Origin: Prostheceraeus crozeri
Lineage: Eukaryota > Platyhelminthes > Polycladida > Euryleptidae
Reading direction: 5' to 3'
NCBI GenBank assembly: GCA_907163375.1
Contig: CAJQUW010008761.1
Span: 79,114-143,113 of the forward strand
DNA length: 64,000 nucleotides
How positions within the stretch are numbered: the stretch's first letter is position 1; the number at the start of each line of letters is the position of its first letter. Below are positions 1 through 64,000 of this stretch, in pieces. Under the pieces are notes generated by a model. The model had not been told where the DNA came from and ran no database searches. It saw only the letters and a list, made by a program, of their open reading frames with translations. Position numbers and translations under genes: made by a program.

Positions 1-468
1 GCTTACATCTCAGATAACGTCAACAACAAAATCAATCCAATATTTCAAGAGTTCAATCTTCCTGTTAGAATAACTCATGAATCTTTCACTCTCAGAAATG
101 CACTGAACAAACAACAGCAAAAACAACAAACATGCAGCTGGAAATCATGCCTGAATCCTGAAAAAGAAATATGTCTCAAAGAAATGGTGGTATACGAAAT
201 AAAATGTAACAAATGCTAAGAACGCTACGTCAGAAGCACAATAAGAAAACTGCATACTAGAATCACTGAACATCTCAAATCAAAAGACTCATCAATGTTT
301 AAACATCTTAAGATATGCCAAACCAATGACCAAATATCAGTGCCAATTATAGACCATGATAGAGATCTAATAAACCTTAGATTCCGTGTGGCTATGCAAA
401 TCAAGATTTTGAAGCCATCTATCAACAACAAAGATGAGCTATCAGATCTTCATACTCTAATTTTCTAA
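1..468 (+). pseudogene. Penelope-like element ORF tail with GIY-YIG endonuclease (broken)
   Basis: Frame 1 reads from the window edge to a stop at 466-468. It shows the hallmarks of the C-terminal GIY-YIG endonuclease of Penelope-like retroelements: a Cys-rich CSWKSC stretch, then VVYEIKC, a CNKC pair, an RSTIRKLHTRITEHL segment and an FKHL motif. An in-frame TAA at 217-219 sits where the family carries a coding residue just before the catalytic region, so this copy is dead. Its 5' part lies outside the window. Family assignment rests on motif recognition; the broken state is directly visible. Confidence 0.75.
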
Positions 469-600
469 TTCTTGTGTACATAGTATTTCAAATGTTGTAT
501 CCTTTTTGTATTTAGCTAGCTTAGTCTTTTCTATCCTTGTAAAACTTGAGAATGGAGTCACAACTCCGAAATATTGTTTTTAAAAACTAATAAAATAAAG
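469..600 (+). other. 3' end of the Penelope-like copy
   Basis: Non-coding tail after the GIY-YIG frame. It contains a small stem (GGAGT at 554-558, ACTCC at 563-567) followed by GAAAT, resembling the ribozyme-like segment usual near Penelope ends, and an AATAAA signal at 589-594. Confidence 0.45.
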
Positions 601-1278
601 TAATTCCATCAAATATTTTATTCAACAATCAGCAGCAAAAGGAGTGAAAAGATATCTCTCCCATGCAAACTGCCGGGAGGAAAAATAACTTTTCCGTGGG
701 ATGAGAAAGTTAACTTTTCCTCCTGCAGTTAACTTTTCCTATGAAAACTCTTACACAGGACAAATCACAGAAATCTATATACAAATTATGATTAGCCAGA
801 GGCTACCAAGATATCGATAGAGTCCCTTGATTTGCTCATTCATAGATTTCGCGACGCAACCATCAATTTTACAGTGATCAATAGACATCTATAAATCACA
901 AAATGAAAAGCTACATTCTTTCGAGAAGAAATGAACGTTTCTTCCCTTAGCTGTCTGTCCATCCCTCGCTGCGCTCGGGCTGTACAACATGTAGCTGCGG
1001 GAGGAAAAGTTTATATTTCTTCTCTCAAGAAAATAGCTATTTCTAACGGCCAGTTATATATTGCGTCTGTTACATTTATCATTAATGAAAATAACTTAAA
1101 AATAGCAACTTTTTCGCTTGTTTGACATTATTTTAAATTTTTCACTTATTAAAATGCTTTTTTAACATTTCAATTTTTATTATTTTAATATTTTTTTAAT
1201 ATTTTATTTTTTGTCATGTTAACATTTCATTAAAATAATAATATTTTTTTATTAAAAAACTTTATTTTTAATTTAACA
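601..1278. other. No gene seen
   Basis: AT-rich non-coding sequence. A short AACTTTTCC motif recurs around 688-740 near GGGAGGAAAA. The downstream part (1130-1270) is almost pure A/T. Nothing coding or structural could be supported. Confidence 0.5.
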
Positions 1279-1280
1279 CT

Positions 1281-1435
1281 ATGGCAATCGGAGCATTTTG
1301 GAGGAATTCACAACAATCCGCAAGCGACGCACGACTGTTTTTCCTATCTCTATAAGGTATTTGGGGATTTCTTTCTGCCCACTTGCTAAGTTTAACCATG
1401 TGCCATCGTTTGGAATTAGTCTTCACTTCTAGTAA
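1281..1435 (-). repeat. Dispersed repeat, copy 1 (partner at 51190-51345)
   Basis: The minus strand matches the plus strand at 51190-51345. Both contain a shared peptide-like segment (YRDRKNSRASLA, then EFLQNAPIA) in one frame. Neither copy has a long open frame, so this looks like a degraded interspersed element rather than a host exon. Confidence 0.6.
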
Positions 1436-1453
1436 ACTGAAAAAGCTGAACAA

Positions 1454-3229
1454 TCTAATTCTGTACTGTTCCGTGGAAAGTCAGAATACAGGAGAAACAG
1501 ATATTGTTAAATAACTCTAAATGATAACCAATGTAGATGTCATGCGTTCATAATGCACTTCCCTCCCTTGCTTTACTCATACTCACTTACGAAATTAGGT
1601 TAGACACACTTTGAATGATGTTGATATATGACTGATAGTTATTCACTATTATCTGCTAAAGGCGTGGTCAGAATGTGCAATGGGTGTGAATGTGTTGCTT
1701 CTTTATCACCGCACCTAATTTAATGCTTTTCTTTATTCATTGGAATTAAACAAGAAAACTAAATAAGCTAGATAACAACTGAATTTGGCCAAATGTACTC
1801 GATAAACTAATAGCTCCGAAACCTGGCCTCTTTCCGCAACGCAAGGTAGAAGAACTATGGGCTTTGACAACCGATGCCAACGCCGCCGAGTACGAGTATC
1901 AGATGGCAAGAGGCATCACCAGTATCGACAAAGACGCGCGCGCACACGACCAACAACCGCCGTTACCACTTCTTCAACGGCGCTCAACGGCGCGGTGGGC
2001 TGGGGGCACATGCTCATGATGCCCCGTGCCTAGTGAACTGCCAACGAAAATCCGACTCAATCCGACAGACAGTCGACAGCGTCTGGAGAAGACCACGAGG
2101 TGGACACACGACACACCCGTGGATGGACGAAGATGTCGATCATCGTCAATCAATGGATGTATCATCGGAGTTGACGACCATCTTGGGGACCTGGAGACGA
2201 ATGGACGAAAGAGCAGCGGCCCAACCCGCCCTCAACGCAGGCAGGGCAGGCAGGCATAGGCAGGAGGTACTCGATAAGGAGCGACATTGATATTCTCACT
2301 TGAAATTTGAATATGGCAATAAAGAAAACTTTCACAATTATCATTTCATTTTCTCAAGTATGTTGGGATGGTCCTGCAGAAGCTCGTTAATTTCAAATCC
2401 CAATCAAATGACACCTCGAAGAACAGAGCATCCCAAACAGAACTCAGAATTATACACGATGTTCAAACCGAAAAGCGTGCATACCATGGTGGACCAAGTA
2501 AACAATCCTTAATGTCAATATGAATTCAAGTCCTGGTCATCAGTCACTGCAGCTAGGAATTTAGGGACAAGTGATGAAAACTTCAGTAAGATGCCTTGAG
2601 ACAGGCTCTCATTATTTATGAAACCGAGGCCGTCAAGTTATGGCTGATGGTGGACTGGGCGAAGATGAAACAAGATGTACAAGGTGGGATTAAAAAAAGA
2701 CTGTTTCAGCAAACAAATTTAATTGACGACTTTGCTGTTCTCGGTGATAATTATGAGTCATACAGGGCCTCAGCTTATTATTTGTCAAAAATGCGATGAA
2801 AACATACAAATGTACCTTTCTTGAGAACGCTCTGAAAAAGTCTGCCATTTTAAGTGCAACGAGAAAGGAAAATTAACATGTATCATGCAAATTCAATAAG
2901 AAATGATTTCAGGTAATTACATTTTTAGCCGGATTTTCACGGAAATCTACCAACTTCTGTTAGAAAGTACGATAATGAGGGCATTCACCGGAACGAGACA
3001 TTAATTTAGCTATATGACCTCCACCATATTCAATCAAATTGTCACAATGGTCAGGACCTTTTTTTCGGACCTTGGTCAGGAACTCCTCCTGAGAGAATGA
3101 ACAAAAAATTTCAATAGAATAATCCACAGCAACATCCTCATCTCAAAACTCGATTTTCATAATTTCTCATTCGAGTCAGTCAAAGAGACACTTATCTCAA
3201 AGGTTTAAAACTAGTGAGTAGGCCTAGGC
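1454..3229. other. Unassigned stretch with a GC-rich patch at about 1800-2290
   Basis: Mostly AT-rich intergenic DNA. The patch at 1800-2290 is markedly richer in G+C and CpG than its surroundings and is open in several frames on both strands. None of the translations resembles a family I know, and open frames in GC-rich DNA are expected by chance. It could be a fragment of a foreign element or an exon of an unrecognised gene. Confidence 0.35.
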
Positions 3230-4192
3230 CACGGTGACTGCCAAACAGCATCGACATCTCCGACGTGCTAAGAATTCCTTTGGTGTTTTGGCAAAATTGG
3301 GACACGTGTTGATGATCAAAGATGTAGTTGGCCCAGCCGCTAAGGGTCAGATCTTGGATTATTTTTCCATCTGTTCTCGTTCAAAGTATCGTCTATAGAG
3401 GAGGATCAAGTCCCTTCAGCACTGAGTGTAAGCGACTCTAGTTCAAAATTCGTTCGTACAGTTTGTTCATATCGTCATCAAGGCACTTTTATCTCAATCA
3501 AATGAGTCTTTTACGTGATTTACTACCAGCTGTGTTCCTAAAAATGAAATTGATCTCTTGATCCCTTTCATTACACATCTGCCTTTAACCTCATGATTTA
3601 CAATTTTGGCGTGATTCCTGATTTATTGAAAAACACAGTTATGTCACCGATATTAAGAGCAGGATGGTATCTTGAAAAGCCATCAACTGCATCGAAAGTG
3701 TTGGAATCTATCTAATCGAATTAATCTAATTGCCATTTAAATCCGTGACCATTTGTTTCCCAACAATCCTTTTCCTCCGCTGCAGTCGGCGCATAGGTGA
3801 AAGAGACAGCATAATAAAAGTTACATCGGATGTACTACTTCCACTCGACAGGGGGAAAGTTAGGTCTTCTAGCTCTCATAGACCTTTCGTCGGCCTTTGA
3901 TAGCATCGACCATCATATTCCTTTTCAAAGGCTTAATTACACACTCGGGTTCCCTGATTCTGTTCTCGTTTGGATCCAATTATTCGTTAGTGAGCGCTGT
4001 CAGTCAGTGCATATTGGATTGTCGCTCTCTCCGTCAGCAATGATTCAGTGCCTCGTTCGACGTCGTGCATTGTTTAAAACCGCAGTTTGCAGAGCCATGT
4101 GTAAGAAGATGATGCTCAAATGCATGAGTTCCACCATTCGCCTTCGACTGGCTCTCTCACATCACAAATGCCAAATTGATTGGATGATGTAA
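3230..4192 (+). pseudogene. Decayed non-LTR retrotransposon reverse transcriptase
   Basis: Scattered pieces of a LINE reverse transcriptase survive in several frames. Around 3600-3710 there is an early-RT block (GVIPDLLKNTVMSPIL, then SKVLESI). At 3860-4020 the motif-A region ALIDLSSAFDSIDHHI is followed by LGFPDSVLVWI and the usual SERCQSV segment. Motifs B to E are lost beyond about 4190, and stops and frameshifts separate the pieces. The relic most resembles the CR1/Jockey-like superfamily, but the clade is not certain. Confidence 0.7.
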
Positions 4193-4923
4193 TTGGCTGG
4201 CTTAATTTTTAAAAAAAAATGCTGCTGAAACAGGGATAGATGTTGCACTCATCATTTTCATGCTTTTATATATATTTATATTTATATCATGCATTTTCAT
4301 GCATAATGCTTTTACCTTTAAGATTGACTGAACTTAAATAACGGTGAAAACTCATAAAATATATTGTAGCAGCCTATCTCACATGAACATTGTAATTTGT
4401 TTATCTATTCGTACTGTCATGCCGCTTAAAGTCACTACGGAAGATAACTCACTAGAAATATGACTGTAATGACGGAAGCTGCATATCGAGGACACCGGCT
4501 GGTGACAGGCATGAATGGCTCTTGTTCCTGAAACGGAAGTAAGGGATCAAAAGATTCCGCTATTCATACAAATCCGTCATGTTCCTTACCCCAGTGATTG
4601 GATTCAGACGATAACTATTACATTTCGATTCGAATTCCGGTCTGATGATTTCCTGCGAATGACAAGAAGAATCGTCTGCTACTGAGTGAAAAGCATTCAA
4701 GAGCATTAAAATGCAGCAGGAAAAATTAGATGAAAGAATACTGAAAAGAAAATGTTACATTATTTGCTTTCTAATGTAGCCTACATGTAATTGTAGATAA
4801 ATTGTAGTTCCGGACTTATCCTAATTTTGACACGTGTATTAAGCTTCACATATTCAGATATCTTCACTACAGAATAATTGAAGCATGCCGGATTGATAAT
4901 TTCATTTTCGACTCGTGAGACTT
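4193..4923. other. No gene seen
   Basis: AT-rich non-coding sequence after the LINE relic. No open frame, repeat or structure could be supported. Confidence 0.5.
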
Positions 4924-5118
4924 GTGGTCTCCGTGGCACAGTGGTTAAGTGCTTGGCCTAGCAATCTTTTGGTCCAGAGGTCGAGCCCCGAAAGTCTAAT
5001 TGGAAGTGGGCAAGAAGGGCATCCGGACTTAAAGATCACAACACTCCAGATTAAAGTCTGATTATGTCAGCACCGTCCAAGCCCCAATATGAGGAAGTAG
5101 TGACGTTAAACCTTCACT
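4924..5118 (+). repeat. tRNA-derived SINE, copy 1
   Basis: The head is tRNA-like: an A-box-type segment (TGGCACAGTGGTTAAGTG) and a B-box-type segment (GGTCGAGCCCC) about 40 bp downstream. A non-tRNA body of about 130 bp follows, ending near GTAGTGACGTTAAAC. A second copy on the minus strand at 10683-10872 has the same head and body, which marks this as a SINE and not a tRNA gene. Confidence 0.85.
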
Positions 5119-5238
5119 TGAAAGTTAGCAGCATAAGACAAATGATGCAATAATGGAATTTGTCTATACGTTAATTCACAGCAGTGTGCTTTTCTAATGA
5201 GTACTCTTCGTTCACATGAGCATCAATAAAAGGCGCTC

Positions 5239-5848
5239 GGTACTTATGGGTTATCTCCCCCACACGTTTTCAATTTTGTCAGAAATTTGTAAAATTGAAT
5301 CAATTGTCACAAAACTTTGAACACACGTAAGTGAGGATATTCTCCAGGCATATGCCAAATTTTAGAAAAATCGGAGAAGCACTTTTTGAATTAGCAGCGA
5401 TGTCTGCAGCTTGATCTGACTTCTTATGACATCATCGTCTGAGCAGAAAGCACTTGAGGTCAACAAAGTCATTTACCGACAACTCGTAAAGCGATGATGA
5501 CCAAGCCACATCCATTACATAAATATGCTTCTTAAAAAGGTGTGGCAAAGTAGTGGCCGTGGGAACATTTCAAATGGCAGTGAATGAGACGAAGAGGGAG
5601 AGAGATCAATGCACACACGAGTAGCGAAGATGCGTCGAACAGACGAAGTCAGATCAAGCTGTTGACATCGCTACACTTTGCGTTATCATCTCTAATGCAA
5701 AAAAAGTACCTGTCCGATCTGCATAAAATTTTGTATGTTGGTAGAAAATATGCTTAAGTACGTCTACCTGAAGTTTGGTGACGATTGATTCATTTTTTCA
5801 GATTTTAGACAAATTTGAAAACCTGGGGGTAGATAACCCATAAGTACC
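5239..5848 (+). mobile_element. MITE with 8-bp target duplication, copy A
   Basis: A 610-bp non-autonomous DNA transposon. It opens with GGTACTTATGGGTTATCTCC and closes with the inverted equivalent, giving terminal inverted repeats of about 40 bp. It is flanked by AGGCGCTC (5231-5238) and AGGCGTTC (5849-5856), an 8-bp target duplication with one mismatch. Copy B lies at 48297-48923. No coding capacity. The 8-bp duplication fits hAT, P or Merlin superfamilies; the ends do not decide between them. Confidence 0.85.
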
Positions 5849-5856
5849 AGGCGTTC

Positions 5857-7172
5857 ATATGTAAGATGGCCAAACAGGTCGCGTTTCGGATCCTTTTAAT
5901 ATATGAAAGCTCGAACCCTAGTAGGCAGACAACATCCATAATTACATCAAAATGAAGCGAATCGCACACATTCACCAAAAATTGCACCAAGCAGAGTGTT
6001 GTAAGGTGGAATGAAAACCTAACTGAAACAAAGTAAAAATGCGTCTACTTAAAAATCTTTCCATCCATTGCTACATGTTCATCAGCTTCATAACCACGGT
6101 TCACGCAAAATTGAGCAATAGAATAATGCAGAAGTGAACAAACTGCAAATGACACTATGCTTGACTGGCTTAATAGCATTAAGCACTCGTAGCCATATTT
6201 CGAGGACGAGTGCTCTCAGGGAAGAAAGTGTAACAACATCGAAGAAAACTATTATGCATTGTGAAAGAGTGAAGTACGCAAGCTTACATGCTCAACTTAA
6301 TTAACATCAAGATACTCGACGGATGTGTTGTCTTTGACATTTCTCTCTGCTTTTAAATTGGTAGAATGAATTTTGCTCCACAAAGTATCAAAATGCTTGC
6401 AGTTACAGACAGATATAATCAGTGGTTGGTATTTGACGACATAATGGTGTCCAAACTTTTATAAAAATTTCTAATGATGGGAAAACAAATCATCAGAGAT
6501 GGGGGTACAGCTCCCTTCCATAGGTACGTCACCATCTTGCTTAAACGTGAATTTAACGCAAGTTTAAATGATTCCAAACTAAAACAATTATAAAAAGTAT
6601 GCGTCCTCCTTGCGAAAGATGTTCTGTTGTAGCCAAAAAAGTCAATTAGGGTAGTAAACAGATATCGTAACAATATTCCTATGGTATAGCCATGTTTCAG
6701 TTTGGCGTACTCTTACAATGCCGAGAAATCAGAATGGTGGTAAAAATCCTTATACATTCATACACTTATATTGTCAGACATCAATAATTAAGTACATCAA
6801 GTTTTCGTTTGCTTCAGAGATTATTTTCATTTCGCTCAATAGAATATTGTAGTTAGATTGAAAATGTTACCCTATTGATAATTACACTTCATCACTGTGA
6901 TCAGCAGTGAGGGATTTGTGTCTTCCGCTAATTCTTTTATATACTTAGGCAAATACAAACTGCAAAGCGGTTTATATTTTGAAATAAGTGTATGTGGTAA
7001 TACAAAATACTTCTATGAAGTCCTGGATCTCATTAAAAATATGAATCTAGCAAAATTGACATGATCTTACAAACATTTAAGTATTATTTTGAAATTCAAA
7101 AACTTCAATTAGATTGAGAGATCAAATGAATAATTTTCATGAACGAATAATACTAATTTCAATGACCAAACA
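5857..7172. other. No gene seen
   Basis: AT-rich DNA between the MITE and the mariner-like element. The downstream exons of the anoctamin gene would be expected to the left of 10130, but I could not find one here. Confidence 0.5.
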
Positions 7173-7710
7173 TACTGGGTGCGGCGGAAAAACCAAGTGT
7201 TTTTTATTTCATCATATATCGGTACATAAAGAAAGAAATGAATGTAACTTACGCCAATATGCTCATTGGATCATAGCATTTAAGTGTTAATTGACGTTTG
7301 ACCAGAATAGTGCAAAGTAGTCAATATTTTTAAAGTACAACGATGCGACTCCATTTTCACAATTTAGAAAATCAACTTCGGCGTTCTGATTCTTACGAAT
7401 TTAATTTTGAATGGAAGCCGTCAACCAGAACCAAATTCAAATAATAGAAATCTTACTCTCTGGTTTCATTATGCTCTGTGCAACGTTCTGATAGTTCGAT
7501 GAATGAAATCAACATTGTGAAATCTGTGTATCGAATTGAATCTGTCACGTGCGTACGTGTGTTGTGAGTGTGTCTGTTTTTGTGAATTGCAGCACTACTG
7601 ATTACTGATGAAACACAATCGATATTTTGAATGCCTCACGAAAACCTAGAAATCATTCTGCTATGAATCATTTTTGAGCAAATTGCAGCACCATTGACAA
7701 CTCTGATAAC

Positions 7711-8287
7711 ATGACTGAATGGACTCTAGAGCACCGCATCTTCGTGTACAACTCTTTTGTGAAAAGTGGTGAATCTGTGACCACTGTCCAGCGCGAGTTT
7801 CGTCGCAGATTTAACATCAATAGAAACGATTCCGTTCTCCCTCGTGACATCATCTTAAGATGGGTGAATAATCTTCGCACGCATGGATTGGTGTTGAAGA
7901 AGACACCACCAGGACGGAAACGTCAAGTTCGTACCCTGGAGAACATTGACAGAATCAGAGAAGCGGTGGAGCGAAGTCCGGACCGCTCAGTAAGAAGGCA
8001 GTCTGCAGCACTGGGAATTAGTGATCGGACAATGAGAAGAATTTTACACGAAGACCTGAACTTTCATCCCTACAAAATCGCGATAGTCAATGAGTTGAAT
8101 GCGAACGACTACCCCCAGCGATTGAGGTTTGCTCAAGACATGCTTGCCCTTTATCAACATGAAGACTTGCACATCGCAATGAGTGATGAGGCACACTTTC
8201 ACCTCAATGGATCCGTGAATAAGCAGAGCTGTAGGTACTGGTCGTCCGAAAATCCACGACTACTTCACGAAAGACCTTTGCATAGCC
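7711..8287 (+). pseudogene. DD41D transposase, N-terminal half
   Basis: Begins at ATG 7711. It contains paired helix-turn-helix DNA-binding regions (first near TVQREFRRRF, second near RRQSAALGISDRTMRRIL, with a GRKRQVRTLENI linker) and the first catalytic Asp in SDEAHFHLNG. The frame runs into the Penelope insertion at 8288, which adds foreign residues before a stop at 8310. The remainder of the enzyme resumes at 9062 in the same frame phase. Confidence 0.9.
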
Positions 8288-9061
8288 TTCATTTTTCAAG
8301 CATAAAGTGAAAGCACTCCTTCTTTTTTATAATCGTCTATTGGTCTGTTGGTAAAGGTTAAAATAAAATAACGTGATAGTACCCTGACGTTTCGTCCTGC
8401 AAGGACTTGTTCACAGGTTTGACAAAGCCATGTACGGGGTTTGAAATTGGCTTATAAATGCGAATGACCACTCGTCAGCTCCTGTTTGAGATTAATACAA
8501 GGTTGATGAATGCTAATAAGCTTAGCTTCAGCAATACGGGTAGAAACTGGATCATAAAGACATTGCATAATAATGATGTCAAAATCATCAATAGTTAAAA
8601 TCGACTAATAATGGTCTTTCTTCGCATGTTCTGAACACAAACGTAGTTTGCATAATCAGGACAGCAAGAGTGCCCTCTCAGAACATGCGAAGAAAGACCA
8701 TTATTAGTCGATTTTAACTATTGATGATTTTGACATCATTATTATGCAATGTCTTTATGATCCAGTTTCTACCCGTATTGCTGAAGCTAAGCTTATTAGC
8801 ATTCATCAACCTTGCATTAATCTCAAACAGGAGCTGACGAGTGGTCATTCGTATTTATAAGCCAATTTCAAACCCCGTACATGGCTTTGTCAAACCTGTG
8901 AACAAGTCCTTGCAGGACGAAACGTCAGGGCACTGTAACGATATCTTATTTTAACCTTTACCAACAGACCAATAGACGATTATAAAAAAGAAGGAGTGCT
9001 TTCACTTTATGCTCGAAAAATGAAGATAATTTATCACCTCCCGTGCATCGTCATCAACCAT
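8288..9061 (+). mobile_element. Palindromic Penelope-like insertion
   Basis: A 774-bp insertion flanked by a 12-bp target duplication (CTTTGCATAGCC at 8276-8287 and 9062-9073). It is a near-perfect palindrome: left arm 8288-8634, loop 8635-8677, right arm 8678-9024, then a unique tail to 9061. The right arm encodes the end of a Penelope GIY-YIG domain (EHAKKDHY, later IAEAKLISIHQP), followed by a 3' UTR with a ribozyme-like segment. Inverted terminal copies are a known Penelope structure. Target duplications of this length also fit. Confidence 0.8.
8895..8926 (+). ncRNA. Hammerhead-like segment of the Penelope end
   Basis: The segment has GTCC...GGAC forming a stem, directly followed by GAAAC, in the layout of the hammerhead ribozymes known from Penelope elements. 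The upstream core reads CTGTGAACAAG and not the canonical CUGANGA, so catalytic activity is doubtful. An inverted copy is in the left arm near 8390-8420, and the related insertion at 11721-11954 has the same altered core. Confidence 0.3.
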
Positions 9062-9585
9062 CTTTGCATAGCCCTAAAGTGACCGTGTGGTGTGCTGTGG
9101 GAAAGTTTGGCGTCATCGGACCTTACTTCTTTGAAGAAGAGGGAGTGACTGTTACCGTAACATCTGAGCGGTACATCGAGATGGTGAAATCTTTCTTCAT
9201 CCCCGAGGTGAGAAGACGTCACATTAGTCGTCGAACTTTGTGGTTCCAACAAGATGGTGCAACAGCGCACACTACCAAAAAATCAATAGCTGTTCTTCGT
9301 GAGCTGTTTCTGAACCGTCTCATTTCCAAATCTGGAGACATTGCGTGGCCACCTCGTTCTCCTGACTTATCGACGTGTGATTTTTTCTTTGGGGGTTGGC
9401 TCAAATCCATAGTGTACAAAGACAAACCCAATTCTCTTGGTGAATTGAAAGAGTCAATTAGAAATCAGATCGGAAGAGTCAATGTCGAAATGCTACAAAG
9501 AGCTGAAGCTAACTTTCGCGAGCGTCTTGTTTGCTGCATAAATGAAAACGGTAATCACATGAATGATGTCATTTTCCATTCGTAA
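9062..9585 (+). pseudogene. DD41D transposase, C-terminal half
   Basis: The frame resumes within the target duplication and reads through VTVWCAVGKFG and GPYFFEEEG to the second catalytic Asp in WFQQDGATAHT. The third acidic residue is taken as the Asp of SPDLSTCDFF. Counting gives 41 residues between the second and third Asp, hence DD41D, as in rosa-like elements. The frame ends at a TAA at 9583-9585. The apparent upstream start is a GTG inside the insertion and is not real. Confidence 0.85.
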
Positions 9586-10129
9586 TTTTTATGTTATCAC
9601 TGTTTTCATTCATACTTTCTGTAATGCTATGTTCTAGTGAGGGTTTTCATAACATTTCTGTTAATATGAAATGTTATCCGAAAATTTGTTTTCATTTTCA
9701 AAAACACTATGTTTTTCCGCCGCACCCTGTATAATTGAATGACTAATTAATTCATTATCATTCAGTTGGTCTTACCAAACAATTAACTTCAATGAGAAAA
9801 TGCATAGACTTTCTAAAAGCATCAGAAGCCACAATTGCTTCCCATTTCACGATTAAAATGATCTCTTCTTTACAACCCTCTTTCAGAGCAACGTACGAGT
9901 ACATGTTGTCATTACATCAACAACTAGACTGACCATTTTAGGCATATTTCCTATGAATGTTGTACAGGAATCCATATCTTTGCGGTAGAAACTTATAAAG
10001 ATCATTTAACACTGTTACGAGATGTCTTTGAGGGCTGCCTGCAACAGCACTCAAAAGCTGAGTAGATAGAGAAATGAAACAAAGAGGACAACCGATCTTA
10101 AAATCAATCCCGATGCTACCAGGACATAC

Positions 10130-10209
10130 CTCTGACTCAAAATCCGCAACGTCCCAATCGTACTGCAGTTCAAATTCTTTTCGTTTCCATAATTCCAGAA
10201 AGAGAGTTC
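10130..10209 (-). CDS. Anoctamin exon (LFLELWKRK...DWDVADFE)
   Basis: 80 nt. Acceptor TCTTCAG before 10209, donor GTATGT after 10130. It completes a split Gly codon from the previous exon and ends in phase 0. It encodes the highly conserved cytosolic segment following the second membrane helix. It is the last anoctamin exon I can place. Confidence 0.93.
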
Positions 10210-13200
10210 CTGAAGATAAATAGATCGAAAATGATACCAAAATTTTCACTCATCAAAGTTGAAGCTTACCCCAAAATGACATAATGACTGCAAAAATGAT
10301 AGTGGCTTCATTATCAAGGATATGAGTGAACCGGGCTGTTATACAACTTCGTCTGAGAGGCCAATACGTACAGCGTCCATCACACAAAGGGCACATCAAT
10401 ATCGATCCAGTTCTCCCGCGACAAATCTCCTCACTGCAGTCGAATAACGATTCAAATTGAAATGCACATGACAAGAAGCCAAAAGTCTGATAATTCTCAA
10501 TCAATTTCATATCTGCAATTGCTCGCTCAATATCATTCTATTGAAATCAATTGATTTGAACTCTAAATCATAATCTGATGTTACAATGTGAGCTGTTCGA
10601 CTTCGAATGCAATGAGTATCATAAGATATTATTCTTCAGAGACGACATTTTTTTCTGTGTCAACTACAACAAAGAACCATGATCGTTTAACGCACTACTC
10701 CCCCTCCTCGGGGCTTGGACGGTGCTAAAACAGTCAGACTTTAATCTGGAGTGTTGTGATCTTTTAGTCCGGATTCCTTTCCTGAAGACTTCCAATGACA
10801 CTTCCGGGGCTCCACCTCTGGACCGAAAGGTCGCTAGGCCAAGCACTTAACCACTGTGTCACGGAGACCACTTTGTGTCGACTGAGTATAGACCGATTGT
10901 ATGCCTAGGGCTATCAAAAATTAACTGCATTGCAATCAATTGGGATTAGTTGGTCGTAATTAACTGATTGTTGTCATGCAATTATTGCAATTTACTGATT
11001 GATTGATTTGTAATGGTGAGGTTAGCTCGCAATCCCGTCACCACTGAACATCGAAGGACATCGCAACTTCAGTCATTTTTTGAGATAATAATGTTTCTTC
11101 ACGAACTGACAGCTTTCAGGATTTTAGAGCATTACTAGATGGTGCTTCACCTATTTAGTATCGCTATTTTACAATATTACTTTTAAAACTCGCTTTGATG
11201 TTTTTTTGTAGTGTTGTTGGCCTGTGTTGTTTATCGTCCACTTGCTTCAAAAATAGATCATCACTATAATCATGTTGCATAAACTTCAGTCCATAATTAA
11301 ATTTATCAATATTGACATACAGTTGAAGAATATAGTCACATGTATTTCATGCAATAAGTCTGCTCACTACCCAAATTCATAAAAAGCTGTTATGCGACTT
11401 GTGAAGCATGTCTATGCAAGTAGCTTAATGCGCTAAAGTGAATTATGAAGGTCGAAAATAAAAATCAATAATTGGTCTAATCAAAGGATATAATAAATAA
11501 ATGCGGTTAACTGATTGTTTAGCCACAAATTACATGTAATTGTAATTGACAAAAAATCGTCAACGAAAGACATCAGCGACTTTTGTTGAAAATCGATGAT
11601 AATTGGTAAATAATTTTGTTGTGTAGATAGCCTTTATTGAATGCAAGAACTCATGGATTAGGCGAACATCCAATTTAAGCAGGATGTTGACTTTTCGACA
11701 TTTTGAATTTAACACTTGCGTTCCGAAAGCAAAAAGCGAAAGCATTCCCTTTTCTTGTTATCGTCGGTATTCTGTACGATAAACATTTTTACAAGAAGCC
11801 CGACGTTTCGTCCTGCTAGGACGGACTTGTTCACAGGTATGGATGTATTGACAAAAGAATTTGCTGGCTGGATTGCAAGAAAAAGGAGTGCTTTCGTTTT
11901 TTGCTGTCGGAACGTTGAAAATAAATAACTTCCCGTGTATCGTCATCAACTATTACACTTGCGATAAATCAGCAAATTAAATACTTTGAAGCAATCAACC
12001 ATAATAAGTCAGTCATTACCTTGGAAAATTGCTGCGATAGGTGAAAACACCGTAGAAAAAGACACCGAAACCAATGACGGAAACAGGTATGAGCATCTGA
12101 GTATACAATCCCAACCAGGTGAAATATATCGCAATTTTTTCGCCGAAATATCGTCTGACGAGATCTAAAGGTTGCATTCGGTACCAACAAGCGAATGATG
12201 CCCACATATTTCGCAGAAGCTGAAAATAATGACCGCACAACTCATTGTACTTCGAAACAGCAGTTAAACTCACATGAACTATTGATGGCAATTTTAAAAT
12301 GAATATATGATGCACAGAAAAGAGCAACGCAATTGTCTTTTATGTTTAGATATCTGAGATTCTGTGACATTTCCTCTCAAAGTTAGTGCCGTCAAATGTC
12401 GTCTATAAAGATTATGAATATTACTACTTCAATTAGCAACAGAATGAAATGAAATAAATGATGTAATCTAATTGCCATGTAAAGATGTGCGGCTGGTTAT
12501 GTAAGAATGTTGGAATGATGGCTTACATTTTGCATGTTGGTTATAACAGACAATCTGAGTTAGAACACAATTTGTTGAAGCATTGTTATTAAATAATCAT
12601 AAACTATTACACTTCATTAGAACTCTTCTTTTAATCAAACATAGGCCTCAATTAAGAAGGATTCTTAAAAAGATTTGGCTAAATTGCAACCTAAGTTGGC
12701 AAGCTGCTTTATTGTTTGGATAATATGCGTTGATCTTTCGAACATGATAAAATTTCTCTACAATACTTCAATTAATCTAGATTCTGTTCTTTATAATTTG
12801 TGAACATTTTTTACAATTATGAGCATATTGGTAGGTCTATATATTATTGTCTTTATTAACATAAAATTAATCTTTGCAATTGAGCAATGAGAACATGTAT
12901 CAAAAAATCTAATGATCAAATTAAGATTGAAAACAAGCATCGCAGTTCGAATTATTTCAGAGATATCAACTTACGAAGCGATCATTGACATTTCCAGGAG
13001 TGAGCTCATTTTCCGCCAAATTGAAAGGACCCTAAAAGAAGATGACTTTTGCATTATTCTAAGTATGAACTCGATGATATCATAGCTCACATCATGTAAA
13101 GGGAAAGCGTCCGTATAAAATCCAAGATTAATGAGTCGACGTATACCGAAGCCCTTTGTATGCTCGTCCCATTTCGTTCTCTGTAATATTTCCCACATTA

Positions 13201-16200
13201 TCCGATTACGTTCAGCGTATGAGAAGAATCTGCTCTTATCCGTTATGATGAACCTGCAGAGAAGATGAAGATTGCGTTTCCAAGGAAATAATCAATGCAG
13301 GGAATCATTGGATCTTAGTTCAGATGTCATCAAGACTTCGTTGGATAAATGCATATTGTATAGCAGGGATGCGGAGTCCTATCATTTTGATAGGACTCCC
13401 GCTTTTGATAGGACTCCGACTCCGGGCGGCAAGTATATATAGCCTAGTTTTTTTAAAAAGAACTGGTAACCTACATCATAGATCATTAAAGGTGAAATCG
13501 ATAAGGTTAAAGGTTATTTCGATGAAGGTTTATCAAATGTCGCTTCAAGTTGGATGGATGCGACTCGGCTCCACGAGGATAAATAATTCGCCACTCAACT
13601 CGACGTGGATTAATATTTTTTTGTTTCGGGTCTAGTTATAGGCCGGAGTCTGGAGTCCTATCATTTGATAGGACTCCGACTTCGACTCCAGCAAAAATGA
13701 TAGGACTCCGGGACTCCGACTCCGACTCCACATCCCTGTTGTATAGTTGCATATCCATTACCCAACAAAATATGCGCACGTTCCTTGTTTATGCTCGGAA
13801 GCACATTAGTAAAATCACAGTTGACTACAATTCCAATTTCAGTTATTTGATCAATGAGCACTGATTAATACGATAATATTACCATTAATTACATACATGT
13901 ACACGGTTAAACTATGAGTTGGAATGAGACCTTACATGTCTAATTTATCAGCGCGGAAATAGCTGGTGAAGAAGCATTCTTCCTCCTTGTATAGTTTTGA
14001 GTCGAAGGAGAGAATTGAGGAGAATTTGGAAATTAATCTTCTTAGTAAGCTCCTTTCCTCTTCTTCCCCGATGTCATATTTCTGAGGAGGATAAAATAGG
14101 CGTGGTTGATGCAACGGTTTGTCCCCTACATGTTCTCCCACTCACCTTGATGGGCATCTTCAACTTCATCATCTCCGCATACAGAATCAATGTCTCCCAT
14201 GGTGCATGCAGCTTCACAAAGATGAGACCCTGAAATGATCAACATGAAATGCTTCAGTAACTGCTCATTTGTTCAGTAAGGAAACACATGAATGCCTATA
14301 AAAGACGAAATGCAGTCTACGTGGACGTGTGGGTCCTTCATAGTGATTATCTGATGGGCTGAGCAGAGATTCCCAACCTAATCTGACCATCATCCAATCT
14401 GAGCGAGGACCAGCCAGTCAACTAACCAGAGTGAAAAAATCAACAGAAACCGGAAGTAGTAGATTAATTAATGAAGGAATCCAGCAAACTTCCGAACTCG
14501 AGAAATCGCCATTTAATGATTTTTTGATCGTGCGCCCAAAGCGGCTTTTACTTCGAAAGGGCACACTTCAAATCAGCAGCGAAGGGCATAGGGCGCTTCT
14601 TAGCTTCCTCGACAAGTTGCGGTGCCACCCCAGTTGCCAACAGTCCGAACCAAAAAACTCAGGTATCCGAGGCAGTTGGAGCGCATTTTCACATCAGATT
14701 ACCGAAGAATCAGGTGGGACTCAGCCAGGAACTCGTCGGTCGAGAACTTTAGTCAGGGAGGGGATGACGATCCACGCGCAATTCTCCTCATCCAAATCCG
14801 GAAAGTAGTCTCTGAGGCTATTTTGCTTGGAATTTTAAGCAATTCTATTAATTCCAGAAGAAATGAATTTCCTGCAAGCGACGCTTGGTGGTGCCACCGA
14901 TAAGCTTTTCCAAGCTCGGTCTACCCCAAAACTCCCAAAAGTACCTCCGCGAGGGGAATTTAACCCACTGCCACCGCGGGGCTTAGGGAAAGTGTGCATT
15001 ATTTGAAACTATTAGGGGCACTTACGGATGGGTTTATTGGTAGATTGCATAATCAAAAAAATATTAGAAGTTGGAAGCTCCACATAATTTTGACTAAAAC
15101 TAGAAATTTCGGCATGTACAAATTATGTACCTCCCTCCATATAACTCACAAATAGCTAAATAAGTAAATTAAATTCAAAAATAAGTGGTTTATCGAATCA
15201 ATTGGAAGCTAAAAGAAATTACTACATGTGACTCTTCGGATTTGAATCAGTTCTTCTGACAATATATCTTCACTCTTTTCTCAGGACGAAGAGAAAAATA
15301 CAACCTAACTGAAAACTGAAACCAGATATGCCTACTTGAAGAGTAGGCTACTCATGACAGTGAAGGGGAGGGGTAAGTCAATTGCGTAATCAGAGGGCAT
15401 TGATTTCGGAAACAATTGCAAGAGCTTAAGTTGATTTTTTGGATACTGTGCACAAAAGCTGCTACTATTGATCAGATCAAAACAGATGATGTCGAGAAAT
15501 AAGGACTTCAAAATTTTCGATTACAAGTGGGGCATACCGCAATTAACGACCTGTAGGGCACGACTTTTTTTATTCGGAATCGGCTAATGCACCTTATCTG
15601 CAGAGTGCTCCTTATCCATGGTCAAATTAGATTTTTCAAGCTCGGTAAGAGATTGGTAAGCATTCATTATACCGGTATTCATTATTTCGCCTTAGTTTGA
15701 CCCATTTAAGCTGTTATTTCGGACAAGATTCCGACACTGAAGCGAACCATCACTCAGATACCGAGGCGAATATTGAACTATTGAATCAACTATTCATTTC
15801 AGACGCCGAAGACTCCTCCGACTTCTCCGGATTTTCGATAGTTTAGTGATTCAAAAAGTATTGGCATGATAGATTCTGTTAGTTTTGTTTAGCTGAACCG
15901 TTTGCTATTGGAATATTTCTTACGCTATCATTATGATCATAATCTCTTGTAATTTTTCAGATACTGGTGTTATGCCAAATTACCTCTTATAACGAATTTT
16001 TTGGTTTTTCTAACCTACTGGTAGTATTTCTACTGGTGAATACAGTTTCTATCATTGTTTCCTACTAGGTAAGATAATATTTGAAAGTATGCATGTGCGC
16101 CTTATCTGTTGTCAAAATACTGAATTATCTAGAAGTCGGCGTGTCCGCCTTATGCACGGATGCGTCTAGTAGGCCGGAAATTACGGTACTCTCGATGAAA

Positions 16201-19200
16201 TGATATTTTTCATTCAAATGCAACGTTATTATTGTTTTCAACATCAGTTGAAGTCATACTTTTCAAGATATAAGTAAAATATTGAATACGTTTTCTTGCA
16301 ATACGACCTTGTATTTTGCCCAAAAGTGACTTACGAGTATGCCAGTAGTGAAAACTGTACCCTACTTGCGACGGATAGGTACATGGATAGGTACATGTAA
16401 AATTTAGTGTTATCAATAGGTACATGGATAGGTACATGGATAGGTACATGTATAATTTAGTTATCGATAGGTACATGGATAGGTACATGTATAATTCAGT
16501 GTTATGAATAGGAACTTGTATGAGATCTGTTTTACTGGATAGGTACATGTGTTTGGTACACTCAGTTGAGTACACTGTGTTTCGGAACGTCTATGATCGA
16601 ACTTGTGTGGTTTGGTTCTGAGCACTTGGGTACGTACCGATAGACGTCCGTTGTTTGATTTTGAATGGGTTTGCTCAATTGCGACTATTGTGACTATTGA
16701 AACCATTGTAATCAAGATGACACATTGATTTTCCTTTTACGTAGACAAACTAAGCTATAAATATGAGATAGTTGTTTGATGACATACATAATGATGACTA
16801 GTATCCCAACGTCGTGGGTTGTCGCAAGAGACCTTGGATATTCGTTCAAAGCTATAGAAACTGTAACAAATCTCAGTGAAAATATCAACGCTGGTGATTT
16901 AGTTGATCGACTAATGGATCTAGATGAGCATGCTATGAATCACAATTTGGATCGTAGGTGGATAGAGGATTTCTCCATGCTACACTGCAATGATAGTGAA
17001 ATTAGGAGGATCAAATTGGAACGATATGGAAAGAAGGAGACATCTGACAGTGTTTTAATAAAAAGTTCTCCCAATAAAAGTGACTTCAGAAGGAAATTAG
17101 AAGAAGAGACATTTAAATTATTATGTGAACGGAACTGCGTTAAATGTTTTAAACAGGAACGATCCCTTCTCTTTTTGCCATGTTCTCATAGCGTTATGTG
17201 TTCTACATGTTATGTACCCTTTGAAACTTCATCTTGTCCCCTTTGCGATGAAGAAATATCTTCAACAGTCACTGTATATCGTGCATGATGAGTCATCATG
17301 CAGGTCTGTGATTGGTCACTATTGTGTCTTTGTTTGACTTTTCTATATAAGGAGGACATTGTACCGTTCTATTTCAAGCATAATTTGAGGCTAATACAAT
17401 GTCAATCAGCATGTCGTTCACTACCAACATTCCCATTTCAATAATTTACCGAAGTCAACTCTTCACCGGCAATATATTTTATTCTGCCGTGAATATAACT
17501 GGCTATAAAGCGGATTTGGTGGATCTGATGGAGGAAATAGTGAAGTATTTCCGCTGCGGAGAGGACGTTGTGGTGCAGAGAATGTTGATGAGAGTCGTGA
17601 ACAACGCTCTTACACGAGTTGCAAGATTTTGGCTCAATGAAGTATTTCGCCCACTAGCTCAAACGGAGATTGTACCGGAATACTCTCGCTGTTGGTGCAG
17701 CAGTATCCAACGGAAACTCAACACATGTCTCCATGACATTATCACCTCCAGCTACTATGACGAGAAGGGTGAGAAATGCAAACTGGACTTGTTCAGTGGA
17801 CCGCCATCAGTAAGCATCAATGTGGCTGCTCAAGGACATTCTGAGGTAATCAGTTTGCGGGCATACTATGCCAATATTTTAAAGACTTTCCATTCAAAGC
17901 CCTGCTGTATGTGCTGTCCAATTTCAAAACATCTAATGAAAGACATTGAGCAGCTCATAACTGCTACAAATCAGACTCTAGCCGATGTGAGTGTATATCA
18001 GTTTCCCTCTACAACTTGTTAAGTGTTTTATGTAATTTTATAAGTACCAGCAACAAACTCTGTGTGAATGCTTGTAAACTTTTGTATATAATGTTGTAAG
18101 TACTAAGCAAAAATTGTAATTGTATTATCTATTTCCATATTAGAATAAAAATGTCTGTAAAACGGAAGGCATCTTCTCGTCAATCGAAACGGTCCTTCAA
18201 ACCTTCAAGTCAGTTTAAAAAGGCGTTGCGAAAGTTAAACAGGATACATGATAATAAGAAGAAGTGTAAATTGATTCAAAATTCAAGTGATGATTTCATT
18301 CGTGATTTAGCTTTTGCAATACACAAATGTCTACCTATTTACAAGCCTCTGTTGAATGCTGGCTCTTTGAATAGCATAAAAAAGTTTTCAAATCCAAGGA
18401 GTAGTGATAAGAAAAGGCGAAACTTAATTCAGCGCGGTGGTGGTGGGTTTCTAAGTATGTTAAATGATATTGGAAACAGTATTAATGGTGTAATCAATAG
18501 TCCGCTTGGAAGGATTGCAGCAACTGCTGCAATGTTAATATAAGGTTAGCGAATCATAAAGTGACACGTCATCACTTTGATTGATGAGTCATATATAGGT
18601 GTATATAAGGAAGACGCTTTAATGATATTTTACCACTTTCAAGTGACAATTCATTTGCGCTGGTTGAAAGCTCCGAATTAGTACTTGTTGAAACATGACT
18701 CAGAAAATGTATACAATCAGAGAGGAAGGTGACGCTTTTGAGCAAGATCTCTTGAAGCTTCGTCCGACACGAAAGGTGCAAGGGATTGGAAATACATTCT
18801 ACTTTCAAACCTTGAATTATGGTGATGATGGCTTTTATCTTCAAGTTCCATTCTTCCACAGTAATGGTATGTCTACATCAGGGTATAGCAATATGAGACA
18901 AATGCGAGTGACTTTTCCAAAATGGCAACAGGTGATTCTTAAAACTATTGACTCTTTCGCGAAAGAATGTGTTGAGCTGCCTGAAAGTGCTCCCACTCAT
19001 TGGAGAAAGGCATTAGAGGAAGGAGTTGGTTATAAGGAATTGCCGGAATTCGATACACTGTTTTTAAAACTATCGGATCATTTTCAAGCATTCGATCTCT
19101 TTACAAACGCGATGGAATGTGAGGATCTCAAACGGGGCCGCTATATGGGGTTAGTGCACGTTACCGGACTTTATATTGGCTCACATGGTTCGACTGGTAA

Positions 19201-22200
19201 AGTCGCATCTTTACAAATGAAGGTTCTTCAACTAGTCTATGAACCACTACCAATTGATAAATGTTTAATTAACATTGATAAGACTGCTTCAAGTGATGGG
19301 AAGGAAGAGAGCAAAAAGCGAGGGCGGAAATCTAAAGATGGGAATCCTAAATTGAAGTTGAAGCGCCAAGATGCTGACTTGAAAACTTTCTATAATCCTA
19401 ATTGTGATGAGGAAACACAAATGTTTTAATTTGTAAATGTAACTTGAAAGTTTCTATTCTGAATGTAAATAAACGTGATCTGGAACATGTGTCTGTTTTG
19501 TTGTTCTAAGCAAAATTAGCGGGATGATGAGTTTAATGTTAATGGAATTGTAAGATGACAGATTTTCGTCTATTCACTGATCGCACAATGTGTGTCGCTG
19601 GACCAAGTCAGTCCGGTAAAACTACATTTGTAACTGAATTGCTACAATATAGAAATGAAATGTTTAACAAGGAAATTAAGAGAGTCAAATGGTATTATGG
19701 AATATTTCAACCACAACTACATTCTGCACTTCGCCAGAAAGGTTATGAGGTGAAGCAAGGGTTGCCATCAACTGAGGATATCAAAGCAGGTGACTTACTA
19801 GTATTAGATGATCTATTACGAGAAAGCAAATCTTCAAAGGATGTAACTGAAATGTTCATTCAAACTGCACATCATAGGGAAGCTTTTATTATCTACATCA
19901 CCCAAAACATCTTCGATGGAGGGAAAGAGCAAAGAACTAGAAGTTTGAATACACATTATTTGGCAATATTTAAAAATCCAAGAGATAGCAGTCAGATACA
20001 TCATCTCAGTAGACAGATATTACCTCAACAACCTAAAGTACTTTCAAAAATATATGAAGATGTAACAAAGAAACCACATGGTTATCTATTTATTGATCTA
20101 ACCCAGGAATGTCCGGAACGACTTCGATTTCGAACAAATATCATACCTAATTCCGCTGAACCAATGACAGTTTTCTCGGTTCACAGTTAGTTTTAAGCAA
20201 TGTACTTTGTTGCCTTATTATTTTCAAACATGTCGTATTCAAAGATGGTAGTCATTCCTCAAGAGGAGTATGTACAATTGACTACATTACAAAGTGCACA
20301 GGAAGTCAAAAATATAGATCAACCTATTACGAATCAACTTAAGGAACTAACACAAAAGGATATGGAAATTCAGAAGATTAAGGATCCCTATCGACGAATG
20401 CAGTTAGCAGCTGAAAACATTGACGAGAGGCGACAGATTCGTGACAAGTTGCGACGATTTATAACCTTGTCAACACCTCGACCATATCGTGTGCGCGCTG
20501 AGCGATTATTTGACTTCATTGATCCACATGTGAAGTTCAATGAGAGAGGGGAGATAATAGATGAAACAACTGGTGATGTTATTAGAAATAGTCACATAGA
20601 TGACCTTCTACAATATGCTGTCAGAGATGTAAGGCGAAAACTAGGTGCACCACAAGGGTGGTCATATTTTCAGAAAATTTTATCTGATCAAAATGTACCT
20701 CACAATATTATTGGAGGACCGACTGTGAATGAATTGGATAAGGGTCACTTACAAGATGGATCAAAGAGTAAAACACCCACGATGGCGGTCAAGCGAGAGC
20801 TTCATGATCCCGATGATCTGCAACCAAAAAGAGCTACTAGGCGCTCAATGCGTGTTGCGAAGGAGTATAGTAAATATTAAGCAAATATGAATTAAGCCTT
20901 GCCTCTCTCATATCATGTCGTTACAAAAATTTTGCTGTTGTTTGAAATCTGCGCTCGAAGGTAAAGCAGAAGAGGGCATAGAGGTTGATATCAATTGTGT
21001 TAGCAGTTGCTGTGCGAGTAATACGCGTGCAAATCAGAACAAAGACGATGAGTACAGCAGTGAAACTCAGAAAGATTTATTACGACTTAAATCATCCCGC
21101 AAGTTTCAGTCGTCCGGAGGTTCTAGCTCGTGCAGCAGGTGTGGGAATAGAGAAAGTCAAGAAGTGGTTGAGGAGTCAACCGACTTACACTCTTCACAAA
21201 AATGCGAGAAAGCGGTTTCCAACAAGAAAATATGTTGTTAACAATATAGATAGTCAATGGCAAGCGGACTTGGCTGACATGCAACAGATATCACAGTACA
21301 ATGATGGCTATAAATACATCTTAACCGTAATAGATATTTTATCTCGCTATGCTTGGGCACGTGCGCTGAAATCTAAACGAGGACCAGAAGTTGAAGCGGC
21401 TTTTCAGAGCATTTTCGATGAGGGGCGTGTTCCGCAAAGAATACAGACCGATCAAGGGAAGGAATTCGAAAACTCTCATGTTCGAAGTCTCCTTAAAAGT
21501 CATAATGTGGAATTGTTTAGTGTCAAAAGTGCTTATAAAGCTGCCATGGTTGAGAGGTTCAATCGCACACTGAAGACAAAAATATGGCGCTATTTCACTG
21601 CAAAAAATACACATGTTTGGGTAGGTGAGCTGCAGAAATTTGTTAAGAATTACAATGAAAGCTACCATCGAATCATTAAGATGAAACCAGTTGATGTTAC
21701 CCCAGATAATGCGATGGATGTATGGCTTCGATTGTATGATAAGAAAGCGAAAAACATTTCCAATGAAAAGAAAATTAATGTTGGTGATAGAGTTCGGATT
21801 TCAAAGGTTAAGTCTACATTTGAGAAGGGGTATCTACCTAATTGGACTGAAGAAGAGTTTTTTGTGGATGAAGTAAATACAAAATTTAGACCCACCATGT
21901 ATAAATTAATAGATTACCATGGCAATCCAATTGAAGGAAAATTTTACTCTTATGAATTGCAAGTAGTAGACAGAAGTGAAGAGGTGTATATGATTGATAA
22001 AATAATTAGGAGGAAAGGTCATGGCAATCAAAGGAAATATCTAGTTAAATGGAAAGGATATCCTGATTCATTCAATAGCTGGATAACGCACCAGGATCTA
22101 CAAAATGTGGAGATGGGAGACACTCGTAACTTTTAAGCTAATATAGCATGTGACTTCTTCCATATATGAGTTTAACATGTCTACTAACTTCAATATCATT

Positions 22201-25200
22201 CTTCCAAGCAATAGCAACCCCAAGATATTCCCAAGTAACAAACCATCTCTCTACTCTGTTGAATTCGCTAATCCAATTACTCTGCATGGACCCCATGAAG
22301 TTGCTCTAACTGAAATTACTTATTACAACGATATCAGTTTGCTAAAGAACAACTATTTTGAATTACATAAAGAAGTGCGAGAGAAGGATGATTGCTTTCG
22401 CATATTTCAAAATAGTCTACATGGTACATGGGCTTTTCATCATCTAACTTTACATCCTTTTTCAACATCTTTACCATCTGTCCAAAACATGATTAAAATT
22501 CAAAAGGCATTTGCAACGTCAACTTTTGATTCTAAGGTTCCCACAATGAGCTTGCAAGATACAGAAAAGGAAATCGGTAGAATGTTTGAACGAATAAATG
22601 ATCTCTTCAAGCTGACTTTGAATAAATTCTACAAACCAGTCATAAAGGGGTCAACAAAATTGATGAAGGAAGGGAAGCATGTTCTTCTTGTATTAGGTAA
22701 GGATTTGAGTCATACTTTTGGGTATTCCAGAACAACTTTCTCATCAAGGTATTGGTACAATGGACGTGGGTGGAATTCGGAGAGGAAAGTCACTGATTTT
22801 CAATGTAGAATTGTGCCATTGTATGCATTACAAAAAAGGAGCATCCGAGTAAAAAATAAATTTGAGGTCATTAGAAGTGTTGAAGACTTTGCAAGAAAGT
22901 TTCAAGGATCAGTGCCAGAAACGTTAATGACTTGTGAATATAAGAAAGAGAAAGTAACTTTATTTACTGTTGAAACGGAGGCAGAATTTATTGTTTTTAC
23001 TAAAAAGACACCATTGGAAAAGTCTGAGTCCGCTGTTATTGAATTCGGATCTGAAATGATTGGGATGTTTAAGGGCCTTGAAAGCGCACCTTGGTTGACA
23101 GAATTAAATGATACATTCAAGGTTCAATTGTCCTCTTCTAAACTCAAAGCATCAACAAATGCTTCATGGGATATCCACGTATACAGCGAAGACATATTGG
23201 GTGATGAATTGTCTACTTCCAGTGAACTTGTAAAAAGAGTTAATTTGAACATTGAAAGCTTGAAAACGCCATCTGAATTGTGTACAAAGTTAAATGAGTT
23301 TGGTGTAGATTACCTTGATGCAGATGAATATCACTTTTCTTATGACCCACATAAGAAACGCATGATTGTAAAGGTAGGGAAGAACTCTCTTATCAAGCTG
23401 GATAGCGTGTTAACGACCACATTGGGATTCTCAAAATCAACTATTTATGAAGGCACATCAATAGGCGATACAGCCCCATCACTAGAGCGTGATATAAGTA
23501 ACTTATACGTCTATTGTAACATTATTGAATATACAAGGGTTGGCGACATTGAGGCCCCACTTCTGCGCACATTTCCTCTCTCATCCGTAAGGAAGCAACT
23601 AATCAATCGAGAATTTTTTAACACAATGTATCTACCAATCAGCCGAAATTTCATCAATAGAATTGACATATCAATTCATGATGACGCAGGAGAAGTAGTA
23701 CCGTTCTGTGGTGGTGTTACTGTTTTGACCCTACATATTAGGTCAAGAGAATAAGGCTTTACGCTATTGTGACTTCCATAGTTATTCAATAGTCATAATG
23801 ACAGGCATTTACAGTAGACCATCATATCAGAGCGGTTATCCCGTGTTTGTTGGAGGTAGACGACAAGTTGGAGGAGGCATATTTGGTGCACTAAGACGTA
23901 TGGTTCTTCCAACACTCAAAAAGTATGGCGTACCAATCATGAAGCGTGTTGGAAGCAGGGCTTTAGATTTTGGTGCAAATGTTGCAGCTGATGCGCTTCA
24001 AGGTGAGGATATCGGTGAATCTATGAAAATGCGCGCGCAGCAATCTGCCATAGACGCATTAGATGATTTAACAAAGACGAGACGTACAGTTCGGAAGAAG
24101 CGTAGGAAGTCAAGACAAGTTGGATCCGGTCGAGTTACTAAGCAAAGACGCAGGAAAAGTAAAAAGCCGACTAGAGCAGCACGTTCTAAATCTAGACGTC
24201 GTGTGAAAGCAAGAAAGCGCAAACGAAATTCCACTGCGACTGGAAACAAGTCAAAACGAAGGAAGACAACATATTTGTAGAGCTAATACGATGCAGAGTA
24301 TCAATTCGGCTTTGTGTTTCTTCGATTCTCCCCCTCATCAGACAGACATCATCTCCTCAACAATTGTAGACATAGTCCCCACAACAAATATCGATGGTAA
24401 CCAGCAGCCTATTCAGTTTGATATACCTGCCAATCCTCAAGATTATATTGACTGTCAATCCATTGATTTAGAGTTGTGTATACAAATTAAGAAGACTGAT
24501 GGTACAAATATCGATTCATCCAAGGATAAAGTGGGATTAGCAAATCTTCCTATTGCCAGTCTGTTCTCAGATGTGTATCTAATATTGAATGACAAACAGA
24601 TTGAAGGAGGGGATCGAGCATATCCATATGGAGCATATATACATACAATGACTCAATTTCAAAAGCAAGCTAAACAGTCACACTTGCAAGTTTCTGGGTG
24701 GTATGATGATCAGCAAGGGAAATTTGATGATGTCTCAAATACAGGGTTGAAAAGACGAATGGATTTAACAGCGGATTCAAAGGAATTATACTTGAAAGGA
24801 CCCGTCTATCTTGATTTCCTTCGTCAATCTAGATATCTGCTATCACAGGTTAAAATGCAAATAAAATTTATTCGTGCAAATCCTGAGTTCGCGTTAATGG
24901 CTTTTGGAGCTACAAACTATCAAGTCAACATAAGTAATGCCGTGCTCAATGTAAGGCGAGTAACAATGAACCCGTCAGTCATCAACGAGCATGCGACAGG
25001 ATTGAGGAAAAACAATGCAATATATCCAGTTAATCACAGTGTGTTGACAAACTTCACAATTGGTGCGGGATCATCCTCACATGCCTACCCAAATCTTTTT
25101 CCCACTGCAATGCCAAAGGCGGTGTATATCACATTTGTGGAAAATGAGGCATTCATTGGTGCTTTTGAAAAGAATCCATTCAATTTCCAACACTTTAATG

Positions 25201-28200
25201 TTAGCAAACTAGCACTCTATCAGGATGGGAAATTTGTATCTTGCAAAGCATATGAGCCTAATTTCAAAGATGGCAAATTCGCACGTGAATATGGTTCTAT
25301 TTTCACCGCCCTCAACATGTTTAATACAGACGATTCAAATGGAATTACAATGGATATGTACAAGAATGGCTACTTCTTCATTATGTACAACCTCACAGCA
25401 GATGCAGATCTAGGTGGTGAAAGCGTAGGAGTTACAAAGCCTGGAAATCTACGACTGGAGGTATCATTTGAGTCACCTTTGAAGAAAACAATTACTTGTC
25501 TCATTTATGCTATCTATGATAGCAAAGTTGAGATAACAAGAATGAGAGACGTGACTGTCAGCTATCAGAGATGAGTAACTTAAGCAACATAGAAATCTTG
25601 AGGAAAATGAGGAAAGCTCATCCCTACTCCAAGACAATATTTCTCAATGTCTTTTCTAGAGATAATTTACCTGATTCAATTCCTTTCTATCCTTGTTCAC
25701 TTATCATCAATACGGATACCAACAATCTTCCCGGAAAACATTGGATTGCTGTATACATCAATCGTTATAAAGTTGCCGAATATTTTGACTCTCTTAATCA
25801 ACCTCGTTTACATGATATCGCATTATGGATGAACAGGTTCTCCTGGACTGTTAGGAAAGTGACATCGTTCCCACTTCAAAGTAATACATCTCTAATGTGC
25901 GGTGGCTATGTACTCTATTTTGTCAACGAGAGACCATTGAAAAATAACTGTAAAAGTGCTTTAGAACTATTTTCAAAAAACTGTGATAAAAATGATGTAA
26001 TTCTTACTAAATATGTTGAAACAGTTTTGAAATAAAGTTTTATGTTGTATCATTAACTTGCTCTCTTTTTTCCAAAACAAGGGTTTATAAGGAAAACAAA
26101 AACATGCTCATATTTCATTATCTATTCACATATATACAAAAACATGTTCATATTTCATTATCTATCCACATATATACAAAATCTACAATTTGGTTTTCAT
26201 GAAACATTTTTTCAAATCACATATGATGGGAGGCACATCACTTATGTCTTTAATGCCGGTTATCACAATCTTTCCATTATGGAACACATGAACATGATAT
26301 GGATGCCAGTTAGTCAATTGAGCTGCTGGAAATAACTCCACTTCATAAGTTAGATTATGTGATGATGTAACTTTACGGAAATCATAGTGATAGTGTAATT
26401 CACATAACACGGTCATTGTCTTCACTTTCCAATCAGATAATGAATCACCAAGTAAATGTTCCAAAGTTAAGTGTAGATATGAGAGATCACCCTCCATGAC
26501 CCTTCCAATACATTGGATTGTTCCATTTGGAAAGAATAGGATAGTGAGAGATCTATCCTTCCTCTGAATCCTCCATGTTAACATTGAGGGTCTTCCAAGA
26601 TGTAAGCTCGTTGTCGGCTTCAATTTGCGTTTTATCAGTAACCATTGTTTTCGGTTGGGTATATTCCTCTCGATCTCTTGTAGATTGAGTTTTGACTTTG
26701 CTTTTGTAGTTAACATCCGATTTACAACTTCCAACCGTTTGATGTCCTCCATCTTTAATGAATGACGTTATCTGTGGTAGTATCTCCCTTGTAAAGGTTT
26801 CCCATGTGACGTCACTGAAACGAAAAAATCGATATTCAACATCTTCACGTTTTGGTGAACAGACGTATAGTTTGACTGATGAATCACACTTTATCCATAC
26901 CTTGTCATCGAGAGGAATCTTGATCCGAGTCTTATGGTTGTCAATGAGATCCGCAAAGTCTTTCAGTGAAGGCAATGAGTCAATACTAATGCAAACGCCA
27001 CGATGTTTTCGATCACTATTTGCTATTGAATGACGAAATGCTATTCTTTTAGAATTTGTTATGTGAACGTTTTGAACGTCACTAAGTTTCCATGTTCTAA
27101 TGTAATGAGGCATGTTCCGAAAGCTATGTTTCAAATTTAGGTTTAATGTTTGCCTAAAGTTTGTTATTTTATTAGCTCAACATATCGGAATGATGTTGAG
27201 TACAAATTCTTCACATATTCATTCACATTAGGACTACCTATTTATTAGTAATCATTTCTACATATCGGAAAGATGTAGAAATTTCAATTTTAGTAAGACT
27301 ACTTATGTATTAGTAAGTGTTGCTACATGTCGGAAGATGCAGCAATCGCAAGATCTATTACAAGTGGAATATTATATTGTTTTTATTTAGACTTATTCTA
27401 CATCACCTGTGACAGGAAGGCATCTCCTTCTCTTCGACGGTGGGGGAAGACCTAGGCTGTAGTGTCCATATGGTAATGATAAATTTTTATCCAGCCAACA
27501 GCGCTTATCCTCCCAAAGTGAAAGACCTCGCTTCCTAAATGATTTTGTGCTAACTATGTGATTTTTTGAATTTATAATTGTCATATCTTCAGTTGTATCA
27601 TTCTCACTATAATAGACACTCCTATAGTCATCATGTTTCAATTTTTTAACTGCTGCTCTCTGAATTCCTTTTGCACGTTTGATGCTATGATTCGTAGAGT
27701 CTAGATATTTCATTGAATACATTTTCGGTTTTAGTAGGATCATTTCCTCAAGCAACTTTCCAGCACACTCATCCTTAAAACAACCTAATCTAGCTTTGTT
27801 TGTAGTTGAGTATAGTCGGTGATGACTATCATAGTTTGAAGAGTCAAACTTTTCACCGAAGTATAGAAGTATATCTTCCAGACGGACAGATGGTGATGTG
27901 TATAAACATAGGAAGAAACTGTCGGTATCACCTCCACAAAGCCGCGTTCTATTTATCAGTGGACACCCTTTTAGATCATTGTAATATAATTGATACATTT
28001 CCAACTTACTATAGTCAAGTACTGCTTGACCAACATATATTAATTTATTTAAAACTATTGAAGGTTTGTACATTTCCATACCAACCAGATCTTCATCAAA
28101 TATTTTGTGTTGAACATAGAGAGGATGATTTGACAATTTCAGTAGTTGTTTCTCATTGTTGACTAGTTTAAATTTTTTCCTTCTCCTTACATTTTCCATT

Positions 28201-31200
28201 GTTTTACCATATAAAGAATTATTTTTCAATTTGTAGAATGACTTTTCGAAGTCAGTGTTTGATTGAGCCCTCTTTTGAGAGTTCATATCAATGTATGTTT
28301 TTAACCAAGGCTTTTGTGTGAATTTTATGCCACTATGAATCTTCTTGATTCTCATGCCCATGGTCAAGTAAAATTTTAAAATTGAATAGTGGACTACATA
28401 ATTTTCCCTATCAAATTGATGGAGCAGAAGTTTCTTGATAGAAGAAAAATGTGTATTTGGTCTTACTTTTTCATATAGATTTTTCATATAGTGTGAAAAC
28501 ATTCTCTTTTCAATCATCTGCATTTCTGGAGCTAATGGGAAATCGGCAGTGTCATCATGAATGGCTGCAGGATACTCTAAATCTAAATCAAAAATGTAGC
28601 CGATTTCACCATCATCATCTATATTTTGAACATTTTCTTCATTTAAAAAATTATCTAATTCACTTTCATTCAACCATTTGAAATTTGAGTGGGGTAGATT
28701 TCTACTGAGTGAAGAACCGTAAAGGTTATTAACATCTAAGTAGGTCAAATGTCGACTTTCATGTGTATTATTTCCTAATTCTTCAATGCGTGCACGCGCT
28801 CGGTGAATGTTGGTGAAAGTCATACCCCCTCTAATTCCTCGTTCAAATAGATTGTACATATTTTCATCTTGTATGTAGTGTGGGGGATCATTGGAAGAGA
28901 AATTTAGTGCTGAGGTAAAGCTAAGATGTGGGAGACTGACAAAATGTACAGGGTCGACTTCATCCTCACGTTGACTCAATGCTCTAAACACTTCAAATAT
29001 GTCTGCCAACAATAAAACATCTAACTTCAGATATGCCAGCATGTAATCACCAAATGTGCTACAATTAAATTCAATCCATGCCTTGTTAGCGTGTTCATAT
29101 TCACTATCGGAACAGTGCTCACGAGTAAGATCATTATAGAATTCAAATTGTGGTGGTAGACAGTCTTCCGTCAACGTGTTTAAGTTTTTGAAGTATGAAT
29201 ATGGAAACACTCCCTTCTGATATAAAACATTATCACTTAATTGTGGAAATTCTACCCTTAATGTCTCTACATGCTCATACGTTTGCAAGCCCTTGGCTAA
29301 TTCACTCAAGGATGCACTTAGAAATTGATATGAGTCTAAGAATTTTAGTTTAAAGTATACTGTCTTCCCTTTGTATTCATTTACAGGGACACTGGCGGAT
29401 AAAGTTATATATTTTTCAGCAGTTGCTGCTACAACATCTAATTTCCAAGATTTCATTCTTCCAATCGCTTTATAGCAAACGATGTGACTATCATAATTTT
29501 TAAAATTGTGGAAAAATATGGGGAGCTCCCGTCTGTTAAGTCTTAACCGGAGATTGCATTTCCTACATAATGTTTGCCTATATCGTCCGGTGATATGATC
29601 ATGATCACGAACTTTTATGACTTCATCGCTGAATTTCGATTTACATTTGTTGCAACATTCTGCATTCTCATGGCGTGCTTTTTCATCCGCTGACAGTGAC
29701 ATTGGCTGCCTAGTTGTTGCACATTGGTTGTCATATAAGTCTTGGGCTACAGTTTCTAAGTGGTGCAAGAAACTAATAATGCAATTTTCTCCCTCAAAGA
29801 GGTAATACTTGTTTTCAAATTTCGATTGAAGGGCATTATGCCAGACATGATAAGCTCCAATGGCCGCAGGTTTATGTATTTTATTATCAATGTAGCACTC
29901 TATATCTGCATAAATTACTAAAGGAGGACTTAGTTGATATTCCATGCTACTTGTTAGTACTTTTAGATCCGATGGCATTTTTTCTATTTGTGCTTTTCCT
30001 CGAATACAAAACTGGAAGTGTCGTTCTAGTGTTGTCTTATATGTGAATGACTGAGTGCATCTTTCGCAGAAGTATTTATGTCTTTTTAAAGTTCTCCTAT
30101 ACAATCTTGACAGCTTTGGAATTCCACAATAGTGTGCTGCTCCATTGTTTAGAATTAGCAAAATATTAACCGTTTGCCTACCAGTAAAGTTACTATTGTA
30201 ACGAACACCTTTGAGTCCATTTTCATAAAAGTGAATGTTAATTTTAATATCATTATTTTTCTCAAATTTTGGAATATCTTTGATTGATACTGGTGTGGAA
30301 ATGCCTTCCATATTTAGCTCAGATGTCCACTCACTATATGATTTTACTTCATTCCTTGAATAAGGTACTTCATTATAATGCAATATTGATAAAACTGCAT
30401 ATAGGAAGCAATCATTTGCATTTGAATTAACATTAATGACAGCTTTAGAGTTTTTTAACTTCTTTGGTAGAGGAAATGATTGTCCACCTGACAGTATTGG
30501 ACTTGTTATTACATTGAACTCTATATTTTGTACATCATCTATAATCCAATTGCTACCCTTTTTTGTGAAGGCTTCAATATGATTTATTAGACTATTTAGA
30601 TGATCCTGAAACCAAGCATCATAGTCATAAATATAGTTTGAGGATGATGAGGTAAAGTGTGCGAGAAAAGTTTCTTCTTCTTGAGGATTAGAACGGACAT
30701 AACGAATTTGTGCAATCAGACGACCGCGCAATTGATAGCTCCTTAGTAAGTCAGACACTAAATTCCCTAACATGGAACGCATGCTTTCTAAGAATGATGT
30801 TATGTCCACAGTAGGTGTTGTTGGCGTGATATCATACACACGTGCATGGCCATTGAGTGCGCTTTCGCTGAGACTAACAGTTCCATAGTTATTATGCATA
30901 TTCATCTCACTATTTGTGTTATGTACATTCATATGCTGTCGAAATCTACTTATAGAGTTATACGTTTTGCCACACCGAGAGCAGTATTGCATAAAGTTTT
31001 GTATGTTAGTTGAAGCGCTGGTTGTTGGCTTAGAAGTAGATCTATTTTGATTATTTGAATTTGACTCTGTTATGCTATCATTCGGTTTATTATTGCATAC
31101 AAGTTTATGCCTCTTAAGATTATCCATCCTATTCGTCTTATATGGACACTTGCTACATTGATATGTTTTTCCTAACTTACAAAATTTTTCATGTCGTTGC

Positions 31201-34200
31201 AAATTGCCTATGAGAGTGAACACTTTTCCACACTTGGTACAGACAACCATGATTATTGATGAGGATTGAAATTAGCAAGCCCTTATATACATCTACCATC
31301 TAATGACGTCAGCGTCATCACCAGCCAATACCATATGTTCCGATCTGTTGTAAAGACAAAACACATACAATTTCAACAATTATTTTTTTTCAAAAAAGAA
31401 GAAAATAAAAGTTAAAGTAATAAAGTTACAGTTTGACACATTTAACAATACCACTATGGTAGAGTTTTAGGTGACTGCAGCTGTCACTACAGCCACCCAA
31501 ATCGTCCATCCTCGTAAGGCGCACTCTTCTGATGCCATTTTGGGAGCATTCGAGGTGCACAAGCGTTTCTTTGTTATGCTGTTGGCTGGTGGTTACTTGG
31601 GAGGCCAACAGGAGGTTTGATTGAGTAATATTTCTTAGAGACTCAATCAAACCTCTATTGTCCTCCTTCAACTTAGCCTCGCGGGCCTCAACCTCCTTTA
31701 GGCGCTCTTGGCAACGACGGAGTTGCACCTCAACGTCTTGTACCTCTTCTGCTGTCGCGTCGAGATCCACATTATACTGCCGAACAGGGAGAGCAGCTGG
31801 AGGTGCGGGCGCAGCAGCGTGAGGGGAAGGATCTGCGGCTGGGATCGGAGAGGAAGGAGCTGCGGCTGGGATCGGAGAGGAAGGAGCTGCGGCTGGGATC
31901 GAAGAGGAAGGAGCCAGTGTCATCATCGGTGATAATGGAAGGCGCACACTCCAGCTCGGAGAAGCCCGGATGTGGCTGAACGAGACTTCCTCCTGAGATG
32001 CACACATCGCGGAGTCCTGTAATCGAAAGAAACAATTGTTTATCATCTATTTAGCATTTTACCATTGATGAGATACAAAAGTGAATTTCTCTTACCTCCG
32101 GCTGGATTGTGACCTTCTGATCGGTTCCAACCTCTGTCTCACGGGGCAACGAGTCATTCTAAAAGATAAATCAATCTATTACAAACAAAAAACATATTTT
32201 AATAGAAAATTCTGTACTCATGCAGTTGACCAACTTTGATACTTACATTTGTAACAGGATCATCATCCTCATCGGAAGAAGATGTCGGGGAAGAAGTCGC
32301 TGACGACGTTTCCTCATCAGATGAAGTCGCTGACGAGGTTTCATCGTCCTCTGATGAGGACTCCCGAATAGGATACGGCTTTTCCTCATTATCTTCCACC
32401 GATGTACTGGTCGCTGGCGTCGAAAGGAAACTTCGATGCTTCCTGAGGGACAGCGATCGCACAACCTGCAGAGAAAAATAATATAACATGTTCGCAACTC
32501 ATTGAGAAGCATACATGTTCTTGGAAATACTTCATGCATTGAGAAATATTATTGACAAATAACTAAACAATGACACTTACGGGACTAGGAAGACACATCT
32601 TCTCCGGTGTAGGCAAACGGGGTATACTGTTCACACCTGTAAACAGCTGAAGAAAAGAACATATTCAATTTCACATAAAGAGCTAATGAATAACTTTAAT
32701 ACTTACATTTCTCAAGCATTCAGCCGCTTTCTCCTCTTCAAAACTGACACAAGTCTGTTGAGGCAACTCACTCTGAAATGTTGTGACAATGTTGAAATAC
32801 TTTTTACATGGTAGAATAATTAATGGAGTAAATGTATTCTCACATTTTTAGTGACGATCTTTTTCTGAATTAAGACCTTGGTCTTCTTAGGAGGAGGCAT
32901 CTCATCATTATCCTGAAATGTTTAAACGATATATGTTTTTATGTATAATGGACCAATAATTAATTTATTCGGTTTTAAGAAGCTATCCTTTGAAGGTATT
33001 ATGTATGATTGGCAGAACTCACCTCAAAATCACTTAAGGTGTCATCGATGAACTGTCGTGACTTGGGGGCTTTCTTTGGGACTCGGGACTTGACGGGTTT
33101 CTTTATTGCGGTAGGCTCCTCCACCTGTGAAAGGACACCTTCCATCGGCCTCTCCTTGTTGAATAATCGCTCCAACCTCCTCTTTTCAACCTTTGAGGTG
33201 AGGTTGATGCCCTTCCTCCCATTTTGCTGAGCACATGGCGTGTGCTTTTCAATGAATGCCTTAGAGGCTTCGGTATTTACCTTTTCATTGCTCCGTTTGT
33301 ATGACTTGCAAGTTAGGCAATAAAGATATGTGCATTCACTTTTGAAGATACAGTTCTTGTGACCGCTCTTATTGGCATGTCGAACGGGTAATTGGCATGT
33401 TTCACAGAAGTGAAAAATTAGGCGCTGTCGTGCAAGACTCTCTTGTCGGACCATCTCTATAGAAGAAAAAAAATTTGATTATAATTTTATCTCTTATTAA
33501 ATGAGAACTCATTTATATATCATCAACAAAACTTTATGAAGTACTACCTTGATATTGAATAAATCTTAGAAAGAATTGAAATCTGAAGTTGAAATTGAAA
33601 CCGAAAGTCGAAAGTTTAATTTTCATTCGAAAACGGTTTGCTCATAGAAAGAGTTGAAATTTACAAGTAGCTGTCTTGAAATTATTTAATTTCGAAATTA
33701 ATTTAATGAAATGAAAGTGAAATTTCGAAAATTTCAACCAATCCTCAATTTGTTTAATTAAACAAGCTTGAATTTTATACATCTGTTAGCAGATGACAGA
33801 CTGAATATTTAAAATGGATGAAGGCTTTATTTAGGTATCTTTTATTTATAAACAAACTGTGAAAATCTTGTTGATTTAAATACACTTACATTTAAACTGA
33901 TATATTCATGTCTCTCGCTCAATGACTTAATTTAGGATGAAAAATTAAAAAAAACATGGTTAATAATATAACATAAAGTGTTCCTATCCTAAAAACCCAA
34001 GCTTCTATATTTAAAGCTATTTGGTTATAAAAACTTAATAATGTTCCTACTCCCGAATATCCTATAAAGTAGCACAACATGACAATGAAACTCACTTCAG
34101 AATTGTAATAAGAACCGGAGAACGGAGGAACGAAGAACGACGTCTGCTATGGACACTGAATTATTTGAAAATGAGTGAAAATTCGTTGTGTGCAACTTCT

Positions 34201-37200
34201 TTATATATGAAATTGACAAAGCAACTATGAACAAAGACCTTATGACATCACATCCTGGAATTGGTACGGTTAAACAAAATTGATAACTCAAACAAGAATT
34301 GGAACAGCTGGTTTATTTTTAACCTTAGAAATGGAAGTGCCATCATATGTGTTGAAAGATTTCTACATGTAAACAGTAGAGTGAATTCAAAGTAATATGA
34401 ACTGATGGACTGATGTATTATTTGATATACATGTTATTATTAATAGTCATATAATGATTCATATTTGAAGATATAAAACGTGTGATTTGAATAGAACATT
34501 AAATTTGAATTAAGCGCTAAATTTCGAAAATTCAAATTTCGCGCCAAAATGTGAATAATCAAATTTAAAGACTTTTTTCGAAAATTTGAATTTCGCGCCA
34601 AAATTCAAATAATCAAATTAAAATACTAGGGTTAGGGAAGCAAGAAGAGTATCTATGGCACCCGGAACCCATGGGTAAATAAATTTTCGAGTGCGCGAAG
34701 CGCACTCGAAAATTTATTTACCCTATAATCCGAAAAATTTCGAGGGCGCGAAGCGCCCGAGAAATTTTGAGGCCCCCCCGCCGTGTATGAAGGTCAAAGG
34801 TCAAGGTCAGGTCTAAGGTCAAGGTCAAGTGTAGAGGATTGTATATTATGGTCATTTTTAGTTGTAAAACTTTAACTTTGAAAATTTGTAAACTTAGTCA
34901 TTTTTGTAAAAAAACTTGGAATTTTTTCAAGTTGCATACAGATGCATACAACTAGGATTTTTTCATCAAATGGGTACATACAATATATCATTCGAATGCT
35001 CTTTTCATGCTGATTCTAATGGTGTATTGTATGACACATGTATGACATATAACTAGAGAGCTACATGTCTTTAAAGAATGGGCTAAAAACTTAGTGAATT
35101 TAAAAATCTAACATTTGTCTGCTTGCATACAGTTGCATACAACTAGGATTTTCCCATCGAATAGGTACATACCTTATATCATTCTAAAGGTCTTTTCATT
35201 CTCATTCTTATGGTGTCGTGTATGACACATGTATGATATCATCCTGGACTGCTACAAGCATTTTAAAATTAACAACATAACTGTTTCTTTAAAAGTTATA
35301 TGTTCCTATTTATTTCAAGTTGAAGTCTTCATATTTGATTTTTTGTTTCAATTCAGTTATTGAACATCATTAATTGTAGATAGTTGTTCCCCTTTCCCAT
35401 TCAGACCTTAATTGAAGACCGATTTGTGAAATGATAAAACAAGTTTGTTCATATATACAAATGAATATTAAATGAAGAGATTAAGAAAAAAACACACTAA
35501 ATATCATCAAGGTAAGGAAAGGGTACAAGTTTTTTCAAGTCCACTTGCACATGGATCCTGGTCTTTTTGGGCGCACAGGGACAGCGACGTGGTGTGTCAA
35601 GGTCGATGACCGAAAATTCGAGAGCGGTTGTGAGGTTCCGCTCGTTCGGCTCCATTCGCATGAAGACCCGTTTCGTGTGGTACTTTCTCGGGGCGTTCTT
35701 GACTTTGACCGTGACCCTTCCATAGAGTGGCGTTCGCATGGACTTCTTATTCATGTGACGCATCGTCTCGATTGATACGTCACTATCTTCATCACTCGAG
35801 TAGTCGGGCGATGCAGGGGCTTGGGTGAACACCACCGGCTCGTTTGGTGTTGTCGATCGCTCCATCGGAGATTGGGGAGGTGTATTGGTACGTTCCACTG
35901 GCGAAGTGGTACGATCAGCAGTACCGTTCTCAACTGCGGCTTTCTGTTTGCGATCCATTATGACTTGTAGATTTAAAATAATTGTAACTTGTAAACGTGA
36001 GGATTAGAACCTTTGATAAGAATTGGTACAAACCTCGGACTTATATACTTTTTAAACAAAGGAAATCCTAACAGCCAATCAGAGAGGTAACGAACTTCCC
36101 TAAAGAATATATATAACTATATAAAGGATGTAATTGTTCCAAACTGTTAAGTACTTATCCTCAACGTTCCATAACAAGAAGCATGTCCTCAAAACCACTA
36201 TTTTATTTTCAAAATGACAGCCAAGTCATTATGGGAGGTCAGTTGGATATGACCATGCATCTCTCTTGCGGCTGCAAAGTGGCCCTATGGAAAACCTTGA
36301 CTGTGTCAGCACTTCAAAGGCGGAGTGGACTACCGGTGAAGTGTCCGGTACACGAGTGTGACCATGACTTTAGTAAAAATCAGACATTTCATGAATGGTG
36401 TGATGACTTCCTGAAGATCATGGAGTCGCCTGAGGGACGTGATCTGTACCCGTCATTTATTTTTCACGCTTAAATTAAACTTACATTGTAAATCTCTTGT
36501 CTTTTCATTTTAAACATAGTTCTGGAATTGGTTTTCTTATTGGGGAGCAACTAAATCATAGCTGCACAGTAAAGTTTCACATCTAAATAGTGCTACATTT
36601 AAAATAATTGTCACAATAGTCGCAATTGAGCAAACCCATTCAAAATCAAACAACGGACGTCTATCGGTACGTACCCAAGTGCTCAGAACCAAACCACACA
36701 AGTTCGATCATAGACGTTCCGAAACACAGTGTACTCAACTGAGTGTACCAAACACATGTACCTATCCAGTAAAACAGATCTCATACAAGTTCCTATTCAT
36801 AACACTGAATTATACATGTACCTATCCATGTACCTATCGATAACTAAATTATACATGTACCTATCCATGTACCTATTGATAACACTAAATTTTACATGTA
36901 CCTATCCGTCGCAAGTAGGGCACAGTTTTCACTACTTATGCAATTAATACCTAAAGAATATCGTCACACATTTTTAATTGGTTAGAGCCATCCAGATCTT
37001 TGACGTCTTTGGAATACCTTGAAGGCAACGCCGATGAAATATTAGCAATTATTTGTCGTTATACTAACTCACAAATGCAACTAGCACTCTAACAGATACT
37101 CTAACATCCAACTACCGCATTTTTACATATTGCACGTCTCTTATCCATATATTTGGCTGGTGGGCTTCAATTTAAGGCTCTATTTCTTGTTAATCGTTCA

Positions 37201-40200
37201 TCAAAATTTACAAGTCGCAAGCCCATACAATAATTCACTTAGTACATATGGTCTAGCAAGCGAATCATTTACATAGAAGTGAAAATTTGTCAGTCATCAA
37301 ATACACGCCATTACAATTCAACTCATCTTTTCGGTTCTTCCACAAATGAGTGACGTAGCCACTTCTTCTCATCCTCGAATCTTTGTTCTGCATTAAAGAA
37401 GAGTCTCTTCCAGTGATTTGAGAGGAGAAATTATCTGTGACCTTCGCTCTCCCATTGCTTTCACATAGGGGCCTATTCGCACTTAAATATGGTAACTATT
37501 TGAAACAAATGAACCCAAACTGTGAATTGTGAGGTGAAAGTTGCAGAAAAAGAAATGGGTGTTCTGACGAAGTGGACAAAATATGTATACATTTCACAGA
37601 CAGTCATTGTAGACCCTACTTTGCAGGTCATGAAAACACAAATGCTTTTGTGCTGCCCACGGTTCGTAATGAACATTAACTAAATCCAGCATAAAAATAC
37701 TAAGCCACAAATAGGCTACTTGTAGAATTTTTAATTGGTTTGTAGTATTTCAGAGACCACTTGAGACGGGGAGTTAAGAATTTCAGAAACAAATATTTCC
37801 CAACAAAAGTACGCTGAATGTGTCTGTATTTCAAGTAGGCAGGAAAACGCCTGAGACGAATACATGTATTCTGTGTTATCGGCTGCATGTTCCGCCACGC
37901 CTTCTACCTATTTAATATTATGCTGTAAAAGCGCTCTATGCACGCGATAGGTGTGAGTGGAAATCTTCATCGTGAGCGTAGAAATCGTTGAGATCAGAGC
38001 AACTGCCGTGATTGCTTCGGTTTTACTTGTTTGACATGCGTGTTGACAAAATCCTCAAAAAAACACTGATTTAATGAGCAACTGTAATTGACTTACAGGT
38101 AATTTCGCTTCTTAATGAGTTGCGTCACAACTGAAGCTCTGCGCTTTATGCGCTAAACTTTGTCCAGTCACAAGTAAATCGCATCTAGAGCAGTGCGGAA
38201 GCGATTCGATTTGCGAGCGATTCCGAATTGTGCGACTCAACGCACGATTTATCGAATATCGTACGATTCTGAATATTTTGAGATTCAATGATAAGAAGCT
38301 TACAGCTAGTAGAGCTGTATTATTTTTAATTTCTACTCCATTTTTCAGAACAAGTTTGATAATTTCCATAACAATTAAGAGTGAGACATTTATGCACTCA
38401 TTAGGCACTAGAATTATAACTACCCTATCAAATAACACGATGCTCTATTTACAAATGTTTTGGGAACACAACACTATAAATCAGAACACATGAAAGGTCG
38501 CAAACAAGGCATAGAAAGTCTTGATAATCTATTTCTATGACTCTATTGCAAATCTACTTTCAAAATTCATGTAGGCCGACTATGAAGTGCGACATTAATA
38601 TTTTTTGCTTCCCATTTTCGATTATTTTGGCCTCTATCTGTCATATTTTATCTAACACAGCCGTAGGCACTTTCAGTTTCTTCCATCAATCTTGCAATAC
38701 GCATAATGATATGTCAATTAAATCAAGCCACTAGACTTACAATGTTTACAAAACATTAGGAAATATATTGTAGATGAGTGTGTAATTGTTACCGGGTTAT
38801 GTTCATAGTGTGCCCATCAAATGTAAATCAGGCATTAATACGCATTGTCACCAATATATTTCAATTTCAATGCGGAGATGTAACATCATAGGAACCTACT
38901 ATACTTCACAAATGTATGATTCGCATAAATCGTGTGCCTGGCCTTTACGAACATGTTTACTACTGTTGTACACATGTAAAATAATGCATTCCTGTGATGT
39001 GGGGGAATTCCCACAGGATTAACGTAGATGTGGAGTGGGAATGAAAAATCGTGTCACACGGCAACTCTGTTCAGCTATACATAATGTCAGGTACGAGCAC
39101 CAGCGCATAGAAACTATCTCTAACGTTGAAAGAGTGAATATAAACATAGCATCATTTTTTACTCATCAAGCAGATTTCATTGAGAAGTCACACTGAAAGA
39201 AAGTTGTGAGATTCCTTGTCATTCAAGGACAGAGCGATTGATTTCTGTCGTACGATTAATCGAGCGGAATCGATTGACTGCGGCTGTCACTGATCTTAAT
39301 TCAGAGCGCATAGACTCTACACGAAAAAATACTTTCACAAAAGGAGAAACAAATCGCCAAACTGTTTTAAAGTGGTTGTTGAACTAATTGCGAACCTTCG
39401 ATCAACGAATAACCTTTTGATTTTCACTATCATCCATGTAATGACCTGAAATGCCGAATGTTGATTTTATCGCACTGTATTTAATTGAAAACATCTCTAA
39501 CACGCGCGGTTTCTTGCATGAAAGACATCACATAACAATATATTTATAAATTATGTAGATTGAGTTACCATGGTTACCAGCTAGATGTCGCAATGATGGT
39601 ACTGACAATCAATGTTATCTCTATCCCGTGAATTGAAAACAATCTTTCATTTCTTTATACAATTTACCTTCATGCTGTCAGATTCACACGAAATTTATTT
39701 TTCAATATCACTGAGGAGGAAGAGCTGTGCGATAACATAATTTAGTCAGTCTGCAATATTACTTCCCGTTAAAGACTCGTTTGCGTTAGTTTCAGGAAAA
39801 CTGTCTTCCGAACACTCACTGACTGAATGAGGTAGAACACTCTATGGAAACACAAAGTCATGATTAGATATATTGGAGCTTTATAAAGTAATGTGCAATT
39901 CCATTTGGGAACCCCTATCTTTGGATAGAATTATTCTAGATTCCGATGATCTGGTGAGGTTCTGATGATGTCCATTAGAGATGGTGCGAAATGGTTCGTA
40001 ATCTGAAACAATCCAGTCTGAATCTTAGGGCTCCCAAATGGAACAGAAACGGTAGTCATTTTCAAAATATCTTCTACTTCCTAGGTATACATACCTACTC
40101 TCTATGTATACAAACGTACAGATGTGTTCATCAAATTAACTGTGTATCCGATTTTGCAGATGTAAAATGCTTATGTTCCGAAATCAGCACATTCGGATAG

Positions 40201-43200
40201 CGACATTGCTTGGATAATGGCGTTCCGGATGCGCGAACATACATTATCTCTGCCCGACTCTTCATACCTCATGAAGGCTGGCTTGTGTGGCTGGCTGGTT
40301 GTGCTGGCGCGGTCTCTTGCCTGTCTCGGCTTTGGTCTTCGTAGCTGGTTGGTATGGCCATTTCGTGCATTAAAGTTTGGATCAGGTTGCTCGTCGTCGG
40401 GTCGCGGCTTTGATTCTGTGCTTGTCTCTTGGATGCGACTGGTGGGAATATCAGTATTTTGCGGTTTTTGTTGTGCTGCTGAGATTTGTTCACTTAGGCT
40501 TTGATTCGGTCGAACTTCGTTTCAGCGGCGTTGGATTTCCGCTGTGTCCCTCTTCGCTTCGCGAGAGCTAAAATTCTATATTTAGCTTCTTCAGTGATCT
40601 TCGACCACAGATATCCAGTGCTTCACTTGTGTCATCGATAATTGCGCTTCGTCCTTCGTGTGCTGCGTCATTGAATGTTGATCGGTTGGCCTGTCAACTG
40701 TATCTCAATCAGCTGTTATTTTCGCTGAATTCAAGCACGCCCCTGTCGCCGGATTTTTGAATTATCGATCGCCTATCACGTGGTTTGTGACGCTACTTCT
40801 CGTCATACACTTACGTAAAGTCTTGAAACTGCAATAACTCACAAATCACATTTTCGATGTCTAAATCACCGGTTAAATTTGATGACGTAAGACGCATGTC
40901 ATCAACTCTGTGTACGGCACTGAAGGATGTCATCGGAAAGGAAAAAGAATCTACAGGCTTGAAGTCGCAGTCGAACGCCGCTGACATAGCTTCACTCGTC
41001 TCACAGGAAGTTGAACTGCTTCTCCAACCTATAGTAAACGAATTAAAAAGCTTGCCTACTCATTACAGTAGGTTGCAGGAAGAGTATGCTGCACTACAAC
41101 AGCAAGTTAATGATATGGAACATGGGCACGGTGATGATATTCTAGATGAGATTCATCAAAGAAATATAAGGTGGAAATATTTTGTGGTCTCAGGAGTACC
41201 AGAACAAACTAGGGATGTCAGTCCCGGGATCCCGGTGTGATATTTCGGGATTGAATCCCGGGATTTGCCGGAGCAATTAGGAGTCGAGTGTGACCATTTG
41301 TGTTGATATTGTCATTATCAATTGACAGCATTCAATTCTGGATAGTTTCCTGGGCGCGTGGAATTGATGACCCAATAGGACAGGTGTTGTCAAGCGCAGC
41401 CAGGGACGTCTATTAATAGTATATATGGCCATATATATGCCATATATACTATTAATAGACGTCCCTGGCGCAGCAAAGAAGAGAAAACCTATCAAAGTTT
41501 ATCACGTGACAGAGACGATGCGTTCTTTTCTCTAGGAATGTCAACGATCACCAGATTATAAGCACTGAACAATAGCATGACGCTACAAAGGCAGCGATGT
41601 TTTCCCTTTGAGTTGAACAGTGCGTCGAGTCGAGTGTCGACTAATAACAGACTCGACAATAACAGTGAGATGCAGCTAAGAACAAAATGTGAAGTTCATC
41701 ATGACCTAAATTACGATCCGTCGACCTCACGTCCTTTCAGGATTCCTATACTATTTGTGACATGAACTATAAGAAGTACAAATCGACCGGAGTTTGGGCA
41801 CATTTTTTGCGTGCTGAAGATGGGCAGTCTGCGCGTTGTCGTGAATGTCCAAAGGTCATCAAATGCACGGGTGGCTCAACCAAAGGATTGCATACTCATC
41901 TCAAGTCAGTTCACAGGACTTCAACATATTCGTCAGCATCATCTAACATGCAAGATGAGAGCTGCGAATCATCACCGCATCCACCGAAGAAGCAGAAGTT
42001 AAATGATCCTGCACAGCTATCTATTTCGAAATATTTCAAGCCACTTGACGAGAGGTCACTGGAATTCAGAGTAGCACGTATGGCTGCGAAAGACAATATG
42101 TCATTTAACACTCTCGTGACGTCAGAAGACTTGAGATTTCTCTTCAAATCTAAGTTCGGTCGCTTCCCGGATTCAAGATCGACAATCCAGAAGATAGTGT
42201 TCAACTTCGAAACTTCCGTGTCTGACCTCGTAAAGAAACGTATTAACTCTCGAAAAGCGGACAATGCAAAGTTTTCTATAACATTCGACGAATGGAGTAA
42301 TGGACATCTATCAATAATCGACGCTACATGAACATCAATCTCCACGACTATTGTGAGGCCGATGGAGGCCGTGTGTTCTACTGTCTCGGTCTCGTCCGAA
42401 TCTTTGAATCGACGTCTGCTGATAAGTGCCTTGAACTTATTAAAACACGTCTCTCTAAATATGACCTAGAATTGACGGACATCGCTTTCTGCACGGATGG
42501 AGCCAGTCTTATGAAAGTTGTGGGTAAGCTAGCAAATGTACAGCATCAACTGTGCTTGTCACATGGCATTCACCTATCTGTTAGTGATGCCATGCATGAC
42601 AGAAATCTTTCATCTAGTGTTCAAGTGACTGATTCGGACGAAGGAGATTCAGAAGAGGAAGAAGCCAGTGATGATATCGCACCCTAGTCGCCTATCGCCC
42701 TAGTCGCGATATGTTGGAAAGATTCTTAAAGCTTCAGACATGTGTCGCTTTCTTTACACATCTTTTTCTCAGCTCAGAAGAGCTGGGTGTAATCCAAAAT
42801 GTGTGTGATACCTTGCTTCCAATTTCTACAGCTTTGACACATTTGAATCAGCGGAACAACGACTTGACCACTGCAGAGCATGTGATTGATTTTGTCACAA
42901 TGAAGCTGGAGGAACTTGAACAATCAAACTGCAAAGTAAGCATTTGCAGTTATTGGAATAAGAGAATGACTGAACGATCAACCATGATGACTAAGCTGCT
43001 CGCCCTCTTGCAAAGTGGTAATTTCGAAAGGTTGTCGATCCAACAAGCGAAGCAATTCATTACAAAGCTCCTCGAGCAAGTCAATTTCGCCATGCGACCA
43101 CTTATTGAAGCTGATCATGCACTCGATCAATCACAGTCATCAAGTGATGATGAACAGAATGGAAGAAGTGAGGAATCTGTATCCAATGAGCTAAACTCTT

Positions 43201-46200
43201 TCTTGAAGAAACAGTCACTGATTACTTCAGCGGTGTCTGAGCCACCGCTATGTCGTGTTGTCTCAAAGGAGTTGGATTATTTGAAGACCACATCAAAAAG
43301 AGGCGAAATTCTGGAGCAGGTTTTCAAATGGCTTCGTAGTGTTCCACCAACAAGCGTCGAAAGTGAAAGAGCTTTTAGTGTGGCTGGATCATATTGCACG
43401 AAAGTTAGGAATCGGCTGAGCGACGAAAACCTGCATTCATTGTGTGTGCTAAAATGTTTTTTTTGCCAAGATTTCCTTCCTATAGTGTGATGGGATTTTG
43501 TTGTTGATATTTTGTTTGCTATTCTGACCAAATGCTTAAAATTATTGAGCGATTTTGTGACTTACATAGAATAGAGAGTATTTAATTACATGTGATTCAT
43601 CGCATTCCCTAAAACAAGCTTCTGTCTCTCAAGATTTCGTCAAGAATACCTATTACACAAGTAGCACTGATACTATCAAAATAAAAGCACCATTAAAAGT
43701 TATACTAGAACCACAATAGAAAGTTAAGGTTGATGTAAGTTGATCTTAAGGAATCGCAAACATGTAAATCAAGTTTTAATCAAGAGCTTTCTTATCCTTT
43801 ATTGGCATTTTGACAAAAAATGTACATTACACAATGCCGATTCTCGGAAAGAACAAGATGAGCAACATGAGAGACTCCTAATTATAACCCTATAGGCCTA
43901 GGCCTCCATGGCCTAAGCCTATGACTGCAAATATTTTCATATAGGCCTTAAGTTCTTAGAATCCCGAGATCCCGGGATTGAGATGGAAGCGGGATTGTAA
44001 TCCCGTGATTAGAAAAGGATTTCGGGATCGACATCCCTAGAACAAACAGAGGGTACAGTAGAAGAAAAACTGCTGATAGCAATGCCATGCGGTCAGTTTT
44101 AGAAAAAATAGATTGCGACTTCGTCCCTATAACGAATGTGAGCAGAATCGGGAAGACATTTTCTGGCAGGCAAACTCCACGACTTCTTCGCTTCAAATGT
44201 AAAGGAGAAGATAATAGAATACTTATTCTGAAAAGCGCAAGAAAACTCAGAGAGTCAGATGATGCAAATTTCAGGAAGATGTTCGTCAATCCTGACAGGA
44301 CAAAGTTGGAGCGAGAGAAAGATGGCATGAGTTAACGATGGAACTCGAAAGAAGACGCGAAGCGGGGGAAAATGTAGCAATACGAAATGGGAAAGTTACT
44401 ACACTCGCTAATTCTCGACAAAGACAGAATTTTCCTAAACGTTTCATCCCATTTGCAAAGTCTCCCTTCACTCACCCTTACCAATGCACGATCACTCTTC
44501 CACAAGATGGACCATCTTAAATTGTTTGTTGAAGCCAAAAGCCTAGACTTAATTTGCATAACCGAGACTTGGCTGAATGCCTCTATTGATTTGTCCCCGG
44601 TTTCCATACCTGAGTATACGTGCGTTCGATGTGATCGCCTGCATCGGAAAGGTGGTGGTACAGCAATATTTATAAATTCAAGCATCAACTTCACCGAAAT
44701 CTCTACAAACGTGAACATCGCAGACTTCGAATACAATGTCATAGATGTCTCAACGTTCAGACTTCTGGTAATTTGCATGTATGTGCCCCCTCACTTTCCT
44801 GTCAAAATTTTGATCGAAATTATGAAAGTAATAATTGACATCGTTGACTCATTTCTGACACTTCATCCAAATTACAACGTTATGATTGCAGGTGACTTAA
44901 ACTCCCTTGATGTCGTAAAACTATGCAATGATCTCTCTCTATTTGACTTAGTGTACCAGCCAACGCGTGGAGACCACATCTTGGATCACATTCTGATATC
45001 TACTGAACTATCTCTTGTCTACGATTCTAATAATGTGACATTTGATGCTCCATTGGGTAATTCGGACCATATAATCATAACAGCGTCACCCAACAGACAG
45101 TACAACATTCTAAAAGTTATCACTTATCACACAGTATACGACTTTCGCCATTCGAACCTAAAAGCACTGCACTCTTCAGTGAGTCGTGTGAATTGGTGTA
45201 CTTCACAGAACTTCTCAACCGTTGATGAACAATGGGAATACTTTCATGCCATCCTAATAAGAAAAATGAATGAAGCTATTCCAACAAAAATTGTATCACT
45301 TACCAATTCTGACAAAGAGTGGATGACATCACTTACCAAAAGCTTAATTGATGAACGATGGACTGCATACCGTGCTAAAAATTGGAAGCTTTTTAATCAC
45401 CTCAAATCTAAGACTAAACAAGAAATCTTGAAAGCAAAGAAAATGTGGGCAAACAAACTCAAAAGTTCAATAAAAGGACTACGGAGTCTAGTTAAACAGG
45501 AAGCAGGGTCAAAGAATAACAACGGGATTTCTCAACTGACAAATAAATATGGCTCAATAACAAATCTAATGAGAGCTGTGACCGATGACTATTCTGCTAC
45601 TTTTGTTGATACATCGTGTCAAAGTGAAGAGCTTCAGCTTGCGGACTATGACTGGTCATTGTGTGTTGAGGAACACACCGTATTTAGTCTTCTCACACGA
45701 TTATCAGTCAAGAAATCTCCTGGACCTGAAAGTATTCTACCAAGGATTTACAAGGAGATGGCTGAAATATTAGCAAAACCATTGTCAATCATTTTCAATA
45801 AGTCACTCAGAGAAAATGTGGTTCCCAAACAGTGGAAACATGGTACGATTATCCCTGTACCCAAGACCAATCCACCCGATGTATCAAAATAACGTTACTT
45901 GACTCTCCTCTCTGTACCAGCAAAAATTCTGGAGGCCATAGTCATTAACAATGCACGACATCTTTTGATGAAGACTTATGGAGATGGCCAACACGGATTC
46001 CGTCGCCAACATTCGACGACAACGGCGTTAATAGACATTGTAGATAGCGTGAGTTTGATGATCGATGACAAGATGAATTTCGGAGCTGCTCTCCTCAGCT
46101 TTGATCTTACGCGTGCATTTGATCTGGTGAACCACAATTTGCTTATCAACCGTCTGAGAGCTAGTGATTTCCCTTGTGGGCTACTAACGTGGATCCAGAA

Positions 46201-49200
46201 CTACCTTAAAGAGTGTACTGGCAGAATAAGAAGTGTATCAGAATTATCAGGACTCATTCAGACGAATACTGGGGTTCCACAAGGTTCCGTACTCGCTCCT
46301 GCTCTGTTTTGTGCTTTCATTGGTGATTTCTCCCCTACAACACCTGATATACGGTGCATCAAATATGCTGATGATGTGAATATGATAGTCCCCTTACCTT
46401 CAGATAACGAAAAGAAGATACAGCGGAGGATTCAAGTAGAATTAGATCACATTTCGTCTTGGTGTAACGATAATCGACTCATTTTAAACATGAAAAAATC
46501 AAAAATGCTTTTGTTCACCAATCGTGAGTTCATTCTGCCATTGCCAACTCCTCTCCCACAAGTTAGAGAAATTTACATACTCGGAGTCATTCACGATCAG
46601 AAGTTGGACTGGAAAGCACATGTAAATATGATTAGTAATAAAGTCAACAAGCGCTTCCACATTCTACGCCGTCTGAAGAGTCTTGTTTCGGCTAAAGAAC
46701 TTCATCTTATCTACGCTTCTGTATTTAGATCACTAATTGAATACGTCTCTCCGGTCTTCGTTGGTATCAACAAAAATCTGTCAAGCCAGCTACAAACATT
46801 AGATAACAGAACACATCGCATGATATTCAACATCTATTGCGGAAGTGGAAATCGAAGAGTCTGCAATTGCTGTAAAAACGAAATTGCCGTCCGTCGAGAT
46901 CTTCTGAGTAAGTCGCTTTTCCCCAAGATCTCTAAAGCAAATAGTCACTGTCTTGACTCTCAGATCCCACTGAAGCTACGAAGCCAATATACGGTCAACC
47001 TGTGTCGTACTCTAAAGAGAAAGAAGACTTTCTTTCCCTTCACTACATCTCTCCTTAACGCCGAGCTGCGTAGACAAATATCTTATTAATTTATGTAAAG
47101 ATGACTTTGTATTTCTTTGATTACCATTTTTGAAAAATATACGCCTATTATTATTATTATTATCTCAAACGAAGAAAATGCGATGTGATACTCATTAGCG
47201 AAGAAACGTCCGAAAATACACGTGCATTCTTGTTTTCAATTACTTAACTTTTGCTGAAAAGGCGATTGAAAAACTTTACTCAACTTCTCTACGCATGACC
47301 AAAACTGAATTTACTGTATTGAATAAGATATCAAATGCTTTTAATATCATTTTCTGTCATTATTCTAATTATCAAAGAAATAAGCACGTTTCCATGACGA
47401 CGAGAATTTCCAGTATAATTTTTCCACTATTTTTTTAGATAGAACTGGATACATCTAAGTCATCTCTTCCCACATTTTTAACTTTGACTGAAGCCTATCA
47501 AAATTAGCCAATTACCACAAATCTTCAAATGCACTTACCTGACGACATACAAAATTTCATGTGATTTGGGTGAGTAGTTTGCGAATTAGAGGTGCTAAAT
47601 AGAAATATAAATATGTGTGCACTGTTTTGTCTCATCTATCATCTCATCAACTGTTATTTGAAATAATCCCACGATTTATCAGGAGCCTTCTCTTTTTCAG
47701 TGCAAGGAAGGCTGTTGCGGAGATTTTTTAAAGTTATTGTCAATTTAGAAGTCTTTGGTAAATAATTTTTCACTGGAGTCAAAATATTGTCGATGACAAA
47801 AGAATATGATTAGTCAAAACTCCCACGGATCTTTGTGGAAACCGAAGTACGTGTATAGCTAAACTTAAGTTCTACGATAACTAACTCACATTCGCATCAA
47901 GTTTCATCAAAATCTATGCAATACTATGCCCACAACAATTGCTACAATTTATACTACACAAGATTGCATATCTAACAAAGACACGAATTTTTAAGCACGC
48001 TACCAGTCAAAAATCCTGCGAATCATTGCGGCAAACGTTAAGGAGGCAATCTTAAGCTCCACGCTCCACACACTCACCTACAGAACAAGCTTCATCAAAA
48101 TGGCTCTATCGCGCTTCCGCAATGATTCGTAGTAGTTTTGACTACTTGTGTGTCTGAAAATGTGAAATATGATGAAATACGTAATCTAGTGCAGACTCTG
48201 CAGGCCACAACATTATATGGAGTTTGACGAAACTTGATGTGAAGGTGATCGAAGTAGCGCAGACTCGTTTTTTAGCTCTATACCAAAAAATCATAAGGTA
48301 CTTGTGGGTTATCTTCCCCCCACGTTTTCAAATTTGTGTAAAATCCGTAGAAATGAATCAATCGCTACAAAACTTTAAGTGCACGTGAGTGGGGATATTT
48401 TATATCGACACACCAAAACTTGTCCAAATTGGACAAGTTCTGAATTAGGGGCGATAACTTGAAGTGAAGCGTTGCTGCAGCTTGATCTGACTTCTTCAGA
48501 CCTCATCTTCTGAGCGGAAAGCACTTGAAGTTAACAAAGTCATTTCCCGACAACTCCTGAAGTGATGATGACCAAGCCATATCCCTTACACTAACATTTT
48601 CAACTTAATAAAGGCGTGGCAAGGTAGTGGTCGTGGGAAGATTTCAACTAACAGTGAATGAGACGAAGAAGGAGAGAGAGCAATGCACACACGAGTAGCA
48701 ATGATGCGTCGAACAGACGAAGTTAGATCAAGCAGCTGACATCACTACACTTCACGTTATCGTTTCTAATGCAAGAAGTACTTGTCCGATCTGCGTGAAA
48801 TTTTGTATGTGGGTAGAAAATATGCTTAATCACGGGTGCCTGAAGTTTGGTGACGATTGATACATTTTTTTTGCAGATGCTAGACAAATTTGAAAACCTG
48901 GGGGGAGATAACCCATAAGTACCAATCATAAATCAAATCTTTGCGAATAACATGTTGGGGAGAATGGCAAAGCACATCAATCCAAAGCTGGATCTGATTA
49001 GCCGAGACTAGAATATGAAGTTTTGTGGTGATTTATCAAGTTAGCAAGCTTGTATAAAGTGCTAGTGCCTTAAACTGACACCAAATACAAAATATTGTAA
49101 TTTTATGCGATACATACCGACGCCATCTTTTCATATTCAAGCACAATTCCTGCTTCCCGCAGATTTTTCTCAAATCCAGCCCGACGCTTTGCTTTCTTTG

Positions 49201-49440: not shown

Positions 49441-49459
49441 TGTTGATATTGTAAGAGTT
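49425..49459 (-). CDS. Anoctamin first coding exon with start codon
   Basis: ATG at 49440 begins MTTSA and leaves one base for exon 2; donor GTCAGT after 49425. An acceptor TTTTCAG at 49460-49466 shows that a 5' UTR exon lies further right. The short leader exon explains why no long frame is visible. Confidence 0.75.
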
Positions 49460-49466
49460 CTGAAAA

Positions 49467-51189
49467 TGTAAATAAGATGCATGTAAGTAAGGAGGCTAAA
49501 GCACAGGCACATGAAGTCAAAAGTTGGTGTCAATTAATGCAAAGGAACATACTGGCCATAGAAATAAGTGACTAAAATATTTTCCACCATTTCCAACGAC
49601 TTCATCGGTATAGATAGTGCGAAGTGAGTAAGGTAATTCCATAGACTTAGTTCCATTTTGCTCTACTAAACGCGCTATCTCATCACCTCAAACAACGCTG
49701 TAATTGACACTTGACACTGGCAATAAATATGAACAAATACAATTTACTTGCGGCCACCTATAATTTGCACTTGTAATTTACTTTAATATTTAATTTTGAA
49801 AAGCGGGCATAGTATGTGGCTGAGATGAGTCACCCACTTATGAAAGTGTTTAACTTCATAAAGGTTGAAAAACGAGAAAGAGGAAAACCAACTACGAGGA
49901 TGAGCATGATGCAGGTCACTTAACTGTTCCATATGATACTACATAATTATAGGCCTACTTGCATTTGCGTTGAACAATAATTTTGTTGTAGGCCTGCAGC
50001 TACAATAAAACCTTTATTCCAATTTCAATGTAGATTTTCGATCCATGTGAATGAGAACTGAGGAGCCATGAGAGGAGGGCTAAGCCCCCAAATTTTTCAC
50101 TCGCCCTCAGTACTTGCAGAACCTTCAATCAAACTTTTCTAATCATGAAATAACACTAATCGATATATCGAAAATAGCCTATATGAAACAATAATTTTTC
50201 TCTAAACATTTCAGAATGATGCAATTTTTTTACTATTCATGCACATATATTTATTGACGCAATGTTTGATGCATGAATGAAGTATAGCTCAGTACAGTGA
50301 CCTCAAAGATATATAGAGCCCCACTCACTTAGAGCTAGTTCGAGCGCCTCCGTGTAGTGGAGGTACGTTTAACAAAGGAAAACATTTATTATGTGGCAGA
50401 GAGTGGCGCATGTATCTAATTGCCCCATTTTCGGGACAGGTTTGAATCAAAACTCTCCCACAAATTTTATTGGCGAAACAGCAAGATTTATTAAAACATC
50501 AGACTTTTTCGTCAAAACATTCCAGGACATTTTCAGGGGGTTGCTGCATGAATGATCATCGAAGCTACCTTTAATAGTAATTCTCAATATTATGATTCAA
50601 ATGTTCCGGTGTAAACAAGTAAAATAATCGTCATAACAAAAAGAGGTCATCTTTTCATATAATGAAACATTTCACAAACAATAGGAGTTTTTTCTTTTTT
50701 TATGTAAATGTCACGATCACAACCAATCATGCTTAATGACATGTACATTTATTACATGTTGGCAAAAATGAAAGTTAGTTTCGATTTTGCGTGATCTTAG
50801 CAAAACTCAGTTATTTCTCACACATAAATGCATGATTTCCAAAGTTTTTGCAGGTCACTCGACACCCTGTAAAAGCTCATACCCCGACTGATACATGAAG
50901 CAGCCCTTAAATCTGCCAAGCATAATTTCATAATTTGGAGTTGGACCCAGGCTCGGATTTGGTGGCTACAAGTCGCATCCGAACTCAGTCATAAAGTAGA
51001 CCCATAGCCCTTGGCGCTGATTTTTTTTACAGAATTTTCACCCCTAGCACAGCTATGAGCCATGAACGAAGCTAGGGCTTACTCAATGAAAAGTAGCAAG
51101 TAAAATTGTTGCCGTTGCTACAAAAAGTCAATTTAAAAACCGGAACCGAGAAGTCGCGATGAGAATTAGATTGTTTTAGCTCATCACTT
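49467..51189. other. Upstream of the anoctamin start, no gene seen
   Basis: AT-rich. The anoctamin promoter and first non-coding exon should lie here or beyond, but I could not place them. No repeat with clear ends was found. Confidence 0.45.
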
Positions 51190-51345
51190 TGCTAGAAGTG
51201 CAAACTAATTCAAAACGATGGCACATGCAGGAACTTACTAAGTGGGCAAAAGGAAATTTTCAATACATTACAGAGATAGGAAAAATAGTCGTGCGTCGCT
51301 TGCGAATTGCTCTGAATTCCTTCAAAATGCTCCGATCGCAACGAT
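51190..51345 (+). repeat. Dispersed repeat, copy 2 (partner at 1281-1435)
   Basis: Plus-strand counterpart of the minus-strand sequence at 1281-1435, sharing CAAAACGATGGCACATG and the YRDRKNSRASLA-coding segment with scattered differences. Confidence 0.6.
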
Positions 51346-51963
51346 TCCTTCAGATTCGAAGAATTCAGATCATTGCGCAAAAGTTTTCTCGATAATCTTG
51401 AGACCTCCAACCATCATTCAAAAAGTTAGCAGGCACACGAAAAAACGTTCACAAACTCCTCTCTAGAACTTGACATCGACTGTATCTCTTTGCTGTGTGA
51501 TCCGGTTGATAACTGTCTCTGGAACTTCGCACCATTTGGCGTGTTTCATGTTGAACTGGCTGCTCATTGTTCGATTGCTATGGTATTATGTCAGCAGATT
51601 GTGCCATTTCACTAACGTCGCATGTTTCCTTTCTAGTCAAACAGAAGAAGAGACGACCTATCTAATTCTGTGAATCGGGATGCTTAAGAAAGTTCTTCTC
51701 TAGAGAAAAAAGATAATGTTCATTTATCGAAGGGCCTAATTATCATCCATCATCATCATGTGGAACAAATGTGTATGATAGCTCAATGCATGATGAAGTG
51801 ATTTTAATTACAACCTACCAGAATTTGAGCTTTCTGATGACTGGCACTGATGAAAAATTACGGATCAGTAAGAGGCTACCCAAAAGCTCTATTTGATGCT
51901 AAGTAAACCCTTTCATACCCATCGTACATCATGTTTGATACATTACGACCCGAAGTCCCCATT
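51346..51963. other. No gene seen
   Basis: AT-rich sequence between the dispersed repeat and the Copia element. Contains an (ATC)n-like run near 51735-51760. Nothing else supported. Confidence 0.45.
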
Positions 51964-52069
51964 TGTTAGTTATCAATTTCTGACATTGTTTCTCTCTCTT
52001 GCAGTTAACAGTGGGGTTTTGAATATACGCCAGTTCAAATACCATTGTTCTAATATATGATCATGTACA
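51964..52069 (+). repeat. Copia 5' LTR
   Basis: 106 bp, one of the shortest LTR sizes for Copia elements. It contains TCTCTCTCTTGCAG, which would also serve as a splice acceptor, and the ATG at 52057 that opens the gag-pol frame. Confidence 0.9.
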
Positions 52070-55000
52070 ATGGTAGCAGAGCCAACGCCTTGGAGCCTGC
52101 CAAAGCCAATTTGAAAACCCCACCGCCAATGCGAAGTGATTCCTCCTACGACGATTGGAAGAAAGAGATCCAAGTGTGGAGGCTGCTGACTGATCTCGAG
52201 AAGGAAAAACAAGGACCAGCCCTTCTTTTGTCCCTTTCGGGTAAAGCGAGAGATGCTGCCTTAGAGCTTGATATTGTCGATATCAGCACTGACATCGGTT
52301 TGGAAATTATCATCGATCGTTTGGACAGACTATTCCTTGTTGACAGAGATAAACTTGCGTTTGCTGCTTACGAGAAGTTTGAATCTCACACTCGTTCCTC
52401 TGATTTGTCTATTGAGTCTTATCTCGCTGACTTCGATCACTTGTACAACAATGTCAAGAAATTTGGCATGATCTTGCCCGAAGGGGTGCTTGCTTTTCGC
52501 CTACTGAAGAGTGCCAATCTGACGCAAGATGAGGAAAAGCTAGCCCGTGCGACAGTGGCCCATTTGACATACCATGAAATGAGTATTTCACTGAAGAAGA
52601 TTGCGGGACAGATCGGTCTCGAGCAAAGAAAGTCCAGTATTGTTGTCAAAGAGGAAGCCTTTGCATGTTCTTCGAAGGGTAGCCAGGATGGTGAGCAAGA
52701 AGCATTCTATAACCGTTGGCGAGGCGGTGGTTACCGCGGCAGAGGGTCTCGAGGCAGGAATTACAGGTCACAAAGTGCGGGAAAGCGAAAATTGAATCCC
52801 CTGGACAAATTTGGAAAAGTCAGCAAATGCAGCGTTTGTGGGTCAAGATTTCATTGGGTGGCTGCCTGTCCTGACAAGGATAAAGAAGAAGCCGACGAAG
52901 ACGTGAAAATCACACTGATGACAGGTGACGCAGAGAGTTCGGATCTCGAAGATACCCTCGGTTGTGCTGTACTTGATTCTGCCTGTACGAAGACGGTTTG
53001 CGGATCGGATTGGTTAAATTGTTACCTCACCTCCCTGTCTGAAGAGGACAAGTCACAAATCGTTGAAACGGAATCCACTTCTACCTTCAGGTTTGGAGAC
53101 GGGAAGAGATATTGCTCGTTAAAGCGGTTGAAGCTTCCATGTCGAATATTCTCTCGGCAAGTGTTCGTTGAAACTGATGTTGTTTCCTGCAAAATTCCAC
53201 TTTTGTTGAGCAAGATTTCAATGAAGAAAGCGGGAATGAAAATTGATTTTGCAACAGATGAAGTGACCATATTTGGGCAGACAATGATTCCCACCAGCAA
53301 TGCAGCAGGGCACTACGTCATACCACTCTGTCCAGAGGTCAATGATGTCTTGATTTCGTTGGATGACGAAACATCCAAAGACCGCATGAAAATTGCAGAA
53401 AAATTGCACAAGCAATTTGCACACGCTTCAGCGAGCAGACTGGTTAATCTTTTACGAAAGGCTGGAAAGTTGGATACTGATCTGCCTGGTATGTTGCAGA
53501 CAGTAGAGAAAAAATGTGAAATTTGTTTGAAGTACAAGAAGCCGAATCCACGTCCAGTTGTAGGCTTGCCCATGGCAACAAGATTCAATGAAACTGTCGC
53601 CCTGGATCTGAAGTCAGTTGACCGTGTTCAGTTTCTTCACATGATCGACGTTACTTCAAGATATAGTGCTGCGATCGTAGTTGACAACAAGAGGCCTGAC
53701 ACCATCATCGCCGGTATTTTCCATAAGTGGATATCCGTGTTCGGTCCTCCGAAGAATCTTTTGACAGACAACGGTGGGGAGTTTGTCAATGAAAAGTTCG
53801 TCAGCATGGCTGAAAATTTCAACATCCGAATCAAGACTACTGCTGGCGAAAGCCCCTGGAGTAATGGGGTAGTTGAACGCCACAACGGAATTTTGGGCGA
53901 TTCAATCAAGAAAATAATGGCTGATGCAGAGCGTGATTTCAATATCGCACTTGACTGGGCTATCGCCTCAAAGAACTCCTTACAAAATCACCATGGATTC
54001 GCGCCTAACCAAATTGTCTTTGGGTCAAATCCTTGCTATCCAAACGTTGAAACCAATGAAGTTCCCGCTCTGGAAAGTACAACAGTCAGTGAAATTGTTG
54101 CCGCAAACTTGAGTGCAATGCATTCTGCAAGAAAAGAATTCATAAAGAATGAGTCTTGTGAAAAGTTGCGCCGTGCGCTTTTGAAGAATACTCGGAATAA
54201 CTCTGATCCGGTGGCTCCTGGAGACGATGTTTTCTACAAACGCATGAATTCTGCTGAATGGAGGGGTCCAGGACGAGTAATCGGTCAAGATGGACAACAA
54301 GTTCTCGTGAAACATGGTGGCCTTTATGTTCGAGTTCATCCATCGCGGATACGGCTGGCACATAGTTCACAAGAAATGTCCGATGGAAGTCCTGCGAACG
54401 AGCCTCCATCAAGCGAACATGCCGCTGAAGTCGCCGACTCAACGCCGCTGGACCTAGAGGAAGACGATCAAAATGGATCTGCTTGTATTCGACCCGCAGA
54501 ATGTAATGATGAGTCTGACTTGGATAGAATGGATGACCCTACTCCGCGGTACGAGACTCATCCATCTGACGAAAGCGGAACGAAGAATTCGACAAGAAAA
54601 CCGGCAAAAGGACAGCGAATCCAGTTCAGATGTGATTCAGACAGTGAACTTGCAACGGTCGACGTTCTGGGAAGAGCTGGGAAGGTAACCGGTCGGAATA
54701 GACATTGTTTCAATGTAAAATATTCAGATGGCACTGTACGATGGATCGACCTAAGTAAGGTCATGGATTACAGAGAAATTCAAGATGATGAGGAAATCTT
54801 CATTGCTGACATCGGAACGTGGGATGATGCGAAAGACCGAGAAATGAAACTTTGGAAGGAAAATGATGTGTACACGGAAGTACAAAATTCTGGTCAAAGG
54901 ACTCTATCTTGCCGATGGGTGATTACTGAGAAAATCGTGAATGGTGAGAAAGTTGCCAAAGCCCGTCTCGTTGCAAGAGGATTTGAAGAGCAACTAGAGG

Positions 55001-56236
55001 AAAGAACTGATTCTCCAACGTGTTCAAAAGAGAACTTTCGATTGGCTCTAGCTATCCTTTCGATACGGGAATTGGAGCTCAAATCCATGGATATCAAAGC
55101 TGCATTCCTGCAAGGAGACCAGATCAATCGAGATGTTTATCTCATTCTCCACCAGAAGCAGAAACTGAAAAAACTGTGGAAACTGAATAAGACCGTTTAT
55201 GGTCTTAACGATGCTGCTCGGGCATGGTATCTGAGCCTGAAAACGATACTGGAGTCTCTTGGTGCCCGCAATTCCGGCATTGATAATGGATTGCTTACTT
55301 GGTGTGATCAAAGTGGTGAATTAGCCGGCATAATTTGTGTACATGTGGATTTTGGTGGAACAGAAGAATTTGAGAGGAACGTGATCAGTGAAATTTGTCA
55401 ACGCCTCTCCATCAGCAAAACTGAATCTTTGTGTTTCAAGTATCTCGGTTTGTCTCTGTGTCAAAGAAATAGTGGCATCTTCCTTGAACAAGCCCACTAC
55501 GTGCAGGAAATTGACGAAATTTCGATCAAGGACAAAAGGAAGGACCGTCCTCTGTCGCAAAAGGAACAGGCTGTTTTTCGATCAATGATAGGCGCTATCA
55601 ATTGGTTATCTTCGCAAACTCGTCCTGATGCGGCATTTGAATCCTGTATCCTGAGCACCAGTATGAAACATCCATGTGTCTCTGATTTATTAGCAGCGAA
55701 CAAAGTGATTCGAAAACTGAAAGATGACAAGGGAGGCATTCTGATCGATTTGAATGGATTTGATCATGAAAATGCCTGTCTAGAAGTCTATGCTGACGCA
55801 TCATTTGGAAACCTGAAAGATGGAAGCTCGCAGGGTGGATATGTCATATTTCTTAGTGATGGCACAAGAAGGTGCATTGTGGCATGGCAGTCAAAGAAGT
55901 TGCGACGTGTTGTGAAGTCGGACTTTCGCGGCTGAGACGATGGCGATGATTGAGGGTTCTGAGGCAGGCATCTATCTCGCTAAAGTTTTGAAAGATTCCT
56001 TTGGGCTGGCTCCTCGCATTCTTTGCTTTTCCGATAACGCATCTCTCATTGATGCGGTAGGAGCTACGACATCATTGACTGACAAAAGACTGCGAATTGA
56101 CATCGCAATACTGCGGGAGATGGTGAAGAACGGAGAAATCCACCTTTCGTGGATACCTTCTCAAGAGCAACTGGCTGACTGCTTCACCAAGAAAGTTGCA
56201 TGTAAAGACAAGATGTGTGCTTATATGCATTTGTAG
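52057..56236 (+). pseudogene. Copia gag-pol polyprotein, damaged
   Basis: A 1292-codon frame (52057-55935) plus a shifted tail (55940-56236). Order: gag (IQVWRLLTDLEKEKQG), CCHC knuckle (CSVCGSRFHWVAAC), protease (LDSACTKTV), integrase with HHCC zinc site and DDE core (VALDLKS, LLTDNGGEF, WSNGVVERHN), RT (KARLVARGFEE, MDIKAAFLQGD) and RNase H (EVYADASFG). Two lesions: the RT catalytic box reads HVDFGGTEE near 55342-55362, with one Asp of the usual VDD and neighbouring residues missing; and an extra base near 55917-55922 shifts the frame in RNase H just before AETMAMIEGSE. The first ATG lies in the 5' LTR and the frame runs through the primer-binding site; the next ATG (in PPPMRSDSSYDDW) may be the functional start. 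Confidence 0.92.
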
Positions 56237-56444
56237 TTACAAAGCAAAGCTGACCTACATGTAGATGTTTCGATGACTTTTACTCTGATATCTTTACCAA
56301 ATCCGAGCTCTTTGCATTTGAAGAAATTCGATCTTCCTTATATTAGTAATTTTGTAAGCAATTGCATTTGATAAGATTTGATCCTATTGTACGTTTTTTT
56401 TCTAGAACTTTCTTTACAAGTTTCTATTCTTGTAGAGGGGAATT

Positions 56445-56550
56445 TGTTAGTTATCAATTTCTGACATTGTTTCTCTCTCTTGCAGTTAACGGTGGGGTTT
56501 TGAATATACGCCAGTTCAAATACCATTGTTCTAATATATGATCATGTACA
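56445..56550 (+). repeat. Copia 3' LTR
   Basis: 106 bp, identical to the 5' LTR except at one position, preceded by a purine tract at 56432-56442. Confidence 0.9.
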
Positions 56551-59500
56551 CCCAGAACGACAAAAAACTGACGAAATGAGAGAGAATATTCACTACTTGC
56601 ATCACTCTCCACCTTGAACGCTCTCAGATTGTGTTTAACAAAACAGAAAACAGTTCCGTCATGAAACAGCCAATCATGACAGCTTTTTCTTGAATCTACA
56701 CATAAATACTTCAATGGATAAAGGCGACAGTTTTAAAGCAGATAGATGAGAATAGATGTAGTTGACATTGTTTCATTAACCCTTTCATACCAAATGTACC
56801 ATGCTTAATCATTTTCGAATTACATAAATTTGAAAACCGCTCAGCCATGAAAGGGTTAAGCTGATCCGCTGGTTGTCACATCTAAAAGACACTGAACCTA
56901 GAGCTTATTTGCTTAATTTCAAGCAAGTGCGCTTTCTGAGTTGCAGATAGTTTTCCACACATCTCAACGAAAAATCTCCATTGATTTTTACATTATCCCA
57001 ATCACATAACTCAGCTTTTACTTTTGAATGTGGTGCAAGTCGGAAAGTCCACTCTGAAATGCTCTTTGTGAGTGTCAATTAGTGGCGTTCTTATGCCAAA
57101 TACATGTAGTTGCAAAATGAAGACTTTGTAGTCAGTGGGGAATTTTTCCAGGACATTCCTGAACAATCTAGGACTTTCCGGCAACACGGACTCCCTGCAT
57201 ATGTAGCTCAACAATAGCTGCCCATCAGTTCGTATGACCAGGGATGAGAACGCGATGTCACAAAAAATCCGGAAGATCTAAGAAAGGCACAAACGTTACT
57301 TTTTCTCGAGCTCATTTTTAGTTCTGATATGATTACAAGTAATCCAAGAGTCAATTTTAAACAGCTATGAATCTTCATGCGCCTATGGACTATAGGCCTT
57401 ATGCTGCGTCTAAAAATACACTGATTATTAAAGCACTAAGGCCACAGATAATAATAAACTAGAGCTTAACCATATTGATGCAAGGTACCGCAGACAATAC
57501 CTCCACCTTTTTGGGAGCATGGCCAGTAGAATTTTGATGTTTTAAAAACGCCGTGAGCGAAACCTCAACCTTCATCAAGAGGGGGCCCACTGATCATCAT
57601 AAAGGGGCATATGTGTCGCCAGAGGGGCCCAAAGTTGGGTAGAGGGGACCTATGGACAATAGGCTATCAATTGTGATGACTTGCGATCAGAGAGGTCTTA
57701 TGCAACGCATCATGAAGATGTTTTCTCTTTAGACGGGACCATGCGTTACTTCATAAAGATGTCATTCCAACTTAGTTGCCCACATATCTTACTCACTACC
57801 CACCTACCCTTCCTATTTTTCCTTCCTACGACCCAGATGGCCGTCAAAAATTCGGAATTCCGGATAAATCCGGAAGTAAACAAGTTACAGGTCAAAAGGT
57901 AGGAGCAACCCATACGTAGAATGAAGACGACAAAAATGTCTTGGCCTTCTATTGCCATACCAACCGATGACTTTGGAAAAATAACGAACAAATTAATTAG
58001 GGAAAAAGTTCGTTGTTGAACGAGTGCAACTTAAGCAACGCGTTCGCCACACTTTCAACCCCGCTTTATTCGCATTGGTCAATTACAAGTGTCAACTTTA
58101 CCAAGAATATTGACAATTTAGAAATAATTACCACTTTATTTGATATAATACATCACAATATACCTCTCCTTGTTATCAAGCTGCCACCCTTTGACAGTGA
58201 CACAGAGAGATTTCATACAAATGATACAAATGGTTCTGTACATCGCTTAAAAAACCAATAAGAACAAAGCGCTGCTGAAAGCATGGGCAACGCGTTTGAT
58301 AACGTTATTCTCAGGACCTGCTCGATCGAAGAATGAACATATGATTTATTTTAAATTTATATTTATGGAAATTTTGTGCATTAGCACAGTATAAGAAATT
58401 GTCCTCTAACATCCTCCTTTGGCCTACATTCATAGAGCATGATTTCCTATCAAGCCTCATGCGGCGCATACATGCCCTTAACTTGCCTGACTCACACATG
58501 CCATTACTTTTGTCATGTTGGATAACAATGTAATCCGATGTCTATGGAATCAGAGACCCTTTTCTTTGTGTGAATAACCGTGAGTCGTGAAGTTTTCAAG
58601 GTCTGCGGCACTTTCAAAGTCGACCAGTTTTTATTCGTGACTGATGACTTCATTGAAATGAGATAACACCTTTGCATGACACATTTTGCTAATATTTAGT
58701 TCCAGTCCAATAGAATCATAGTTATCATCCATAATGTGTTAAGTGTTTTCTTGTCATCTATTTGTGTAAAAAATCGCTATCTTTTTGCCATCTTAATGCG
58801 ATCTAGCGCAAAGAACAGGGCCGGCAGATGGTATTCTTACTGTAATGGTGCACATGACGCTGATGAATTCCTTGCAACTCATCTTGTCATGAACCGTAAG
58901 AACAGGCACTCATGGTCTTCAATAGTCTTCACTGGTCTGCACCTACATCCTTCGTTTTCTGAGTTGTTGTGAGGCCTCCATGGATTGATGATTAAACATG
59001 AGACGGTGTACACAAAATATTCATGATATATATAATCCTAGGCCCTGAAACTTTCGGTGTCAAGTCACTTTGACCCCCTGACATTTCGACCCCATAAATT
59101 AAGTAATCCTAATTGACTACCATGAAATGGGGTTATCAAATCTACGCTTCTGTATAGTGCGTTGACTACAGATATAGGTAAATTGATGTGCTCTGTTCAA
59201 TTTCCTGCCTGTTAGCTGGTTGTTACAAGCTCCATCTGTCTGTTTCATCGATTTTGACATCTATCAAAGATTTCAAAGTCTGCGTGTTGTGGGCTATTTT
59301 TTCTGATGGATATTTCGGCTGTAATTTGCACTCATTAGTTAAAGTATGGCTCGCAGGAGTCAATTCTACCTATCTGAAGTGCATTCACTCAGTGATAATC
59401 AATTTATGAGGTAATAATTAATTTATGGGCTCGAAGTGACTAGTAAACAAATTTTCAAAGTTCTACTTTTTTAGTTGTAATTTTGCTACATTATTCAAGA

Positions 59501-60365
59501 CAAAACCACTAACATAATAGGCAACTAATTTTTGCAACATTTGAGTTCAGAGAGGCAATAAACTCAAATGATGGCACCAAACTGAAAAAATCAACCAATC
59601 CATCCTCTTGATTGGCTTCAATGAAACGCCTGCAACAGCTATGCCATGCTCCCGCCCCGCCTTTTGTAAGCTTTTAACAGTAGCACAGCTAAATCCGGAC
59701 AATGGCTCGACAACAGCAGGGAATGGAAATTGACTGAACATGCACCAACATCACCAAACTCCATTTTACAACAGCTTCATTATAGTCAATTGCAGACATC
59801 TGAGCAGAATCACGAGCAGCTAAATAGTAAGGAAAAAATTCATTGCAAATTTCAATTTTTTAGATGTGAATTTTCTTGATGTACCGGCTTTACCAGAAAT
59901 TGCATCAGTGCAAGCACAGTCACGCTCATCGGAGATAAACAGCAATTTAATATTAAGATGATATTCAGTTACATTAGGCAAGCTCAAGTATATCGTGCAA
60001 ACTCTACATTTCTCTCAGACAAATTGCAACAGCAATTAATTACATGATGATGATCAACTCTAGTAACCATCGGATGCATGTAGCCATGGCATTGAAGAAC
60101 ACGAACACGTTTAACTCCTTCCTACGATATTATTGGACTTTGTTTGGCTGCGTCAATAATCTAATTTCCTAGCAACCGCTCTTGTTGTATTTACAGTCTC
60201 AAGTTCGTAATTTCGCAGCACGCGGGAATAGAATTACATCGATTGCTCCATTTAATTGACAGTAAACATACACAGTACATAGGTCTCAGCACCATTTTCT
60301 ACTACAGAACATGCGACGTTCGCATTTTTTGTGATTCTCATTCTTTTTGACAATCCGATCTAGTA
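56551..60365. other. No gene seen
   Basis: AT-rich intergenic DNA. The open frames here are short and resemble nothing known. The stretch 57540-57660 is locally G-rich (several GGGGCC words) without coding character. No element ends could be supported. Confidence 0.5.
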
Positions 60366-63300
60366 TTTGCCATGCGCAAACGTCTCGTTTGTACCAAAAA
60401 TGTGACATTTTCTGAATTCTCCTCTAAACTCTATGCGTCTGTTTTCCTATGCACTCTTAGATGACGCGTTTGTCTATGCTAAGCATCTTCACAATAGTCA
60501 CAGGTACCTCCATGTTAAATTTCATTGATGTATCGTGACATTTGCCATGCGCAAACGTCTCGTTTGTACCAAAAATGTGACATTTTGTGAATTCTCCTCT
60601 AAACTCTATGCGTTTGTCTTCCTATGCACCCTCAGATGACGCGTTTGTCAATGCGAAGCATCTTCACAATAGTCACAGGTACCTCCATGTCAAATTTCAT
60701 TGTTGTATCGTGACATTTGCCATGCGCAAACGTCTCGCTTGTACCAAAAATGTCACATTTTCTGAATTCTCCTATAAACTCTATGCGTTTGTCTTCCTAT
60801 CCACCCTTAGATGACGCGTTTGTCAATGCTAAGCATCTTCACAATAGTCACAGGTACCTCCATGTCAAATTTCATTGTTGTATCGTGACATTTGCCATGC
60901 GCAAACGTCTCGTTTGTACCAAAAATGTGACATTTTCTGAATTCTCCTCTAAACTCTATGCGTTTGTCTTCCTATGCACCCCTTAGATGACGCGTTTTGT
61001 CATATCTAAGCATCTTCACAATAGTCACAGGTACCTCCATTTCTAATGTCATTGTTGTTTCGTGTCATTTGCCATGCGCAAACGTCTCGTTTGTACCATA
61101 AATGTGACATTTGTGAATTCTCCTCTAAACTCTATGCGTTTCGTCTATCCTATGCACCCTTAGATGACGCGTTTGTCTATGCTAAGCATCTTCACAATAG
61201 TCACAGGTACCTCCATGTCAAATTTCATTGTTGTATCGTGACATTTGCTATGCGCAAACGTCTCGTTTGTACCAAAAATGTGACATTTTCTGAATTCTCC
61301 TCTAAACTCTATGCGTTTGTCTTCCTATGCACCCTTAGATGACGCGTTTGTCAATATTAAGCATCTTCACAATAGTCACAGGTACCTCCATGTCAAATTT
61401 CATTGTTGTATCGTGACATTTGCTATGCGCAAACGTCTCGTTTGTACCAAAAATGTGACATTTCTGAATTCTCCTATAAACTCTATGCGTCTGTTTTCCT
61501 ATGCACCCTTAGATGACGCGTTTGTCAATGCTAAGCATCTTCACAATAGTCACAGGTACCTCCATGTCAAATTTCATTGTTGTATCGTGACATTTTGCCA
61601 TGCGCAACACTCCTCGTTTGTACCAAAATGTGACATTTAGTGAATTCTCCTCTAAACTCTATGCGTTTGTTCTTCCTATGCACCCTTAGATGACGCGTTT
61701 TTTCAATGCTAAGCATCTTCACAATAGTCACAGGTACCTCCATGTCAAATTTCATTGTTGTATCGTGACATTTGCCATGCGCAAACGTCTCGTTTGTACC
61801 AAAAATGTGACATTTTGTGAATTCTCCTATAAACTCTATGCGTTTTTCTTCCTATGCACCCTTAGATGACGCGTTTGTCAATGCTAAGCATCTTCACAAT
61901 AGTCACAGGTACCTCCATGTCAAATTTCATTGTTGTATCGTGACATTTGCCATGCGCAAACGTCTCGTTTGTACCAAAAATGTGACATTTTGTGAATTCT
62001 CCTCTAAACTCTATGCGTTTGTCTTCCTATGCACCCTTAGATGACGCGTTTGTCAATGCTAAGCATCTTCACAATAGTCACAGGTACCTCCATGTCAAAT
62101 TTCATTGTTGTATCGTGACATTTGCCATGCGCAAACGTCTCGTTTGTACCAAAAATGTGACATTTTCTGAATTCTCCTCTAAACTCTGTGCGTTTGTCTT
62201 CCTATGCACCCTTAGATGACGCGTTTGTCAATATTAAGCATCTTCACAATAGTCACAGCTACCTCCATGTCAAATTTCATTGTTGTATCGTAACATTTGC
62301 ATGCGCAAACGTCTCGTTTGTACCAAAAATGTGACATTTTCTGAATTCTCCTCTAAACTCTGTGCGTTTGTCTTCCTATGCACCCTTAGATGACGCGTTT
62401 GTCAATGCTAAGCATCTACACAATAGTCACAGGTACCTCCATGTCAAATTTTCATTGTTGTATCGTGACATTTGCCATGCGCAAAACGTCTCGTTTGTAC
62501 CAAAATGTGACATTTTGCTGAATTCTCCTTAAACTCTATGCGTTCGTCTTCCTATGTCACACTAGATACGCGTTTGTCAATATTAAGCATCTTCACAATA
62601 GTCACAGGGTACCTTCCATGTCAAATTTCATTGTTTGATATCGTGACATCTGCCATGCGCAAACGTCACGTTTGTACCAAACATGTGACATTTTCTGAAT
62701 TCTCCTAAAATCATGCGTTCTTTTTCCTATGCAGCCCTTCGATGACGGCGCTTTGTCAATGCTAAGTCATCTACACAATAGTCACAGGTACCTCCATGTC
62801 AATTTCAATTGATGTAATCGTGACATTTGCGATGTGCAAACGTCTCGTTTGTACCAAAAATGTGACATATTCTGAATTCTCCTATAAACTCTATGCGTAT
62901 TGTCTTCCTATGCACCCTAGATGAGCGGTTTGTCAATGTAAGCATTACACATAGACCAGGTATCTCATGTCAAATTTTATTGTTGTATCGTGACATTTGC
63001 TGCAAACGTCTGTTGTTTACCAAAAATGTGACATTTTGAGTGACCTTCTCCTCTAAACTCATATGCGTTCGTCTTCCTATGCACCTCATAGATGACGCTC
63101 GATTTGCAATGCTAACGCATCTTCACATGTCACAGGTACCTCCATGTCTAACATTTCAATGTTGTTATCGTGCACTTTGCCATGCGCAAACGTCTCGTTT
63201 GTACCAAAAATGGTGGACCATTTTCCTGAAGCTTCTCCCTCTAACAACTCTATGCGATTTGTACTTCCTATGCAACCCTTAGTTGACGCGTATGTACATA

Positions 63301-64000
63301 TGCTAAGCATCACCACAATAGACACAGTACCTCCATGTCACATTTCATCGCATGTATCGTGCACATTTTCCTATGCGCAAACGTCTCGTTAGTAACCAAA
63401 AATGTGACATTATCTGAATCCTCCTATAACTCTATGCGTTTGTTTCCTATGCACCCTTAGTATTGCCGCTTTGTGTCAATGCCAAGGCATCTACACAATG
63501 AGTCCACAGGTTACCACCAATGTCAAATTTTCATTGTGTAACGTGAGCATTTGCCATGCGCAAACGTCTTCGTCTGTACTCACAAATGTGTCATTTTCTG
63601 AATAATCCCCTATAAACTCTATCGTTTCGTACCGCTTCCTAATGCACCTTAGATGACGCGTTTTGGTCTATGCTAAGCATCTACCCAATAGTCACAGGTA
63701 CCTCCATGACAAATTTCATTGATGTATCGTGACATTTGCCCATGCCAAAAAACGTCACGTTTTTAGTACCAAAAATTGACATTTTTCTGAAATTCTCCAT
63801 AACTCTAAGGCGTTTCGTCTTTCCTATGTCACCCCTTAATGACGCGTTTGTCAATGCTAATCATCTTCACAATAGTCACAGGTACCTCCATGTTGTCAAA
63901 TTTCATTGATGTATCATGAACATTTTTCTAGCTCAAAACGCCCTCGTTTTTGTACCAAAAATTACAGTTTGAGATTCCTCCTCTAAACTCTATGCGTTTT
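60366..64000 (+). repeat. 175-bp tandem satellite, about 20 copies, running off the window
   Basis: Head-to-tail units (anchor CATGCGCAAACGTCTCG at 60371, 60546, 60721, 60896 and on) give a period of 175 bp. Each unit contains GATGACGCGTTTGTCAATGC and CACAATAGTCACAGGTACC. Copies up to about 62430 are nearly identical. After that single-base insertions and deletions become frequent in every unit. The recurring short open frames within it follow from the repeat and are not genes. Confidence 0.97.

Follow-up and report, generated by a model that had tools for sequence, protein, structure and literature searches.

The locus analysed here raises the question of whether a virus-like transposon in a eukaryotic genome encodes its own TATA-binding protein (TBP), the factor that sets the sites of transcription start, and, if so, which promoters such a protein would serve. 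An earlier note on the window (the whole stretch of DNA that was analysed, 64,000 nucleotides) had read a 189-aa open reading frame (ORF) as a TBP-like gene carried by a Polinton, and had proposed that its product could redirect transcription between gene classes.

A TBP family gene and its relatives

The ORF was recovered, and its strand, which had not been given, is minus. The gene and the protein sites referred to below are as follows.

26183..26752, minus strand: TBP gene, 189 aa, ATG at 26752
Protein residues F74, F141 and F157: equivalents of DNA-intercalating Phe
Protein residues E137 and E139: TFIIB-contact acids
Protein residues 53-57, GRPSM: stretch holding the replacement of the fourth intercalating-Phe site

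The motifs by which the gene had been recognised were found in both halves, i.e., KLNLQEIERN (residues 21-30) with an R-I...LFF..G..Q..G pattern in repeat 1, and YEVELFP (136-142) with HNGKIVITG (158-166) in repeat 2. The protein scored 49 bits with the Pfam TBP family (PF00352; cut-off, 22.9), and its predicted structure contained the two-repeat saddle fold, at approximately 18-21% identity to TBP chains in structural alignments of the model. The structure prediction was built on an alignment (A3) that contains a canonical TBP, P0125; because P0125 itself is present there, a strong profile comparison with A3 is partly circular. In independent profile comparisons, group 1 relatives alone gave 97.2% and 3.2e-11 over residues 69-187, and group 2 alone gave 98.0% and 2.8e-13 (both groups are defined below). 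The lack of a TBP profile match and of a saddle had been named in advance as the outcome that would speak against TBP; instead, a Pfam match and a duplicated saddle in the predicted model were obtained, and the TBP identity is further borne out by relatives that bear PF00352. From sequence and model together, the gene product is almost certainly a member of the TBP family.

The initial database search returned 16 relatives, and PF00352 was already present on all 16 (best E value, 1.3e-64; weakest, 2.8e-31). A profile search extended the set to 119 proteins, from which we defined group 1 (20 relatives, 46-82% identical to the 189-aa TBP), group 2 (67 proteins), and six outliers on long branches (P0029 and P0122-P0126). 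When each was scanned singly, the group 1 proteins and the 189-aa TBP all matched PF00352 (21/21). In a tree made by a quick method, with SH-aLRT support only, the 189-aa TBP grouped with P0002 and P0003 (support of 96), and group 2 was recovered with a support of 86. The group 1 rows were split into a set of 12 that includes the 189-aa TBP (84) and a set of 9 (94), with the fork that joins these sets and group 2 not resolved; group 1 was therefore defined by similarity, because the tree gives no single supported clade of the 20 relatives plus the 189-aa TBP. The canonical TBP P0125 lay far from the 189-aa TBP, on a tree with long branches. Proteins P0030 to P0121 make up a larger set of divergent TBPs that bear the same GRPxM and FHNGK signatures, on contigs of up to 24.7 kb (P0086); the contigs behind P0003 and P0006 measure 15.1 kb and 10.0 kb. 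Scans of viral contigs and genome contigs found no relative.

The gene lies within a Polinton

The second part of the earlier reading, that the gene is carried by a Polinton, also held. The element and its recognisable parts are listed here.

16344..36936, unstranded: Polinton element, 20,593 bp, flanked by TATGCC and TATGCA
16344..16698, plus strand: left terminal inverted repeat, 355 nt
36606..36936, minus strand: right terminal inverted repeat, 331 nt
19555..20190, plus strand: P-loop ATPase (AAA_14, 6.7e-5, below cut-off; PHROG ATPase, 9e-4)
20985..22136, plus strand: integrase with chromodomain (Pfam rve, 3.5e-13; Chromo, 1.3e-9)
24291..25574, plus strand: 427-aa ORF, a possible capsid gene judged solely from its size and place
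25571..26035, plus strand: cysteine protease (PDB 6lj9, viral S273R, 6.7e-4), convergent with the TBP gene
27393..31250, minus strand: putative polymerase ORF, 1285 aa; C2H2 fingers at the N-terminus, endonuclease VII domain inside

We call the element a Polinton because of its terminal inverted repeats, integrase, protease, polymerase motifs and gene order. Polintons/Mavericks are typified by such repeats, a 6-bp target duplication, an rve integrase, a protein-primed family B polymerase, an adenovirus-type protease, a packaging ATPase and a double jelly-roll capsid protein. The terminal repeats are identical at 329 of 331 aligned bases, and their difference in length reflects gaps in a repetitive part; such near identity suggests either a recent insertion or repair between the copies. 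A short GGATAGGTACAT-like unit is abundant in the repeats, and it is there that the gaps between the copies fall. The flanking hexamers, TATGCC and TATGCA, agree at five of six bases and form a candidate 6-bp target duplication. Within the polymerase ORF, motifs that we take to be those of family B polymerases occur in order at 839, 1007 and 1108, and the polymerase domain itself had no match in any profile library, Pfam included. The endonuclease VII domain inside this ORF is probably an unusual addition. Neither the 427-aa ORF nor a 534-aa ORF, the two capsid candidates, matched any family. A RING finger protein (16776-17288, plus strand; Pfam zf-C3HC4_3, 1.6e-10) adjoins the left terminal repeat. 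On the minus strand, the polymerase is followed by a further ORF (the preceding ORF) and then, as the last of the series, by TBP. Outside the element, the flanks contain an Anoctamin exon (Pfam, 2.4e-13), which marks the host as a eukaryote and probably an animal, along with fragments of other mobile elements (Tc1-like, hAT, LINE-type and copia-type).

An overlapping gene pair

The TBP gene shares its first 200 nt with the preceding ORF.

26553..27134, minus strand: preceding ORF, 193 aa when begun at TTG; its first ATG lies at 27110
26553..26752, minus strand: overlap of the preceding ORF and TBP, 200 nt, different frames

The product of the preceding ORF is predicted to fold into two tandem units, each with a helix and four strands, and bears a weak resemblance to PUR/whirly single-strand nucleic-acid binders; Foldseek returned no match at 0.001, and Pfam gave none above chance. 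Two short hairpins fall in the gap that separates the preceding ORF from the polymerase stop (27170-27290), with a common loop, CATATCGGAA (27181 and 27261), that has no other copy within the 64-kb window.

Among the group 1 records, 16/20 begin at or beyond the MLTWR stretch, likely because gene callers avoid overlapping ORFs. The overlap was therefore examined without DNA, by asking which residues the tails of seven relatives of the preceding ORF could encode in other frames. In all seven, the +1 frame fitted the TBP start, with scores of 26.6-42.8 compared to highest shuffle scores of 12.9-15.9, and the +2 frame (6.5-10.8) did not rise above its own shuffles. Because these relatives resemble the tail of the window's own preceding ORF, a random-drift control was run in which that tail was drifted to the same identity 60 times, with the 189-aa TBP excluded from the TBP profile. 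Six of the seven observed scores exceeded all 60 runs, P0018 narrowly (31.7 versus 30.1); P0017, whose tail is 98% identical to that of the window, was uninformative. As far as encodability can be judged from protein tails, this shows that a TBP frame would be both possible and fitting in these relatives. Part of group 1 presumably resides in Polintons as well, because this overlapping neighbour was found; the relatives themselves come without contigs.

Fusion of the preceding ORF to TBP by a frameshift was also considered. It is not needed, because TBP can start from an ATG in its own frame, with similar starts in P0001 and P0027, and this frame opens just five codons upstream of that ATG.

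Residues facing DNA, TFIIB and regulators

Residues were counted in the 20 group 1 and 67 group 2 proteins (87 in total), with the 189-aa TBP and the six outliers excluded. The intercalating Phe sites, which we take to be 99, 116, 190 and 207 in yeast TBP, differ in their fate. Phe is kept in 87/87 proteins at each of 116, 190 and 207, and the fourth site (99), which falls within a GRPxM motif common to both groups, is Pro in 67 of the 68 proteins that cover it; the pairing of this site comes from alignments that include P0125, as the independent profile comparison spans just residues 69-187. The 189-aa TBP itself has Phe at three of the four sites, compared to all four in the definition of TBP. 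In the outlier P0126, the last Phe site is occupied by His. The Asn of repeat 1 is kept in 56/56 proteins; that of repeat 2 is Asn in 66/66 of group 2 and Thr or Ser in 20/20 of group 1. Because of the Pro at the fourth Phe site and the Thr/Ser in group 1, TATA binding of the usual kind is not assured.

The acids of the C-terminal lobe that contact TFIIB, as named in passages of PMC7221094, were nearly invariant. The first was Glu in 86/87 and Asp in 1/87, the second was Glu in 84/87 and Asp in 3/87, and the neighbouring Leu was kept in 85. Such conservation may simply reflect ancestry. Among the 18 element ORFs scanned, none had a Pfam match to TFIIB; therefore, any TFIIB partner would be that of the host.

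According to the same source, basic residues of helix H2 in eukaryotic TBP bind TFIIA, Mot1, TAF1 and Brf factors (PMC7221094). In this stretch, whose length differs somewhat between proteins, the 189-aa TBP has no Lys or Arg, group 1 has a mean of 0.85 (n = 20), group 2 has a mean of 4.49, and P0125 has 6. The basic N-lobe surface for TFIIA, TAF1 and Mot1, a feature of eukaryotic TBP only, is thus missing from the 189-aa TBP. Because the TFIIB acids are kept without a TFIIB of the element's own and the basic patch is lost, group 1 looks, at the level of residues, built to use host TFIIB and to escape host regulators. Such escape, if real, would be a property of group 1 only, because group 2 keeps more basic H2 residues.

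Promoter motifs

The earlier note had placed TATATAAGG boxes before several genes of the element, and three copies were indeed found on the correct strand upstream of ORFs, together with one shorter site.

17344..17352, plus strand: TATATAAGG, 55 nt before a 207-aa ORF
18602..18610, plus strand: TATATAAGG, 93 nt before a 244-aa ORF
31281..31289, minus strand: TATATAAGG, 39 nt before the polymerase ORF
36040..36047, minus strand: TATATAAG, then T, 89 nt before a 153-aa ORF

Each of the four TATATAAG sites of the element (three of them as TATATAAGG) precedes a correctly oriented ORF by 39-93 nt, and none occurs in the 43 kb of flanks; for scale, the 120-nt stretches before the 19 ORFs cover 5.5% of the two strands taken together. 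In 60 simulations with the same composition, TATATAAG occurred 1.03 times on average and at most 4 times, so that the count of 4 is by itself just suggestive; TATATAAGG occurred at most twice, compared to the 3 copies observed. The looser motif TATAWA was present within 160 nt upstream of 8/19 ORFs and absent at that distance from the seven ORFs running from the ATPase (the first of this cluster) to the protease, from TBP, from the preceding ORF and from two others. The earlier claim that the structural cluster lacks such boxes thus stood as an observation, but as an argument it carries little weight, because most of the gaps between these ORFs are short.

A further motif, GCTAATA, occurs at 17390, 22137 and 24282 (plus strand) and at 27176 (minus strand), and all four element copies immediately precede a gene start in the matching orientation. 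The genes behind it include the 427-aa ORF, the 534-aa ORF and the preceding ORF, and the gene at 17399 has both TATATAAG and GCTAATA. GCTAATA may be a promoter or initiator motif of a second kind; the count is unremarkable, with six copies in the flanks, and the motif was picked after the fact.

A proposed role and its alternatives

Taken as a whole, the account that we consider best, at somewhat better than an even chance, is that a TBP family gene of a Polinton is kept by selection and that its product works through host TFIIB. It is supported by sequence and predicted structure, i.e., by the complete saddle, the relatives, the TFIIB acids, three of four Phe residues and the lost basic patch of the N-terminal lobe. 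From these we infer DNA binding, TFIIB recruitment, promoter choice and timing. In the order of events that we favour, host TBP would first read the TATATAAGG genes, the polymerase among them. The element TBP would then bind and bend the DNA of element promoters, serve those without a TATA box (the structural cluster) and recruit host TFIIB and hence host RNA polymerase II (Pol II), while being largely blind to host TFIIA, TAF1 and Mot1; the outcome would be an early-to-late switch between gene classes. Recruitment of host TFIIB and Pol II is the more probable part of this scheme, and the assignment of the element TBP to late genes is tentative, with the chances somewhat against it. The redirection of transcription between gene classes, as put forward earlier, is compatible with the kept TFIIB-contact residues and with the placement of motifs upstream of genes. 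A more elaborate form, in which a candidate single-strand DNA-binding protein and TBP, made from overlapping frames, together bring host TFIIB and Pol II to GCTAATA or TATA-less promoters beyond the reach of TFIID, TFIIA and Mot1, is rather unlikely to be correct.

The element TBP might instead serve the TATATAAGG genes themselves, as a self-amplifying early factor with tuned TATA specificity that acts via host TFIIB. The four TATATAAG sites, promoter-like in place and orientation and absent from the flanks, would suit such a factor, as would the TBP gene itself, which lacks a TATA box like a later gene of the same set. However, host TBP should already read TATATAAGG, and the replacement of Phe by Pro and of Asn by Thr or Ser at the DNA face points to some other sequence preference; we regard this alternative as doubtful. 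A decoy or dominant-negative TBP, which would sequester host TFIIB or occupy host promoters and thereby dampen host transcription, could also make use of kept TFIIB acids and an altered N-terminal lobe, but three intercalating Phe sites kept in every protein counted would be needless for a pure TFIIB trap, and a general shut-off would bring little gain to an integrated element. This makes a decoy improbable.

Slightly less probable again is reuse of the TBP fold outside transcription, for example in binding the terminal repeats during replication, packaging or integration, since it offers no reason for the TFIIB acids to persist (86/87 and 84/87). As for chance similarity or a decayed copy of host TBP within the element, nothing was found in favour of either, and both were rejected with a negligible residual probability. 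The profile and fold matches, the intact frame, the 20 relatives at 46-82% identity and the distance from P0125 on the tree (long branches notwithstanding) speak against them.

Comparison with known systems

The earlier note knew of no TBP described as a Polinton gene, and this agrees with term searches of the literature, limited as these are in reach. Main-text term searches of five Polinton papers (PMC11071296, PMC11071308, PMC8097293, PMC4028283 and PMC10120064) found no mention of TBP. The passages seen of PMC7786948 and PMC11464507 do not place TBP in a Polinton, and PMC12220804 showed no TATA-binding protein under the term TATA. Among the literature matches listed, a TBP in a Polinton is not described, although an earlier description is possible. 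TBPs are already known from giant viruses and mirusviruses, and as mimics from herpesviruses; within the literature searched, we have seen no Polinton-borne TBP.

The element resembles other Polintons/Mavericks in its terminal repeats and its rve integrase with chromodomain and, as far as the sequence matches go, in a probable protease, a putative ATPase and polymerase motifs. Compared to cellular TBP (PF00352, archaeal and eukaryotic), the Polinton protein has the fourth Phe replaced within the GRPxM motif, and group 1 has lost the repeat-2 Asn and the basic patch of helix H2. Mirusvirus TBP, reported in 59% of genomes in the relevant part of PMC10132985, is likewise encoded by a eukaryotic DNA virus; however, it belongs to another virus lineage, with a genome of >400 kb in the longest case, and it is set beside the Polinton TBP here by description. 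TATA-binding proteins are also named, in a passage of PMC10675990, in elements of putative mirusvirus origin.

The TBPs of giant and other large DNA viruses share with the Polinton TBP a virus-like carrier and a divergent N-terminal lobe without the regulator-binding signature, as far as they are described in passages of PMC7221094. There, the first TFIIB acid is present in approximately 40%, and almost all such viruses have a viral TFIIB, whereas the Polinton groups keep this acid in 86/87 proteins and no TFIIB match was found among the 18 element ORFs. The Polinton TBP would thus contrast with giant-virus TBPs, which are mostly paired with viral TFIIB in this one survey. From its sequence, a virus-like transposon with its own TBP could borrow the host transcription machinery and avoid some host controls. 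A TBP that keeps its TFIIB contacts and loses its regulator surface makes the timing of Polinton genes, with possible virus-like early and late phases, a directly testable question.

Herpesvirus ORF24, which replaces TBP on the TATT promoters of late genes according to a passage of PMC12529657, is alike in having a TBP-like fold, in coming from a DNA virus that relies on the Pol II of its host and, possibly, in the existence of two promoter classes. In contrast, ORF24 as described there has extra domains and four Phe residues, lacks the TFIIB acids and contacts Pol II directly, whereas the Polinton protein consists of the TBP core alone and has these acids. If the two-gene switch were true, it would amount to a general transcription factor carried by a transposon and to a third viral strategy for TBP, besides those of giant viruses and herpesviruses. 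By analogy, the proposed Polinton switch may resemble the herpesvirus late system in logic, with other parts.
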